Shown here one piece after another: positions 1 through 64,000 of a DNA stretch of 64,000 bases. Position 1 is the first letter of the stretch; the number at the start of each line of letters is the position of its first letter. Under the pieces are notes generated by a model. It saw only the letters and a list, made by a program, of their open reading frames with translations. It searched no databases and was not told where the DNA came from. Position numbers and translations under genes: made by a program. Source of the stretch: Ignavibacteria bacterium (GTDB taxonomy: Bacteria > Bacteroidota > Ignavibacteria > Ch128b); the NCBI GenBank assembly GCA_013177855.1, contig JABLYA010000001.1:1839573-1903572 (forward strand), in the 5' to 3' direction.

Positions 1-695
1 TTCCAGTTATCGAAAAATATATCTGACAACAAAAGCATAGACATATCACATCTGACACCATCACATTTCTTACTGAGTTTCAATAGCTCTTTTATCATAA
101 AATCTCGAACAGATTTAGAGCGATAATCAAGCTGAAGTGTATCTTTCCAGACAGGGGAATAAGGTTCACGTCCATGAGCAAAAATGTATTCTTTCCCCAT
201 TATGTTGATCTTTATGTAATCTTCCGGGCATTTATTCTTTTTATCTTCAGTTGCCTGTATAAAAAATTCGGGATGTTTTTGGACAACTGGACTATCAATT
301 GCCAGATGGTTAGGAACAAAATCTAAGATTGTTTTAAGCTTATAATTTTTTTTGATTTTTTCTCGAAATTTTTTATAAACTTCTTCACCACCGAATTCTT
401 TTGATATCTTATAGGAAGTGATTGCATAAGGTGAACCAATAACATCGTCTTCTTTCCAATCAAGCAAAGATGTTGAATATTTTTTATGTAGCTCAGTCAT
501 TGAGATAGAAATTTCTCGACTTGCCTGACTTGGCTCGTAAATTCCAAGAAGCCAGAGAAATTCAACGCCAAGCGATTTTATTTCATCAAAAAATTCTGAT
601 GGAAGGTCAAGAAGATTTTTTATTCCTGAATTTTTTGATTTATGTCTGAAGAAAAATTCTCTAATATCAATCTGGTAAACTAACTTGTGATTCAT
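1..695 (-). CDS. alpha-amylase family (GH13) protein, cut by the window edge
   Basis: An open frame runs without a stop from an ATG at 695 off the left end, giving the first 231 residues. The start lies 2 nt after the stop of the upstream metH fragment, so the two are probably co-transcribed. The N-terminus reads as the first strand of a GH13 barrel (YQIDIREFF, residues 7-15). Conserved region I is DFVPNH (125-130). Region II is GVRCDM (213-218), whose Asp217 would be the catalytic nucleophile. The acid/base Glu and region IV Asp lie beyond the edge. There is no signal peptide, so it should act in the cytoplasm on glycogen, maltodextrin or trehalose-type substrates. The substrate cannot be told from this part. 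Confidence 0.8.
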   Translation of the reverse strand, partial: MNHKLVYQIDIREFFFRHKSKNSGIKNLLDLPSEFFDEIKSLGVEFLWLLGIYEPSQASREISISMTELHKKYSTSLLDWKEDDVIGSPYAITSYKISKEFGGEEVYKKFREKIKKNYKLKTILDFVPNHLAIDSPVVQKHPEFFIQATEDKKNKCPEDYIKINIMGKEYIFAHGREPYSPVWKDTLQLDYRSKSVRDFMIKELLKLSKKCDGVRCDMSMLLLSDIFFDNW

Positions 696-697
696 AG

Positions 698-2443
698 CTA
701 AATTGTAAAATATTTTGCTTCTGGATGATGAATGATTATTGCTGATGTACTTTGTTCAGGTACCATTTGAAATCCATCAGTTAAAGTTACTCCAATCCTT
801 TCGGGTTTTAAAAGCTTAAATAGTATTAACTGATCTTCAAGATTTGGACAAGCAGGATAACCAAAAGAATATCTTGAACCACGGTAGCCCTGTTGAAAAA
901 GTTTCTTAATATCTTTCGCATCAGCATAATCGATTTTTAATTCCTCTCTAATTTTTTTATGCCAATATTCAGCAAGCGCCTCGGCAGTTTCTACTGAAAG
1001 GCCGTGAAAAAATAGATACTCAGTATAATTATCCGATGAATATAATTGTTTGGAGTGTTCCGTTGCCTGTTCACCGACTGTAACAACATGAAAAGCAACT
1101 ACATCGAATTTTCCACTTTCGACGGGTAATACAAAATCAGAAATGCAAAGGTTCCGTTTATTTATCTGTCTCGGGAAGGTAAAACGAACATACTCTTCCA
1201 ACTCGCAGTTGTGTATATCAATATCCCAGATGTTATAAAGATTTTCTTCAGGGAAATTTTTGGGTTTATAAATGATTAAATCATTTTTTTCTGATTGAGC
1301 AGGGAAGTATCCATAAACTACTTTTGGAATAAGGAGATTGTTTTCTTTTACTTTTGCTTTAAGATTGTTATAGATAGGCAAAACTTTTTCTTCGACCAAT
1401 TTATTATAGTCATCGTCAGAGAGTTTTCTTTTTCTGAATTGCCATTGTCCTCTAAATAAAGCGACTTCATTTACATATTTAAAAACTTCATCAAGGGAAA
1501 TATTCTCAACAATTTTTACACCCCAGAAAGGTGGTTCGGGGATTTCATCAAGGATTGAAACATTTGATTTTTGGAATGCTTTTTCTTCATCAAAGAAAGC
1601 GAGTTTTGCATCACTGCCAACAAGTGTATCTAAAATTTCTTCATCATTAATATTATCAAAATTTGTTCTTGATTCGTTAATCAGTTCGTCAAGATTTTTG
1701 GATTTAATTTTCTCCATAAATTTCAATCCATCAAAGGCATCCTCTGCATACTCAACATATCCCATGTAAATTTTTTTTAAATCCTGTTCAACATATCTTC
1801 TTGTCAAAGCTGCACCGCCAAGCACAACAGGAACTTTCAAATTTCTTTCGTTAAGAACTTCTAAATTTTCTTTCATAATTAGAGTTGATTTAACAAGCAA
1901 ACCGCTCATTCCTATTGCATCAGCATTTTGCTTTTCAAATTCTTCTATCATTTTTTCAATTGGGCACTTGATACCAAGATTATATACAGTGTAACCGTTA
2001 TTTGTTAAAATTATGTCAACAAGATTTTTTCCGATGTCGTGAACATCACCTTTAACTGTTGCAAGAATAATTTTCCCTTTTGATTCGCCGGATTTTTTCT
2101 CCATAAATTTTTCGAGATAAGCTACAGCTGCTTTCATAACTTCTGCGCTTTGAAGTACGAAGGGTAGCTGCATTTGACCGCTGCCAAATAATTCACCAAC
2201 TATTTTCATCCCTTCGAGAAGAATTTTGTTAATGATATCGAGAGGCGAATACTTCTGAAGAGCTTCATCTAAATCATCCTGTAATCCAATTTTTTCTCCA
2301 TCGATGATTCTGTTTTTCAAACGCTCTTCGATTGATAGTGATTTACGATCGACTTTTTCTTTTTCTTCTTCTTTCTTGGTTGAATAATAAGCTATAAGTT
2401 CCTGTAATGGATCGTAGACTAATTTTTTTTCTTTTTCCGCCAT
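698..2443 (-). CDS. metH: methionine synthase, cobalamin-binding and reactivation half
   Basis: This 581-residue protein matches the C-terminal half of B12-dependent methionine synthase, which in full is about 1,200 residues. A helical cap domain (about 40-118) leads into the cobalamin domain with the DxHxxG motif DVHDIG at 133-138; His135 is the lower axial ligand of the cobalt. The C-terminal part is the AdoMet-dependent reactivation domain, with RGSRYSFGYPACP at about 521-533. The homocysteine and folate modules are absent here and are encoded at 15520-17337 on the other strand. The two proteins should assemble to methylate homocysteine using methyl-tetrahydrofolate. The break falls between the folate and cap modules, where full-length MetH has a linker. 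The ATG at 2443 is the natural start. Confidence 0.93.
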   Translation of the reverse strand: MAEKEKKLVYDPLQELIAYYSTKKEEEKEKVDRKSLSIEERLKNRIIDGEKIGLQDDLDEALQKYSPLDIINKILLEGMKIVGELFGSGQMQLPFVLQSAEVMKAAVAYLEKFMEKKSGESKGKIILATVKGDVHDIGKNLVDIILTNNGYTVYNLGIKCPIEKMIEEFEKQNADAIGMSGLLVKSTLIMKENLEVLNERNLKVPVVLGGAALTRRYVEQDLKKIYMGYVEYAEDAFDGLKFMEKIKSKNLDELINESRTNFDNINDEEILDTLVGSDAKLAFFDEEKAFQKSNVSILDEIPEPPFWGVKIVENISLDEVFKYVNEVALFRGQWQFRKRKLSDDDYNKLVEEKVLPIYNNLKAKVKENNLLIPKVVYGYFPAQSEKNDLIIYKPKNFPEENLYNIWDIDIHNCELEEYVRFTFPRQINKRNLCISDFVLPVESGKFDVVAFHVVTVGEQATEHSKQLYSSDNYTEYLFFHGLSVETAEALAEYWHKKIREELKIDYADAKDIKKLFQQGYRGSRYSFGYPACPNLEDQLILFKLLKPERIGVTLTDGFQMVPEQSTSAIIIHHPEAKYFTI

Positions 2444-2575
2444 ATTCTTTCTTAATTTTTGAATAATTTAAACAAGCTTAAGCTCAAAATAAATTCAATT
2501 TGCTTATAAATAGTTGAGACTAATTAAACTTGAAGTTTATTTCATAAGGGTTCAAAAATATTTATTTTGGGTATT

Positions 2576-4798
2576 ATGAAACGAGTTTTGTTTTTAATTA
2601 TTTTTCTAGCCTTAAACTTATTTGCTCAAAACAAAGATACTCTTATCATCTTTTCGGAAGTAATGTTTTATAATTCCACTTCGATTTCCAATGGTGAGTT
2701 CATTGAGCTATTCAATACAAGTTATACAGATACAATTGATTTAGCGGGTTGGAAAATCAAATATTATACTTCAGCTGCCGATTTGATAGTAGATGCTGGT
2801 TTTGGAACAAAAATTCTGCCAAGACAATTTGCCGTAATTTTTGAGAATGACTATTCAGCTGGTTATGTAGTTCCCTCTAATGCCTTAGTTTTAAAGATCA
2901 GTGACAATAATTTTGGTTCTTCTGGAATGGCTAACACTACCGATAGGGATGTACATTTTTTGAATGCTCGTAACGATACGATCTGGTCTTATACATATTC
3001 TGCAAATAACTCGGCTGGGATTTCAGACGAAAAAATTGTCTTAATTGGGGATAATTCAAATTCGAACTGGGGTAATTCAATTGTAGTGAATGGAACGCCA
3101 GGTTCATTTAATTCAATTTCACAAAGAGAATATGATTTAAGTCTTGTGAAAATTTTAACAAATCCAATCTTTCCAAACTTAAACGATAATGTTGAAATAA
3201 AAGCGGTTATTAAGAATTTAGGTACAAAAGCAGCTAATAATTTCTTTGTTCAATTTAAATATGATCTTGAAAATGATGGTGTTTATGATTTAAGCTTTTC
3301 ATCGGGGACAATTTCTTTTCTTGCATCGGGTGACTCGGTTATTATAAGTGCTGATTCTCTAATTAGAAATTTAAGTTCAGTAGTAAAAGTTTTTGCTGAG
3401 ATTAGTTACTCTGTTGATGAAAATAAATTAAATGATTCCTTAAGTGTAATAATCAAACCTGGTATTCCATCAAAGTCTGTCTTGATAAGCGAAGTGATGT
3501 TTGATCCAAGGACAGGTGAGCCTGAATGGATCGAATTATTTAATAATACCAACTCAAGGATAAACTTGAAGGGTTGGAAACTTTCAGATGTTATTTCAAC
3601 TCCAACAATTGTGACCATTACTAATAATGATTTTTATTTTGAACCGAATTCTCTTCTTGTAATTGCTTCTAATTCTGTGATATACAATTATTATGATTCA
3701 ATCCCCGCTCCGTTAATCATTGCATCAATTCCATCCTTAAATAACGATAGAGATGGAGTTGTAATTTATGATGAACGTGGAATGGTGATGGATTCTTTAT
3801 TTTACTATTCGAGCTGGGGCTCAAGTAAAAAATCGCTGGAGAGGATAAGTTATCAACAGCCAACACTTTTACAATCCAATTGGGCTGCTTCAATTGCAGA
3901 TAGTGGGGGAACACCAGGTTTAATTAATAGTGTGATGAATGCTAAATCTTACCCCGCAGGTTCAGTGATTATCAACGAAATTATGTATGAACCTTTAACA
4001 GGTTTTGCTGAATACATTGAGATTTATAATGCTTCAAATGATACTATTAATTTAGCAGGCTGGGCAATTACCGAAGGTGGTGGAAAATCATTCAATTTAG
4101 TATCAAAGTCTTTTTATCTGACACCGAATGAATTCTTCCTGCTCGCTTCTGATACCTCAGTTTTTGTTTTGTTCCCTTACGTAAGAGAAACTGATTTTTC
4201 ACAAAAAGTCAAAATCATAAACACATCTGACCTCTCTTTATCAAACTCAGGTGATATTATTTTACTCAAGGATTTGTTTGGAAATTTAATTGATAGCGTA
4301 GCTTATTCTCCCAAATGGCATAATCCCGAGATCGAGGATACGAAAGGTCGTTCTCTTGAAAGAATTAATCCAACTTTAAGTTCAAATGATTCCAAAAACT
4401 GGAGTACATCAGTAAATAAATCTGGCGGCACACCTTTACTCCCCAATTCAATTTTTACACCGAAACTTCCATCTCAATCAAAAATTGAAATTTCACCAAA
4501 TCCCTTTTCGCCCGATAACGATGGCTTCGAAGATTTTACAATTATATCATATCAGCTCCCTCTTCAGACATCAAGTATTCGAATTAGAATTTTTGATAGT
4601 GTGGGAAGATTGGTTAGAACTTTGGTTGATAATGAACCAACTTCATCGGTTGGTTCAATAGTTTTCGATGGTCTTGATGATAATAAACAACCATTGAGAA
4701 TAGGTATCTATATTATTCTATTAGAAGCAATCAATCAGCAGAATGGAGTTGTAGAGAGCGTCAAAAAGCCTGTTGTAATTGCTAAACGATTGAAATAA
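2576..4798 (+). CDS. secreted protein with three lamin-tail domains and a FlgD-like C-terminus
   Basis: This 740-residue exported protein starts at the ATG at 2576; a TTG nine bases upstream is in frame but less likely. A signal peptide (MKRVLFLIIFLALNLFAQ) opens the protein. Three lamin-tail-like repeats follow at about 25-150, 300-430 and 465-610, each opening with a (S/N)E(V/I)M(F/Y) strand and containing a hydrophobic-LAGW or LKGW turn. A CARDB-like beta-sandwich lies between the first two (about 190-295). The last 100 residues (from SPNPFSPDNDGFED) resemble the FlgD Ig-like domain, with the typical (V/I)FDSxGRLVRTL strand. Such proteins are usually cell-surface or secreted. The exact job is unknown. 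Confidence 0.8.
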   Translation: MKRVLFLIIFLALNLFAQNKDTLIIFSEVMFYNSTSISNGEFIELFNTSYTDTIDLAGWKIKYYTSAADLIVDAGFGTKILPRQFAVIFENDYSAGYVVPSNALVLKISDNNFGSSGMANTTDRDVHFLNARNDTIWSYTYSANNSAGISDEKIVLIGDNSNSNWGNSIVVNGTPGSFNSISQREYDLSLVKILTNPIFPNLNDNVEIKAVIKNLGTKAANNFFVQFKYDLENDGVYDLSFSSGTISFLASGDSVIISADSLIRNLSSVVKVFAEISYSVDENKLNDSLSVIIKPGIPSKSVLISEVMFDPRTGEPEWIELFNNTNSRINLKGWKLSDVISTPTIVTITNNDFYFEPNSLLVIASNSVIYNYYDSIPAPLIIASIPSLNNDRDGVVIYDERGMVMDSLFYYSSWGSSKKSLERISYQQPTLLQSNWAASIADSGGTPGLINSVMNAKSYPAGSVIINEIMYEPLTGFAEYIEIYNASNDTINLAGWAITEGGGKSFNLVSKSFYLTPNEFFLLASDTSVFVLFPYVRETDFSQKVKIINTSDLSLSNSGDIILLKDLFGNLIDSVAYSPKWHNPEIEDTKGRSLERINPTLSSNDSKNWSTSVNKSGGTPLLPNSIFTPKLPSQSKIEISPNPFSPDNDGFEDFTIISYQLPLQTSSIRIRIFDSVGRLVRTLVDNEPTSSVGSIVFDGLDDNKQPLRIGIYIILLEAINQQNGVVESVKKPVVIAKRLK

Positions 4799-4864
4799 AA
4801 GCAGTTATCCGTTTGAGAATTTAAATCAAAAATTCGATTTTTGAGTAAAAAGGGAGAGATAATA

Positions 4865-4993
4865 ATGAAGACGATTAAGGGTAATCCTTATAAGGAGGTT
4901 AAGCTTAGACAAACAAGATATATTATTTTTACTCTTTTAATCGTTATTGCAATTATTATTCTTTTCCAGTTAATCTTTTCTAAAACTCTTTAA
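4865..4993 (+). CDS. small single-span membrane protein (42 aa)
   Basis: This short ORF encodes 42 residues: a basic N-terminal part (MKTIKGNPYKEVKLRQTR) and one hydrophobic helix (about 19-37, IIFTLLIVIAIIILF) ending in a short basic tail. A good Shine-Dalgarno stretch, AAGGGAGAGAT, lies just before the ATG. A perfect 7-bp hairpin (4826-4844) lies between the lamin-tail gene and this ORF. Its last 24 nt overlap the 3' end of the convergent GT9 gene. The positive-inside charge pattern suggests insertion with the N-terminus in the cytoplasm. I do not recognise a family. The ribosome site and composition make it more likely than chance, but it could still be spurious. Confidence 0.5.
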   Translation: MKTIKGNPYKEVKLRQTRYIIFTLLIVIAIIILFQLIFSKTL

Positions 4994-6019
4994 AAGTAAT
5001 AACTTATCAGCAAGTTCGCTTACTTTTTTCCAAGTTATAGAATTTATATTTTGATCGGGGGATTCAATAATAAATTTATTTTTGCCAATCGGAGCCCATT
5101 CATAAGCTTTATCCTTTCGAAAGAGGGAAATAAGGATAGTTTCAGTTAAGCCAGCGATATGCATTACACCTGTATCATTCGAAATGAACAAATCACATTC
5201 ATTAATCAGAGCAGCAAGTTTACGGACTGGATAATTATCAATGATTAAGAAAGGAATTCCCTCGGAAATAAAAGCTTCTTTAATTTTTTCGATAACGATT
5301 TTATCCGTTGCTCCGCTGGTAATTAAAAATTTACTTTTCCATCTTTGGTAAAGAAATTTTGAAACTTCAAAAAAATTTTTCCAGTCCCAAATATTATCAA
5401 TTTTCCCTGCACCAGGATGCAAGCCAATTAAAACTTGAGATTGTGAAAAAGCAGATTTAAGAAGTTCTTTTGCTTCAATTTTTTCGTCGTGAGATAGTTT
5501 AAATGTATTATTCAATGCTTCGCTTATGGTGATTTTACAATTTATTTGTTCAATTACCTCAAGGTTTCTGAAAGTTTGATGTGTTTTTTTACTTCCCCAT
5601 TGGAAATCTTGTTTTATGTTTAATAAAAATGAAAATTTATTTCTTTGATTGTCGACTTTGTTTATACCAATGCGATATTTGATCCCAGCTAAAAAACTGA
5701 TGATGTTTGACGTTGAAGAAAATCTTATTGTGGATGGGACAATTGCCAGATCAAATTTTTTCTGTCTTAAATTTTTTATTAATTGAAGTTGTTGGTTAAT
5801 GTTAGATTTTTCATAGATAATAACTTCATCAATGTAAGGATTTAAATCTTTGAATGGTATTGGGTAATTGGTCTTCGATGCGAGTAGAGTGATCTCAGCA
5901 AAGGGAAAATATTTCTTTAAAGCATAATACATAGGGACAGATACCAATATATCACCAATTTGGTTATGCTTACGAATAACTAAAATATTTCTGATTTTCT
6001 CAGGTTTTATTGAAATCAT
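4970..6019 (-). CDS. glycosyltransferase family 9 (heptosyltransferase-like)
   Basis: This 349-residue cytoplasmic or membrane-associated glycosyltransferase matches the ADP-heptose:LPS heptosyltransferase family in length. The N-terminal domain carries the GT9 signature HNQIGDILVSVP (about 18-29). The C-terminal nucleotide-sugar domain has GLHPGAG near residue 200 and the conserved FISNDTGVMHIAG near 281-293. The likely role is adding a sugar to the lipopolysaccharide core from an ADP- or other nucleotide-heptose. No LPS genes flank it, so the acceptor is unknown. The gene diverges from the lipoprotein at 6131 across a 111-bp promoter region. Confidence 0.85.
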   Translation of the reverse strand: MISIKPEKIRNILVIRKHNQIGDILVSVPMYYALKKYFPFAEITLLASKTNYPIPFKDLNPYIDEVIIYEKSNINQQLQLIKNLRQKKFDLAIVPSTIRFSSTSNIISFLAGIKYRIGINKVDNQRNKFSFLLNIKQDFQWGSKKTHQTFRNLEVIEQINCKITISEALNNTFKLSHDEKIEAKELLKSAFSQSQVLIGLHPGAGKIDNIWDWKNFFEVSKFLYQRWKSKFLITSGATDKIVIEKIKEAFISEGIPFLIIDNYPVRKLAALINECDLFISNDTGVMHIAGLTETILISLFRKDKAYEWAPIGKNKFIIESPDQNINSITWKKVSELADKLLLLKSFRKD

Positions 6020-6130
6020 AAGTATTTGTTAATGTCGTATTAAATTGAATGGCTGAAATAATTTAAGTAATTTTGCAAGAGAAACTTTCAAATATATTGA
6101 ATATTGATTGATTAAGAGTAAAGTTATTTA

Positions 6131-7036
6131 ATGTCGAGATTTTTTTTTGTTTTAACTATCGGGCTGCTTTTTTTATTAAGTTCTTGCTTAAAAGAAGTAT
6201 CTCAGCCAATCGAACCTTCAGTACTTAAAAAGCTTCAGTTAATCCCAGCTGATCCAGTTAACGTTATTTATCTTAATTTAAAAAATTTGAAAAAGTCTAA
6301 GTATTGGAAAGATTTTTTTGTAAATGATATAGAAATTCAAAGCAAGACAAGAAGTACAATTTTAGATTCCATCGGTATTGATTTTGAAAAAGATATTGAC
6401 GAAATAATAATTGCAACTGAATGGAATGGTTATAATACTTTCATAATAACTCTTAATAAACCAGCTAAAGATTTAAGATTACAAACAGAATTTAAGGATT
6501 ACGGAATCTATACTGATGATAAAATTCTATTTATTTCTAATGATTTGAATCGTGTTGAGAAAGTGAAAAATGACGGAGTGGAAAATAATTTTACGAAGAA
6601 TCCATTGTTTAGAAGGATAATTAACTCAATCCAGTACAAAAATCATTTTTGGTTTGTTACAAGAAATACCTCGCTTTTTTTGAATTTACTCAAAGATGGT
6701 TCACAAAATGATGAAAAAATCGAAAAACTTTTTCGATCAATTAATTTCATTAATTTCTCGTTAAAGCTCGAAAAAGATGTGAGCATTAATTCTCATTGGG
6801 AGTGTACAGACGAATATAAAGCTAATTTGTTACGAGGTGTGTTGAATGGAATTATATCAGCTATAATTTTAACTGAACCCGATGACCCTTTTGTTAAAGA
6901 ATTATCCAGAACAGATATATTCTTAGAAAATAATGGAGTTGATCTTCAGCTTAAAATTTCAAGAGAAAAAATTAATGAACTAAGAAAATCAAGTATCGCA
7001 AATAAATTAAAGAGAATAACAGAATATGAGCGTTGA
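6131..7036 (+). CDS. lipoprotein of unknown function
   Basis: This 301-residue protein has a lipoprotein signal: a hydrophobic stretch ending in LLSSC, so Cys19 should be lipidated. The mature part has no motif I recognise. It begins with a line typical of periplasmic proteins that monitor stress or substrates (LIPADPVNVIYLNLKNLK) and is rich in Lys, Asn and Ile. The last 11 nt overlap the start of the hydroxyacyl-CoA dehydrogenase gene, so the two are translationally coupled and the gene heads a probable four-gene operon with ackA and marC. The function is unknown. Confidence 0.75.
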   Translation: MSRFFFVLTIGLLFLLSSCLKEVSQPIEPSVLKKLQLIPADPVNVIYLNLKNLKKSKYWKDFFVNDIEIQSKTRSTILDSIGIDFEKDIDEIIIATEWNGYNTFIITLNKPAKDLRLQTEFKDYGIYTDDKILFISNDLNRVEKVKNDGVENNFTKNPLFRRIINSIQYKNHFWFVTRNTSLFLNLLKDGSQNDEKIEKLFRSINFINFSLKLEKDVSINSHWECTDEYKANLLRGVLNGIISAIILTEPDDPFVKELSRTDIFLENNGVDLQLKISREKINELRKSSIANKLKRITEYER

Positions 7037-7976
7037 AGAGAAAAAAATTAAACTTCAAGATTTAATTGATGAGATGCCGCTGCCTCAAATCGAGTCAGAA
7101 AGAATTGAGTCAGTAGGCATCATCGGTGGTGGAATTATGGGCACAGGGATAGCACAAGCAGCGTCTCAAGCAGGTCTTGATGTCATTATTGTTGAAAAAG
7201 ATGAGGAAAGTGCCGAACGGAGCAAAAAGAGACTTAACGAAAGTATGGATAGGGAAATTCAAAGATGGGGAATGACTATTAGCGAAAAGAAAGCAATACT
7301 TCAAAGAATTAAGTGGACTACCGACATCACTGAAGTGAAAGAATGTGATATCATTATTGAAGCAGTTGATGAAGATTTAAAACTAAAACAGGAAATTTTT
7401 AGAAAACTCGATTCGATTTGTCCGCCCGAGACAATTTTTGTCTCCAACACTTCAACATTAAGTCTCTCGAAAATAGCGGAAGGAACAAGTCGAGGTCATA
7501 AAACAATTGGAATGCATTTCTTAAATCCAGTTCCAAAAATCCCGGTGGTTGAAATTGTTCGAGGAATAGAAACTTCTGATGATACAACCAACATCGCAAA
7601 AACATTTGCGAAGAAATTGGGTAAGACTGCAGTAGAAGTTTTTGAGTATCCTGGTTTTATAACAACTCGAGTAATTGTTCCTTTTCTTAACGAAGCAATG
7701 CATATTTTAATGGAAGGACTTGCAACAGCCGAAGGTATTGATACGGCTACAAAACTTGGGTATAATCTGCCTATAGGTCCGCTTGAGCTTGCAGACACAA
7801 TGGGTCTTGATGAAATCTTAGCATGGATGGAATCTCTCTGGCATGAACTTGGTGAACCGAGGTATCGTCCTTGTCCTTTACTTAGAAAATATGTTCGTGA
7901 AGGAAAGCTCGGTAAAAAATCGGGCGAAGGTTTCTTTAAATATGATGAACATGGAAGAAAAATAACCGAAAAATGA
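7026..7976 (+). CDS. 3-hydroxyacyl-CoA dehydrogenase (3-hydroxybutyryl-CoA type)
   Basis: This 316-residue NAD-dependent enzyme oxidises (S)-3-hydroxyacyl-CoA to 3-ketoacyl-CoA, or runs in reverse during butyrate-type metabolism. A 28-residue N-terminal extension precedes the Rossmann motif GIIGGGIMGTG (31-41). The catalytic region SNTSTLS (140-146) is followed by His164 in GMHFLNP and Glu176 in PVVEIVRG. In the helical domain, the family's usual PGF(I/V)VNR reads PGFITTR, so the Asn that contacts substrate in the human and Clostridium enzymes is Thr. Ser/Thr variants occur in PaaH-like members, so this need not mean loss of activity. It sits between the overlapping lipoprotein and ackA (13-nt gap). 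The pairing suggests acyl-CoA flux ending in acetate. Confidence 0.9.
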   Translation: MSVEEKKIKLQDLIDEMPLPQIESERIESVGIIGGGIMGTGIAQAASQAGLDVIIVEKDEESAERSKKRLNESMDREIQRWGMTISEKKAILQRIKWTTDITEVKECDIIIEAVDEDLKLKQEIFRKLDSICPPETIFVSNTSTLSLSKIAEGTSRGHKTIGMHFLNPVPKIPVVEIVRGIETSDDTTNIAKTFAKKLGKTAVEVFEYPGFITTRVIVPFLNEAMHILMEGLATAEGIDTATKLGYNLPIGPLELADTMGLDEILAWMESLWHELGEPRYRPCPLLRKYVREGKLGKKSGEGFFKYDEHGRKITEK

Positions 7977-7989
7977 GCAGGGAATAAAT

Positions 7990-9204
7990 ATGAAAGTTCT
8001 TGTTTTGAATTGTGGCAGTTCATCCGTTAAGTATCAATTTATTTCAACGGATGATAAAAAAGTACTTGCTAAAGGTTTAATCGAAAGAATTGGTTCTTCA
8101 AGTGCAATTTTAACTCATCAAAGATATGATGGCGATACAATTAAAATTACCGGTGAAATTTTAGATCACGACATTGCAATTGAATATGTAATCGCTGTTT
8201 TATTGAGCAAGAATCATGGCGTTATCAAAGATAGAAGCGAGATTGAAGCAGTTGGGCACCGTGTAGTTCATGGTGGTGAAGATTTTTCAGGTAGTGTTTT
8301 AATTACAGATGCAGTAATTCAGACGCTTAAAGATAATATTGAGCTTGCACCTTTACATAATCCTCCAAATTTAAAAGGTATTGTTGCATGTCAAAAGCAC
8401 CTGCCTGGAATTCCACAAGTTGGTGTTTTTGATACGGCATTCCATCAAAAAATGCCTCCAAAAGCTTACCTTTATGGTATTCCTTATGTACTTTATAAAA
8501 AATATAAAATTAGACGGTACGGTTTTCATGGAACATCTCATCTGTATGTTTCGAAGCGTGCTGCTGAGTTAATGAATGAACCTTATAATAAATTGAAAAT
8601 TATCACCTGCCATCTCGGAAATGGATGCAGCATTGCTGCAATTGATGGCGGAATCTCAATCGATACTTCTATGGGTTTTACTCCACTTGAAGGTTTGCTG
8701 ATGGGAACAAGATGTGGCGATATGGATCCTTCCATTCCTTTACATGTAATGGGAAAAGAAGAATTAACTCTTGCAGAAGTGAACACGATGCTGAATAAGC
8801 ATAGTGGATTAATGGGAATTTCTGGCGTATCGAATGATATGAGAGAAATAATTAAAACGATGAACGAAGGTAATGAAAGATCTAAATATGCATTTGAGGT
8901 CTTCTGTTATCGAATAAAAAAATACATTGGTGCTTATGCAGCTGCTCTTGGTGGTCTCGATGCAGTTGTATTCACTGGTGGTATTGGTGAAAATAGTTGG
9001 GAAGTAAGAAAGGAAGTTTTGTCTAATCTTCAATTTCTTGGAATTGATCTGGACGAAGAAAAAAATTTACTGAAAGATGGAGAAAGAATTATAACAAAAG
9101 AAAATTCGAAAGTTAAAGTCTTTGTAATTCCAACTAATGAGGAACTGGTAATTGCGTTAGATACAGCCCAAATTGTAAGCGAAGTTCGTTCACAGATTAA
9201 TTAA
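7990..9204 (+). CDS. ackA: acetate kinase
   Basis: This 404-residue enzyme interconverts acetyl phosphate plus ADP with acetate plus ATP in the cytoplasm. The length and all main signatures agree: the N-terminal VLNCGSSSVKYQ (4-15), the HRVVHGGE segment, the HNPPNL segment, the GFHGTSH substrate loop, the ATP-binding CHLGNGCS and DTSMGFTPLEG, and the C-terminal FTGGIGEN. The ATG follows a weak AGGGAATAA ribosome site. No phosphotransacetylase gene is adjacent, which is its usual partner. Confidence 0.97.
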   Translation: MKVLVLNCGSSSVKYQFISTDDKKVLAKGLIERIGSSSAILTHQRYDGDTIKITGEILDHDIAIEYVIAVLLSKNHGVIKDRSEIEAVGHRVVHGGEDFSGSVLITDAVIQTLKDNIELAPLHNPPNLKGIVACQKHLPGIPQVGVFDTAFHQKMPPKAYLYGIPYVLYKKYKIRRYGFHGTSHLYVSKRAAELMNEPYNKLKIITCHLGNGCSIAAIDGGISIDTSMGFTPLEGLLMGTRCGDMDPSIPLHVMGKEELTLAEVNTMLNKHSGLMGISGVSNDMREIIKTMNEGNERSKYAFEVFCYRIKKYIGAYAAALGGLDAVVFTGGIGENSWEVRKEVLSNLQFLGIDLDEEKNLLKDGERIITKENSKVKVFVIPTNEELVIALDTAQIVSEVRSQIN

Positions 9205-9226
9205 TTTTTTTGATTTGGTGATATCT

Positions 9227-9817
9227 ATGAATTTAAATGATTTTCTTTTAAGCTTTATACCCTTATTTGTTGCAATTGATATAATTGGAACCGCTCCAAT
9301 TTATCTTGGCTTAACGGAACAATTTGAAAAAAAAGAAAAACGGAGACTTGTAATTCAAGCTGTCATTACTGCATTTGCTCTTGCAATGATTTTCATTGCA
9401 ACAGGTAAAGTGATTCTAGATTTTATGGGAATTACATTAAATGATTTTCGTATTGGTGGTGGATTAGTTCTATTAATTCTTTCTATAAATGATCTTGTCT
9501 TTGCAAGTGATGAAAGTCGTAAACCTCAAGGAACAATTGGAATTGTACCTCTTGGTATTCCATTAATTATGGGTCCAGCGGCTCTAACAACAATTTTAGT
9601 TCTGGTGAATAATAACGGAATCCTTCCAACAGTTTTATCTGTATTTATAAATCTTGTGATTGTATTTTTTGTTCTCTACTATGCTGAAAAATTAGTCGAT
9701 TTAATCGGAGAATCAGGGGCTAAGGCATTTGCCAAAGTTGCCTCTCTCTTTCTTGCCGCAATAGCGGTTATGATGATTCGAGTAGGAATTTTAGAAGTAA
9801 TAAAAGAATTAAAATAA
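9227..9817 (+). CDS. MarC family integral membrane protein
   Basis: This 196-residue membrane protein has six hydrophobic segments with the MarC family layout, including the paired motifs LFVAIDIIGTAPIYL near the N-terminus and PLGIPLIMGPAALTTIL in the middle. The ATG at 9227 is chosen because GGTGAT lies 7 nt before it; an in-frame GTG (9218) and TTG (9215) lie just upstream. MarC proteins have no agreed transport substrate; the old link with multiple antibiotic resistance has been withdrawn. It is the last gene of the 6131-9817 group and abuts the convergent gene at 9818. Confidence 0.88.
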   Translation: MNLNDFLLSFIPLFVAIDIIGTAPIYLGLTEQFEKKEKRRLVIQAVITAFALAMIFIATGKVILDFMGITLNDFRIGGGLVLLILSINDLVFASDESRKPQGTIGIVPLGIPLIMGPAALTTILVLVNNNGILPTVLSVFINLVIVFFVLYYAEKLVDLIGESGAKAFAKVASLFLAAIAVMMIRVGILEVIKELK

Positions 9818-10330
9818 TTAAGGCCTTGTTGGGATATATCCTCGAGAAGGTGTTGCTGGTTGAATGGTTATAAATGCATTTGAATCAATTTTTTCAACTA
9901 TTGAAAAAAGTTCTTTTTGTCTTTTTCTTGGAATTACACTTACAATGATGGATTGACCTCCACTGCCACCTTCTGCTGGTAATATTGTTACACCAAATTT
10001 ATTCTTTCTTAATTCATCAGCAATCTTATCAGTATAATATCTGGATATTATATAAGCTTGAATAAATCCCAATCCAAATTTTTGCTCAAGTGTGATTCCA
10101 ATCACATTTCCAAGTCCAAAACCTGTCGAATATCCAAGAATATTCCAAAGATTATCAATGTGCAGCATTATATGCCGAATAGCGAAAATCCATACTGTAA
10201 CTTCGATAAAACCAAGTATTCCAGCTATATATTTTCTTCCCTGAACAACCATTAAAGTTCTGATTGTACTTATTGTTACATCAATAATTCTCATACACAT
10301 TATCATTAATGCACTTAGAAATATTTCCAT
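9818..10330 (-). CDS. DUF2179/DUF5698 membrane protein (UPF0316 family)
   Basis: This 170-residue protein has three N-terminal membrane helices (about 1-22, 34-53, 63-80) and a soluble C-terminal domain (about 90-170). The start (MRIIDVTISTIRTLMVVQGRK) and the segment GYSTGFGLGNVIGITLEQK are characteristic of the UPF0316 family, whose C-terminal part is a DUF2179 domain with the GGSGGQ turn. The function is unknown. The stop codon directly abuts the stop of marC, giving tail-to-tail genes with no spacer. Confidence 0.85.
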   Translation of the reverse strand: MEIFLSALMIMCMRIIDVTISTIRTLMVVQGRKYIAGILGFIEVTVWIFAIRHIMLHIDNLWNILGYSTGFGLGNVIGITLEQKFGLGFIQAYIISRYYTDKIADELRKNKFGVTILPAEGGSGGQSIIVSVIPRKRQKELFSIVEKIDSNAFITIQPATPSRGYIPTRP

Positions 10331-10843
10331 TTTATCTATCCGTTTTTTTCAAAAATATGAAAAGCATCAGGAATTCTTTTTGAAATTTAAATTGGATAAA
10401 GAAAGATTCTCGATGAAATCGGATTGTGATAGACATTTACCTAATATCGATTATGAAAATTGAATTGTAAATCTGTCCGAAGATTTTTTTTATCGAATTA
10501 AAGAAAGATAAAAGGGCTTTGGAATATTTCAATAAATTATCATTCGGCCGTAAAAAAGAATGTTTATGAGCTTTTCTGGAAGTGAAGAAAGAAGAAACAA
10601 GTATAAATGAGATTAAAAAAATAATTGGAAATATAAAATTTTAGATTTTTTATGAAATTTTTAACCCATTTTCTTCGCTTAATCTTAACTCCTTAGGCTT
10701 ACTAAGTGGTAAAAATTTTGTAAGGAAAAAACTACAAAATTTTTACAAAAATTTTATTGAAAAAAAGGGGGTTGATAACTAAGTTAAAATATGTTTGCAT
10801 CTAAAATTTAAGGCATCAATAATTTAAATAATTAAAAAGAAAG
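10331..10843. other. 513-bp divergent intergenic region with no gene
   Basis: This A+T-rich spacer separates the UPF0316 gene (leftward) from the 149-residue membrane protein (rightward). All frames are closed by stops at short intervals; the longest ATG-initiated reads are about 16 codons without ribosome sites. The one clear structure is the long inverted repeat at 10709-10746. Promoters for both flanking genes must lie here, but I cannot pick one out with confidence. Confidence 0.6.
10709..10746. repeat. perfect 14-bp inverted repeat with 10-nt loop
   Basis: GTAAAAATTTTGTA at 10709-10722 is followed by a 10-nt loop (AGGAAAAAAC) and its exact reverse complement at 10733-10746. Each arm is itself nearly palindromic around AAAATTTT. 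It lies 98 bp upstream of the membrane protein at 10844, and no U-tract follows, so it does not look like a standard terminator. It may be an operator or a cruciform/transcript hairpin. Confidence 0.6.
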
Positions 10844-11293
10844 ATGAAGTTTTTTTTCAAAACGATGAATATAATATATATGGGCTTTATTGTGAGTTCA
10901 CTTTTAATTGCGGGTATCTCTATATATTTATGGAATTTTGAATTGGAAATTTATACCAACCTATCAATTGCAAAAGTTTTAGTTATAATAATATTTGTTT
11001 TGTTGTCAGTAATTCTCTCTCAATATATTTATAAGAAAAATTTGAGCCGCATAAGTTCGAATGATCAATTGATTTTGAAATTGCAGGTATATCAAACAGC
11101 CTCAATTTATCGTTTAAGCATTCTTGAATTTACATTAATAATTTCAGCTTTGTTTTTCATTTTCTCAAAAATGTGGGTTATTCTGCTGCTAATTTTCACC
11201 TTGTTGATACTTATCTTCTTAAGTCGTCCTTCCAAAAAGTCATTTCTAAATTTATTTCAGATTACTGAAGAAGAGCTTAAATCGGTAGAATAA
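10844..11293 (+). CDS. four-helix membrane protein of unknown function
   Basis: This 149-residue protein is mostly membrane: hydrophobic segments at about 8-28, 43-62, 92-110 and 113-127. A basic cytoplasmic loop (YKKNLSRISSNDQ) separates pairs 1-2 and 3-4, and a charged tail (RPSKKSFLNLFQITEEELKSVE) follows. No catalytic motif is visible. I do not recognise a family; its size and topology resemble small four-span proteins of Bacteroidota with no assigned role. The aminotransferase gene follows 57 nt downstream on the same strand. Confidence 0.7.
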   Translation: MKFFFKTMNIIYMGFIVSSLLIAGISIYLWNFELEIYTNLSIAKVLVIIIFVLLSVILSQYIYKKNLSRISSNDQLILKLQVYQTASIYRLSILEFTLIISALFFIFSKMWVILLLIFTLLILIFLSRPSKKSFLNLFQITEEELKSVE

Positions 11294-11350
11294 AAATCTT
11301 TTTCAATATTTTACTAAATTCATTCAGTAAAGATATTTTTTAGGCTTTAA

Positions 11351-12193
11351 ATGGAGCAGCCTATTTATTTTGTAAAAGATAAATTTACGGAAAAAAGTAA
11401 AGCTCTTATCTCAGTTAATGATCTTGGGCTATTGAGAGCGTATGCTGTGTTTGATTATTTAAAGACTTATTTCGGTATGCCCTTCCATCTTACTGATCAT
11501 ATTAAGCGTCTATTCAAATCAGCTGAATATATTGGTTTAAAAATCCCTTATACTGAGGAAGGAATTAAATCAATAGTCAAAGAATTAATAAAAATAAACA
11601 GGTTTAAGGAAGCAAGTATAAGAATAATTGTAACAGGCGGAGATAGTCCTGATGGGAAAAAGAAAGGTGAGCCAAATCTTATAATTACCTGCGAGCCAAG
11701 AAATGAAATTGACAAAGAGCTTTATAATAGTGGAGTAAAGATTAAATCAGTTAAGGATTATCGGGAAACGCCAATTGCAAAAACAATTAACTATACAATG
11801 GCAATTAAATATCTTAATGAATTTTATCCACAAGGTTACTTTGAAGTTTTATATGTGCATAATTCAAAGATTACCGAATGTACATCAAGCAATATTTTCT
11901 TCATTAAAGGCAGAAAATTAATCACACCCAAAGATGAGTTATTACCAGGAATAACCAGACAGGTTGTAATTCACCAGGCGTCTAAAAATTTTGATATTGA
12001 AGAACGGGATATTTTCTTCCACGAAATTTATGATTTCGATGAGTGTTTTATAACTTCAACCGATAAAGAAGTTCTTCCAGTGGTATCAATTGATACACAT
12101 GTTTTTAGAAATGGAAAAGTTGGTGAAAAGACAAAACAAGTTATGAGATTATTTCTTGATTATGTTGAGTCAGGCAGCTGGATTGAAGATTAA
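11351..12193 (+). CDS. class IV PLP-dependent aminotransferase
   Basis: This 280-residue enzyme belongs to the fold-type IV aminotransferases (branched-chain amino acid aminotransferase, D-amino acid aminotransferase, 4-amino-4-deoxychorismate lyase). The Schiff-base lysine is Lys144 in AKTINY. The segment ITECTSSNIFFI and the following LLPGITRQ are the PLP-phosphate-binding and signature parts. An N-terminal MEQPIYFVKDKF matches the usual first strand. Branched-chain aminotransferase activity is the most likely, but family members differ too little in motifs to be sure. Confidence 0.85.
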   Translation: MEQPIYFVKDKFTEKSKALISVNDLGLLRAYAVFDYLKTYFGMPFHLTDHIKRLFKSAEYIGLKIPYTEEGIKSIVKELIKINRFKEASIRIIVTGGDSPDGKKKGEPNLIITCEPRNEIDKELYNSGVKIKSVKDYRETPIAKTINYTMAIKYLNEFYPQGYFEVLYVHNSKITECTSSNIFFIKGRKLITPKDELLPGITRQVVIHQASKNFDIEERDIFFHEIYDFDECFITSTDKEVLPVVSIDTHVFRNGKVGEKTKQVMRLFLDYVESGSWIED

Positions 12194-12204
12194 AATTCTC
12201 CTGA

Positions 12205-13077
12205 TTAAACTTCGATCCCAAGTCCTTCCCTGACCAGAATGCCTATCCCAAAAGTTATTGCAGTAACTACGAGATTTAGAATTACCATTTCTAAAAATCT
12301 ATGTTTAAACGATAGATCTTTTGCAATAGAGATATAATAATTGAATAAGAAAATAATTAGAATGGCTACACCAATCGTAATAGGTAAAGCAATAAATGGG
12401 TTTCCTAATAATAGATATGGAAGAACTAGTAAAATGACCGTGATAATGTATGCTGTGCCAGTATAAAAAGCAGATTTAAGATAGTTTTTATTTTCACCTT
12501 CGGCTTTCTCAGAAAGATAATTTGAAGCAGCCATCGAAAAAGAAGCTGCTATGCCGGTAATTAATCCTGCAAGGGCAATGATTGAAGTTTTCTGAATTGC
12601 AAAAGTCAATCCAGCCAGTGCACCAGTTAATTCAATCAAAGCATCATTTAATCCAAGTACAATTGAACCAGCGTATTTCAATTTTTCTTCATCCAGCATA
12701 TCAATTAAAGCATTTTCGTGAGAATTTTCTTCTCCAATAATTTTCTCGGCTTCAGGTATTTGATCTATAATTGTTGAGTAAAATTTTTCAGCTTTTTGTT
12801 CACCTTTTTCCATTAGTTTTATGCTAAATGTAATTCCAAAGACACGAGCCACTAAATTGTAAAAATAAACTTTGAGTTTGTTCGGCTTGACTTCTTTTTC
12901 GGTATATTTTTTCCAGTAGTGATAGTGAGCCAATTCATCATTAGCGATTTTTTTCAATACTTCTGAATTATTCTTGTCCTTTATTACTCGAGCAAGGTAA
13001 CTATAAACATAAAATTCAGTGATTTCATTTTTCTGAACGAATAAAAGCTTTTCTCTTAATTCTGGATCAATTTTCAT
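12205..13077 (-). CDS. ferritin-like domain fused to VIT1/CCC1 metal transporter
   Basis: This 290-residue protein joins an N-terminal ferritin-like four-helix domain (about 1-95) to a five-helix VIT1/CCC1-type membrane domain (about 125-290). The first part shows Glu18, Glu21 and the ExxH site Glu48/His51 (DELAHYH) typical of rubrerythrin-type di-iron carboxylate centres. The membrane part carries the VIT1 motif GLNDALIELTGALAGLT and GIAASFSMAASNYLS. Such fusions (MbfA-like) export iron or manganese from the cytoplasm, with the soluble domain sensing or delivering Fe2+. The ATG at 13077 has AGGAG at the right distance, whereas an in-frame TTG two codons earlier does not. Confidence 0.88.
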   Translation of the reverse strand: MKIDPELREKLLFVQKNEITEFYVYSYLARVIKDKNNSEVLKKIANDELAHYHYWKKYTEKEVKPNKLKVYFYNLVARVFGITFSIKLMEKGEQKAEKFYSTIIDQIPEAEKIIGEENSHENALIDMLDEEKLKYAGSIVLGLNDALIELTGALAGLTFAIQKTSIIALAGLITGIAASFSMAASNYLSEKAEGENKNYLKSAFYTGTAYIITVILLVLPYLLLGNPFIALPITIGVAILIIFLFNYYISIAKDLSFKHRFLEMVILNLVVTAITFGIGILVREGLGIEV

Positions 13078-13097
13078 TTGCAACTCCTATTTTAAAT

Positions 13098-14174
13098 TCA
13101 GGTAGTTTGAAAACTTTGTTTAAGTTTTTCGGTTCGATCTGCTAATTTAAGCTGCTCGATTAATTCGTCTAAATTCCCATCTAAAATTTCCTGGAGATTA
13201 TAAAGTGTTAAACCTATTCTATGATCAGTGACTCTATTTTGTGGGAAATTGTATGTTCTAATTTTATCGCTTCTATCACCTTTTCTAACCATTGATCTTC
13301 TTTGCTCAGCCATTTCTTTATTTTTTTCTTCCATCTGCAAATCATAAAGTCTCGCACGTAACACTTTCATTGCTTTAATTCGATTTTGAATTTGAGAACG
13401 TTCATCCTGACATTGAACAACAATCCCTGTGGGGATATGAGTTATTCTGACTGCTGTTTCAACTTTGTTAACATTTTGTCCGCCAGCACCTCCGCTTCTG
13501 AAAATATCAATTCTTAAATCATTAGGATTAATTTCAACTTCTACTTCTTCAGCTTCGGGTAAAACTACCACAGAAGCAGCTGATGTATGAATTCTTCCAC
13601 TCGATTCAGTTTTTGGGACTCTCTGAACTCGATGCACTCCACTTTCATATTTCATGTTTCCATAAGCACCATCACCCTGAAGCATAAAAATAACTTCTTT
13701 TAAGCCGCCAATACCAGTATCATTCATATCGATCAAATCGACTTTCCAACCTTTGTTTTCTGCATATCTTGTATACATTCTAAAAAGATCAGCAGCAAAG
13801 AGTGCGGCTTCCTCTCCGCCCGTTCCAGCTCTGATCTCGACGATACAGTTTTTCGAATCGTCAGGGTCTTTAGGTAGAAGTAATAATTTTAATTGTTCCT
13901 CCAATCGTTCCAATTCTGGTTCAAGCTCATCGAGTTCAATTTTTGCAAGTTCGACAAGCTCGGGATCCACTTTTGAGTAAATAATTTCTTTATTCCCTTC
14001 AATGTTCTTTTTTACTTCTTTGTATTTTTTGTATGTATTTACAATTTCTTCAAGCTCGCTTCTTTCCTTCGTAAGTTTGATTAATTTTTGCTGGTCAGAA
14101 ACTATCTCTGGTTTTGTGAGCTCTTCGTTAATTTCTTCAAATCTTTGTACAAGTTTCTCTAAATTCTCGAACAT
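13098..14174 (-). CDS. prfA: peptide chain release factor 1
   Basis: This 358-residue class I release factor reads UAA and UAG. The GGQ peptidyl-tRNA hydrolysis motif is at 231-233 inside [12 protein letters not shown]. The codon-recognition tripeptide is PKT at 187-189, matching the P-x-T type of RF1 rather than the SPF of RF2. The N-terminal coiled-coil domain (about 1-100) is intact and the length is normal. The ferritin-VIT1 gene follows 20 nt downstream on the same strand. Confidence 0.96.
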
Positions 14175-14245
14175 AAATTCCTCTTTTCTTACTCAAAAAT
14201 AGAAAATCTGATTGGTTTATTGAATTGAAGGGTTATGAATAAAAT

Positions 14246-15235
14246 TTACTTATTAAATTTCCTGGAAATTCTAATAATCACTGGTTTAGTATGTACTAAA
14301 ATATTTGCGTTCAATTTTTCATTCAATTCCAAAATAAAAAGATATATGAATAAAGTGAAAATTATAATTGGGAAAAGAAACAAAACAAAAAACACAATTG
14401 AATTTTGAATTTTAATGCCTGTACCAAACACGGGGAATTTATTCGATTGCAAAAGAAAGATTTTATAATCATTATTAAGCCAGCGGAGTGGCGGAAGCTC
14501 ATTTATTGTAAGATGTTGAATACCCTTAATGAAATATACATTATCGAATAAGGAGAAAACTGAAATATAGTAATTATCCAGTTTGATTTCGTATCTCGTC
14601 GGATTGCTATGAATTACTTTGATTGAATCAAAATTTCCTGAATGTACTAAATCGTAAATCTCATCTGAAGATAAAAAATCATTATTATCTTTAAATGAAA
14701 CATTAAATGTTGGATCTGTGATTACCCATTTTTGTCTTTTCTCATCCCATATTTCAATGGTTGTATGTCTATCAAAAGCATCAAATATTGATCTGCTTAT
14801 TGTGATGAGTCTTACATTGAATCCAGCAAGATGTAAAATGTAACCGTACAATTTTGCTATTTCACCGCATAACAATGATTTATTCGAAATCATATGCTTT
14901 AATAATTTATCAGGATAACGGGAGATCAAAATTGTTGTGTCTTTTCTTTCGGCAAGATTTAATAGTTGAAGTCTAATTTTAATTGCTGTTTCGAGTGTTT
15001 TTTCTGAGTTGAGATTTAGGTCGATTTTATCATTGAGTAATTCGATGAAGGCTCGATCGTATGCTTCAGAAAAATTAAAGATCGTAGATGCTGATTTTGT
15101 CTTAAACTCATCCTGTTGTATTATTCCGTAACGACTTAAAGTCATAAAATTGTAATGCTTAACAACAACTGGAAAAATTATTTCAAACAGTAAAATCGTG
15201 AATAAAAGGTTTATTAGAAATATTTTTCTTTTCAT
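14246..15235 (-). CDS. membrane protein with transglutaminase-like domain
   Basis: This 329-residue protein has an N-terminal hydrophobic helix (about 5-25), a transglutaminase-like fold in the middle, and a second helix near the C-terminus (about 284-307) followed by a basic tail. The catalytic triad appears complete: Cys123 in LLCGEIA, His157 in DRHTTIEIWD and Asp174 in ITDPTFN. The core should lie between two membrane anchors, probably in the periplasm. Bacterial members are mostly peptidases or amidases rather than cross-linkers, and many occur with surface polysaccharide or peptide modification genes. No such partner is next to it, so the substrate is unknown. Confidence 0.78.
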   Translation of the reverse strand: MKRKIFLINLLFTILLFEIIFPVVVKHYNFMTLSRYGIIQQDEFKTKSASTIFNFSEAYDRAFIELLNDKIDLNLNSEKTLETAIKIRLQLLNLAERKDTTILISRYPDKLLKHMISNKSLLCGEIAKLYGYILHLAGFNVRLITISRSIFDAFDRHTTIEIWDEKRQKWVITDPTFNVSFKDNNDFLSSDEIYDLVHSGNFDSIKVIHSNPTRYEIKLDNYYISVFSLFDNVYFIKGIQHLTINELPPLRWLNNDYKIFLLQSNKFPVFGTGIKIQNSIVFFVLFLFPIIIFTLFIYLFILELNEKLNANILVHTKPVIIRISRKFNK

Positions 15236-15519
15236 ATGACTGCTTGTTTAGACTAATCAAAAGCATTATAGTTTAAACAGTAAATAAAAAATTCAAATCT
15301 TATTCCCTGATTAAATTAAAATCTTTTTTGAGTTTTGTCGCTTTATTCTCAATGACTGATAATAATTTTCATACTTGTGGAAAAATTTTCGCACCATATT
15401 TAATTAAAAGAGAATGAGAAACGACTTAAGTTTATTCTAAAAATATTTTTAATTTATCAGTAGAAAATGCATTTATAAATAATATTAAGATAAAATTTTT
15501 TACAAGGAGTTAATAATAA

Positions 15520-17337
15520 ATGAAAAGATTTTTAGAATTACTCAATGAAAAAGTATTGATATTTGATGGGGCAATGGGCACCAATCTTCAAGCACAAAAT
15601 TTAAGCGCCGACGATTTTGGTGGAAAAGAATACGAAGGCTGCAATGAATATTTAGTAATTACTAAACCTGATGCTGTAAAAAAAGTTCATCTCGATTTTT
15701 TAGAAGCCGGTGCAGATATAATCGAAACGAACACATTCGGTTCGAATGAAGTTGTATTGGCTGAATATAATCTTCAACACTTGTCTTATGAGATTAGTAA
15801 AAAAGCTGCAGCACTTGCAAAAGAACTCGCTTTATCTTTCTCAACAAGTGAAAAGCCAAGATTCGTGGCGGGATCAATTGGTCCAGGAACAAAACTTCCT
15901 TCGCTTGGGCACATTACTTTTCGTGAACTTGAGAAAGCATATTATCCGCAAATTTCTGGATTGATTGATGGTGGGGCAGATTTACTTTGCATTGAAACCT
16001 GTCAGGATATGTTGCAGGTAAAGGCAGCTCTTTCTTCTGCAATGAAAGTTTTCGAAGAAAAGAAAATTAAAATTCCAATCATTGTTTCGATTACAATAGA
16101 AACAACTGGGACTATGCTAATGGGAACTGACATCTCTGCTGCTTTAACCACTTTTGAGCCATATGATATAGTCGATGTCATTGGAATGAATTGTGCAACT
16201 GGTCCGAAAGAGATGAGCGAAAATGTTCGATATCTATGCCAGAATTCTCCAAAACCAGTTTTTGTGATGCCAAATGCTGGAATTCCAGAAAATATTGGTG
16301 GAAAAGCTTGTTATCATTTAAGTCCAGATGAACTAGTACATTGGTTATCACATTTCGTAAAGGATTTAGGCGTAAATATCGTTGGTGGTTGCTGTGGAAC
16401 TACAAAAGAACATATCAAAAAGCTTGTGGAGAACTTGTCAGGACTTAAGCCTGCTGAAAGAAAATGGAATTATCAGCCTTCGGTGTCGAGTACTTTTATA
16501 AGTCAACCTTTGCACTTAGATCCAGCACCAGTTCTGGTTGGTGAAAGATGCAATGCAAATGGTTCTAAACAATTTCGTGAATACCTATTAAAAGATGATT
16601 ATGAAGGGATGCTTCAAGTTGCCAGGGACCAAATTAAAGAAGGTGCACATATGCTTGACATTTGTGTTGCCTATGTTGGTCGTGATGAAAAGAAAGATAT
16701 GATTGAATTCGTAAAAAGATTGAATACGCAGATTCAATTGCCATTGATGTTTGACTCAACAGAATATGAGGTAATAGAAGCAGCACTTGAACATTATGCA
16801 GGTCGGGCTGTAATTAATTCAATAAATCTTGAAGATGGAGAAGAAAGAGCATCAAAGATTTTACCTCTTGCAAAAAAATTCGGTGCTGCAGTAATTGCTT
16901 TAACAATTGACGAAGAGGGAATGGCAAAAACAGCTGAAAAGAAATTAGCAATTGCAAAAAGAATCAGAGACATAGCCGTAAATAAATATAATCTTCGTGA
17001 AAGTGATTTAATTTTCGATCCCTTGACTTTTACTCTGGGAAGCGGTGACGAGGAATTTCGAAAAAGCGCAATTGAGACACTGGAAGCAATTAAGCTAATT
17101 AAAAAAGAAATTCCAGAATCAAAAACGATTTTGGGAATAAGTAATGTTTCATTCGGTTTAAATCCAAAAGCAAGACATGCGTTAAATTCGGTTTTTCTTT
17201 ACTATGCTGTTCAGGCGGGTCTTGATCTTGCAATTGTTCATGCGAGTAAAATAATGCCCTTAAATAAGATTGACGAACGTGGAAAACAACTCTGTGAAGA
17301 ACTGATATTCGACAAAAGAAAATTCGAATATGTTTGA
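15520..17337 (+). CDS. metH: methionine synthase, homocysteine- and folate-binding half
   Basis: This 605-residue protein is the N-terminal half of cobalamin-dependent MetH. The homocysteine domain (1-310) opens with LIFDGAMGTNLQ and holds the zinc ligands Cys225 (MNCATGP) plus Cys291 and Cys292 (GGCCGTT). The pterin-binding domain (about 338-605) begins with VGERCNANGSK and contains the DICVAYVGRDE and MFDSTE segments. The frame stops cleanly after the folate barrel, so this is a discrete protein rather than a truncation. It must work with the cobalamin half at 698-2443. AAGGAG lies about 10 nt before the ATG. The 284-bp leader shows no B12 riboswitch that I can recognise. Confidence 0.94.
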   Translation: MKRFLELLNEKVLIFDGAMGTNLQAQNLSADDFGGKEYEGCNEYLVITKPDAVKKVHLDFLEAGADIIETNTFGSNEVVLAEYNLQHLSYEISKKAAALAKELALSFSTSEKPRFVAGSIGPGTKLPSLGHITFRELEKAYYPQISGLIDGGADLLCIETCQDMLQVKAALSSAMKVFEEKKIKIPIIVSITIETTGTMLMGTDISAALTTFEPYDIVDVIGMNCATGPKEMSENVRYLCQNSPKPVFVMPNAGIPENIGGKACYHLSPDELVHWLSHFVKDLGVNIVGGCCGTTKEHIKKLVENLSGLKPAERKWNYQPSVSSTFISQPLHLDPAPVLVGERCNANGSKQFREYLLKDDYEGMLQVARDQIKEGAHMLDICVAYVGRDEKKDMIEFVKRLNTQIQLPLMFDSTEYEVIEAALEHYAGRAVINSINLEDGEERASKILPLAKKFGAAVIALTIDEEGMAKTAEKKLAIAKRIRDIAVNKYNLRESDLIFDPLTFTLGSGDEEFRKSAIETLEAIKLIKKEIPESKTILGISNVSFGLNPKARHALNSVFLYYAVQAGLDLAIVHASKIMPLNKIDERGKQLCEELIFDKRKFEYV

Positions 17338-17428
17338 AAAACTAAATCTTTTTATTTGAATTCCGAATATATGCTGGGAGAAGGGAGAGTACATCGTACG
17401 AGTTAGATAATAACATTTAAATAAATTA

Positions 17429-20400
17429 ATGACTGTTTATTCATTTAAAATTGCAACGAAGAATTACAGATTTGTTAAGAGCTTAATCTCCCTCTTTGCA
17501 CTTCTGCTTTTTACCTCATTTCAAATCAACTCTGTAAAATATTATACCACAAGCGATGGTTTGCCTGATAATAGAATTATTGATATCGCTCAAGATAAAT
17601 TTGGTCAGCTCTGGGTATTAACAGGAAGCTCAGTTTCAATTTTTAATGGAAGCAACTGGAAAAATTTCAGTACGAAGTTTCAACATTTTGATAATCCTTT
17701 CAATGATCAATTAATTGATTTTCAAAAAATTCTAATTGATGATGAAGATAATAAGTATTTTTTATCTAATGACGGAAAAATTTTAAAACTCTACAATAAA
17801 AGACTTGAAGATTTAATCTCACCACTTAACTCGAAAGGAATCCAGTTCAAAGATTTTGAATTAGTTAGAGAGGGCGAAAAACAAATATTATGGGCAGCTA
17901 CAGATAACGATGGTCTTGCTTACTACGATAAAACCTGGTTTACTTTTACAACTAAAGAAGGTTTGAATTCAAATAAAATTGTAGCAATTAAAAGCGGTGG
18001 TGATTTTCTTCTTGTATTATCAGATCAAGGGTTTCAATTTATTCGTGACCGAAGGGTGATTTACACTTTTAAAGATTTTAATCTTAGAAATTTCAAAAAC
18101 ATTTCATTTGCGTTTGATAATAATTCAAAATTTAGAGAAGACATTAAAGCTTTCTGGATGCTCGCGGATAATCGTCTTTACAAATTTGAAAATGAGAAAG
18201 TAAACGATAAAACTTTTAATTTTTTCAATCCATATAGAGAGAATTACTTCAAAATTTTCACAAATGGCGGTGGTAAACTTTATTTGATTAGTGGGGAGTT
18301 GATAAAAATAATCAACTTATTGACTGGTGAAATGCAAGTATTAAATAAAGGTAGTGAATTAGATGGAACACCAAAAGTTCTATTTGTTGATCGTGAAAAA
18401 AATCTCTGGATTGGTACTGACAAAAGATTAACAAGAATTAACTTTACAAGTGTTTTAAGATTTTCAGAAGAAAATGGACTCAATGAACAAAAAATCACTT
18501 CGCTCTTAAAATCAGGCGATGCTTTTTATCTTGGACATCAAAGTGGAAATCTGACTTATCTCAAAGACTTTAAATTTTATCAGATAAATATTCAGAGTCA
18601 GATTAGAAATTATCTTAAAGAAATACCTTTCAATTCAATTCAAATAAAAAAGATTCAATCGGCTGGAAATAAGATTTTTTTTCTTGTAGGGCAATCTGGA
18701 ATTTTTGAATTGACATCGCTTAGAAGTGTAAAACCAGTTTTTTTAATTGGCAATTCAAATGACTTTATTAATGATTTTATTACTCTGCCAGATGGTGGTT
18801 TATTACTCTGTGGAAAATTTACAGAAGGCAGAGAAGAAAAAAATATTTTGTTAATTAATTCAAGACAAATTTTACCGAGCAATGAATTATTGAAATCGAT
18901 TAATCCTGAAAAATTATTTGTGTCGAGAGATGGTTCAATCTGGATTTCTTCGAACGATTCTAAATTGATGAAAATTACTAAGGGTAAAGTTGAGCATTTT
19001 AATATCAACGAAGTCTCTAATTCAGAAAAAATAAATTTTATTGGTGAAGACAGGGGCAGCAACATTTTTGTTGGACTTAAAAATGGTTTTATTGTCTTGA
19101 TGAAAAATGGGGAGATTAAAAATTATAATTTAAGTGAACTCACGAACTCAAATGGAAATGTTGAAGTTTATTCTGTTTACTTTGATGAGTTGAACAATAT
19201 ATGGTTAATGACCAGTAAGGGATTAAAATTCTGGAACTGGAAAGAATTAAAGTCATCTTTTGAATGGAAAAACATAATTCCAGTTCGAGATAATAATCAA
19301 GCGATAAGTGAATTAAATGGTAAAATTTTTGTTGCAAGTGAAAATGGTTTATTTGTTCTTTCATCGAGTGAAGATGAGATAAAGGACATATATCCTCAAG
19401 TTTATATTCAAGAAATTATTGCAAATGGAAAATCTTATGATGGATTAACAAATATAAAGTTGAAGGGTAAAACAAATCTTTCTATTCGTTTTAATGCAAT
19501 TTTACTTTCAGCCAATAATATTGAATTCTCTTATAAACTTGAAGGTTATGATAAAGATTGGTCACCGTCAACATACTCAAGAGAGGTTCACTACTTCAAT
19601 TTGCCTGAGGGGAATTACAAATTTCTATTAAAAGCAAAATCAAGTTTTACTGATTGGACTCAGCCGCTCAGTACAGATTCTATTAATATCAAAATACCTT
19701 TTTATGAAAGATTTGATATTATTATTCCAATCATATCGTTTTTAGTTTTAGTTGTGGTTCTGACTTATCTTTTTGTAAATAAAAAGAAATCATTCAATCA
19801 GGATTTAATTTCATTAAGAAGACAGGTTGAGGGGCTTGAGAAACAAAATAAACAATTGCGTCAGGAATTTAATAAAGCACTTGAATTGTCAAAATCTCGA
19901 ATGACTTTTCTGGCAAGTTTATCGCACGAATTGAGGACACCAATAAATTCTTTAATTGGATTTGTTGATCTTTTACTTGATTCTAAAATTAATTTGAGTG
20001 AAGAAGAACGACAGAAATATTTAAACTACATCAGTATTAGCAGTAGAAGGCTTCTAATTTTAGTAAATGATATTATTGATCTTGCTAAAATTGACTCGGG
20101 AACGATTACATTGGATTATTCTGAAGTAAATCTAAATGCTGAGGTTCGAGAAACAGTTAATCTCTTTCGTGAAAAAATAAAGTCGAAACATCTGGATTTA
20201 ATTCTTGAACTTGATCCTGAGCTTGAAACTCAATATCTCTATATTGATCGTAATCGATTGCATCAGATAATTTCAAACTTAGTTACAAATGCAATAAAAT
20301 TTACCGAAGAGGGTTACATAAAATTAACAACACAAAAGGATGGGGATAAATTCATTTTATCGGTTGAAGATACAGGAATTGGAATCCCCGAAGGTGAAAT

Positions 20401-20626
20401 AGATTTTATTTTTGAAGAATTCAGGAGATCATCGAATGCAATCAAGAAAGCAATTGAAGGGACAGGACTTGGACTTTCAATTACAAAAAGATTAGTGGAA
20501 CTGATGGGGGGTGAAATAAAAGTTGAAAGTCAGGAAGGAATAGGGTCGGTGTTTACTGTAATTTTCCCTTCTCTAAAAGGGTCGACTAAAAAAATAGGAA
20601 GCAATATCAATTCAATACGGAACTAA
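17429..20626 (+). CDS. two-component propeller sensor histidine kinase
   Basis: This 1,065-residue sensor has an N-terminal signal/anchor helix (about 14-31), then about 600 residues of two-component-propeller repeats (first: YYTTSDGLPDNRIIDIAQD), a Y_Y_Y sandwich (about 680-760), a membrane helix (about 765-788) and a short coiled coil. The kinase core follows: HisKA with His833 in LASLSHELRTP, the N-box TNAIKFTEE, and the G-boxes DTGIGIP and GTGLGLS. The propeller should lie in the periplasm and read a ligand, often a glycan in Bacteroidota. It has no receiver or HTH domain, unlike the hybrid sensors of Bacteroides, so its response regulator must lie elsewhere; none is in the window. Confidence 0.92.
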   Translation: MTVYSFKIATKNYRFVKSLISLFALLLFTSFQINSVKYYTTSDGLPDNRIIDIAQDKFGQLWVLTGSSVSIFNGSNWKNFSTKFQHFDNPFNDQLIDFQKILIDDEDNKYFLSNDGKILKLYNKRLEDLISPLNSKGIQFKDFELVREGEKQILWAATDNDGLAYYDKTWFTFTTKEGLNSNKIVAIKSGGDFLLVLSDQGFQFIRDRRVIYTFKDFNLRNFKNISFAFDNNSKFREDIKAFWMLADNRLYKFENEKVNDKTFNFFNPYRENYFKIFTNGGGKLYLISGELIKIINLLTGEMQVLNKGSELDGTPKVLFVDREKNLWIGTDKRLTRINFTSVLRFSEENGLNEQKITSLLKSGDAFYLGHQSGNLTYLKDFKFYQINIQSQIRNYLKEIPFNSIQIKKIQSAGNKIFFLVGQSGIFELTSLRSVKPVFLIGNSNDFINDFITLPDGGLLLCGKFTEGREEKNILLINSRQILPSNELLKSINPEKLFVSRDGSIWISSNDSKLMKITKGKVEHFNINEVSNSEKINFIGEDRGSNIFVGLKNGFIVLMKNGEIKNYNLSELTNSNGNVEVYSVYFDELNNIWLMTSKGLKFWNWKELKSSFEWKNIIPVRDNNQAISELNGKIFVASENGLFVLSSSEDEIKDIYPQVYIQEIIANGKSYDGLTNIKLKGKTNLSIRFNAILLSANNIEFSYKLEGYDKDWSPSTYSREVHYFNLPEGNYKFLLKAKSSFTDWTQPLSTDSINIKIPFYERFDIIIPIISFLVLVVVLTYLFVNKKKSFNQDLISLRRQVEGLEKQNKQLRQEFNKALELSKSRMTFLASLSHELRTPINSLIGFVDLLLDSKINLSEEERQKYLNYISISSRRLLILVNDIIDLAKIDSGTITLDYSEVNLNAEVRETVNLFREKIKSKHLDLILELDPELETQYLYIDRNRLHQIISNLVTNAIKFTEEGYIKLTTQKDGDKFILSVEDTGIGIPEGEIDFIFEEFRRSSNAIKKAIEGTGLGLSITKRLVELMGGEIKVESQEGIGSVFTVIFPSLKGSTKKIGSNINSIRN

Positions 20627-20646
20627 TCTCCCTAATTAATAATTTT

Positions 20647-20931
20647 TTATTCCTCTAAGTTGATTACATCAACATCTGAAACAAAAATCATCATCGCATA
20701 ATTTTTAGAGTATTTAGTTTTACAGTGATCAATAATTTTTTTGGCAGTTTCTTCGTCGCAGACTATTTCGATTTGTATATTCTGACTTAAAGAAAAGTCA
20801 CCTTCTCTATTCCCTCTTTTTCCACTTCCACTTACTTCGAAGACTGTGTAACCAGATGTTCCAAGTTCAATTATTTCATCTAGTAAAATTGATTTTAATG
20901 TTATTTCCGTGATGATATTTACTAGTTTCAT
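20647..20931 (-). CDS. sbtB: PII-like regulator of the bicarbonate transporter
   Basis: This 94-residue protein has the beta-alpha-beta double fold of PII-like proteins and sits directly downstream of sbtA, the usual arrangement for SbtB. The T-loop region carries GYTVFEVSGSGKRGNREGDF (about 29-48), which matches the G-x-G-KRG pattern by which SbtB binds adenine nucleotides. SbtB usually binds cAMP, AMP, ADP or ATP and gates SbtA. The ATG at 20931 has GAGGTG a few bases before it; the GTG at 20937 lies inside that ribosome site. Only 7 nt separate it from the sbtA stop, so the two are translationally coupled. The C-terminal redox CxC tail of some SbtB proteins is absent. Confidence 0.85.
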   Translation of the reverse strand: MKLVNIITEITLKSILLDEIIELGTSGYTVFEVSGSGKRGNREGDFSLSQNIQIEIVCDEETAKKIIDHCKTKYSKNYAMMIFVSDVDVINLEE

Positions 20932-20938
20932 TTTCACC

Positions 20939-21886
20939 TCAAATTATAATTGAAGCCATCCAATAATAAATAGGAATACCAAAAATCAGGTTAAATGGGA
21001 ATGTAATTCCTAAGGAAGCAGTGAGATAAAAAGTTGGATTTGCTTCTGGAACAGCAATTCTCATAGCTGCTGGAGCAGCAATGTATGAAGCACTGGCAGC
21101 TAAAGTTGCAAGAACAGTTGTACCACCAACTGAAAGTCCAACAATCCAACCAACTAAAGTTCCAATCGTTGCACTAATCAAAGGCATAATTATACCAAAA
21201 GCAATCAAAAATATTCCAACCCTTTTCAAATCTTTCAAACGATAAGAGGTTACCAATCCCATTTCAAGAAGAAAAAATGCAAGAAGTCCTTTGAACATAT
21301 CAGTAAATAAAATTTTTACACTTGCATTTTTTTCTGGGCCGAGAAGATAACCAACAAACATTCCCATCACTAATAAGTATATACTTTTACCGAATAGAAC
21401 CTCTTTGACCAATTTAGATGCAGAAAATGGTCCTTTACTAGCTTTAATTTTAGCAATTAATATTCCCACTACAATCGCTGGAATCTCAAGCAGTACGAGC
21501 AAAACAGTTGTGTAATTTTCATAACTGATTTTGAATTTATCTAAGAAAGCAATTACAACTGCGTAGGTGACAGCACTTACAGAACCGTAGTGAGCAGCAA
21601 TTGCGGCTGAGTTTGCTCGATCAAATTTCCCAATTTTTCTAAGAATGGTGTAAGCAATTAAGGGTATAACTATACCAATAAAAATACAACCAAGAATGGG
21701 TAAAATGATATCGTTCAAATTTGATTCGCTTAGTTGGACTCCACCTTTTAATCCTATTGCAATTAAAAGGTAAATACTTAAAATCTCATAAATTGGTTCT
21801 GGAATTTTTAAATCTGTTTTTAAAATTCCGGCAATTAAGCCGATGACGAAAAACAGAATAACCGGATCGAGTAAATTTTCTATCAT
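20939..21886 (-). CDS. sbtA: sodium-dependent bicarbonate transporter family protein
   Basis: This 315-residue inner-membrane protein has about ten hydrophobic segments in the inverted-repeat layout of the SbtA (DUF897) family. Conserved parts are YLLIAIGLKGG in the first half, AAIAAHYGSVSAVT in the substrate region and ATLAASASYIAAPAAMR in the second half, the two Ser-rich crossover loops. SbtA proteins take up HCO3- with Na+, and the linked sbtB supports the call. In cyanobacteria it feeds carboxysomes; none is visible here. It might instead feed carboxylases or the reductive TCA cycle. The substrate is inferred from the family. Confidence 0.87.
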   Translation of the reverse strand: MIENLLDPVILFFVIGLIAGILKTDLKIPEPIYEILSIYLLIAIGLKGGVQLSESNLNDIILPILGCIFIGIVIPLIAYTILRKIGKFDRANSAAIAAHYGSVSAVTYAVVIAFLDKFKISYENYTTVLLVLLEIPAIVVGILIAKIKASKGPFSASKLVKEVLFGKSIYLLVMGMFVGYLLGPEKNASVKILFTDMFKGLLAFFLLEMGLVTSYRLKDLKRVGIFLIAFGIIMPLISATIGTLVGWIVGLSVGGTTVLATLAASASYIAAPAAMRIAVPEANPTFYLTASLGITFPFNLIFGIPIYYWMASIII

Positions 21887-21938
21887 TTTAATCCCACAAT
21901 AATTAATGATATTTGTAACTCTACAAGTTCAATCCAGA

Positions 21939-22979
21939 TTAGAATAATTTTTCAGCGTCAAATAAAGTATCAGATAGTAAATCTCTCTTATTCAAATTTA
22001 AAACTTTTAGTGCAAGATCAGTTGTCTCGCGCCCTCGAGGAGTTCTTTTCAAGAAACCTTGCTGAATTAAAAATGGTTCGTAGACTTCTTCAATTGTTCC
22101 CGGATCTTCGTTTACTGAAACAGCAATTGTGTTTAACCCAACGGGTCCGCCTTTGTATTTTAAGATTATTGTTTTCAAGATTTCTTTGTCCATTTCATCA
22201 AGTCCATATTCATCAACATCAAGACTTTGCAGAGCTTTTTTTGCAATTTCAAGATTAATTTTGGTTAATCTTTCGACATCAGCAAAATCACGAGTTCTTT
22301 TCAAGAGTCGATTTGCAATTCGTGGAGTTCCACGAGCTCTTCTGGCAATTTCAAATGCTGCATCTTCATCAATTTCAATATTTAAAATTCTTGATGATCT
22401 TTTTACTATTTGAAGTAAATCTTCAGCAGTGTAATAATCGAGCCTTGAGTTTATTCCAAAACGATCTCTTAAAGGAGAAGTAAGCAATCCTGCACGAGTT
22501 GTTGCGCCAATCAATGTATATTTAGGAAGTTTAATTTGAACAGTTCGAGCATTAGGTCCAGAATCTATCATAATATCAATTTTGAAATCTTCCATTGCAG
22601 AATACAAATACTCTTCAACAACAGGACTTAAACGATGAATTTCATCAATAAAAAGTACAGAGTTCTCTTCAAGATTGGTTAAGATACCAGCAAGATCACC
22701 TGGCTTTTCTAAAACTGGACCTGAAGTGACTTTAATTTTAACTCCAAGTTCATTTGCTATGATGTGAGCTAAAGTAGTTTTACCCAGGCCAGGAGGTCCT
22801 GTCAAAAGAACATGATCGAGAGATTCTTTTCTAATTAGTGCGGCTTCGATAAAAACTTTTAGGTTGTCTACAATTTTTCTTTGACCGACAAACTCATCGA
22901 AAGTGAGGGGCCTTAAACTTTTTTCTAGTTCAAGATCTTCATTAAATCTTACTGGTGTTGTGTTTTTTGATTTTCTCAT
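21939..22979 (-). CDS. ruvB: Holliday junction DNA helicase RuvB
   Basis: This 346-residue AAA+ motor drives branch migration of Holliday junctions with RuvA. Using the ATG at 22979, Walker A is GPPGLGKTT (61-69), Walker B is LFIDEIH (109-115), and the sensor and arginine-finger part reads [18 protein letters not shown]. The C-terminal winged helix ends in [11 protein letters not shown]. An upstream frame extends the protein by 43 residues, but that stretch lacks RuvB similarity and the family starts a few residues before [12 protein letters not shown], so the shorter form is preferred. No clear ribosome site precedes either start. ruvA and ruvC are not in the window. Confidence 0.95.
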
Positions 22980-23073
22980 ATCGAAATTTACTAAGAAATG
23001 AAATCCACTTTCAATAATTGGAAGTGAGGAACTTTGATTAATATGATTCATCTGCCAGAGCAATTTTAGAAAA

Positions 23074-23457
23074 TTATAAACTAAAGGGCCATGGTTTTTG
23101 AATTGCAAAGAACATTAAAAGGCTGCCGACTAGAGCCATATTCTTCATAAAATTTATCATCTCAATCATTTTCATCTGTTGATCCTCGACTTTCCAGAAA
23201 TTGTGCATCATAAATGTTGTAGGAATAAAAAATACGAGTAATAATATTAAGCCTGCATCCGTTTGATATCCTGTTAAGATACTTAATCCACCAAGCAGCA
23301 AAAGTAATCCTGTGAAAATGACAGCAAGCTTTGGTGCGGGAACTCCTTTAGACTGGGCATAACCAGTCATCATTGAAAGGTTTGAAAAATGATTGAACCC
23401 GTTAAAAACAAAATACAAACCGAGAATTATTCTTCCAATTAAAAATAGTGTTTCCAT
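23074..23457 (-). CDS. DoxX family membrane protein
   Basis: This 127-residue protein has four membrane helices and the DoxX start ([19 protein letters not shown]). The segment [19 protein letters not shown] is typical of the family. The ATG at 23457 has a GGAGGTG ribosome site just upstream. The DoxX family covers quinone-linked oxidoreductase subunits and proteins of unknown role. It lies upstream of ruvB on the same strand, with a gap of 94 nt to the preferred ruvB start. Confidence 0.85.
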
Positions 23458-23667
23458 ATTGCACCTCCATTTTTAGTCTCTAACAAAATCTCTGGCAGAT
23501 GAATCTTCAATTGAAGCAAAATTAATTTTTCATTCACTCGATTGCAAGAAAGTTCTAAGAGCTCAGATACATTCTAAATTGGAAAAATCAAAGAATTTCT
23601 TTTGATTTTTTTTTGTTTAGTTTTGAAATGCAAAAATCTAAAATTTAATGAAATATTCGGAGGTCAA

Positions 23668-25158
23668 ATGAAAAATTTATTAACAAATTTTTTTGCCTTA
23701 ACTTCAATCATTCTTTTGTTTCAATGGCAAAGTGGATTTTCTCAAGTTGGAAATGAATTCCCAATTGAAGTCGGTCCTGACTCTTGTTTTGCATTAGGAT
23801 ATGCTAATGATGATACAAAATATATGATTGTGATGAGAAGAGAAAAAAGTTATGGTGCTGATATTGTTGTTCAATTTCATTCAAAAGCAGATCACTCATT
23901 AATTGGAAGTCCAATAGTTCTGGGTTCAACAAATATGACTTTTGAAAATTTTGAAAAATCAATTCCTCAAGTAGCTTTTGATGGGACAAGATATCTTATT
24001 GTATGGACAGACGGAAAAAACGGAGGCATAAAATATCGATTTATTCATTCGCAAACATTTGAATTAAGTCAGCTCTATAATGATCCAACTTTACCAATCT
24101 ATCTTGGTGGAATTAAATCTCTTCATTATAATCCAACAACAAACAAATATTTACTTGTTGGTTCAATCGAGACACAGGGTGGAAGTCTTTATCATATCTA
24201 CACTTTTATTGGAACCGATGGAGTACTTTATTCATCAAGTCAATTGGCATCTTTTGCTGTCAGGCGTGAATTAAGCGTTTCATATGCTAACGGGAAATAT
24301 TTGGTTTGCTTTATTAAGAAATCTTCCAATCCTAATTTGAATGATTATGAGGTTGTTGGTCAGTTATTGGATGAAAATGGAAATTTAGTTGGCAGTTCAT
24401 TTGCAATTGATACTTCACTAGCTCCAAGTGATGATCCACTTTTTGTTCTTTTTGATGGCAAATATCATGTTTGTTTTTATACAGAAGAAGAGCAAACGGG
24501 CTGGAAAATTTATGCGAAAAGAATTGATCCTAATGGGAATGTTTCTTCCTCAAGAAGTTTGATTTCAAGTGATGGTCATATTCTTCCATTTGCAATCTTA
24601 GGCAATAGTAAAATACTAGTAACCTGGACAAGATTTCCTTATGAAACAACAGTCGGAGCTATAAAAGGGAAGTTTATTAACTTGAACTTAGACCCAATTG
24701 GTGATGACTTTTTAATTTTTCAGCATTTAAATAATAAAATACCAGTTGGTTCAATGGGAGTTTTTGCAGATAATAAATTTTTTGTCTATACAACTCGATT
24801 AGAGTTGGCTACAATTCTTACGAATGGCGATGTCTATGGAGTTACAATTCTTGATCCAACTGGAGTTGAAGATGAAATTAATTCAGTCCAGACTTATGAA
24901 TTATATCAGAACTTCCCTAATCCCTTTAATTCTTCAACCAGGATAAAATTTTCAGTAAAAGAAACTCAGAATGTAAGTATTAGACTAATGAATATTCTGG
25001 GAGAAGAGATTGCAACTTTATTAAATGAGAATGTTTCATCTGGAGTACATTCTATTGAATTTAATGCTGAGAAGTTTAATTTAAGTGGTGGTGTTTATTT
25101 CTACCAGATGAAGGCAGGTGATTTTATATCAACGAAGAAAATGATTTATCTCAAATAA
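23668..25158 (+). CDS. secreted protein with T9SS type A sorting domain
   Basis: This 496-residue exported protein starts at the ATG at 23668, which is preceded by GGAGGTC; an in-frame upstream start at 23602 would put 22 residues before the signal peptide. The signal peptide is MKNLLTNFFALTSIILLFQ and its continuation to GFSQ. The body (about 30-400) is built of beta-strand repeats resembling a propeller (for example YMIVMRREKSYGADIVVQF and YLIVWTDGKNGG). The last 85 residues are a T9SS type A sorting domain: YELYQNFPNPFNSSTRI, then LMNILGEEI and a closing GGVYFYQMK. It should be exported through the type IX system. The ligand or enzyme role is unknown. Confidence 0.88.
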   Translation: MKNLLTNFFALTSIILLFQWQSGFSQVGNEFPIEVGPDSCFALGYANDDTKYMIVMRREKSYGADIVVQFHSKADHSLIGSPIVLGSTNMTFENFEKSIPQVAFDGTRYLIVWTDGKNGGIKYRFIHSQTFELSQLYNDPTLPIYLGGIKSLHYNPTTNKYLLVGSIETQGGSLYHIYTFIGTDGVLYSSSQLASFAVRRELSVSYANGKYLVCFIKKSSNPNLNDYEVVGQLLDENGNLVGSSFAIDTSLAPSDDPLFVLFDGKYHVCFYTEEEQTGWKIYAKRIDPNGNVSSSRSLISSDGHILPFAILGNSKILVTWTRFPYETTVGAIKGKFINLNLDPIGDDFLIFQHLNNKIPVGSMGVFADNKFFVYTTRLELATILTNGDVYGVTILDPTGVEDEINSVQTYELYQNFPNPFNSSTRIKFSVKETQNVSIRLMNILGEEIATLLNENVSSGVHSIEFNAEKFNLSGGVYFYQMKAGDFISTKKMIYLK

Positions 25159-25176
25159 CTTCGTTGGGAAGAATTT

Positions 25177-25216
25177 AGAAGCCTGTCGATGTTAAAACGG
25201 CAGGCTTTTTATTTTT
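25177..25216. terminator. hairpin terminator between convergent genes
   Basis: AAGCCTGTCG (25179-25188) pairs with CGGCAGGCTT (25198-25207) through one G-U pair, over a 9-nt loop, followed by TTTATTTTTT on the + strand. It lies 20 nt after the T9SS cargo gene and overlaps the end of the convergent methyltransferase gene, whose stop is at 25209. Confidence 0.85.
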
Positions 25217-26042
25217 TAGCAAAGACATTCATATTTTGACCGGATAAAATTAAAGTAGCCGGCTTTCTAATAAATTCTTTCAACCTTGAGTACTTTGAAG
25301 TTTGAAAGTTTATATTTAGCGGAGAAGAGTTTTTTCTCATCAGTTTAAACGGACTTAGAAAAGATTTCTGAATTTTTATTTTCTCAAAGCCTTCTGATCT
25401 TAAAAGGTTTTTAATTGATCTGGGTGAGTAATGGAAAAAATGATAAGGCAAACTCCATCCATTCCAATTTTCCCCTTGAATAAATCTATCTAAACTCATC
25501 ACATTTGGAAGTGAAAGCCAGAGAATTCCATTTGTGTTTAGTAAACTTTTGACTTTTCTAATTGTTTGAAGTGGAGCTGGTAAGTGTTCAAATGAATGAT
25601 AAAAAGCTATCAAATCATATTTTTGGTCAGTTTGAAATTCCTGTAAATCACCATTAAAAAGTTCAATCTCAAATTTTTCTTTAGCTACTCTGACACTGTA
25701 ATTTGAAACTTCAACGCCATCAGCATTATATCCGAGTTCACGAAAAGCTTTCACCAAAAGTCCAAATCCAGCACCAACATCCAGAATAGAATTAACTATC
25801 CTAAATTGATCAGATATGTAATCCAAATAATATTGAGCAGTTGATTTTACAGATTCAAGATTTATTTCATCTTCATACAAATAATTCTCAAAATATTTTT
25901 CATCGTAAAGGTTTTGAGCAGATAAAATTTCTTCAATGTTGTTTAAAAATATCACCTGACAATCTTTACATTTTAAAAGCTCAAAACTTCCAATTGTTTT
26001 GAATAAAGTTGTTCTTCGAGAGTTACAAATTTTACAGTTCAT
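25209..26042 (-). CDS. class I SAM-dependent methyltransferase with N-terminal zinc-ribbon
   Basis: This 277-residue protein begins with a small zinc-binding module, Cys3-x2-Cys6 and Cys25-x2-Cys28. A class I methyltransferase fold follows, with motif I ILDVGAGFGLL (about 93-103), the acidic motif II EVSN and the motif IV region LIAFYSFEHLP-like (AFYHSFEHLP). Such proteins methylate small molecules or sugars; the Cys4 plus methyltransferase arrangement is common in proteins near surface polysaccharide genes. The substrate is unknown. Fructose bisphosphatase lies 47 nt upstream on the same strand. Confidence 0.82.
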   Translation of the reverse strand: MNCKICNSRRTTLFKTIGSFELLKCKDCQVIFLNNIEEILSAQNLYDEKYFENYLYEDEINLESVKSTAQYYLDYISDQFRIVNSILDVGAGFGLLVKAFRELGYNADGVEVSNYSVRVAKEKFEIELFNGDLQEFQTDQKYDLIAFYHSFEHLPAPLQTIRKVKSLLNTNGILWLSLPNVMSLDRFIQGENWNGWSLPYHFFHYSPRSIKNLLRSEGFEKIKIQKSFLSPFKLMRKNSSPLNINFQTSKYSRLKEFIRKPATLILSGQNMNVFAKK

Positions 26043-26089
26043 AAGTAAATATGTTTAGTTTTTCACTAGTGAATTTCACTTAATATTAG

Positions 26090-27109
26090 TCATAAATCTC
26101 TTTTCCCCTGAACGAATTCTTCAGCAATTCGAACATCATGCGGACTTCCAATAAATAGTGGCGTTTTCTGATGTAATTCATTTGGCTCGATATCCAAAAT
26201 TCTTTGATAACCATCAGAAGCTTTACCGCCAGCTTGTTCAACTATGAAAGCAAGAGGATTACACTCATACATTAATCGAAGTTTTCCATTTGGATTTTTC
26301 TTATCACCGGGATACATAAAAATTCCGCCGTAAAGTAAATTTCGATGAAAATCAGCGACAAGAGAACCAACATATCTTGCCGAATATGGTCTGCCAGTTT
26401 CTTTATCATCTTTTTGAAGATATTTAATGTATTTTTTCAAACCATCATCCCAGTAGATATAATTTCCTTCATTGATTGAGTAGATTTTCCCTTTAGTTGG
26501 AATTCGTATGTTATCGTGACTGAGTAAAAACTCCCCAACTGCAGGATCGAGTGTAAAACCATAAACTCCGTTTCCAGTAGTATAAACTAAAATTGTACTT
26601 GAACCATAAACAATGTAACCAGCAGCAACTTGTTCAGAACCTTTTTGCAGACAGTCTTCCAATGTTCCTGGCCCATTTCCCTTGGATTTTCTTCTGTAAA
26701 TCGAAAAGATGGTTCCTATGCTGACATTAACATCAATATTTGACGAACCATCGAGTGGATCGAACAGCAACACATATTTACCAATTTTATTTCCTTTTGG
26801 CAGATGAATAATATCCTCTTCTTCTTCGGATGCCATTACACATAAGTGCCCGCCATGACTCATTGCGCTTATCAGCATATTGTGTGCATAGACATCTAAC
26901 TTTTTAACTTCATCGCCGTGAATATTTTTTTCACCAGTAAAACCTAAAATATCTACCAATCCAGCTTTATTTACTTCAAGTGAGATAATCTTTGCTGCAA
27001 GAGCAAGGTCGGAAAGTAAATCAGAAAGTTCACCAGTTGCTTCGGGAAATTTTCTTTCGTTTTCTATAATGTGGCGTTCAAGAGTCAAAAATCGTTTAGG
27101 AATATTCAT
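26090..27109 (-). CDS. fbp: fructose-1,6-bisphosphatase, class I
   Basis: This 339-residue enzyme removes the 1-phosphate from fructose 1,6-bisphosphate, the committed step of gluconeogenesis. The metal-binding motif [11 protein letters not shown] is at 116-126, the upstream metal ligands lie in SEEEED (95-100), and the sugar-phosphate region reads [19 protein letters not shown] and GGKASDG. Length is normal. An AGGAG ribosome site precedes the ATG at 27109. Confidence 0.96.
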
Positions 27110-27509
27110 AAGAGTTCTCCTATTTGTTAGGTGATAATTTTTTGAAATAATTAATATTCTTAGGGAATGGTAAAAGATTTGTTTGAAAATTTTTCAGGTC
27201 AGTTAAATGCAAAAAGAAGAGATTTATAATCTTAATTGAGCAATTAAAAGATTTTTGATAACGCTTCAAAAGATCAATAAATAGATGAATGAAGACTTCG
27301 ACCCTCCATATTTTTTTGTACCCCCGAGAGGATTCGAACCTCCGACACGCGGTTTAGGAAACCGCTGCTCTATCCTACTGAGCTACGGGGGCAAATTTTT
27401 CAAAATTTCCAATGACAATTTAAAAAAATCACCTCTGACTAAAAATTGATTTATCGTTTGAAACTAATTAACATTCGAGGCTTGTTTTAAGAACCAAAAA
27501 AGAGGATTT
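27110..27509. other. 400-bp intergenic region holding one tRNA
   Basis: Between the divergent fbp and TonB-receptor genes lies one tRNA (27319-27392). The remaining sequence is A+T-rich and all frames are broken by stops; I see no other gene. The promoters of both flanking genes and of the tRNA must be here but I cannot assign them. Confidence 0.6.
27319..27392 (-). tRNA. tRNA-Arg (anticodon CCT)
   Basis: The reverse strand folds as a full cloverleaf of 74 nt. The acceptor GCCCCCG pairs with CGGGGGT (the terminal pair is G-U), the D arm is GCTCAGTAGGATAGAGC, and the anticodon arm GCGGT-TTCCTAA-ACCGC gives anticodon CCT. The T arm is GGAGG-TTCGAAT-CCTCT with its last pair weak. CCA is not encoded. 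It decodes AGG. Confidence 0.95.
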
Positions 27510-29795
27510 ATGAAAAAGTTACTATTAATTGCATTAATAATCTTAATTTCAACATTTGACAGCTATTCACAATCTCAAAACGGCGAAATTAAAGGAAAAG
27601 TCATTGAAGCAAATAATAATCTTCCTATTCCATTTGCAAATGTTTTGATTGTTGGTACAAACCTCGGAGCTTCAACTGATTTGAATGGGAATTTTTTAAT
27701 TAAAAATGTACCTGTTGGTATCTACCAATTACGAGCTTCTGTTATCGGTTACACTCCTCAAGTTAAAAATGATATAATGGTTAAGCCAAATAGAATCACT
27801 GAAGTAAATTTTGAACTCGTAACTCAAGCTATAGAAATTGAAAATGTAGTTGTTCAAGCAGATTATTTTGATAAAAATTATTTGGAGCCAGTAAGTGTGA
27901 GAAAATTTTCTCAGGAAGAATTGAGAAGAAGTCCCGGTGGCTTTGAGGACGTAGTGCGAGCTTTATCGGTTTTACCTGGCATAGCGCAAGCTGATGCTGG
28001 TAGAAATGATTTAGTTGTGCGTGGTGGAGCTCCAAGTGAAAATTTATATGTTGTTGACGGTTATGAAATTCCAAATATTAATCACTTTGGAACTCAAGGT
28101 TCTACTGGTGGACCAATAAGCTTTATAAATCTAGACTTTGTTGAAGATGTAAAATTTTCTACAGGTGGTTTCCCGGTTCTATATGGAGATAAGGTTTCTT
28201 CTACTTTGACAATTAATCTCAGGGAAGGAGATAAGCAGAAATTTGGCGGTAAAGGTACTTTATCTGCAACACTTTTTGGTCTTGATCTTGAAGGACCTGT
28301 TTTAGGTGAAAAATCTTCATTCATTTTTTCTGCAAGAAGAAGTTATCTTGATTTTATCTTTAAGGCTGCAGGATTTTCTTTCGTGCCCGAATACTATGAT
28401 GTATTTACCAAGTTTGATTATAAAATTGACAACATTAATTCTTTGAATTTTCTTTTTATTGGTGCATTTGATAATGTAAAATTTTTCAATGATACACCAG
28501 AGAAAAGAAACAATAATGCCCGAATTTTAGGAAGTGATCAGATACAATATATTTCTGGTATTACCTACAAAAGAGTCTTTCGAGATGGGTTTATGAATTT
28601 AAGATACTATCGAAACTTTACTGATTACAACACAAGACAAAGTGATTCGCTTCTAAACCCAATTTTCAAAAACATCTCAAGAGAAGAAGAAAATAATCTT
28701 CAACTCGATGTTGTTCATAAATTCTTCAAGAATTTAGAAATGAACTTTGGTACATCATTAAAATTTATTGAGTTCGATGCTCAAATTCTTTTTCCAACTT
28801 TTGTGACAAGTTTTAGAGATACATTACCTCAGTTAGATTTCAACCGAACTAAGAATTTTTTCAAAGGAGCAACCTATATCAATTTCAACTATAGACCATT
28901 TTCTAAACTAACTTCTAATATTGGACTGCGTTATGACTATTTTAACGCAATAAATTCAAAATCATATTTGAGCCCAAGATTGTCATTATCTTATTTAGTT
29001 AATGATTACTTCACATTAAACTTAAGTGCGGGTATTTATAAACAATTTCCATCTTTGATATGGCTGGTTGCTTATGATCAAAATAGAAACTTAAAACCTA
29101 TTGATGTTAAACAATATATTTTAGGTTTTGATTATTTAATTAGAGAAGATACTCAAATTAAAATCGAAACTTTCATTAAAAATTATTCAGATTACCCAAC
29201 AAGTTTGACTCGTCCTTATCTTGTTCTTGCAAATACAGGTGCTGGATTTGCAGGAAGCGATGATAATTTTAGTTCGTTTGGTCTTGACCCGCTTGTAAGT
29301 GCAGGAAGTGGTTTCGCCCGTGGTGTCGAATTTTCAATTCAAAAAAAGATGTCGGAAATTCCTCTATATGGGATTTTTAGTTTGACTTATTCTAAATCAG
29401 ATTTCAAATCTCTAGATGGATTTACACGAAGCAGTAATTTCGATCAGAACTGGTTGATAAATCTCAGCGGTGGTTATAGATTTAATATGTATTGGGAAGT
29501 AAGTACAAGATTTAGATTCGCTTCAGGAAGACCTTATACTCCATTTGATGACAATGGAATTCAATATGTGAATGATTTGAATTCAAAAAGATTAAAATCT
29601 ATTCACAGCTTGGATGTGAGAGTTGACAGAAGATGGATTTTCAAGAATTGGACTCTGATTACTTACATTGACATCCAAAATATTTACAATCGTAGAAATT
29701 TGAGTGGAATTAGATGGGATCCGCGCACAAGAACAGTTGATGAAACTTCATCAATTGGAATCTTACCTTCAATTGGAATTTCAGCAGAATTCTAA
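27510..29795 (+). CDS. TonB-dependent receptor with CarboxypepD_reg-like domain
   Basis: This 761-residue outer-membrane protein has a signal peptide (MKKLLLIALIILISTFDSYS), a CarboxypepD_reg-like domain (about 24-105, GKVIEANNNLPIPFANV), a plug domain (about 125-240, with VVRGGAPSENLYVVDGYEI) and a beta-barrel to the C-terminal Phe. It should import a ligand bound with high affinity or a glycan, powered by TonB. No SusD partner follows. The stop lies only 33 nt from the first carotenoid gene on the same strand, so the two may share a transcript. GAGGATTT before the ATG is a fair ribosome site. Confidence 0.9.
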   Translation: MKKLLLIALIILISTFDSYSQSQNGEIKGKVIEANNNLPIPFANVLIVGTNLGASTDLNGNFLIKNVPVGIYQLRASVIGYTPQVKNDIMVKPNRITEVNFELVTQAIEIENVVVQADYFDKNYLEPVSVRKFSQEELRRSPGGFEDVVRALSVLPGIAQADAGRNDLVVRGGAPSENLYVVDGYEIPNINHFGTQGSTGGPISFINLDFVEDVKFSTGGFPVLYGDKVSSTLTINLREGDKQKFGGKGTLSATLFGLDLEGPVLGEKSSFIFSARRSYLDFIFKAAGFSFVPEYYDVFTKFDYKIDNINSLNFLFIGAFDNVKFFNDTPEKRNNNARILGSDQIQYISGITYKRVFRDGFMNLRYYRNFTDYNTRQSDSLLNPIFKNISREEENNLQLDVVHKFFKNLEMNFGTSLKFIEFDAQILFPTFVTSFRDTLPQLDFNRTKNFFKGATYINFNYRPFSKLTSNIGLRYDYFNAINSKSYLSPRLSLSYLVNDYFTLNLSAGIYKQFPSLIWLVAYDQNRNLKPIDVKQYILGFDYLIREDTQIKIETFIKNYSDYPTSLTRPYLVLANTGAGFAGSDDNFSSFGLDPLVSAGSGFARGVEFSIQKKMSEIPLYGIFSLTYSKSDFKSLDGFTRSSNFDQNWLINLSGGYRFNMYWEVSTRFRFASGRPYTPFDDNGIQYVNDLNSKRLKSIHSLDVRVDRRWIFKNWTLITYIDIQNIYNRRNLSGIRWDPRTRTVDETSSIGILPSIGISAEF

Positions 29796-29828
29796 CAAAG
29801 TTTAATTTTGAACAAATCTGTATTAAAA

Positions 29829-31307
29829 ATGGAAAAATCGGTAATTATAGTCGGTTCAGGACTTGGCGGGCTTTCGACCGCTTTGAGGTTAACGCAGCAT
29901 AATTTCAAAGTTACAGTCATAGAAAAATATCACCAGCCTGGCGGTAGATTAAATCAACTTAAACTTGATGGTTTTACTTTTGATGTCGGTCCATCTTTTA
30001 TGAGTATGACTTATGAACTGGATGAATTGTTTAATTACATAAATGAAAAGAATACACTCAAGCTAGAGCCGCTCGACCCGCTTTATAATGTTTTCTTTGA
30101 AGGCAGAAAAGAACCTTTTAGATTATGGAAAAATTTGAACAAACTTCAAGAAGAATTTGCAGAGGTCGAACAGAACTTGCCCGAAAAAGTTGAGAAATTT
30201 TTAGACCGGGCTTCAAGTTTTTTTCACGATACAATCGACACTGTAGTTAAAAGAAACTTTGACAGTAAATTTGATTATCTCTTACAATTATCCAAACTTC
30301 CAAAAAAACATATTCCTTACTTAATCAAGTCAGTCTGGAATGAAGTCTCAAAAACATTTGATAGTAATGAACTTCGAGTAATCTTTTCACTTGTTGCTTT
30401 CTTTCTTGGATCGACTCCTTTTAGAACCCCAGCAATTTATACACTTCTTAATTACACAGAAATGCGGCACAATGGTTACTGGAAAATCTCTGGCGGAATG
30501 TATCGGCTTGTTGAAGTCATAATGGAAATATTAGAACGCCGAGGAGCTAATTTTATTTTTAATACTGAGATTGTTGATTTTACTTCAAAGAATGGAAGGA
30601 TTGTTAATTTAATTGATCAAAATGGAAATAAGCATGAGGCGGATATTTTCGTGATAAATTCTGATGCAGCGTTCTTTCGTGGAAAAGTTTTGAAGCGAAA
30701 GGGTTTTTCAGAACAAAGACTTGATAAAATGGATTGGACTATGGCTCCTTTCACAGTCTATCTTGGTGTGAAAGGAAAAATAGAAAACTTAGCTCACCAT
30801 AATTATTTTTTGGGAAATAACTTCAAAGGATACGCAAATAAAATATTTACATCTTCTATCAGTCCTCAAAAACCATATTATTATGTTAATGTTTTAAGCA
30901 AATCTGAGCCATCATCAGCACCGCCTGATTCAGAAAATATCTTTATTCTTTGCCCTGTCCCGGATTTAAGATTTAAGCCTGATTGGTCTGATAGTGAAGA
31001 ATTAGCTGATAATATAATTACGGATTTATCAAATCGAGTTGAGTATGATATTAAATCAAATATTAAAGTAATTAAAATATTAAATCCAATTGATTGGCAG
31101 AATGCGTTTAATTTGTATAAAGGTTCGGGACTTGGATTGGCTCATGGAATAAATCAGGTTGGTGCATTCAGACCAAAAAATAAAGATGAAGAATTTCGAA
31201 ATCTTTATTATGTGGGTGCATCAACGACTCCTGGAACAGGTTTACCAATGGTTATTATCAGTTCCAAACTTGTAACTGAAAGGATACTGAATGATAGAGC
31301 TTTATAA
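29829..31307 (+). CDS. crtI: phytoene desaturase (CrtI family)
   Basis: This 492-residue FAD-dependent desaturase opens with the dinucleotide fold IIVGSGLGGLSTA and the E-K-(x)-PGGR segment of CrtI proteins, then FDVGPSFMSM. The C-terminal substrate/FAD signature reads YYVGASTTPGTGLPMVI. It should convert phytoene to lycopene. An in-frame TTG seven codons earlier lacks support, so the ATG at 29829 is used. The end overlaps the crtB start by 17 nt. A second paralogue lies at 33328; which one performs phytoene desaturation is judged from pairing with crtB. Confidence 0.88.
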   Translation: MEKSVIIVGSGLGGLSTALRLTQHNFKVTVIEKYHQPGGRLNQLKLDGFTFDVGPSFMSMTYELDELFNYINEKNTLKLEPLDPLYNVFFEGRKEPFRLWKNLNKLQEEFAEVEQNLPEKVEKFLDRASSFFHDTIDTVVKRNFDSKFDYLLQLSKLPKKHIPYLIKSVWNEVSKTFDSNELRVIFSLVAFFLGSTPFRTPAIYTLLNYTEMRHNGYWKISGGMYRLVEVIMEILERRGANFIFNTEIVDFTSKNGRIVNLIDQNGNKHEADIFVINSDAAFFRGKVLKRKGFSEQRLDKMDWTMAPFTVYLGVKGKIENLAHHNYFLGNNFKGYANKIFTSSISPQKPYYYVNVLSKSEPSSAPPDSENIFILCPVPDLRFKPDWSDSEELADNIITDLSNRVEYDIKSNIKVIKILNPIDWQNAFNLYKGSGLGLAHGINQVGAFRPKNKDEEFRNLYYVGASTTPGTGLPMVIISSKLVTERILNDRAL

Positions 31308-32133
31308 TAAGGTTTGTTTTGAGACAAGCAAGATTTTTACAAATCGTTATTCTACTTCTTTCAGTCTTGGGATTTTGGCTTTGGATAAAGAATACAGAGA
31401 CTCAATTTATTCAATCTATGGTCTTGTTAGAATCGCTGATGAAATTGTTGATACATTTCTCGATTCAAATAAGAAAGAGTTGTTAGATAAGCTAAAAGAT
31501 GATACTTATAATGCGATACGAAATAAACTTTCCTCAAATCCAATATTGCAATCTTTTCAAATAACTGTAAACAAGTACAAAATACCCACCGACTTAATCG
31601 ATGCATTCTTTCACTCGATGGAAATGGATATCTATCAAGGAAAGTATTCGCGAGGTGAATATGATAAATACGTTTATGGCTCCGCTGAGGTTGTTGGATT
31701 AATGTGTCTTAGGGTTTTTGTAAATGGTGATGAAAGCAGGTATAATGAATTAGTTCCTCAAGCGCGCTCGCTTGGTTCGGCTTTTCAAAAAGTCAATTTT
31801 CTTCGTGATTTAGGGAGTGATATAAACGAACGGAAAAGAATATACATTCCTGAAGTTTATGATGTAAATGCATTAACAGAAGAGCAAAAACAAAAGCTGA
31901 TTAAAGAAACAGAACGCGAATTTGAACTTGCTCTGGATGGAATTAAAAAATTACCTGCTGCTGCTAAGCTGGGTGTTTATTCTGCGTATCTTTATTACCT
32001 GACATTACTAAAAAAAATTAAAAGAGAACCTGTTCTTACACTTCTAACCAAACGTGTTCGAGTTAATAATTTGCATAAGTTCTTCCTGCTCATTAAAGCT
32101 TTTGTTCAGGTCAGATTGTTGAGAGTTGTATGA
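31291..32133 (+). CDS. crtB: phytoene synthase
   Basis: This 280-residue prenyl synthase condenses two geranylgeranyl diphosphates to phytoene. It shows the FxNRYSTSFSLG-type start, the first Asp-rich motif in YGLVRIADEIVDTF and the second in NFLRDLGSDINERKR, plus YGSAEVVGLM. Length fits the family. It overlaps crtI upstream and the next gene downstream by 4 nt (ATGA). Squalene-synthase homologues are the alternative, but context fixes the role. No geranylgeranyl diphosphate synthase gene is present in the window. Confidence 0.92.
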   Translation: MIELYNKVCFETSKIFTNRYSTSFSLGILALDKEYRDSIYSIYGLVRIADEIVDTFLDSNKKELLDKLKDDTYNAIRNKLSSNPILQSFQITVNKYKIPTDLIDAFFHSMEMDIYQGKYSRGEYDKYVYGSAEVVGLMCLRVFVNGDESRYNELVPQARSLGSAFQKVNFLRDLGSDINERKRIYIPEVYDVNALTEEQKQKLIKETEREFELALDGIKKLPAAAKLGVYSAYLYYLTLLKKIKREPVLTLLTKRVRVNNLHKFFLLIKAFVQVRLLRVV

Positions 32134-32666
32134 GAACTCTAATCTTTTTATTAATAATTTTTGGGGGTCATCTGTTCGCTTTCGAAACTAGTGGTAAAAA
32201 TGAAGTCAGAAAACTTTTTTATTACTCAGTCGAGTCTACAGACTCATTAAAAAAATTTGAGACTGAATTAAAAAAACTTAATTCAAAGATTGATGAAAAT
32301 TTTTTACTTGCTTATAATGGGGCATACTTAACGCTTGTCGCTAAACACTCAATTAATCCATACACCAAATATTATAAATTGAAGGAAGGTCTTGAGCTTA
32401 TAGGTAAAGCAATTCAGCGAGAACCAAATAATTTAGAATACAGATTTATTCGTCTTTCAATACTTAATTATGTTCCTTCGTTTTTAGGATTTGATGATTT
32501 ATTCTTTGAAGATTTCGAAAAAGCAAATCAATTGATAAGACAAAAAGATTATTCAATCGTAGATAAGCAAACTCAAAAAGGAATAATTGAATTTCTCCTG
32601 AGAAGCAAAAAATTAAATTCAGTCCAGAAATCAGAGCTTAAAAAACTTTACAAAGACTTTGAATGA
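32130..32666 (+). CDS. exported protein of unknown function in the carotenoid operon
   Basis: This 178-residue protein has an N-terminal signal peptide (MRTLIFLLIIFGGHLFA) and a helical remainder with TPR-like character: LKEGLELIGKAIQREPNNLEYRFIRL (about 86-111) resembles one TPR-type pair. The gene overlaps crtB by 4 nt and the cyclase by 4 nt, so it is translated as part of the pathway operon. I know of no assigned enzyme function. A periplasmic role in delivering or assembling the glycosylated carotenoid is inference only. Confidence 0.75.
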   Translation: MRTLIFLLIIFGGHLFAFETSGKNEVRKLFYYSVESTDSLKKFETELKKLNSKIDENFLLAYNGAYLTLVAKHSINPYTKYYKLKEGLELIGKAIQREPNNLEYRFIRLSILNYVPSFLGFDDLFFEDFEKANQLIRQKDYSIVDKQTQKGIIEFLLRSKKLNSVQKSELKKLYKDFE

Positions 32667-33331
32667 AAACTTACTTTATTCTCCTGCTTTCGAGTTTTCT
32701 TATTCCCTTTCTTTTTTCATTTGAAAGACAAATTTTTTTTATTAAGAATTTGAAATTTGTCTTCAAGTCTGTTTTTGTTGTCGCTATTCCATATTTAATC
32801 TGGGATGAAATTTTTACTTCAAACAAAATTTGGGGATTTTCTTCTGAGCATATAGTAGGATTTAAAATTTTGAATTTGCCCATTGAGGAAATTTTATTCT
32901 TTGTCGTTGTCCCTTATGTTATAATTTTTGTTTACGAGGTAATTAATTTTTACTTAAAAGATAAGGTAATTAATCTTCAGAAAAAGATATTCCTTTTTGC
33001 ATCAATATTAAATTTTGTTCTTGCAATGATTTTAATTGATAAAACTTATACAGCAACTCAGTTAATAGTTACAAGTTTATTCTTTTTCTTTGCTTACTTT
33101 TTCGGCTGTAAAACTTTGGAGAGAAAAAATTTCTGGGTTTTGATTTTTATATCTTTTGTTCCTTTTTTTATAGTCAATTATTTCCTGACTTCTTTACCAG
33201 TTGTTTGGTACAATGAAAATAAAATTACAGGATTGCGAATTATTACAATCCCCATCGAAGATTTTTTGTACCATTTCACAATGACTTCATTTTACATTTT
33301 ATCATATAACTACTTCAAACTGAAAAAATGA
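32663..33331 (+). CDS. lycopene cyclase, fused CrtYcd type
   Basis: This 222-residue membrane protein has about six to seven helices in two similar halves, as in heterodimeric lycopene cyclases joined into one chain. The first half carries WDEIFTSNKIWGFS and the PxE(E/D) site PIEE (73-76). The second half carries VWYNENKITGLRIITIPIED. The paired PIE(E/D) motifs are the known catalytic signature of the CrtYc/CrtYd group. It should form one or two beta-ionone rings; downstream genes suggest one. It overlaps its neighbours on both sides by 4 nt. Confidence 0.87.
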   Translation: MKTYFILLLSSFLIPFLFSFERQIFFIKNLKFVFKSVFVVAIPYLIWDEIFTSNKIWGFSSEHIVGFKILNLPIEEILFFVVVPYVIIFVYEVINFYLKDKVINLQKKIFLFASILNFVLAMILIDKTYTATQLIVTSLFFFFAYFFGCKTLERKNFWVLIFISFVPFFIVNYFLTSLPVVWYNENKITGLRIITIPIEDFLYHFTMTSFYILSYNYFKLKK

Positions 33332-34803
33332 AAAAGCGAGTTGCAATTATTGGATCAGGTTTTGGCGGACTCTCAGCTGCAATTAATCTGGCTATAAAAG
33401 GATTTGATGTATCTATCTTTGAAAAAAATTCAGAATTAGGCGGAAAAGCAAGCGAATTAAGATCTGATGGATTTAGATTCGATACAGGTCCGACTTTAGT
33501 AACAATGCCATTTGTAATTGAAAAATTATTTGAAATAGCAGGTGAAAAACTTGAAAAGCACATCTCATTAAAGAAGAAAGATCTTATTTGTAAATATTTT
33601 TTTTCTGATGGTACGGTATTTAATGAATATTCTAACAAAGAAAAACTTTTTGATGAATTCGAAAAATTTACGGGGGAAAGCAAAAGCAAATTAAATCGAT
33701 TCTTAAATTATTCTAAAAGAATTTATGACTTAACGGCTGATCTCTTCTTATTCAACCCATTTTTTAATTTGAATAATTTTTTTAGTCTGAAAGGATTAAG
33801 GACATTAATTAATCTTCCTAAAATTGATCCGTTTAGGACAATCCATCAGGCAAATATTTCGTTTTTCGATTCAAAAAATATTATACAATACTTCGATAGA
33901 TATGCGACTTACAACGGATCAAATCCATTTAAAGCACCTGCTACTTTAAATATTATTCCTTATGTTGAACTTGAGCTTGGGGGGTATTATTCAGAAAATG
34001 GAGTTTATCGGCTTGTTGAAAAGTTATCTCATTTAGCTCGAAAGCTTGATGTTGATATATTCATTAATTCGGAAGTCAGAAAAATTTTAATCGATAAAAA
34101 AAGAGTCAAAGGATTAGAAATAAATGGAATCAAAGAAAATTATGATCTCGTAGTTTCAAATGCTGATTTGTTTTATACTTATCAAAATCTAATTGGTGAT
34201 GTAAATCTTAAAGAACCAAAACGATACCTTAATCAAGAACTTTCAACTTCGGCTTTGATTTTTTATTTCGGTGTGAAAGGAAATTCAGATAATCTTGAAA
34301 TGGATAATATTTTATTCTCCGAAAACTACGAAAAAGAGTTTACACAACTTTTTGTTGATAAAATTATTTCTGATGATCCAACAATTCATATTCACATTTC
34401 TTCAAAGAAAAATAGTTCAGACGCACCAGAAGGTTTTGAAAACTGGTACGTAATGATTAATGCACCTTCGACTAAAGAACTAAAGTTCGATCTAAGCCAG
34501 GTGAAAAAAATAATTCTGAAAAAAATTAAGAGAATGACCGGCCTTGATATTGAAAATCAAATTGTATTTGAAACTTGCCAGACGCCAGAAATTTTGGAAA
34601 ACAGAACTTCTGGTTTATTTGGAAGTCTTTATGGTCCTTCTTCAAATAGTCGTTATTCTGCATTTCTTAGACAAAAAAATAAATCAAGTGTATATGAGGG
34701 ATTATATTTTTGCGGTGGAACAGTTCATCCAGGCGGCGGAATTCCATTAACAATTTTATCTGGGAAAATTACAGCTGAATTAATTGAGCGTTATGAGAAA
34801 TGA
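33328..34803 (+). CDS. second CrtI-family carotenoid desaturase (CrtD-like)
   Basis: This 491-residue flavoprotein is a paralogue of the desaturase at 29829. It has IIGSGFGGLSAAINLA, the EKNSELGGKASELR segment and the C-terminal CGGTVHPGGGIPLTILSGK signature. Its place between the cyclase and the acyltransferase/glycosyltransferase/CruF genes fits a 1-hydroxycarotenoid 3,4-desaturase (CrtD) acting on the acyclic end after hydration. It could also share phytoene desaturation with the first enzyme, as in myxobacteria. It overlaps the cyclase and acyltransferase genes by 4 nt each. Confidence 0.82.
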   Translation: MKKRVAIIGSGFGGLSAAINLAIKGFDVSIFEKNSELGGKASELRSDGFRFDTGPTLVTMPFVIEKLFEIAGEKLEKHISLKKKDLICKYFFSDGTVFNEYSNKEKLFDEFEKFTGESKSKLNRFLNYSKRIYDLTADLFLFNPFFNLNNFFSLKGLRTLINLPKIDPFRTIHQANISFFDSKNIIQYFDRYATYNGSNPFKAPATLNIIPYVELELGGYYSENGVYRLVEKLSHLARKLDVDIFINSEVRKILIDKKRVKGLEINGIKENYDLVVSNADLFYTYQNLIGDVNLKEPKRYLNQELSTSALIFYFGVKGNSDNLEMDNILFSENYEKEFTQLFVDKIISDDPTIHIHISSKKNSSDAPEGFENWYVMINAPSTKELKFDLSQVKKIILKKIKRMTGLDIENQIVFETCQTPEILENRTSGLFGSLYGPSSNSRYSAFLRQKNKSSVYEGLYFCGGTVHPGGGIPLTILSGKITAELIERYEK

Positions 34804-35453
34804 TTGAGGCAAAGCACAATAAATTTCTGAGATATCTGTTTAATTTTTATATCAATAATCAATTCAAAAAATTTTTTAATAAGTTCTTTGTGGTTAGTGA
34901 ATTGCCAAAGAAATTGAATAATAATTCATTGCTTGTCTTACCGAATCATTTTTCGTGGTGGGATGGTTTTTTCGTTGATTTGATTAATAGAAAGTTCTTC
35001 TCTGACTATAAAATTTATATGATGGTACTTGAGGAAACTATCAAAAGGTATTGGTTCTTTAATCACATTGGAGCTTTTTCAATTAATCAATCAAAACACA
35101 GGGATGTTATACAATCCTTCGAATTTGCAAAATACTTACTGAAGAAGAAAAAAAATTTCGTCGTTATTTTCCCACAGGGAGAATTACAATCTTATAGAAC
35201 GAATGTGAATATAAAACCTGGAGTTTTTGAATTAATCTTGAAAGATTCTTACGAATTTGATCTTCTTTTTCTGGCGATGAAAATCCAATTTGAGAACGAG
35301 AAAAAACCGAATGTCTACTTTAAATTGAGTGATGTTAAGAGCTCAAAAGATTATTCATCCGACTATCAAAAATTAAAAAATGATTTTATTCAAAATTTAG
35401 TTGAACTTGAAAATCAACTGTTGATTTCACGGAAATTTGAAATAAAAGTGTAA
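34800..35453 (+). CDS. PlsC-type acyltransferase (CruD-like)
   Basis: This 217-residue acyltransferase has the PlsC motif I as NHFSWWD (49-55) and motif III as FPQGE, with KPGVFELI following. Its place between the desaturase and a GT2 glycosyltransferase suggests it esterifies the carotenoid sugar with a fatty acid, as CruD does in green sulfur bacteria. The alternative, a 1-acyl-glycerophosphate acyltransferase, is less likely in this operon. It overlaps the previous gene by 4 nt and the next by 1 nt (TAATG). Confidence 0.8.
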   Translation: MIEAKHNKFLRYLFNFYINNQFKKFFNKFFVVSELPKKLNNNSLLVLPNHFSWWDGFFVDLINRKFFSDYKIYMMVLEETIKRYWFFNHIGAFSINQSKHRDVIQSFEFAKYLLKKKKNFVVIFPQGELQSYRTNVNIKPGVFELILKDSYEFDLLFLAMKIQFENEKKPNVYFKLSDVKSSKDYSSDYQKLKNDFIQNLVELENQLLISRKFEIKV

Positions 35454-36565
35454 TGATTGATATTTTGTTTATTTTAATTCTAATTGCTCAAATAATTTTT
35501 TCATTTATTGTTTTCTATAATTTTTTATCGAACATCACGCTTAAAGATGATTTGAGTCAAAAATTCAATTTCGAAAAGCTTTCAATATTAATTCCGTTCA
35601 GAAATGAAGAAAAGAATGTTGAGGAATTCCTTAAAAGTCTTTTAATGCAAGATTTAGAAAATACTGAGATTATCTGTTTGAATGATAACTCAGAAGATAA
35701 AACCGGAGAGCTGCTTCAAAAATTTTCAGCAGATAAAAAAAACATTAAAGTAATTAACGGTGAACCGCTTCCAGATGGCTGGATTGGAAAAAATTGGGCT
35801 TGTCATCAACTCGCTGAAAATTCAATTGGCGACTACTTGATTTTTATTGATGCTGATGTACGACTAAATAAAAATGCGATTAAAGCTGCTTTTTTAAAAA
35901 TGAACGATCTGAATGCATCTATGTTGTCTGTTTTTCCATCTCAGATTATGAAATCACTTTCTGAATTTTTAATAGTTCCTTCTATGAACTGGCTGCTTCT
36001 CACTTTTCTGCCATTAAAATTTGTATACAAGATTTCAAATCCGGCTTTTGTTGCGGCAAACGGTCAATTTATTATCATTAAACGAGATGCGTATTTCGCA
36101 ATTGGAGGACACAAAAGTGTTAAAAACAAACCAGTTGAGGATATGGAACTTGCTCGTTTGCTGAAGAAGAATGGTTATAAGATTGTAACTTTACTCGGTG
36201 GTCATTTGATCTTTGCAAGAATGTACGAAAGTTTTAATGAGGCATTGAATGGATTTTCAAAAAATTTTTATCCTGGTTTTAGCACCTCTTATTTGAAATT
36301 TTCGTTTTTACTTGGAATGATTGCGCTTACATTTTTAGCTCCGTTTATTTTGATGTTTCTTTCGATCAAATATTTTTTAATTGTTGGAGCTATTCTCATA
36401 CAAAAAATTCTTATTTCAAAAAAGTCAAATCAAAAAATTATACCAAATTTAATTCTTACTCCAATTCAATTATTTATTGTGATTTTTATTGGAATAAGAT
36501 CAATGATTTTAAGTCATAAAGGTAAACTTGAATGGAAGGGCAGAAAATTAATCATAGGAAATTAA
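35453..36565 (+). CDS. GT2 glycosyltransferase (CruC-like)
   Basis: This 370-residue membrane-bound GT2 enzyme has an N-terminal helix (about 1-25) and C-terminal helices (about 275-310 and 335-355). The GT-A core shows LIPFRNEEKNVEEFL, LNDNSEDKTGEL, the metal-binding DADV, GGHKSVKNKPVEDMELARLL and PDGWIGKNWACHQLA. Context points to addition of a sugar to the 1'-hydroxyl of the carotenoid, as for CruC. Its first base is the last base of the acyltransferase stop (TAATG). Confidence 0.83.
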   Translation: MIDILFILILIAQIIFSFIVFYNFLSNITLKDDLSQKFNFEKLSILIPFRNEEKNVEEFLKSLLMQDLENTEIICLNDNSEDKTGELLQKFSADKKNIKVINGEPLPDGWIGKNWACHQLAENSIGDYLIFIDADVRLNKNAIKAAFLKMNDLNASMLSVFPSQIMKSLSEFLIVPSMNWLLLTFLPLKFVYKISNPAFVAANGQFIIIKRDAYFAIGGHKSVKNKPVEDMELARLLKKNGYKIVTLLGGHLIFARMYESFNEALNGFSKNFYPGFSTSYLKFSFLLGMIALTFLAPFILMFLSIKYFLIVGAILIQKILISKKSNQKIIPNLILTPIQLFIVIFIGIRSMILSHKGKLEWKGRKLIIGN

Positions 36566-37170
36566 CAATTATTTTTCTCGCGACTTTCTATATAGTTGGA
36601 ATTGTAATTCATCAGTACACAAATTTTTCAAAACTTTTAAGTTTTCTTACACCATTATTTTTATTAGTCACATCGACGATTGTAATTTTTGAGGAAGTAC
36701 CATCGAAAAGGTTTTTACTTTGGGTGATTGCAAGTTATATTTTTACTTTTTTAATAGAAGTTGCTGGAGTAAAAACAGGATTAATTTTTGGCCAATATCA
36801 ATATGGTGAAAATCTTGGAATTAAAATTTTTGATGTTCCCTTGATAATTGGTTTGAATTGGGTTGTCCTTATTTTAGCAGCTGTTGGTTTTGTAGAAAAT
36901 TTAAAGTGGTCAAGTTTTGTAAAATCTGCTTTTGTCGGACTTTTGATGTTTGTTTATGACATCTTGTTAGAAATTGTAGCTCCTAAGCTTAATTACTGGT
37001 TTTTCGATGGAGGAATTGCGCCACTACAAAATTATTTATCCTGGTTTATTATTTCTTTCAGTTTTGGATATTTATATTTTTATTTAAATATCAAAAGGTC
37101 ACTTGTAATTGCCAGGTTCAATTTAATCTTCCAAATTATTTTCTTCTTGTTAATAGAAGTATTAAAATAA
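36532..37170 (+). CDS. carotenoid 1,2-hydratase family protein (CruF-like, DUF422)
   Basis: This 212-residue polytopic protein has about seven hydrophobic helices. The DUF422/CruF signature is visible as IEVAGVKTGLIFGQYQYGENLG (a shorter part, VAGVKTGLIFGQYQYG, is the core), followed by VPLIIGLNWVVLILA and the conserved YDILLEIVAPKLNYWFF. CruF hydrates the 1',2' double bond of the psi end of gamma-carotene, producing the hydroxyl that the GT2 can glycosylate. It overlaps the GT2 gene by 34 nt and closes the operon. Confidence 0.85.
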   Translation: MEGQKINHRKLTIIFLATFYIVGIVIHQYTNFSKLLSFLTPLFLLVTSTIVIFEEVPSKRFLLWVIASYIFTFLIEVAGVKTGLIFGQYQYGENLGIKIFDVPLIIGLNWVVLILAAVGFVENLKWSSFVKSAFVGLLMFVYDILLEIVAPKLNYWFFDGGIAPLQNYLSWFIISFSFGYLYFYLNIKRSLVIARFNLIFQIIFFLLIEVLK

Positions 37171-37249
37171 TTTTATAAATATCTTTCTTCCAAAGTAGGC
37201 TAACACTCCATATCATTTCAATTAAAATCATACTCAAATCCAATCAAAA

Positions 37250-37279
37250 GGGTGAGCTTTAATTAAAAATTACTCACCC
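37250..37279. repeat. 7-bp inverted repeat after the carotenoid operon
   Basis: GGGTGAG at 37250-37256 and CTCACCC at 37273-37279 form an inverted repeat around a 16-nt A+T-rich loop. It lies 80 bp after the carotenoid operon. No U-tract follows, so a terminator role is doubtful. Confidence 0.35.
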
Positions 37280-37394
37280 GCAAACAAGAAAATCTGTCAA
37301 ACATTATTCTTCAACTGGCTAATATTAGACATCAACTTTCTGCATAACCTTTAAATTTTTGCTAATAATTAATGTTTTTTAGCTGGCATTTTGC

Positions 37395-37412
37395 TTGAGT
37401 TTATTTACTCAA
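37395..37412. promoter_or_regulatory. possible operator-like palindrome upstream of the DUF4402 gene
   Basis: TTGAGT (37395-37400) and ACTCAA (37407-37412) are separated by TTATTT, 48 bp before the start codon. A TATTTG about 5 bp further down could be a Bacteroidota -7 element, with TTTG near 37390 as the upstream element, though the spacing is a few bases long. It might bind a repressor or form the leader hairpin. Confidence 0.3.
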
Positions 37413-37459
37413 ATGTTATTTGATAATAATCGATAAAACAAAAAACAATGGAGGTTCAT

Positions 37460-37981
37460 ATGAAACGTTCAATTCTTCTTTCAGTTCTTTTAATCTTTGT
37501 TGCTTCTAATATTTATGCACAATCAAGTGCAAGCGCTACAGCAACTGTTTTAGCACAACTCAAAAAAGGACTTTCAATCTCATTAGTTGGCGGAAATCTT
37601 GATTTCGGTGAGATTATATTAAACGGAAGTCCACAAACTCCCAGCATTGCACCATCTGCTGGAGCGAATTTTAGAATTATTGGTCATCCAAATAAGAATG
37701 TAACTATTACATTTAACAATGTTACATTGAATAACAATGCTTGGGTCAGCAGCAATGGTGGAACAAACGGAACAATGGTATTCACACCATCAATTAAGCA
37801 AACAGGTTCAAGCAGTACATATGAGTCAGCTACTGATGTTGTAAGCGGAAATTCGATTCCGCTGGTAAATGTCTCAGGCGATGGCTATTTATATCTCTGG
37901 GTTGGTGGTTCTCTTTCAATTGCTGCAAACCAACCTCATGGAGATTATACAGGAACATTCAGTATTACAGTTGCTTACTAA
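37460..37981 (+). CDS. DUF4402 surface/exported protein
   Basis: This 173-residue exported protein has a signal peptide (MKRSILLSVLLIFVASNIYAQ) and an all-beta body of the DUF4402 family, beginning ATVLAQLKKGLSISLVGGNLDFGEI and closing with GDYTGTFSITVAY. The ATG at 37460 follows an ideal GGAGGTTCAT ribosome site; an ATG at 37448 overlaps that site and is unlikely to be used. DUF4402 proteins are secreted and resemble pilin- or spore-coat-like sandwiches. A strong ribosome site and a strong terminator suggest high expression of a single gene. No usher or chaperone partner is adjacent. Confidence 0.83.
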   Translation: MKRSILLSVLLIFVASNIYAQSSASATATVLAQLKKGLSISLVGGNLDFGEIILNGSPQTPSIAPSAGANFRIIGHPNKNVTITFNNVTLNNNAWVSSNGGTNGTMVFTPSIKQTGSSSTYESATDVVSGNSIPLVNVSGDGYLYLWVGGSLSIAANQPHGDYTGTFSITVAY

Positions 37982-37998
37982 AATAAAGTTCCTCTCGC

Positions 37999-38034
37999 AA
38001 AAAGCCCCATAACCCCAAGGGGCTTTTTATTTTT
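37999..38034 (+). terminator. rho-independent terminator after the DUF4402 gene
   Basis: AAAAAGCCCC (37999-38008) pairs with GGGGCTTTTT (38019-38028) over a 10-nt loop, followed by ATTTTT. It starts 18 nt after the stop codon. Confidence 0.92.
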
Positions 38035-38112
38035 AAAATTCTTCAAGCTAATTGAGAAACTAAAAACGAAATAAGATTTTTTAGATGAGTATTTAAATTT
38101 TATATTCGCTTT

Positions 38113-38667
38113 ATGAAAAGATTGAACTTAGGATGTGGTAATAAAATACTCGAAGGTTATATCAATTTGGATGTTATAGATTATGGTGGAAATTTAATTC
38201 ACGATTTGAATTCATTCCCATATCCATTCGAAGACAATACATTCGATGAAATTTTAGCTAGTCATATATTGGAACATCTGCAAAATTTTAATAAAGTAAT
38301 AACTGAACTCTATCGCATTTCAAAACCAAATGCTATAATAAATGTTTATGCACCTTTTTTTCTGAATACAAAATATTTTGGTGATCCAGATCACAAAATT
38401 CCATTTTCAATCAGAACATTTGATAACTACGAATACATAGAAAACAAGAAATTGAAATTTTATGAAAAATGGAAATTGAATCATCGTACGAATTATGAAA
38501 CAGGTGCAAAATTCGAGATTCTGGAAAAACGTTTTAACGTATCTAATTTCGCACCTTTGAAGTGGCTAAACCCAATTGTGAATCTTGAGCCAGTCATTTA
38601 TGAGCGGCTTTTTGCAGGTATACTTTCACCTGAAGAAGTCATCTTCAAACTGAGAGTCATAAAATAA
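38113..38667 (+). CDS. small class I SAM-dependent methyltransferase
   Basis: This 184-residue protein carries the methyltransferase motif I as LNLGCGNKILEGYINLD, with FDEILASHILEHLQN as the Methyltransf_11-type motif following FPYPFEDNTFD. The start (MKRLNLGCGNK) lacks an N-terminal extension, common for predicted sugar or lipid methyltransferases in polysaccharide loci. Substrate is unknown; its neighbours (DUF4402 gene and oriC) give no help. Confidence 0.8.
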   Translation: MKRLNLGCGNKILEGYINLDVIDYGGNLIHDLNSFPYPFEDNTFDEILASHILEHLQNFNKVITELYRISKPNAIINVYAPFFLNTKYFGDPDHKIPFSIRTFDNYEYIENKKLKFYEKWKLNHRTNYETGAKFEILEKRFNVSNFAPLKWLNPIVNLEPVIYERLFAGILSPEEVIFKLRVIK

Positions 38668-38955
38668 ATTTGCATAAGAGAGTCATCTTTATTATAATCT
38701 TTGAGATGTAAAAGTTCTTTTCAATGAGTGTGGATAAGTTGTGGAAAACGTTTCTCTGTGAAAAGTTTTCACACAATGTAAAAGACACAATAAAGTTTTC
38801 CACATCAGCCAGTGTTAATTTTGAATCTAATAAAGCCCTATTTTATTAAAATACAAAGACTTACATAGATTCTCTGATGTGGATAACTTGTGGATAAATT
38901 TTTCTTAAAGTAAAACTTTAAAAAAATCAACAAAGTGAAAAAAATAGGTTTTACT
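38668..38955. other. probable chromosomal origin (oriC) with DnaA boxes
   Basis: This spacer before dnaA contains several matches to the DnaA box TGTGGATAA: 38729-38737, 38878-38886 and 38889-38897. Near-matches are TGTGGAAAA at 38740-38748 and, on the opposite strand, TTTTCCACA at 38796-38804. One more perfect box (38961-38969) lies within the first codons of dnaA. Two pairs are spaced by exactly 11 bp (38729/38740 and 38878/38889), one helical turn. An A+T-rich tract at about 38815-38860 could be the unwinding element. It may also serve for dnaA autoregulation; without dnaN or GC skew data I cannot prove replication origin activity. Confidence 0.75.
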
Positions 38956-40437
38956 ATGAGTGTGGATAACTTACAAAATCAAAAAATCCAATTAATAAGT
39001 GATAAAAAGAAATTTAATTACAAAAATTCTGAAAAAGCCAAGGAAATATGGAATAACTGCCTTGAAATAATAAAACAAAATATAAATGGATTGACTTTTA
39101 AAACCTGGTTTGAACCAATTGAACCCATAGATTTTGAAGGTGAAGAATTAACCATAAAATTACCAAATGATTTTTCATGGGATTACATTGAAGTAAACTT
39201 TAATGCTTTACTTAAAAAAGCTTTGCTTCACTCAATCGGAGAAAATGCAAAACTGAAATACATTTTCGATTCAGAAACAAGTCCTGATGAAACTCCCGAA
39301 CAAAGATATATTAACTACTATAGAAGTCATTTAATTTCAAGTAAAAATTCCGGGTCAAATGGCAGTTCAAGTATAAATGTAAATGAACGAAAGGAACAAG
39401 AAGAAGTATTTGAAACAAACTTAAATGAAAAATTCACATTTGATAATTTCATCAAGGGTGAGGGTAATCAACTTGCCAGAGCTGCGGCTTACGCTGTTGC
39501 AAATTCTCCTGGTGGAACTTCGTTTAATCCATTGTTTATTTATGGCGGAGTTGGTCTGGGGAAAACACATTTAATTCAGGCAATTGGAAATTTTGTCGTT
39601 CAAAATAAAAAAGCCAGAAGAGTTTTATATACAACAGCTGAAAAATTTACGACTGAATTCGTTGAATCAATTAAAAAGGGTAATCCGAATGAATTTACAA
39701 GTTTTTATCGCAGTGTTGATATTTTAATTATTGATGATATTCAATTCTTCTCTGGTAAAGAATCAACTACCGACACATTCTTCCACATTTTTAACAGCCT
39801 TTATCAACTTGGTAAACAAATAGTTTTATCCTGTGATAAACCACCAAAAAGTTTATCTGGTCTGGATGAAAGATTAATCTCGCGTTTTCAATGGGGATTG
39901 TCAGTTGATATCCAGCCGCCAGATTTAGAAACAAGAATTGCAATTTTAATCAAAAAGAGCGAGTCTTATAATCTTGAAATTGATTTAAACATCATCGAAT
40001 ATATTGCGACTAACATAACAAATAATGTTAGAGAACTTGAAGGTGCGCTCATCAAATTGCTTGCAAAAGCTTCACTTGAAGGAAAAGACATTACATTAGA
40101 GCTGGCAAAAGAAGTGGTTAAATCCGTCGCAACAGAAAAAAGATCAACACTAACTCTTGATCAGATCCAAAAAATTGTAGCCGATTACTTCGGATTTTCA
40201 CCAGATGTTTTAAGATCGAAAACCAAGAAAAAGGAATTTGTACAGGCGAGACAAATAGCAATGTATTTCTGTAAAAAATTTACAAATGCATCATTGAAAA
40301 CAATTGGTTTAAATTTTGGAGGCAGAGATCATTCAACTGTTATACATGCAATTCAAACTGTGGAAGAATTGATGCGAGATGATTCATTTGTTGATATGTT
40401 GAGCGCAATCCAAAGAAGGATCGAATATAACTCATAA
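38956..40437 (+). CDS. dnaA: chromosomal replication initiator protein DnaA
   Basis: This 493-residue initiator has the four standard domains. Domain I (about 30-105) carries FKTWFEPIEP. The linker (about 105-155) is low-complexity. AAA+ domain III has Walker A GGVGLGKTH (197-205), Walker B ILIIDDIQF and sensor parts SRFQWG. DNA-binding domain IV ends with GGRDHSTVIHAIQ. The ATG at 38956 (MSVDN) is preferred to an in-frame GTG at 38935. Its second to fifth codons contain a perfect DnaA box. The gene is followed by a terminator rather than dnaN. Confidence 0.95.
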   Translation: MSVDNLQNQKIQLISDKKKFNYKNSEKAKEIWNNCLEIIKQNINGLTFKTWFEPIEPIDFEGEELTIKLPNDFSWDYIEVNFNALLKKALLHSIGENAKLKYIFDSETSPDETPEQRYINYYRSHLISSKNSGSNGSSSINVNERKEQEEVFETNLNEKFTFDNFIKGEGNQLARAAAYAVANSPGGTSFNPLFIYGGVGLGKTHLIQAIGNFVVQNKKARRVLYTTAEKFTTEFVESIKKGNPNEFTSFYRSVDILIIDDIQFFSGKESTTDTFFHIFNSLYQLGKQIVLSCDKPPKSLSGLDERLISRFQWGLSVDIQPPDLETRIAILIKKSESYNLEIDLNIIEYIATNITNNVRELEGALIKLLAKASLEGKDITLELAKEVVKSVATEKRSTLTLDQIQKIVADYFGFSPDVLRSKTKKKEFVQARQIAMYFCKKFTNASLKTIGLNFGGRDHSTVIHAIQTVEELMRDDSFVDMLSAIQRRIEYNS

Positions 40438-40461
40438 AGTATTTGGAAATTAATAAGGATC

Positions 40462-40493
40462 TGATCTGGCATTTAAAGCCAGATTTTTTTTTT
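40462..40493 (+). terminator. rho-independent terminator after dnaA
   Basis: ATCTGGC (40464-40470) pairs with GCCAGAT (40478-40484) over a 7-nt loop, followed by a run of ten T from 40484. It lies between dnaA and the convergent flavoprotein gene. Confidence 0.92.
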
Positions 40494-40503
40494 CAATAGC
40501 AAA

Positions 40504-41490
40504 TCAAATTACTCTACAACCAAGATAATCTTCACAAATTTTTTGCATTGCTATTCTAGTTGAGTTAAACGCCCAGTTGATTGAGCCACCTTTTAATCCT
40601 GCAGAAAGGTCACCAACCAGAAATAGTCCTGGAATGTTTGTTTCAAAATTATCTTTGAGAACAGGTTGTTCGCCATTAAATTCAATTCCAATTGCTTTAA
40701 GAAAGTTTTTGGGTGTTGTTCCGCCGAGTGCGTAAATAATATAATCAAAGATCATTGGAGGGTAATTGGCTTCTTTGAAGTATACTTCAGGTTTTCCGTT
40801 ATTGTCTCTAACTTCAATGATATTCGATTCTCTTAAAATTTTGAGTTTGTTTAGTTTTTCAAGAGCCAAAATACTTTCTCGGTTTATGTCATTCATTCTT
40901 GTAAAATCTTTTCTTCGATAGCTCAAAGTAACTTCGTTGTCGTTCTGAACAAGGTATTGGCAATATTCGGAAGCTGAATCACCACCACCGACTACAAGAA
41001 CTTTTGAATTCCGAATTTCTTTTTCAGTTACATCGAAGAAAATTTTATCTTTTAATGAGGCAGGTAATTTATAATCTGGTTTATTTGGTTTGCTGAGAAT
41101 TCCAATCGCAACTACAACAATTCTGGAATTATATTTAGCTTTCTCAGTAAAAACAGTAAATGTATCATTTTCATTCTTTTCAATCCGATAGACAGCTTCA
41201 TTATAATGAACTTGAAGATCATTATCTCGAATTGCTTTATCCAGATATGTTAAAGTTTCTTCTTTAGTTGAATCTGAGAGACACATAACGCCGAGACATT
41301 TCGCTTCCAATCCTTTGTAATTTGCACTTACAGGTTTTGAATCAGGATAAAATTTTTTGATGGTAAAAGAATGCACTTCCGCTTTTTCAAGTATTAAAAT
41401 TTTATCTACTGGAACTCCTGCATGTTTGGCTTCAACCGCCATACTAATTCCCGCAGGTCCTGCACCTATGATTATTATGTCGTAGCTCAT
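40504..41490 (-). CDS. thioredoxin-reductase-like flavoprotein without redox cysteines
   Basis: This 328-residue protein has two dinucleotide folds, an FAD site IIGAGPAGISMAVEA (about 7-21) and an NAD(P) site VVGGGDSASEY (about 166-176), and closes with the FAD segment GLFLVGDLSAG. The layout is that of thioredoxin reductase or YpdA-type proteins, but the CxxC dithiol is missing, so it should not reduce thioredoxin. Its central part is clearly related to the flavin domain of the iron-sulfur protein at 46945 (shared LVVGGGDSA and NxVTLSYR). It is the last gene of the cytochrome operon, 11 nt after the beta-barrel gene. A role as NAD(P)H-linked electron donor or acceptor for the conduit is inference. 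Confidence 0.85.
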   Translation of the reverse strand: MSYDIIIIGAGPAGISMAVEAKHAGVPVDKILILEKAEVHSFTIKKFYPDSKPVSANYKGLEAKCLGVMCLSDSTKEETLTYLDKAIRDNDLQVHYNEAVYRIEKNENDTFTVFTEKAKYNSRIVVVAIGILSKPNKPDYKLPASLKDKIFFDVTEKEIRNSKVLVVGGGDSASEYCQYLVQNDNEVTLSYRRKDFTRMNDINRESILALEKLNKLKILRESNIIEVRDNNGKPEVYFKEANYPPMIFDYIIYALGGTTPKNFLKAIGIEFNGEQPVLKDNFETNIPGLFLVGDLSAGLKGGSINWAFNSTRIAMQKICEDYLGCRVI

Positions 41491-41501
41491 AATGTAAACC
41501 T

Positions 41502-43061
41502 TTAAAATCTGTTAGTTATATCAAACATTAAAAATTTAGATTTTTCATTATTTAGTTTTTGCTCAATTGTGAGTGAGAGAGATAAATTTCTAAAAATGTT
41601 TGCGTATAAACCCAGTTCTAAAAAACGATCTGTGAATAATCTTTGGGTGATATTTTGTCGAAACTCATAAAGTCGAAAATTTAGATTTACCATAAGATCA
41701 TTAAAAATATTTTTAGAAAAATAACTTGAATAATTTGTACCTGTAACGAAAGGTGTTTGAATTCTATTAAAACCAAAACTTATGGAAGAATAAATTATAG
41801 GTAAATAATTAAATCCAATTGTACTTCCGTAATTATTAGATGCTTTTTGGTCACGAGATGTTTCTCTTGTTCCAAAGTGGAAGTTGACGAAAAATAAATT
41901 AAATGGTCTGATAAAAGCGGACAATCTAAGACCATGTCTGAGGACATTTTCAAAAAGTGTATCTATTGAATTTTTGAAACTCTCGAGATAATAAATGTTT
42001 TTCCTTGAATCATAGCTTATATTAAAGTTGATTTGTCGGATTGGTCTAATTGTAAGAAGAGCATTGATTGATGTTAAATTAAATTTTTTTGAAATCATCC
42101 CTTTATTTACAAGAAAGAAATCGAATTCAGTTGAAAAGAAGAAATATGTATTAGGTAATAAATCATTTCGATGCTGGAAATAGATAAATCGCCTATCGGA
42201 TTTTAAATGATTCGTCTGTTCAATGAACGCAATTGAATTATCAATGGTTCTGGTGCCAAATGAATCAACCCTTGAAAAGAATAATCCACCCTGAAAGAGG
42301 TTAATATTAAACCAATAAGAAAAATAATCTGGTCTTGAGCCAAGGAATAATCCAGCCCTATTCTGATTAAATTTATAAGAGTACTGAATTCCATCAATCG
42401 AGCCGAGACTTATTATATTAGGATTTATACTTCTGCCAAATATTAAGTTATGATTTTCCCTAAAAGTATAATCAAATGAAAGTTCATAAATCTTGAGAAA
42501 GTTTTTAACATCCCTACTATTTAAAGTATTTGAACCTCTATTTGTTGTTACTATAAAATAGGAATTGAAATTTAGATTATTCGTAAAAATGTTTTCTACT
42601 GAAGAGTTAAGACTATAACGCAATCTGTTGGTAGAATTATAATTATTCAGATCACCATAACTCTGAATTGACATTCTAAGATTATAATTTTTGGTTGATT
42701 TCAACTTATTGTCTGTTGTCAAAATCCCGACGCTATCTATGCCAAAGTTCGATGTTGTATCAATCTTCTCAATATTTTCAAGCTGAACTGGTAAATTAAT
42801 GAAAGCAAAGATAGTATCACCAATCTGAAGGTTATTAAGGGGTTTAGCTGCAATTGATGTAGAAGACTTGAATTTAACAATTGCTGCAATTGAACCTTTT
42901 AAATCATAAAGTGTATCGTCTATATATATTCCTTCGGTAGTACTAAATTTAATGTATTCAAATTGAGAAGATTTAAAAGTGATCACACCAAAAATTTTGC
43001 TTTTATCTTGAGCATCTAAGACAACGCATATCAAAAAAATCAAAATGATAAATTTTTTCAT
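41502..43061 (-). CDS. outer-membrane beta-barrel, probable porin partner of multihaem cytochromes
   Basis: This 519-residue protein starts with a signal peptide (MKKFIILIFLICVVLDAQ) at the ATG at 43061, which follows an AAGGA ribosome site. A short soluble N-terminal part (about 20-100) precedes about 370 residues of alternating polar and aromatic strands such as NLRMSIQSYGDLN, FNSYFIVTTNR and LTIRPIRQINFNISYDSR, ending in a terminal Phe (FDITNRF) as in outer-membrane barrels. The strand count suggests a large barrel (roughly 16-22 strands). It begins one base after the stop of the 30-haem cytochrome gene. By analogy with MtrB and PCC porins it could sheath a cytochrome across the outer membrane; no sequence proof is possible here. 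Confidence 0.75.
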   Translation of the reverse strand: MKKFIILIFLICVVLDAQDKSKIFGVITFKSSQFEYIKFSTTEGIYIDDTLYDLKGSIAAIVKFKSSTSIAAKPLNNLQIGDTIFAFINLPVQLENIEKIDTTSNFGIDSVGILTTDNKLKSTKNYNLRMSIQSYGDLNNYNSTNRLRYSLNSSVENIFTNNLNFNSYFIVTTNRGSNTLNSRDVKNFLKIYELSFDYTFRENHNLIFGRSINPNIISLGSIDGIQYSYKFNQNRAGLFLGSRPDYFSYWFNINLFQGGLFFSRVDSFGTRTIDNSIAFIEQTNHLKSDRRFIYFQHRNDLLPNTYFFFSTEFDFFLVNKGMISKKFNLTSINALLTIRPIRQINFNISYDSRKNIYYLESFKNSIDTLFENVLRHGLRLSAFIRPFNLFFVNFHFGTRETSRDQKASNNYGSTIGFNYLPIIYSSISFGFNRIQTPFVTGTNYSSYFSKNIFNDLMVNLNFRLYEFRQNITQRLFTDRFLELGLYANIFRNLSLSLTIEQKLNNEKSKFLMFDITNRF

Positions 43062-43062
43062 T

Positions 43063-45423
43063 TTAATTCCTTCTAAAGTTATCAATATGCATCAAATTAT
43101 CACCATTAGGATGGCAGTTATAGCAAGCCTGAGAGTTGTAGACATAACCATTCACATTTCGATGTTTTTGATCCATCGTTGTTTTGTTGTGTTCGTGACA
43201 GGTAATGCAAGAGAATACAGCGAAATTACTTGGATTAGTATGACAGATGGAGCAATTAGCCCATTTGTTTTTGTGTTTACCCGAGAAGATAGGGAAATAT
43301 TGTTGATCGTGATTGAAAGTAGAAGGGCTCCAACCATTTGTAGTATGACACATATCACATTGATGCGGGAATTGTAAACTCACATGATTGGGATTAGTAG
43401 TTCCATTAAAATCATTCATATGACATCCCTGACACTGGTTGGGAGTATTATTGTAATTTCCATTATGGCAGGAATTACAATTATTTCTTATTGAATTATG
43501 TTGACCTGTCAGAGGATAAAAATTATCGTGAATTGGGAATAGAGCTGGTTTCCAGTTTGGATTTGTTGTGTGACAATTTTCGCAGGTTGTTGGAAGATTA
43601 AGAGCAGTATGACTTGGATTTGTAGTTTGATTAAATTGATTTTGATGACAGCTGAAGCATTGAGTAGGAGTTCCAGTAGTTTGACCTTGATGACAATTTG
43701 AACAATTGGTTGAAGTGTGAGCACCAGTCAATGGGAAATTTGTATTAGAATGATTAAATGTAGAAGGTGTCCAGGCATTGGTATTATGGCAATTATTACA
43801 TTGAGTATTTAATCCAATTTGTTGATGATTAGGATTTTGAGTTTGATTGAAGTCATCGATATGACAGGCCTGACATTCGGTTGGAGTATTATTAAAACCA
43901 TTCTGATGACAGCTATTGCAACTTAAATTAGTATGAGCACCAGTCAATGGAAATTGAGTATTGTTGTGGTCAAAACTTGCCGGCTGCCATGCTTGAGTAG
44001 AATGACATTGATCACAATTAGTCGGGAAACCGAGTTGAGAGTGGTTAGGATTTGTAGTTTGATTATAATCATCTTGATGACAGCTTAGACATTGAGTAGA
44101 AGTTCCAGTAGTTTGACCTTGATGACAATTTGAACAATTAGTTGAAGTGTGAGCACCAGTCAATGGGAAATTTGTGTTAGAATGATTAAATGTAGAAGGT
44201 GTCCAGGCATTGGTATTATGGCAATTATTACATTGAGTATTTAATCCAATTTGTTGATGATTGGGATTTTGAGTTTGATTGAAGTCATCGATATGACAGG
44301 CTTGACATTCGGTTGGAGTATTATCAAAACCATTCTGATGACAGCTATTGCAACTTAAATTAGTATGAGCACCAGTCAATGGGAAATTGGTCATATCGTG
44401 ATTAAAAGCTCCATCTTCACTACCATTTGGATGGCAGTTATAGCAAGCCTGAGAATTGTAGACATAACCATTCACATTTCGATGTTTTTGATCCATCGTT
44501 GTTTTGTTGTGTTCATGACAATTTATACAAGAAAATTCTGCATAATTATTTTGATTTGAATGACAATCTGCACAAGTGTTCCATTTCCCTTTATGTTTGC
44601 CTGAATAAATTGGAAAAAATTGATTATCATGATCGAATTGAGCATCTTTCCACGAAGTTATTTTGTGACAATTTTCACAATTAGTTGAAAAACCCACTTG
44701 TTGATGATTTGGATTTTGAGTTTGCTGGTAATTATCAAGATGGCAGCTGACACATTTAGTATCTAACCCCTGAAATGTTTGTTGATTATGGCAGGTATAA
44801 CAATTTTTTATTTCATGACCACCAACAAGAGGGAAAAACGCGTGTGTAAAATTCCTTCCACCCCAGCCTTTGGATTCAAATGAATGACATTCTAAGCAAT
44901 TTGTTGAGAAATTAGCGGATATGTGATCTGGATTTTTAGCTTGTTCAAAATCTTTTCTGTGGCAGGAATAACATTCGATACTCTTTTCTTCGAAAACCAA
45001 TCTGTTTATTGATTGATGGTAGGATTGACAATTTACATTTTGGTGGATTCCTGTTAACGGGAAACGAGTTTGATTATGAATTTGTCGAATGTTTTTCACA
45101 ATCCAGGTTTCTGAAGTATGACATCGTTGGCAATCTATTCCAAAAGTGTTCTGATGTACATCGTTATGACATGCTTTGCAGTCATTCTTAGCTTCTTCAA
45201 ATTTCAAAGTTGAGTGACATTGGCGGCAATTAACCATTTTGTGCTGGCCCGTTAAACTAAAACCAGTTTGATCATGATTGAATTTCATTTCTGTAGATAG
45301 AATATTCCAAGATTGCTCTGAGTGACAATCATCGCATTGTAATTTTAAGTTACTTCCATGTGGAGAATTTTGTGCAAAACCTATTGTTAAAAATGTAATT
45401 AAGATAAGTGACAATCTGAACAT
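43063..45423 (-). CDS. 30-haem cytochrome c
   Basis: This 786-residue secreted cytochrome has a signal peptide (MFRLSLILITFLTIGFAQ) and 30 CxxCH haem-binding motifs that I counted by eye. A 31st site reads CxxYH (Tyr in place of the second Cys, codon 45019-45021). Motifs repeat roughly every 26 residues within the pattern FNHxxTxFPLTGAHxxxxCxxCH, which supplies extra His for axial ligation. It contains a 144-residue six-haem duplication and a C-terminal DQKHRN unit duplicated from the middle. A GGAGGG ribosome site precedes the ATG at 45423. It overlaps the upstream 20-haem gene by 25 nt. Probable location is the periplasm or outer surface, in a conduit with the barrel at 41502. No substrate-specific motif is visible. 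Confidence 0.93.
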   Translation of the reverse strand: MFRLSLILITFLTIGFAQNSPHGSNLKLQCDDCHSEQSWNILSTEMKFNHDQTGFSLTGQHKMVNCRQCHSTLKFEEAKNDCKACHNDVHQNTFGIDCQRCHTSETWIVKNIRQIHNQTRFPLTGIHQNVNCQSYHQSINRLVFEEKSIECYSCHRKDFEQAKNPDHISANFSTNCLECHSFESKGWGGRNFTHAFFPLVGGHEIKNCYTCHNQQTFQGLDTKCVSCHLDNYQQTQNPNHQQVGFSTNCENCHKITSWKDAQFDHDNQFFPIYSGKHKGKWNTCADCHSNQNNYAEFSCINCHEHNKTTMDQKHRNVNGYVYNSQACYNCHPNGSEDGAFNHDMTNFPLTGAHTNLSCNSCHQNGFDNTPTECQACHIDDFNQTQNPNHQQIGLNTQCNNCHNTNAWTPSTFNHSNTNFPLTGAHTSTNCSNCHQGQTTGTSTQCLSCHQDDYNQTTNPNHSQLGFPTNCDQCHSTQAWQPASFDHNNTQFPLTGAHTNLSCNSCHQNGFNNTPTECQACHIDDFNQTQNPNHQQIGLNTQCNNCHNTNAWTPSTFNHSNTNFPLTGAHTSTNCSNCHQGQTTGTPTQCFSCHQNQFNQTTNPSHTALNLPTTCENCHTTNPNWKPALFPIHDNFYPLTGQHNSIRNNCNSCHNGNYNNTPNQCQGCHMNDFNGTTNPNHVSLQFPHQCDMCHTTNGWSPSTFNHDQQYFPIFSGKHKNKWANCSICHTNPSNFAVFSCITCHEHNKTTMDQKHRNVNGYVYNSQACYNCHPNGDNLMHIDNFRRN
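43111..43200. repeat. 90-bp direct repeat, copy A (end of the 30-haem gene)
   Basis: This 90-bp stretch matches 44431-44520 with two substitutions, 1,320 bp (440 codons) apart and in the same frame. It encodes EHNKTTMDQKHRNVNGYVYN and then the last CYNCH site, so the C-terminus copies an internal module. Confidence 0.9.
43664..43950. repeat. 432-bp-spaced internal repeat, copy A
   Basis: These 287 bp align with 44096-44382 without gaps and I count six differences, all transitions (about 98% identity). The offset of 432 bp equals 144 codons and spans six haem motifs. Only two differences change the protein (Pro/Ser and Asn/Asp). Confidence 0.93.
44096..44382. repeat. 432-bp-spaced internal repeat, copy B
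   Basis: This is the partner of the repeat at 43664-43950. The intervening 145 bp are only moderately similar to the matching part of the neighbouring period, so the identity stops sharply, as expected after unequal crossing-over or gene conversion. Confidence 0.93.
44431..44520. repeat. 90-bp direct repeat, copy B (middle of the 30-haem gene)
   Basis: This is the partner of 43111-43200. It encodes the internal copy of the DQKHRN/CYNCH module. Confidence 0.9.
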
Positions 45424-46967
45424 CTTACCCTCCTTATTTTGAATAAAATGAAATTGTCACCATTATCCATCTCGACCTTTGGATGACATTTGATGCATTC
45501 TACCCTTTCGTGTGCCCCAGTAAGTTTAAAAGCAGTTTCATTATGGTTAAATAATCCTGGTTTCCAATTATCGAACGTATGACAATTTACACACTCTCCA
45601 GATGCATATTGTTTATTATGAAAGTCTTTATGGCAATCCAAACAATCTGACTTTAAGGATTTAAATAGATGAATTTTTTTATTTTGAAATTCTTTTATGT
45701 GACAACTTCTGCAATTTGTTTGAGCATGCTTTCCTGAAAGTGTAAACTTAGTTTGATTATGATCAAACTTTATAATAGACCATAAACCAGTATTGTGACA
45801 ATTTTCGCAATTATTCTGCCCAGCAAATCGAGGAGATATTTCTTGATTATGAACATTGTTATGGCATCCGATACATTGGAATGAATTGAATTTGAATTTC
45901 CACTCATCATTTTTATAATGACAGCTTCGACATTCAATTGCAAGATGTGACCCAGTTAATACAAACTTTGTTCTCTGATGTTGTTCTAAAGTAAAATTTG
46001 ATGGCGTAAATCCATTTTCTGAATGACAATCTTCGCAATCTCTGGGAGTATTTTTAATTGCGAATTGTCCTTTATGATAATCCTGATGACAATCAAGACA
46101 TTTATTATGTTTAACTGGATCTGTTAATTTATTTTTATGGCATTCATTACATTGTACAAATTGATGCTTACCGTTTAAGGGGAAACCAGTTTTTGAGTGA
46201 TCAAATCCTTGCTTTGGAACATTTTTGAAAGAGTTGTAATTATGGCATTTCAAACAATTATTCCCAAATTTGTTTTCATGAACATCTGTATGGCAATCAA
46301 TACATTCAACTTTAGTTTTCGAAACAAACTTTAGAATAGTTGAATTTTCAGTCACACTTTTTTTATGACAGTCTATACAATTAACCTTTTTATGAGCGCC
46401 TATTAACTGGAATGAGGTTTTTGAATGGTCGAACTGAATATTTGATGAGAAGGAGAATGTATTATGACATTTTTCGCAATTTCTCCCGGCAGTTTGTTGA
46501 TGAATATCTTGATGACAGGAAATACAGGTGTTAACTAATCCTAAGAAAGATTTTAATTTCTTCTTTAAAGATGGATCTTTTATAAATTTTTGATTGTGAC
46601 ATTCAGAACAATCAATTGATTTATGTTTCCCTGTTAATTCATATCCAGTTAGTCGATGATCAAACTTAGACTTATTGAATTGAATGATTTGAAAATTTCT
46701 GCCGTTATGTTCTGAATGGCAGGTCCAGCATTGTTTGCCTTTAACTTCTTTTGACGAATGGTAACCAGAATTTTTCTCTACCCGCGTTTTAATTTCTTTA
46801 TGGCAATCTAAACATTTTCCGTTATCTAAACCTTCACCAATGGTATGACATTTCGTGCAGTTGCTCAATCCATCAAACTTAGCATGAAAGCTGCTCAATT
46901 CACCTGGAGAAATTTGAGCAAGAAGTATTTTGTTTAACACTAAACTAATTGCGACTAACTTTTTCAT
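45399..46967 (-). CDS. 20-haem cytochrome c
   Basis: This 522-residue secreted cytochrome has a signal peptide (MKKLVAISLVLNKILLAQ) and 20 CxxCH motifs by my count. The spacing pattern (F)DHxxTxFxLxGxHxxxxCxxCH recurs throughout, as in the 30-haem neighbour, but the repeats here are diverged, so this is the older of the two in sequence terms. Pairs of motifs alternate with Lys-rich linkers, giving a basic protein unlike the Asn/Gln/Thr-rich 30-haem one. It overlaps the iron-sulfur flavoprotein gene by 23 nt upstream and the 30-haem gene by 25 nt downstream. The likely role is a periplasmic carrier between the membrane proteins and the outer-membrane unit. Confidence 0.93.
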   Translation of the reverse strand: MKKLVAISLVLNKILLAQISPGELSSFHAKFDGLSNCTKCHTIGEGLDNGKCLDCHKEIKTRVEKNSGYHSSKEVKGKQCWTCHSEHNGRNFQIIQFNKSKFDHRLTGYELTGKHKSIDCSECHNQKFIKDPSLKKKLKSFLGLVNTCISCHQDIHQQTAGRNCEKCHNTFSFSSNIQFDHSKTSFQLIGAHKKVNCIDCHKKSVTENSTILKFVSKTKVECIDCHTDVHENKFGNNCLKCHNYNSFKNVPKQGFDHSKTGFPLNGKHQFVQCNECHKNKLTDPVKHNKCLDCHQDYHKGQFAIKNTPRDCEDCHSENGFTPSNFTLEQHQRTKFVLTGSHLAIECRSCHYKNDEWKFKFNSFQCIGCHNNVHNQEISPRFAGQNNCENCHNTGLWSIIKFDHNQTKFTLSGKHAQTNCRSCHIKEFQNKKIHLFKSLKSDCLDCHKDFHNKQYASGECVNCHTFDNWKPGLFNHNETAFKLTGAHERVECIKCHPKVEMDNGDNFILFKIRRVRCSDCHLS

Positions 46968-48300
46968 TTTTGTGTGATAGAATTACTTCACCAAATTTTT
47001 TGGTTATTTTAATTCCAATTTTCTCTAGAAATTGGTTGGGCAGTTCACCACCTATAAATACATACACTAAATCATTCGGAATTTTTAAAAATTCTGAATC
47101 ATTAATTTTCAACTCAACAAAATCATCAAAAATTTCTTTAACCTGCGAATTAAAAATCACTCTAATCTTCTGTTTTGCGATTGCATCGTGAATTGCCTGA
47201 AAGTTTTTTTCTTTTAGTCTTGAAAATTTTTCACTACGATAGGATAGGGTTACATTGTTACCTTCATCGGCGAGAATTAAAGCTGATTCAATTGCTGAAT
47301 CCCCACCTCCTACTACCAGGACATTTTTATTTTTAATTAATTCAGGGTCAAGAAGTTTATAGAAAACTTTTTGTTTTTCTTCACCGGGAACATTTAGTTT
47401 TCTTGGACTGCCTCTTCTCCCAATTGCCAGTAGAACTGATGCAGAAGTATAAATTTTATTATTTGTATAGACTTTAAAAACATTATCCTCCTTTTTTATA
47501 TCTACAACTTTTTCATTTTCGTTTATCTTTATTGAGTACTTTTGAAATATATTATTCCAGAGTCTTAATAATTCATCTTTAGTTGTTTCGGTCAGTTTTA
47601 TTTTTCCATAAAGGGGTAAATTCATTGGAGAGGTCATAATTATTTTTTGTCGTGGGAAGCTATAGACAGTGCCCCCAACAGTATCCTGTTCGAGTGTTAG
47701 ATATTTTAAACCGTAACTTTTAGCAGCAAGCGTTGCCGAAATTCCTGCTGGACCTGCACCAACTATAATAACATCGTAATCTGCATTTGAATGATTACTT
47801 AATTTTTTTGAAATGTTATCAATTGCCTGTTTCCCTTGTTCGACAGCATTTTTTATTAATCCCATTCCGCCCAGTTCTCCTGCGATGAAAATCATTGGAA
47901 TGTTTGTTTCAAATTCTGGTGATATATGAGGCAGTTCAACCCCTCTTTTTTCTGTTCCCATAACAAGAGATATAGCTTCAACTGGGCAAGCATGAAAACA
48001 GGCACCGTGTCCGACGCATCTCGATGCATTTATCGTTACTCCTTTACCATTTATTAATCCAAGTATATCTTTTTCTGGGCAAGCTTCAACACAGGCTCCT
48101 GTTCCAATACAGATGTCATAATTTATGACTGGATGAAGAGATACAGGTTCAAAAGTTCCAAGTTCTTTTGCCTTTTGAATTTTAGATAAGACATTTTTGT
48201 TTGAGCGCCTGACTTTGATCAAATAAATTAGAAGAACCACTCCAACTATCAAAAAAGTGAATAAGTAAAACAATCCTTCAAGCAAATTCTCTTCTGTCAT
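46945..48300 (-). CDS. membrane-anchored ferredoxin/FAD-NAD(P) oxidoreductase
   Basis: This 451-residue protein starts with one membrane helix (about 8-27) and a basic stop-transfer stretch. Two iron-sulfur motifs follow (about 62-77 and 92-107), reading CIGTGACVEACP and CVGHGACFHACP. In both, the second Cys of the CxxCxxCxxxCP pattern is replaced, by Thr and by His. A thioredoxin-reductase-like domain fills residues 175-451, with VIIVGAGPAGISA for FAD and VLVVGGGDSAIES for NAD(P); no CxxC dithiol is seen. It overlaps the TPR gene (4 nt) and the 20-haem gene (23 nt). It may pass electrons between NAD(P)H or a quinone-linked protein and the cytochromes. The soluble part most likely faces the cytoplasm, from the basic residues following the helix. 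Confidence 0.88.
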   Translation of the reverse strand: MTEENLLEGLFYLFTFLIVGVVLLIYLIKVRRSNKNVLSKIQKAKELGTFEPVSLHPVINYDICIGTGACVEACPEKDILGLINGKGVTINASRCVGHGACFHACPVEAISLVMGTEKRGVELPHISPEFETNIPMIFIAGELGGMGLIKNAVEQGKQAIDNISKKLSNHSNADYDVIIVGAGPAGISATLAAKSYGLKYLTLEQDTVGGTVYSFPRQKIIMTSPMNLPLYGKIKLTETTKDELLRLWNNIFQKYSIKINENEKVVDIKKEDNVFKVYTNNKIYTSASVLLAIGRRGSPRKLNVPGEEKQKVFYKLLDPELIKNKNVLVVGGGDSAIESALILADEGNNVTLSYRSEKFSRLKEKNFQAIHDAIAKQKIRVIFNSQVKEIFDDFVELKINDSEFLKIPNDLVYVFIGGELPNQFLEKIGIKITKKFGEVILSHKNEKVSRN

Positions 48301-48908
48301 TTTAATATTGCTAATAATTCTTTTGCTTTTTTTGCCTCCTCAGTTTGAGGGAAGCGGTTGATTACATCATTCCAGTATTTTTTTGCTTGTTCTTTTTCTC
48401 CCATTGAGGCATTAATTGAACCAAGATTAAAAATTGCACGATATTCATCAGGTTTCTTTTTAAGAATAAGTTTTGTTATTTCTTCAGCTTTCTTATAATT
48501 TTTCAAATTATAATAAGCGACTGTCAGATTAAATAAGGATTCGATCGATAACTTGTCTCGAAATTTTTCATAAATTTCAATTGCTTTGCTGTTATCGTGA
48601 GCGGCTAAATAAAAATCGGCAAGTTCCGTTGCACTTTCAAGATTATTTGGATTTCTCTTATACTTCATTTCAAGTTCGTGAAGTTTATTGCGAAATGTTT
48701 CAGATACATTTTCGCGAGAGGGTGGTGCATTTTGAAATATATTTCTATGAATTGAATCGTCTGGCATATTTTTATGAGGATTTTCCATCCTCATTCCCGA
48801 ATTTGATATCGGTTTCTGAATTTGGTCGTTTTCTCTAACTATATAGACAACAAATAAAACAGAAATTAAAATTACCATTAAGTAAAAATATTTTATACTT
48901 ACTTTCAT
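48297..48908 (-). CDS. membrane-anchored TPR protein
   Basis: This 203-residue protein has one N-terminal membrane helix (about 7-25) and three to four TPR units in the C-terminal 120 residues (for example ATELADFYLAAHDNSKAIEIYEKF and EYRAIFNLGSINASMGEKEQAKKYW). The ATG at 48908 has a GGAG ribosome site; the longer frame from 48956 would overlap the upstream gene and has none. TPR anchors of this kind often assemble cytochrome c complexes (compare NrfG/CcmH). It lies between the b-type membrane protein (10-nt gap) and the iron-sulfur flavoprotein (4-nt overlap). Confidence 0.8.
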   Translation of the reverse strand: MKVSIKYFYLMVILISVLFVVYIVRENDQIQKPISNSGMRMENPHKNMPDDSIHRNIFQNAPPSRENVSETFRNKLHELEMKYKRNPNNLESATELADFYLAAHDNSKAIEIYEKFRDKLSIESLFNLTVAYYNLKNYKKAEEITKLILKKKPDEYRAIFNLGSINASMGEKEQAKKYWNDVINRFPQTEEAKKAKELLAILK

Positions 48909-48918
48909 TTTAGTCTCC

Positions 48919-49806
48919 TTAAAAAATCCACTTTGCTCCAAATAAAATTGCAACAATTATGTGAATGAACATCAGTATGAACATTGATAATGCAAATGGT
49001 AAATGAAAAATGTGCCAGTGTCGTAAAAGATTATCGAAGGCATTTAATAAATGTTCTTTTGTTCTTAATGCTAAAATCTGTTCGGAAATTTTTAATAGAT
49101 ATTTTTTGTCTTCAATAGGAATTCTTTGCTGATTTATATAAAACTTTAGTTCCTTTATCTTCTTTTTCCTGATGGAATTTTCTTTGAAAATTAATTTTAA
49201 AGAATCAGTTAATTTTTGTGTGGTGAATTCAGCTACATAGTTCTTATTTGATTTTTCATCTAATTCGACTAAAACATTAAGAACTTTTTCTTTTAAATCT
49301 GGTGACAGTTTATGAATTAAATCTGAAATATTATTTTCAATATCAGATTTTGAAAGATTTTCACCCTGAAGAGTTTTAGGTAACTGAACATAGATTACTC
49401 TTCCAACTATACCGCTTAAAACTACAATAACCATTGACCAGAAACCTATTGAAATAATGCCTCCAAACTTAAATGCAGTGTGAAAAAGCACAAGGATTGG
49501 TCCAACCGAGCACATAAAAATATGGAATTCGAGCCAGTGTTTCAGATATCCCAATTTGTTAATTTTTCTCCATCTTTTTCTAATCATATAGCTCAATACA
49601 CCAATTATCATCATTAAGCTTCCAATAATTCCCAAACCATGACCTAATAATCCACTGGGTTTAAGAATTTGATGTTTCGCACTAAAAACCCTCTCTTCAA
49701 TTGGTAGTTTGTAATAATCGAAACCATAGATGGACAAGAAGAAAAAACTAAATATCCCTGTAATAAAGTAAAAATATATTGTAAGTTTATGTAATGATCC
49801 CTTCAT
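48919..49806 (-). CDS. His-rich membrane protein, probable cytochrome b
   Basis: This 295-residue protein has helices at about 8-28, 55-75, 92-112, 117-140 and 268-290, with a charged helical insert between about 145 and 260. Histidines sit inside or at the ends of helices: His56, His95, His109, His263, His265, His268 and His282. Two pairs (95/109 and 268/282) are 14 residues apart, the usual spacing of bis-His haem b ligands within a helix. It is the first gene of the operon and could be the quinol-oxidising or -reducing inner-membrane unit. I do not recognise a named family, and haem b binding is inference from the His pattern. Confidence 0.72.
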   Translation of the reverse strand: MKGSLHKLTIYFYFITGIFSFFFLSIYGFDYYKLPIEERVFSAKHQILKPSGLLGHGLGIIGSLMMIIGVLSYMIRKRWRKINKLGYLKHWLEFHIFMCSVGPILVLFHTAFKFGGIISIGFWSMVIVVLSGIVGRVIYVQLPKTLQGENLSKSDIENNISDLIHKLSPDLKEKVLNVLVELDEKSNKNYVAEFTTQKLTDSLKLIFKENSIRKKKIKELKFYINQQRIPIEDKKYLLKISEQILALRTKEHLLNAFDNLLRHWHIFHLPFALSMFILMFIHIIVAILFGAKWIF

Positions 49807-49996
49807 TCTTTAAAACGTAACTCTTAAGATAGATATTCTGTGTTTAATGTAATTGTTAATAACGTTAAAATCAATCAAGAAAATTGGAGATGGATATGTT
49901 AAGCCACTGACAAAAGTAAAATTTTAATTAAAATTTCAATTGTGAATTTGAAAGTGAAGAAGAGCTAATTTTTGAGTAATTAGAACTTAAAAATTT

Positions 49997-50809
49997 TTAC
50001 TTCAAAAATTTCGAATCAAAATTAATAATTATTGAGAAAGAATTTTGATTAACCGTGTATTTAATATCTTGACTATTTGATACTTTGTGAAGTTTGGGAA
50101 TAGTGTAACCAATAAGACTTCCAACAACAGCACCAGCAAGAATATCAGTGGGAAAGTGTTTGCCGGAGAAATATCTTAACAAACCAGTTGCTGAAGCGAG
50201 TGATAATGATCCAATCCAGACAAGTGTTTTCGCTTCCTCGTCTGAACTGAGCTCTGAGAAAACCGAAGAAAAGAAAACAGCAGAAGCAAAAGATGTTGAT
50301 GTATGACCGGAGAAGAATGATTTTTTTGTATCGGAATCAAGTTTTTCTGAAATTTCAATTGAGTTATTATAAGCATAGGGTCTAAATCTTTGAAAAATAT
50401 TTTTGGTAAGATTAGTTATTCCGTAGGTGAGAGTGAGTGTTTCAAGATACATTATTCCAATTTCAATTAAGTCATTTTTGGCTTCATTCATCACTAAAAA
50501 ACTCGTGGGTAACAAAACTGATGTAATCAGTAAAACATCGCTTGCGAGGCTTAGATTTTTTGAGTAGTAATTAACAGCAGAACGATCAATGAAGTTGATA
50601 TCATCTTTTTTCAACAATAAAATTTCTTGTGGAGTAATTGACAAATTTTTTTCAAGTAAAATGGAGCTGAGTAGTAAAACACTACCACTGCCAATTAGTA
50701 TGCTTTCTTTTTCGATTGATGTTTGAAATTTCCCTTGAGCTGTAGCAGAACTTGAATAGAAAAGAAAATTTACAACCAAAAAACTTAAATAAACTTTGAA
50801 GTTTTTCAT
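49997..50809 (-). CDS. PAP2 superfamily membrane phosphatase
   Basis: This 270-residue protein begins with a signal/anchor segment (MKNFKVYLSFLVVNFLFYSS). The three PAP2 signatures are present: K-x6-RP in KNIFQRFRPYAY, the SGHT motif in FFSGHTSTSFAS, and R-x5-H-x3-D in RYFSGKHFPTDILAG. It should dephosphorylate a lipid phosphate such as undecaprenyl diphosphate or phosphatidic acid at the periplasmic face. It stands alone between the cytochrome operon and the divergent enoyl-CoA hydratase gene. Confidence 0.88.
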   Translation of the reverse strand: MKNFKVYLSFLVVNFLFYSSSATAQGKFQTSIEKESILIGSGSVLLLSSILLEKNLSITPQEILLLKKDDINFIDRSAVNYYSKNLSLASDVLLITSVLLPTSFLVMNEAKNDLIEIGIMYLETLTLTYGITNLTKNIFQRFRPYAYNNSIEISEKLDSDTKKSFFSGHTSTSFASAVFFSSVFSELSSDEEAKTLVWIGSLSLASATGLLRYFSGKHFPTDILAGAVVGSLIGYTIPKLHKVSNSQDIKYTVNQNSFSIIINFDSKFLK

Positions 50810-50953
50810 TTTTTTAACTCAATTTTATTTGAAAGTTAAATAAAATCTGAATTATTGAGATATGATTTTTAAGATTTCCAGTTTTGCATCTTTGTGATAA
50901 AATTTAAGAAATCAATATTTTGAACATAGAAAATTTGTTTTAAGGAGGTTTAA

Positions 50954-51721
50954 ATGTCTGTAAATGAAATAGTCACGAGCGAAATTCAAAATAAGATTTG
51001 TACAATTAGCTTTTTTAATCCCAAAGGGAATTCTCTCACAACTTCACATTTACTCAGGTTAACAAAGGAATTTAATGATGTGAGTTACAATGAGAATATA
51101 AATGTTATAGTTCTCAAAAGTGAAGGTAATGGTGCATTTTGTGGCGGTGCTTCAATAGATGAATTGATGCGTTTTGATAGATTTGAAAAAGCTAAAGAGT
51201 TCTTTTTCGCATTTGGCAAATTATTACTTACAATGATTAGATGTACAAAACCAATCATTGCAAGAGTTCATGGGAAAATTGTGGGTGGTGGAATTGGTTT
51301 AGTGAGTGCTTGTGATTACGCAATTGCTAAAAGAGATGCTTCATTAAGATTAAGTGAACTCACGATTGGAATTGGACCTTTTGTAATAAGTCCATTTTTA
51401 ATAAAGAAAATTGGTATAAGCGCTTTCACGCATTTAAGTTTAGATACTCAATGGCGAGATGCTGAGTGGGGTAAAATGTTCGGTTTATATTCAAAGGTAG
51501 TCCAGACTACCGAAGAGCTTGATAACGAAGTAAATAAATTAACAGCAGATCTTTCAATGTTCAGTTTAAAATCATTAGCTAAATTAAAAGAAATATTCTG
51601 GGAAAAAACTGATAATTGGGATCAACTCATTGATGAACGTGCTGAAATTAGTGCACGCTTAATCTTATCTGAAATTGCCAGCGGTAGGTTGCAAAAAATA
51701 ATGGGGAAAAATGAGAGTTAA
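50954..51721 (+). CDS. enoyl-CoA hydratase/isomerase family protein
   Basis: This 255-residue crotonase-fold protein has the oxyanion-hole segments NGAFCGGASIDEL and HGKIVGGGIGLVSACDYAIA. The position that carries the first catalytic Glu in hydratases is Gly or Leu here, while the second region keeps LSELTIGIGP, so hydratase activity is likely but an isomerase or other crotonase activity is possible. It has an ideal AAGGAGGTTTAA ribosome site. The lipoprotein gene follows on the same strand. Confidence 0.85.
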   Translation: MSVNEIVTSEIQNKICTISFFNPKGNSLTTSHLLRLTKEFNDVSYNENINVIVLKSEGNGAFCGGASIDELMRFDRFEKAKEFFFAFGKLLLTMIRCTKPIIARVHGKIVGGGIGLVSACDYAIAKRDASLRLSELTIGIGPFVISPFLIKKIGISAFTHLSLDTQWRDAEWGKMFGLYSKVVQTTEELDNEVNKLTADLSMFSLKSLAKLKEIFWEKTDNWDQLIDERAEISARLILSEIASGRLQKIMGKNES

Positions 51722-51740
51722 ATTAATTTTTAGGACGAAT

Positions 51741-52217
51741 ATGAAATTTTTTTCAATTACTCTTTTTACTTTTTTCGTTTTTACTTTTTTAAGTTGTTCA
51801 AGACAAAAACAACCTTTGCCAGATGAAGTAAATTCACTAATGCTTGTTAAAACAATATCTGGAGAGGAAGCAAAGAATTATATTAATAAACTTCACTTCC
51901 AGCCTGTGACAGAAAATGAAAATCTGATCGGTTATTATGAAAATGAATCGGGCAGTGCAATTGTTTATGTGACTATTTATAAAAACGAGAAAGATGCCAG
52001 GAACGACTTTGTTAAAATGACTAAGAAAATTTCTCCGGAAAATTCTGTATTCATCTATCCACAGTTTTTTGAACACAAGGGCAATCAAATCTATAAATGT
52101 TTTGGAATGGGAATGACCCATTTTGTTTTTTCACTTAATGATAAACTATACTGGATTTCTGTGGATACTCACCTTTCAAAAAACTTTTTCAATGAGTTTT
52201 ATAATAAAGTGAAGTAA
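51741..52217 (+). CDS. small lipoprotein of unknown function
   Basis: This 158-residue protein starts with MKFFSITLFTFFVFTFLSCS, a lipoprotein signal with lipobox FLSC. The ATG at 51741 follows AGGACGA; an ATG at 51711, overlapping the upstream gene, would add ten residues before the signal. The mature part alternates acidic and basic segments and has no motif known to me. It lies 21 nt upstream of the metallophosphoesterase gene, suggesting a shared transcript. Confidence 0.7.
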   Translation: MKFFSITLFTFFVFTFLSCSRQKQPLPDEVNSLMLVKTISGEEAKNYINKLHFQPVTENENLIGYYENESGSAIVYVTIYKNEKDARNDFVKMTKKISPENSVFIYPQFFEHKGNQIYKCFGMGMTHFVFSLNDKLYWISVDTHLSKNFFNEFYNKVK

Positions 52218-52238
52218 TTCAAATAGTCTTTTAAATAT

Positions 52239-53495
52239 ATGGACAGAATGTATTTTGTTGTAATTCTGAGGGCAGCTATTTTTTTACCCTCTTTATTTTT
52301 AATTGAATATTATTTTTTTAGAGTTTTACAAAGGGCACTTGTTGATTTAAGTATATTTAAGGATAAGCGAAAACTCCAGAGAATAATTTTATTTTTTCTA
52401 GTTTATGTAAATCTTTTTCCAGTTGCTCAATCACTTGCCGGTGTTTATTCGGCGATTTATCCTCAAACTGATTTTGAAATGCCAAAAAATTTTCTCGTCG
52501 ACTATTTCTTTAGAGTGCCTTCCTGGTATGTAATTTTGATAATGGTTCAAATTATTCTTTTATTTTTACCAATTCATTTTATTTTCTTTGTCATAAAGAA
52601 AATTAGTCGTTTCAGGTATGATCAAATTAAGAAATATCTTTGGCGATATTTAGTTTTTCTTTCAATTTTCTTTGCTGCTTATGTTCCTCTAAGAGCTTAC
52701 TATGATTATAAGAATGTTCGAGTTGATGAGAGGATTTATTACTTAAATACCTCTAAAAAAGATCTTAATGATTTTAAGATTGCTTTCTTTTCCGATATTC
52801 AATTTGATAGGTTTAACAAAACAGAGCGTGTGCAGAATTACATTAATAAAATAAATGATTTAAATGCAGATATAGTTCTTGCTGGCGGTGATTTTATCTC
52901 AGGTGATGATAGTAATTATATTCCAGTGGTTGCCTCACTTGCTGGAAAAATTAAATCAAATTATGGAGTGTACTCCGCTATAGGTGACCATGACTTTTCA
53001 GCTTTCAAGAAAATGTATTTTAAAAGTCTTGATTCGGTAAAGTCAGCCCTTAAAGCAAATAATGTTAATATGATAGATAATGGAAATTTGCTTCTTTATG
53101 TAAATGAGAGTCTTATAAAAATCACATTCTTATCAAATACTTACATTAAATCCTTCGATGAAAATGTTTTTGATAGCCTTGCCAGTTCAAATTTAGACGC
53201 TGATTTGAAAATTTTAGTTGCTCATCAACCTGACGAATTTGTTGCAAGAAAAGCTGCGAAATATGGTTACAATATTTATTTAGCTGGACATACCCATGGC
53301 GGGCAGGTGAATTTTATTTTTCCAATTAAAAAAATTACACCTGTTATGTTTGAGACAAAATTTATTTATGGTGATTTCTGGTTCGATGGTTTATTAATGA
53401 TTGTAAATCGTGGACTTGGAATGTCCACGATGCCTATCAGATATCATTCAATCCCCGAGATTTCATTGATAAAAATCAAAACTCGGCAAGAATAA
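52239..53495 (+). CDS. membrane-anchored metallophosphoesterase (YkuE-like)
   Basis: This 418-residue protein has four N-terminal membrane helices (about 4-26, 45-66, 89-115, 131-152) and a calcineurin-like phosphoesterase domain (about 177-418). Metal motifs are FFSDIQFD, LAGGDFIS, GDHDFSA, VAHQPDEF and LAGHTHGGQV. The GNH(D/E) motif is GDHD here, so the metal-ligand Asn is Asp. Family members act on phospholipids or UDP-diacylglucosamine-like substrates at the membrane. The substrate is not known. Confidence 0.87.
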   Translation: MDRMYFVVILRAAIFLPSLFLIEYYFFRVLQRALVDLSIFKDKRKLQRIILFFLVYVNLFPVAQSLAGVYSAIYPQTDFEMPKNFLVDYFFRVPSWYVILIMVQIILLFLPIHFIFFVIKKISRFRYDQIKKYLWRYLVFLSIFFAAYVPLRAYYDYKNVRVDERIYYLNTSKKDLNDFKIAFFSDIQFDRFNKTERVQNYINKINDLNADIVLAGGDFISGDDSNYIPVVASLAGKIKSNYGVYSAIGDHDFSAFKKMYFKSLDSVKSALKANNVNMIDNGNLLLYVNESLIKITFLSNTYIKSFDENVFDSLASSNLDADLKILVAHQPDEFVARKAAKYGYNIYLAGHTHGGQVNFIFPIKKITPVMFETKFIYGDFWFDGLLMIVNRGLGMSTMPIRYHSIPEISLIKIKTRQE

Positions 53496-53500
53496 AATTG

Positions 53501-54646
53501 TTAGAAAAGATTGTATTGAAGAGTTAGAGCCAGGCCTAACTGAGTTTTTTGATCGCCTAATTTTTGAACTGAAGTAGTGAAGCCATAGTAAAGTTCGTTT
53601 TCAAGATAGTAGAGAAATGAAGTCTGAAATATATGATCAATTGAAATTTTTGATTGTTGGTATACTTTTTTGGAAACCAATCTATAGTTTGCAACAAAAT
53701 TAATTCTATTGCTTAATTCATAAATAAAGTCAAGGTTTAGATTGGTTGTTACCTGTCGGAAAAACATAGAGTCCATTGGTGTAAAAGTTTCGAATGAACC
53801 ATTGATCTGAAATCTCCATCCAAATGGATAACTATATCTGCCGGAAATGCTGAGATTTGGTGAGCCGACATTAGATTTATCAGATGTGCTTAAAACAAAT
53901 TTTGAACCTACATTGATATCATAACCAAAGTATCTATTATTAACTTTTTCGTTAATATTAAATAAAACCTGACGCATTCTTAAAATACCAATTGCCCCAA
54001 CATGATTACCGATTAATTTGCCTGAAGCTCTTATTTCATTCTCAATATCAAATAACCAGAAATTCTCATAGGTCTCACCATAAATATTTATGTATTCTGA
54101 TTGTCTGTCAATTATGTTTGCAATTTTAATCATAGTTTCTTTTGGCAGATTATCTGTAATGATTTTTTCTCTTAACAAATGTTCCTCAATTCTAACAGCT
54201 TTAGCTAAGGCTGTTGCATCGATGTATCTCCCGTAACCAGCTCCGAGAGTAAGATTTGATGCAATTTGTTTGTAGTAATCTTGATGAGACATATCCAGAC
54301 CAGCAAAAGCAAAGTAGTCCCTTTCATCCCAGATATATTTTCTGGCGCTTGTAGATATTTTTACTGAATGCTGATACTTGGCAAAGTTTTTACCTCCACT
54401 TAAATCAGCATCTAAAAACCATGCAAAGGGGAGTGAAGAATAGAATTGTCTATAAATTACTCCTGCTGCAGCTGCATTATTAATCACCGAATCACCAACT
54501 TGATTCCAGTTCCAGAAGCCGTTCATTCTCAAAAGTCTTGCTCGACTGATCGGAACCTGATAATCTTCAACTTTAACGTTTTGAGAGAAAAGTTCAGTTG
54601 AAAAAATCAAAAGAGCGATTAAACAAGTTGTAAATTTCAATTTCAT
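53501..54646 (-). CDS. probable outer-membrane beta-barrel protein of unknown function
   Basis: This 381-residue protein has a signal peptide (MKLKFTTCLIALLIFSTELFSQ) at the ATG at 54646; the frame extends 20 residues upstream but that stretch has no signal character. The rest shows beta-strands with alternating aromatics (NLSISGRYSYPFGWRFQINGSF, FLYYLENELYYGF) and ends in a C-terminal Phe (LTLQYNLF), typical of outer-membrane barrels. No named family is recognised. It ends 5 nt from the convergent metallophosphoesterase gene. Confidence 0.7.
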   Translation of the reverse strand: MKLKFTTCLIALLIFSTELFSQNVKVEDYQVPISRARLLRMNGFWNWNQVGDSVINNAAAAGVIYRQFYSSLPFAWFLDADLSGGKNFAKYQHSVKISTSARKYIWDERDYFAFAGLDMSHQDYYKQIASNLTLGAGYGRYIDATALAKAVRIEEHLLREKIITDNLPKETMIKIANIIDRQSEYINIYGETYENFWLFDIENEIRASGKLIGNHVGAIGILRMRQVLFNINEKVNNRYFGYDINVGSKFVLSTSDKSNVGSPNLSISGRYSYPFGWRFQINGSFETFTPMDSMFFRQVTTNLNLDFIYELSNRINFVANYRLVSKKVYQQSKISIDHIFQTSFLYYLENELYYGFTTSVQKLGDQKTQLGLALTLQYNLF

Positions 54647-54740
54647 TTTTAACCTATAAGTTTTGATGCAATATATAAAAGTTAATGAGCTAATTTGCAT
54701 AGTCAAATGTAGTATTGAAAATTTTTAAAATTCAAGCATA

Positions 54741-54786
54741 TAAAAAACAAAAAAGCCATCCGTTTTGGGGATGGCTTTTAATTTTG
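54741..54786. terminator. bidirectional terminator downstream of sdhCAB
   Basis: AAAAGCCATCC (54751-54761) pairs perfectly with GGATGGCTTTT (54769-54779) over a 7-nt loop. It is flanked by A-runs on the left (T-runs on the minus strand, serving the sdh operon) and by TTTTAATTTT on the right. Confidence 0.92.
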
Positions 54787-54799
54787 AAGTGGGTGAATG

Positions 54800-55570
54800 T
54801 TAATCTTCTACATTTGAGAGAAATCTTGCTCGATAAAATTCTCTATTTAATCTGGCAATGTTTGTAATTTTAATTTCTTTTGGACATTCAGCTTCGCAGG
54901 CACCGACATTTGAACAATTTCCAAATCCGAGTTCATCCATCTTTGCGACCATTTTTTGAACTCGAATTTCTCTCTCAGGGAGTCCTTGCGGCAGAAGAGC
55001 AAGATGAGAAACTTTTGCACTTACAAAAAGCATAGCTGACGCATTTGGACAGGCAGCAACACAGGCACCGCATCCAATACAGGCTGCCGCGTCCATTGCA
55101 AGCTCAGCATTTTCTTTTTTGACCGGGATAGTATTTGCTTCAGGTGCGCTTCCAGTATTAACTGAAATAAATCCGCCAGCTTGAATAATTTTATCGAAAG
55201 CTGATCTGTCAACAATTAAATCTTTGATAACTGGAAAAGCTTTTGCTCTAAATGGTTCGATATAAATTACATCGCCGTCTTTGAAATGCCGCATATGAAG
55301 CTGGCAGGTAGTAATTCCCTGAAGTGGTCCATGTGGTCTTCCGTTAATCACCATTCCACAAGTTCCACAAATTCCTTCACGGCAGTCGTGTTCATAAGCA
55401 ATTGGTTCTTCTCCTTTTGCTTCGAGTTCTTCATTAACAATATCTAACATTTCAAGGAATGATGCATCGGGCGAAATGTTTTTCGCATAATAAGTGACAA
55501 ATTCACCTTTTGCATCAGGTCCAGCCTGTCGCCAGACTTTCAAGGTCAAATTTAATTTTCCGCTGCTCAT
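54800..55570 (-). CDS. sdhB: succinate dehydrogenase/fumarate reductase iron-sulfur subunit
   Basis: This 256-residue protein carries all three clusters: the [2Fe-2S] motif CREGICGTC with a following Cys near residue 88, the [4Fe-4S] motif [12 protein letters not shown] and the [3Fe-4S] motif [15 protein letters not shown]. The ATG at 55570 shares its first base with the sdhA stop (TAATG) and has AAGGAG upstream, which sets the start; a longer frame from 55636 runs inside sdhA and is not used. It passes electrons between the FAD of SdhA and quinone at SdhC. The segment order and length fit the Bacteroidota type. Confidence 0.95.
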
Positions 55571-57480
55571 TACTTGTAACTCCTTGTGGATGGTTTGACA
55601 TATTCGAATACAAGTGGTTCCTTGTGAAGCTCCCAATTACCAACATCTTTGAATTCCCATGCAGCAACATAGGCAAAGTTTTCATCATCACGCTTAGCTT
55701 CGCCATCTTCTGTTTGATATTCTTCTCTGAAATGTCCACCGCAAGATTCGTTTCTATGAAGTGCATCTATTGCCATTAATTCACCAAGTTCTAAGAAATC
55801 AGCTACACGCCCAGCTCTTTCAAGAGTTTGATTCAAATCCATATCATTTCCAGGGACTTTCACATTTCTCCAGAATTCTTCTCTTAAATCTCTAATCATT
55901 TGAATAGCTTTTTTCAATCCCTGTTCGTTTCGAGACATTCCAACATAATCCCACATAATCTTGCCGAGTTCCCTGTGAATATCATCGACTGTTCGTTTAC
56001 CATTAATTGAGATTAATCGTTTAATTAAATCTCTTTGAGCTTTTTCTTCTTTTTCAAATTCTTCGTGATCTGTTTTCACTGGAATAAACTTTTGTGAAGC
56101 AAGGTAATCACCAATTGTATATGGTAAAATGAAATATCCATCCGCCAATCCTTGCATTAAGGCACTTGCACCTAAACGATTTGCACCGTGATCTGAGAAG
56201 TTTGCTTCACCAATTACATAAAGACCGGGAATTGTACTCATCAAATTATAATCAACCCATAAACCGCCCATAGTGTAATGTGGTGCAGGATAAATTTTCA
56301 TTGGTACTTCATAGGGATTATCTCCAGTTATCATTTCGTACATCTGGAAAAGATTGCCATATCGTTCTTCAATTACTTTCTTGCCAAGTCTCTTAATTGC
56401 ATCTGAAAAATCTAAATAAACTGCTTGACCAGTTTCACCAACGCCATAACCTTCATCGCACATTCTTTTTGCTGCTCGTGATGCGATATCTCTCGGAGTT
56501 AAATTACCATACGAAGGATACATTCTTTCCAGATAATAATCTCTCTCATCTTCTGGAATTTGATTAGGCGGTCGTTTATCTCCTTTTTTCTTTGGAACCC
56601 AAACGCGTCCGTCATTTCTTAAACTTTCGCTCATTAAAGTCAATTTGGATTGCTGTTCGTGATGGAGCGGGAGACTTGTTGGGTGAATTTGAGTGAAACA
56701 AGGATTTCCAAAGAATGCACCTTTTTTATGAGCACGCCAGATTGCAGTTGCATTACAATTCATTGCATTGGTAGAAAGATAAAACACTCTTGAATAACCA
56801 CCAGTTGCCAGAACAACAGCATGACCTGCAAATCTTTCCATTTCACCAGTAACTAAATTTCTTGCAACAACTCCGCGAGCAAGTCCATCTATTACGACTA
56901 ATCCGAGCATCTCTCGACGAGTGTAAAGTTTTATTCTTCCAAGACCAACCTGCCGACTCAAAGCGCTGTAAGCACCGAGAAGCAGCTGCTGACCGGTTTG
57001 ACCTCTTGCATAGAAAGTTCTTGATAATTGTGCACCACCGAATGAACGATTGTCAAGTAATCCGCCATATTCTCTTGCAAAAGGAACACCCTGAGCAACG
57101 CATTGATCTATGATATTGTTACTAACTTCAGCAAGCCTATAGACATTTGCTTCCCGTGCTCGGTAATCTCCGCCTTTCAAAGTATCATAAAATAATCTGT
57201 AAATACTGTCATTGTCATTCGGATAATTTTTCGCAGCGTTAATTCCACCTTGAGCTGCAATACTATGAGCTCTTCGTGGTGAATCATGAAAAGTCAAAAC
57301 AGTTACATTATAACCTAGTTCAGCCAATGACGCAGCAGCTGAGGCACCAGCTAATCCAGTTCCAACTACAATTATTTCATATTTTCTTTTGTTGGCGGGA
57401 CTGACAAGTTTGAGATTAAATTTGTGATTAGTCCATTTTTCCTGAATTGGACCAGAAGGAATTTTAGATTCTAATGCCAT
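55570..57480 (-). CDS. sdhA: succinate dehydrogenase/fumarate reductase flavoprotein subunit
   Basis: This 636-residue subunit holds covalent FAD and the succinate/fumarate site. Visible signatures are [19 protein letters not shown], the covalent FAD-linked His segment [19 protein letters not shown], the [15 protein letters not shown] region, the active-site Arg segment [11 protein letters not shown], the substrate-binding [11 protein letters not shown] and [20 protein letters not shown]. The spacing to sdhC is 2 nt upstream. Direction (oxidation of succinate or reduction of fumarate) cannot be told from sequence. Confidence 0.96.
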
Positions 57481-57482
57481 AG

Positions 57483-58154
57483 TTAATTACCTCCATAAAA
57501 AAAGAAAAAATAAATTGGAAATGAAGCAAATCCGACTGACAAAAACAGAGCAATAAATCTACCAAGCCAGACAATAAATGGTGTATACTTTTTATGATTT
57601 AATCCAAGAGTTTGAAAGGCACTTTGAAAACCATGATGCAGATGTAAAAACAGAAAAACCATTGAAACCATATACAAAATCATATAAACCGGATCTTGAA
57701 AAGTTTTTACAACTATATCATAATCTGTAATATTCTCTGTTCTTGGTCCATATTTGAATTCATACCAGAAGTTTCTGAGGTGAATAATTAAAAATACAAG
57801 AATGATTAATGCAGAATAAATCATATTCCGGGATGTCCAGGTGGATTTTGGATCAGTAGCTTTAATGTAATATTTAACAGGACGAGCTTTTCTATTCTGC
57901 CACCAAAGTCTGAGTCCATCCCAGATATGAAAAGCAAATCCAAGTACAAGAATAATTTCAATTACACGGATAAAGTAAACAAGAGCTGTTTCATTTAAAG
58001 TATGGACATATCCATTGAAATAATCGGGACCAAAATAAAGAAAAGTATTTCCGAAAAGGTGAATGAATAGAAAGAGAATCAGAAAAAATCCGGTAAGAGC
58101 CATCAGTAGTTTCTTACCGACAGAATAATTAAAAGTCTTTAAAAACCAGCCCAT
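57483..58154 (-). CDS. sdhC: succinate dehydrogenase cytochrome b558 subunit
   Basis: This 223-residue subunit has five membrane helices and the family start [26 protein letters not shown], with haem-ligand His in [17 protein letters not shown] and the later [12 protein letters not shown]. It is the single-subunit B-type anchor (also called SdhC/FrdC of Bacteroidota and Bacillus), which binds two haems b and menaquinone. A GGAAGGAG ribosome site precedes the ATG. It is the first gene of sdhCAB. Confidence 0.93.
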
Positions 58155-58434
58155 TAAAAAATCTCCTTCCTTGTGTTTGAACCTTTGAGTGTGGAAAAAT
58201 TATGGTGAGTATTATGGAATAGCTTCAAAAGTGTACAATTATTTTTCATCATTTTCGATTTCAAATTAGAAAAGATGTGATATAAAATCAATGAAAAGAA
58301 GAATTTGGGTTTACAGTAGAAGGTAATTTTATTAAAATAAATAATTTAAAGTTAGTCATGTATTCGATTTGATATTTGTTATAGCAATTAATATGATGAT
58401 CTTTGGATTAGTATAAAACCTTTTATAGAAGTCA

Positions 58435-58812
58435 TTAAAGGAATAGAATATCAACATCTTTTATTTTTTCAAAATCTCTATCCATTGTCACTAATTTCAG
58501 CTTATAAATCTTTGCAATACTGTACTGATAAGCATCATCAAAATCCAAATATTCATTTTTCTTAAGTTCTGCAATTTTGCCATAAAATTCTTTTGGCAAC
58601 GAAAGAAGCCTTACATTAGAAATGACATCTCCAGCGAATCTTTCGAAAATGTCCTCTTTGTCATATCTGAATAGAATTACTCCTATTGAGTGCAAAGAAA
58701 AATCAGAAATATTCAAGTTATTGATGTTTTTATTTAAAAATGTTTTGCAGTTTTCTTTTTTAGATTGATTTGATAGAATTTCTAGAAATACATTAGTATC
58801 TATTAAAAACAT
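58435..58812 (-). CDS. PIN domain toxin (VapC-like)
   Basis: This 125-residue PIN-domain ribonuclease begins MFLIDTNVFLE, giving Asp5 and Glu11 of the acidic cluster, and carries LDFDDAYQYSIAKIY and LVTMDRDF for the remaining acidic residues. It starts on the last base of the antitoxin stop (TAATG), the usual coupling of VapBC pairs. The target RNA is unknown. Confidence 0.85.
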   Translation of the reverse strand: MFLIDTNVFLEILSNQSKKENCKTFLNKNINNLNISDFSLHSIGVILFRYDKEDIFERFAGDVISNVRLLSLPKEFYGKIAELKKNEYLDFDDAYQYSIAKIYKLKLVTMDRDFEKIKDVDILFL

Positions 58813-59024
58813 TACCTTAACTCCGAAGCTTTATGTTGCAATTCAACGGAAGAATATTTTTCTTGTAATTCAGCTAAACCTCCTTCCCAGTCGAACTTAA
58901 ATTTCTTTTCCAATTTATCCTTGATTTTATATTTATTTACGAGAAACTCTATGTAATCCAAGACTTCCCTTTGCAGATCTTCGGGGAGTTCTCGTATGAT
59001 TAACTCCAATTCTTTTTCTCTCAT
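58812..59024 (-). CDS. DUF2281-type antitoxin
   Basis: This 70-residue protein has the DUF2281 start, MREKELELIIRELPEDLQREVLDYIEFL (here given as the two halves MREKELELIIRELP and EDLQREVLDYIEFL), and a C-terminal part rich in Lys and Glu that would wrap the toxin. The ATG at 59024 follows AGGTAC; an ATG at 59051 gives nine more residues but no ribosome site and lies outside family similarity. It should neutralise the downstream PIN toxin and repress the pair. Confidence 0.8.
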   Translation of the reverse strand: MREKELELIIRELPEDLQREVLDYIEFLVNKYKIKDKLEKKFKFDWEGGLAELQEKYSSVELQHKASELR

Positions 59025-59051
59025 AATTTTGTACCTCGTTTTTATGGTCAT

Positions 59052-59453
59052 CTTAACTTTTCGAAAGCATTTTAAATGATTTATTTCTTTTTGTCAATCT
59101 CTTGTCTTCATTTTTCAAATCATCTTAATTTTTATGAATTGGTTTGAATAAGATCTGACTATGCATTTCAATTACTATTAAAACTATTATTTTTATTCTC
59201 ATTCATGCATCATTAAAAATTTATCATACAAAGCTTTAATAAAAATGAAACTCGATGGATTTCATTAATGTATATAAGTATTGGGATTATGATCTTTATA
59301 TTGATAATTCTAATTAATTTTAATACAAGTCTAAAGCAGAATTTGTTCGTATCTTTTTTATTGGTTCAAGATCAATCTGATGAATGTCAATATTTATTTT
59401 AAAAAAACGACTAAAAACTAAAACTTTTTATATGTAATTTTATTTAAAGAACT
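59052..59453. other. 400-bp intergenic region with no supported gene
   Basis: This A+T-rich spacer separates the divergent antitoxin and uvrB genes. A 44-codon plus-strand frame (59268-59402) has no ribosome site and is not called. Promoters for both flanking genes should lie here, but no box stands out. Confidence 0.55.
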
Positions 59454-61484
59454 ATGGAAAAATTCAAATTAGTCACAAACCTAAAACCGACTGGCGATCA
59501 ACCTGAGGCAATTAGACAACTTGTCGAAGGAATAAAACGAGGTGAAAAATTCCAGACTCTTCTGGGTGTAACTGGAAGCGGAAAAACATTCACTATTTCT
59601 CATGTGATTGCTCAGGTCAATAAACCAACTCTGGTGCTGTCTCATAATAAAACCTTAGCAGCTCAACTTTACGGCGAGTTTAAATCTTTCTTCCCAGAAA
59701 ATGCTGTCGAGTTCTTTATAAGTTATTACGATTACTATCAACCGGAGGCTTATGTAGTTGCAACTGACACATATATCGAAAAAGATTTTTCAATTAATGA
59801 TGAGATTGATCGATTGAGGCTAAAAGCGACTACGGCTTTAATTGAAGGAAGGCGAGATGTAATAATTGTTGCATCTGTAAGTGCGATTTACGGAATTGGT
59901 GCACCGCACGAATATGCAAGCCAGGTTATTGTTCTAAAACAGGGAATGCGAATTAATCGAAAAGAATTACTTAAAAGGCTTGTCGATATCTTTTATACAA
60001 GAAATGATGTTGAGTTTACTCGCGGGACATTTAGAGTTCGGGGTGAGACGATTGATTTGATTCCGGCTTTTCTTGATGATCAAGCTGTTCGAATTGAGTT
60101 CTGGGGTGACGAGATTGAATCTTTGAAAATCATTGATCCATTAACGGGAAATGTTTTAGAGAAAATTAATTCTTATGTAATTTATCCAGCCAAGTATTTC
60201 GTCACGCCGAAAGATCAAATTAGAAAAGCAATAAAATCAATTGAGAAAGAGCTTGAACTGCGATTGCACGAATTAAGAAGTCAAGGGAAATTTTTGGAAG
60301 CTCAAAGACTTGAACAAAGGACGAAATTCGATATCGAGATGATGAAAGAACTTGGTTATTGTTCCGGTATAGAAAATTACAGTCGCCATCTTGATGGAAG
60401 ACCGCCGGGTTCAAGACCATATACATTGTTTGACTATTTCCCTGAAGATTATCTTTTGATCATTGATGAGTCGCATGTGACAATACCGCAAATTAGAGGG
60501 ATGTATAATGGCGATAGATCGAGAAAAGAAACACTCGTTGAGCATGGTTTTCGATTGCCTTCAGCACTTGATAATCGACCAATGAAATTCGAAGAATTTG
60601 AAGAAAAAATCAATCAAGTAATTTTTGTAAGTGCAACCCCCGGTGATTATGAACTTGAAAAATGTAAAGGTGTGGTAGTTGAACAGGTAATCAGACCAAC
60701 TGGATTACTTGATCCGCCAATTTCTGTTCGACCAGTAAAAAATCAAATCGATGACTTGCTAAATGAAGTCAGAATAAGAGCCGCAAGAAAGGAAAGAGTT
60801 TTGGTTACAACTCTTACCAAAAAAATGGCTGAAGATTTAACAGATTATTTTGATAAGCTTGGCGTGAGAGTAAGATATATTCACTCGGATATTGATTCTC
60901 TTGAACGAGTTGAAATTTTGCGTGATCTGCGTCTCGGTGATTTTGATGTTTTGGTCGGTGTGAACCTTTTGAGAGAGGGACTTGATCTTCCTGAAGTTTC
61001 GCTCGTTGCTATTATTGATGCAGATAAAGAAGGATTTTTAAGAAGTGAAAAATCTCTGCTTCAGATTGCTGGGAGAACTGCACGAAATGTAAACGGACTT
61101 GTAATAATGTACGCTGATAAAATTACTGACTCAATGCGAAAAGTAATTGAAGAGACTGAACGAAGGAGGAAAAAACAAATCGAATACAACGAGAAGCACG
61201 GAATTACACCAAAGACAATTTATAAAACGACCGAAGAAATTCTATCTACAACTACTGTAGCTGATGTTAGAAAAGGTCGTGAAGATTATGGTAAAAGAAA
61301 AACAGGTTTTACAGTTGCACTTCAACCTATTATTAAACATTTGACCCCTGAACAGAAAAAAGAATTAATCGAACAACTGACTGTAGAAATGCACAATGCT
61401 GCAAAAGATCTTGAATTTGAAAGGGCAGCCGCAATTCGTGATGAAATTCAAAGATTAAAAGAGAGTTTGAAAATCAAAGAATAA
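59454..61484 (+). CDS. uvrB: UvrABC excinuclease subunit B
   Basis: This 676-residue DNA-damage helicase carries Walker [12 protein letters not shown] near the N-terminus, the beta-hairpin region [11 protein letters not shown], and helicase motifs [19 protein letters not shown] and [16 protein letters not shown]. The C-terminal UVR motif ([33 protein letters not shown] region) is complete. It is the damage-recognition partner of UvrA and UvrC, neither of which is in the window. Confidence 0.97.
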
Positions 61485-61497
61485 TTGAGCTGCAACT

Positions 61498-62352
61498 TTG
61501 TCCGAAAGAAAAATCTACAACGAAATCTTACAAAAACAATTAATCCTTCCCGAAAGGTGCGAAAGAATAATAAGTTTTAGTCCTGCAATTACTGAAGCAC
61601 TATTTTTAATGGGACTTGAAGAATTTGTAAAGGGAGTTAGTGTTTACTGCGTTCATCCAGAAAAGGCGAGAGAAAAGATAATTGTTGGCTCTTATAATTC
61701 ATTCAAAGAAAAGGTAATTGATGAAATTAATCCTGATATAATTTTTACTACTACAGGTTACCAACTTGAATTGATTAAAAATCTGAAAGAAAAATTTCCA
61801 ATCTATCCATTAAGACTTCCACCATCTTTAGCAGAATTAATAGCTAATTGCGTTGAAGCTGGTTTAGCTGCAGGTTATTACAGTGAAGCAAGACAACTTG
61901 AAAAAATTTTGTTCGACGGATTGAATAATCTCAGATCGGTAAAGCAGTATAAAATTAAACGGCTCTATCTTGAAATTGATCTTGGCGGTCCAGTTTCTTT
62001 TGGTGCTTTCAGCTACATTACTGATGGAATTAATTTTGTCGGTGGTGAGAGTATATTTCAAAATGAATCTTGTGAGTGGTTAACTCCTGACGATAAAAAA
62101 GTATCTGAATTAAATCCCGATATCATCATTTATGAACCAAAGATGTTTTCCAGAGATCGGGATAGGAATGCAATAAAAGAAAAATTAATAAATCGATTTG
62201 GAGAAATTGATGCATTAAAGTTTGATAGACTTTTTATCACACCAGGAATTTATGATTTCTTTGCTCATCACGGACCGAGTTTTGTTCTTAAAACATTAAA
62301 ATGGTTAAAAGAAATCTTAGATGAACTAAATCCAAATCTAATCAAAGCTTAA
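61498..62352 (+). CDS. BtuF-like substrate-binding protein without a signal peptide
   Basis: This 284-residue protein has the fold and motifs of periplasmic vitamin-B12/iron-chelate binding proteins: RIISFSPAITEALFLMGLEEFVKGVSVYC near the start, then IVGSYNSFKEKVIDEINPDIIFT, and GGESIFQ and ELNPDIIIYEP in the second lobe. No signal peptide or lipobox exists; the only start consistent with the domain is a TTG at 61498, 13 nt after uvrB. So the protein should be cytoplasmic unless an upstream start was missed. Cytoplasmic BtuF-like proteins may bind a corrinoid intracellularly; a link to MetH is inference. It is probably co-transcribed with uvrB. Confidence 0.75.
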   Translation: MSERKIYNEILQKQLILPERCERIISFSPAITEALFLMGLEEFVKGVSVYCVHPEKAREKIIVGSYNSFKEKVIDEINPDIIFTTTGYQLELIKNLKEKFPIYPLRLPPSLAELIANCVEAGLAAGYYSEARQLEKILFDGLNNLRSVKQYKIKRLYLEIDLGGPVSFGAFSYITDGINFVGGESIFQNESCEWLTPDDKKVSELNPDIIIYEPKMFSRDRDRNAIKEKLINRFGEIDALKFDRLFITPGIYDFFAHHGPSFVLKTLKWLKEILDELNPNLIKA

Positions 62353-62469
62353 TCTAACTTTAACAACAAATTGATTTTTGCAATAAGAAATTTTTCAATC
62401 AAAGCTTAGGATTTAAATTGAAGAGGATCTTGTCGTTAACAGATTTGCTCAGATCTCATCAATAATCGA

Positions 62470-64000
62470 TCATTTCAGATAAACAATTTTGATTGTTCTG
62501 CTGAACTTTCCATAATTTAGCTTTAAGAAATAAATTCCCCCAGAAAGATTGAATTTTGATGGAGTAAATTTAATTTCATACTGACCTGCAGTCTTTGTTT
62601 CGTTAAGTAATTTTCCAACTTCCTGACCAAGCACATTAAAAATTTTTATTTCTACATTGCCATAAGTAACCTTCTCATTAACAGCTTCATCATAAAATTC
62701 TGGAAGATAAAATCGAAGGTAAGTGTAACTGGAAAATGGATTTGGAAAATTCTGATCGAACAATAATTCTTGGTTGGACGATGTAATGTTTGTGTCTTTT
62801 CGAGTAAGATTAATCAAATCAATTTTCCCATTCTGACAATATTGAAGTGCCCGTGATTTCAAATGTCCGCCATCAGTAAATTGAGTAGTCATATTTGGAA
62901 TTCCTGCACCGAAGAGCAGTGAAATGATGCCCGATTTTGCAATATCAAATGGATGATCAAAAATATAATCGAGACGATTATCAGCATATTGGTTCACAAT
63001 GTTTGGAAGCATTTCGTTTCCAATTGGAATTTGCCAAAGAACAATTTTCTTTTTTGTAAATATGGAAAGATAATTTGTGAACATTAAAACTCTTGAAAAG
63101 TTTGGCAGAGAAGTATTTTTCTTATCCCACCAGATTTCATCATAACCTGCATCTCGATCAGACCAATCCATAAAAATTAGATCGAAATCGGGACTTAATT
63201 TCATTAAAAAATCAGCTGTGTTTCTTGCAAGACTTTCAATGTCGAGAATTTTTTCTTCATTCTCTTTCAAACTTATAATATTTCCCCAGAGTGAAGCATG
63301 AAAGGCTATCATTCCTTTTTGCGGGCAATGTTCACGAACAATATCAATCATTCTCTGATGCATACCAGATAAATTGTTCGGATATCGCGTATCGTTTATG
63401 AAAGCTGGAATTTGTGATGGTTCTTTATTCTCTCTAATTGCTCTTTGTTGAAGATAGCCAAGCATATCAGGTTCAATATGAAAAATTACTTTTGAAGCCA
63501 GGCTTCGATTTGCTTCGTCACACATTTGAATAAAGCGGTTCCAGAATTCATTCATTAATGAAGAATTATTTATTGCACAATAAATTTTATCGTATTCATT
63601 TCCAGTGCATCCGAATTCATTTGGTGCAGTTTGAAACATATAAACTGGAATGACAGGAATATAACCGCGTCGATGAGCATCATCGCAAAATCTCTTAACA
63701 AATTCTCCATACCAGTTCCACCAACCCCAAGTGATATATTGATAACCTAAATCCCAGCAATCGTTTCCATTATTGGTTTGCCAGGAAAGATTTGATGTGG
63801 TAGTTCCTGTACCTATTGAAAGATACCTGGGCAATCCTAAGGGAATTTGAATTGAGTCAGATATTAAAACACCGACCCAGATTTCTTGAGATGCTCTTTT
63901 GCCTGATTTATCTTCGACAATAATATTGATGATCTTTTCACCATTTGAAGTATTCGATGGTATGGTAATTTCATTTCCAAAAATTCCATCGTTTTCTAAA
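62470..64000 (-). CDS. secreted glycoside-hydrolase-like protein with T9SS sorting domain, cut by the window edge
   Basis: The frame stays open from the stop at 62470 to the right edge, giving the last 509 residues; a TTG at 63834 within it is not a start. From the edge there is an Ig-like segment (about 45 residues, NGEKIINIIVEDKSGK), then a large domain with TIM-barrel-like strands: ITWGWWNWYGEF, YIPVIPVYMFQ, VIFHIEPDMLGYL, GMIAFHASLWGN, LIFMDWSDRD and KIVLWQIPIGNE. The Glu of HIEPDM and Asp of FMDWSD are likely catalytic or substrate residues. The last 90 residues are a T9SS type A domain (LLFDQNFPNPFSS, FNVLGQEVGKLL, GGIYFLKLNYG). The family and substrate are not identified, though a polysaccharide role is plausible. 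Confidence 0.8.
   Translation of the reverse strand, partial: LENDGIFGNEITIPSNTSNGEKIINIIVEDKSGKRASQEIWVGVLISDSIQIPLGLPRYLSIGTGTTTSNLSWQTNNGNDCWDLGYQYITWGWWNWYGEFVKRFCDDAHRRGYIPVIPVYMFQTAPNEFGCTGNEYDKIYCAINNSSLMNEFWNRFIQMCDEANRSLASKVIFHIEPDMLGYLQQRAIRENKEPSQIPAFINDTRYPNNLSGMHQRMIDIVREHCPQKGMIAFHASLWGNIISLKENEEKILDIESLARNTADFLMKLSPDFDLIFMDWSDRDAGYDEIWWDKKNTSLPNFSRVLMFTNYLSIFTKKKIVLWQIPIGNEMLPNIVNQYADNRLDYIFDHPFDIAKSGIISLLFGAGIPNMTTQFTDGGHLKSRALQYCQNGKIDLINLTRKDTNITSSNQELLFDQNFPNPFSSYTYLRFYLPEFYDEAVNEKVTYGNVEIKIFNVLGQEVGKLLNETKTAGQYEIKFTPSKFNLSGGIYFLKLNYGKFSRTIKIVYLK

Follow-up and report, generated by a model that had tools for sequence, protein, structure and literature searches.

The 64,000-nt stretch of DNA analysed here (the window) carries a minus-strand operon whose products have 50 haem sites and probably move electrons from NADPH across both membranes and out of the cell. 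We think it reasonably likely that this is a trans-envelope conduit of the PCC3 type, equipped with its own NAD(P)H dehydrogenase and working with outward electron flow. In order of transcription, read from the minus strand, the window ORFs of the operon encode an inner-membrane protein (IMP), a TPR protein, an Fe-S flavoprotein (FESF), two multihaem c-type cytochromes (MHC20 and MHC30), a porin and a second flavoprotein (FLAV2). The genes are tightly packed: 10 nt separate those of IMP and the TPR protein, overlaps of 4, 23 and 25 nt join TPR to FESF, FESF to MHC20 and MHC20 to MHC30, and gaps of 1 nt (MHC30/porin) and 11 nt (porin/FLAV2, co-directional) complete the series. An earlier note on this DNA had put the genes on one strand and given all six spacings exactly; the interval it assigned to the seven genes (41502-49806) does hold six of them, but the seventh, FLAV2 (40504..41490), lies outside although it was counted. 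Family-model searches of each protein recognised domains in FESF, the TPR protein and FLAV2, and left IMP and the porin without a family.

IMP (295 aa; 48919..49806, minus strand) was characterised by motifs, transmembrane (TM) helices, alignments and charge. Hydropathy and an AlphaFold2 model (pLDDT 86.9) agree on five TM helices. The protein has two WX3HX13H motifs (W91-H95-H109 and W264-H268-H282) and an SGXXG motif, S131GIVG (S131-G132-x-x-G135). The two His pairs, whose spacing of 14 residues had been noticed before, are invariant in alignments of 27 and then 34 sequences that include IMP itself. Positive charge is concentrated in the TM2-TM3 loop (+6.1) and in the 120-residue TM4-TM5 loop (+6.4), and both loops are therefore placed in the cytoplasm. 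We propose that IMP binds two b haems, located towards opposite faces of the inner membrane; by geometry, H95 and H268 would hold the haem near the cytoplasm, H109 and H282 that near the periplasm. No Pfam or NCBIfam family matched IMP at a meaningful level, the ferric reductase domain (FRD, PF01794) gave no Pfam match at E ≤ 0.01, and an IMP profile found chance-level matches only among PDB sequences. Comparison of the model with solved folds likewise returned nothing significant (ABC-transporter, F-BAR and similar helices only), which is not evidence of fold novelty, so that the di-haem-b assignment rests on the conserved histidines.

FESF (451 aa; 46945..48300, minus strand) consists of a TM anchor, a two-cluster ferredoxin-like domain and a TrxR/YpdA-like FAD/NAD(P) domain, the latter two recognised by Pfam and NCBIfam models. 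Its single N-terminal TM helix (residues 10-28) is followed by a strong positive charge (+5.1), which places the body of the protein in the cytoplasm. Sequence comparison established that the FAD domain is circularly permuted, the C-terminal FAD segment standing before GxGxxG. In ordinary enzymes the segment that closes the fold corresponds to FLAV2 residues 274-297, including 'FETNIPGLFLVGD'; the FESF counterpart, 'FETNIPMIFIAGE', begins at residue 130, ahead of the domain that starts at 174. A phmmer comparison of FLAV2 with FESF accordingly aligned in two pieces that are out of order, and a profile of the FESF family mapped its positions 174-436 to 4-268 of the YpdA chain 7a7b and its positions 126-143 to 277-294. 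The permuted order and its G-E-x-x-G-x-x-L motif are fixed in 99 FESF homologues, in which the FAD-binding residues are invariant and the NAD(P)-binding residues nearly so. An Ignavibacteria-class genome (L164:1435-3915) and a Pseudoalteromonas plasmid (L200:6932-9286) each have the same permuted domain in a fusion with a membrane polyferredoxin (Fer4_5 + Fer4).

Both Fe-S motifs of FESF (residues 64-106) depart from the usual pattern at their second Cys: residue 67 is Ser or Thr in 84 of the 99 homologues and Cys in 13, and residue 98 is His in all 99. These replacements suggest an unusual Fe-S ligation and make the cluster type and potential uncertain. Tested as a thioredoxin reductase or YpdA, FESF has both domains, but their order is permuted and the CxxC pair is absent; with no CxxC dithiol seen in the sequence of the flavin domain, a role as disulphide reductase is unlikely. 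Conserved R355 and R361 suggest, by analogy with TrxR, that the substrate would be NADPH rather than NADH. We propose that FESF serves the conduit as its cytoplasmic NAD(P)H dehydrogenase, and read its permuted domain as a portable electron-input module that may serve beyond the FESF conduit.

The two cytochromes account for all the haem sites. MHC20 (522 residues; 45399..46967, minus strand) and MHC30 (786 residues; 43063..45423, minus strand) contain 20 and 30 CxxCH motifs, as counted before and recounted here, far above the means of 0.23 and 0.40 (maximum 4) among 2000 shuffled versions of these proteins. Nearly every Cys lies inside a haem motif (40 of 40 in MHC20 and 60 of 61 in MHC30), further His residues that could act as axial ligands (22 and 36) are enough for bis-His ligation, and only 26.1 and 26.2 residues are spent per haem. 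Both N-termini resemble signal peptides, and the MHC30 sequence is repetitive. Relatives of MHC20 have 20 haems in 60 of 65 cases, while the counterparts of MHC30 range from 10 to 67. We propose that MHC20 is the periplasm-spanning wire and MHC30 the cytochrome of the porin and cell surface. Against the DmsE/MtrA decahaem model TIGR03508 the two scored 38.7 and 25.7, short of its cut-off of 192.2.

The porin (41502..43061, minus strand) ends in Phe, and the earlier reading of it as a barrel is borne out by structure prediction: an AlphaFold2 model built with 17 homologues has ~22 strands over residues 126-518 (pLDDT 74.6). It matched 210 solved chains at Foldseek E ≤ 0.001, the matches listed being outer-membrane barrels, and VIA-align also listed outer-membrane barrels, with Z up to 18.5. 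Ahead of the barrel stands a small conserved beta domain (residues ~20-90), possibly a periplasmic dock for MHC20. An alignment of 19 sequences has twelve invariant positions, and the profile made from it found no meaningful match among PDB sequences. Pfam and NCBIfam gave no match to the porin, hence none to the MtrB/PioB family; with the porin and cytochromes short of the MtrB and MtrA family models, membership in the MtrCAB type was rejected.

The remaining two genes are accessory. The TPR protein (203 aa; 48297..48908, minus strand) has a single N-terminal membrane anchor, matches Pfam TPR_6 (7.8e-11) and, weakly, TPR_CcmH_CycH, and is probably periplasmic. The gene occurs in only 18 of 69 related loci and is an optional partner. 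FLAV2, a soluble TrxR/YpdA-like flavoprotein of 328 aa on the same minus strand, has the usual, unpermuted order of FAD/NAD(P)H domains. A FLAV2-like gene was found in none of the 69 loci and is present only in the cluster of the source genome; FLAV2 is a local addition, and it was rejected as a core part of the conduit. The earlier idea of flavin modules at both ends of the operon as parts of the system is therefore not supported, FESF being the one that is conserved.

IMP or a distant relative occurs in 38 of the 296 genomes of the phylum that were searched. A scan of named-species genomes with IMP gave at least 555 confirmed places, and the best 80 of these, which were kept, belong nearly all to Bacteroidota in the broad sense (Ignavibacteria, Bacteroidales, Saprospiraceae, Chlorobiota and others), with no named proteobacterium among them. 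Locus counts were taken over the 69 loci in which 9 kb or more follow IMP, and are slightly inflated by genomes present twice under different names. FESF is found in 67 of them, two or more MHCs in 65 and a recognisable porin in 59, its gene keeping a conserved place after that of the second MHC; in part of the class (e.g. L050, L058 and L063) FESF comes last, after the porin. In three loci (L039, L073 and L082) IMP and TPR genes occur, with or without FESF, and no multihaem cytochrome gene follows within the stretch covered. Another locus of the same class (L067:2-14675) combines cytochromes of 6, 3 and 10 haems with a distant IMP and a 763-aa TrxR-FHA-Fer2 fusion.

Carriage is patchy, since the relatives of the source genome that were searched within its own genus and family were without FESF. 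Cultured genera among the carriers are Labilibaculum (isolate K2S), Maribellus (M. luteus), Mangrovibacterium and Emticicia; in Emticicia oligotrophica the cluster lies on plasmid pEMTOL02, adjoining a CcsA cytochrome-maturation gene. FESF is present in four of the nine Labilibaculum-genus genomes and absent from the other five, and three loci named Labilibaculum (L088, L103 and L106) hold the full cluster. When fermenting glucose, isolates of Labilibaculum reduce Fe(III) and, in one instance, Mn(IV), and the genes behind this were said to need more detailed studies to specify (PMC5760507). The cluster is also found in a Melioribacter MAG (L085) whose isolate name (MnB_16, Mn-Melioribacter-1) points to a manganese source.

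Distant homologues of IMP occur on plasmids of Methylophaga, Salinimonas, Methylocystis, Sphingobium, Bradyrhizobium, Legionella, Roseomonas and Pontibacter (E 9e-19 for the IMP profile against the Methylophaga homologue), and they keep the two HX13H pairs. They stand downstream of a gene of the FAD/2Fe-2S reductase type, with FAD_binding_6, NAD_binding_1 and Fer2 domains in three of three tested, and most stand upstream of a cytochrome with ~7 haems. In several cases these reductase-IMP-cytochrome cassettes (L149-L156, on plasmids of Proteobacteria and Pontibacter) are situated among metal-resistance genes. The pairing of the same IMP with two unrelated NAD(P)H flavoproteins argues that IMP accepts electrons from such enzymes.

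In the mechanism that we propose, FESF, tethered at the cytoplasmic face of the inner membrane, would oxidise NADPH (or NADH) at its FAD and hand on electrons one at a time, by way of its two Fe-S clusters, to the b haem on the cytoplasmic side of IMP (H95+H268), from which each electron would cross to the periplasm-side haem (H109+H282). MHC20 would then carry electrons across the periplasm to MHC30, which, lodged in the porin barrel and facing the exterior, would reduce an extracellular acceptor; candidates are a metal oxide, a humic substance, an electrode or a partner cell. The whole would resemble an NADPH oxidase or ferric reductase whose electrons leave by a wire through the outer membrane. 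Electron export from NADPH is downhill in redox potential and follows the membrane potential; transfer inward to NADP does neither, which favours outward flow. The proposed mechanism is supported by the presence of FESF beside IMP in 67 of 69 loci together with at least two MHCs in 65, by the independent pairing of distant plasmid IMPs with an NAD(P)H reductase, and by carriage of the cluster in some genomes of Labilibaculum, a genus with metal-reducing fermenting isolates. It is weakened by the lack of FESF in five of nine genomes of that genus and in the genus and family relatives of the source that were searched.

The same genes could be linked to quinone, with IMP exchanging electrons with menaquinone, the cytochromes doing so with the exterior, and FESF being not the main donor but a secondary one, a regulator or a reductase of chaperone-like role. 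He et al. 2017 (PMC5566968) indeed proposed a quinone-active di-haem b for the IMPs of PCC3 and PCC4, and for PCC3 a quinone-linked path taken by electrons of an extracellular donor; one locus (L039) has IMP and the TPR protein without FESF, and known conduits of Gram-negative bacteria are fed by inner-membrane quinol oxidoreductases such as ImcH, CbcL and CbcBA. The near-constant company of FESF (67 of 69 loci) speaks against a quinone link, as does the unrelated NAD(P)H reductase beside the distant IMPs, which would be unexpected for a quinone-linked protein, and we regard it as rather unlikely. A conduit running inward, in which Fe(II), an electrode or a partner would supply electrons through the porin for making NAD(P)H or for respiration, has its precedent in the PCC3 of Fe(II) oxidisers, which was modelled in that direction (PMC5566968). 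We hold this to be improbable: in Sideroxydans ES-1 the expression of PCC3 genes fell on Fe(II) (PMC8788666), and carriers of the cluster include a genus with fermentative metal-reducing isolates. Reduction of NADP from donors at the level of Fe(II) would also be uphill and against the membrane potential. The metal-resistance surroundings of several plasmid IMP cassettes, and the lack of an annotated porin in the stretches of them that were read, might instead point to a periplasmic or outer-membrane reductase that detoxifies a soluble compound and has no extracellular wire, but the clusters here nearly always combine a large barrel with a second giant cytochrome, like known outer-membrane conduits, and we give this very little credence.

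If the NADPH-fed, outward reading is right, an orphan membrane protein of the PCC3 type gains a concrete and testable donor in FESF. To our knowledge, the outer-membrane conduits of Gram-negative bacteria are thought to be fed from the quinone pool; here an NAD(P)H dehydrogenase shares an operon with the conduit, across many Bacteroidota genomes. More tentatively, the operon might encode an extracellular reductase, common across Bacteroidota, that runs on NADPH and needs no quinone, and through which cells that ferment get rid of excess NAD(P)H electrons directly on metal oxides or humic matter; it would then be the missing genetic basis of 'fermentative' metal reduction in this phylum. The cluster is a candidate for the genes of Fe(III) and Mn(IV) reduction in fermenting Bacteroidetes such as Labilibaculum (PMC5760507).

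Among known systems the closest is PCC3, known from Alpha-, Beta- and Gammaproteobacteria (e.g. Slit_0867-0870) as a set of four genes for a porin, two MHCs and an IMP (He et al. 2017, PMC5566968) and also covered in a survey of Gallionellaceae (PMC10734462). Its extracellular and periplasmic MHCs have median haem numbers of 34 and 21, and its IMP has ~300 aa, five TM helices, WX3HX13H on TM3 and TM5 and SGXXG on TM4, a His pattern that was likened to that of ferric reductase and NADPH oxidase (PMC5566968). The operon has a gene for a ~22-strand barrel 1 nt after MHC30, two large MHCs of 20 and 30 haems at ~26 residues per haem, MHC30 being repetitive, and an IMP of 295 aa with five TM helices and the motifs at 91, 264 and 131; it thus has every PCC3 feature that we tested, a likeness judged by the features described for PCC3. 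Unlike PCC3, for which no flavin/Fe-S dehydrogenase or TPR gene is described, the Bacteroidota clusters nearly always include FESF, and their inner MHC has almost always exactly 20 haems. No open-access paper that we found brought 'PCC3' together with Ignavibacteria or Bacteroidota, or described an Fe-S flavoprotein as part of such a cluster; unnamed novel PCCs were noted in humic-bog Bacteroidetes (He et al. 2019, PMC6344600).

PCC4 (He et al. 2017) shares a porin, MHCs, an IMP with the same His and SGXXG motifs and other Fe-S redox proteins, but has three small periplasmic MHCs (4, 5 and 10 haems) and no extracellular one. MtrCAB and MtoAB also join a barrel to periplasmic and surface cytochromes across the outer membrane, with a CymA-type quinol link where the operon has IMP and FESF. 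NADPH oxidases and ferric reductases of the FRD type resemble it in two HX13H pairs for two haems and in cytoplasmic FAD/NADPH input, whereas the operon has no FRD match, a separate dehydrogenase of permuted TrxR-like build and an exit wired through cytochromes. The plasmid cassettes (Methylophaga pinxianii, Salinimonas, the Legionella 'iron reductase') likewise place a homologous IMP next to a cytoplasmic NAD(P)H flavoprotein, most with a multihaem cytochrome c on its other side, but with an FNR-type FAD and 2Fe-2S reductase in the place of FESF, and with the fewer haems and the different surroundings given above. The earlier claim of a related outer-membrane conduit that brings its own His-rich, di-haem-b-type inner-membrane protein and a dedicated flavin/Fe-S protein is therefore supported; its composition does differ from MtrCAB, the OmcB-type PCC and Cbc, but is not unlike everything described, given PCC3. 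The outer part of the operon is of this known kind, and the built-in FESF is apparently an undescribed addition that is widely shared in Bacteroidota.
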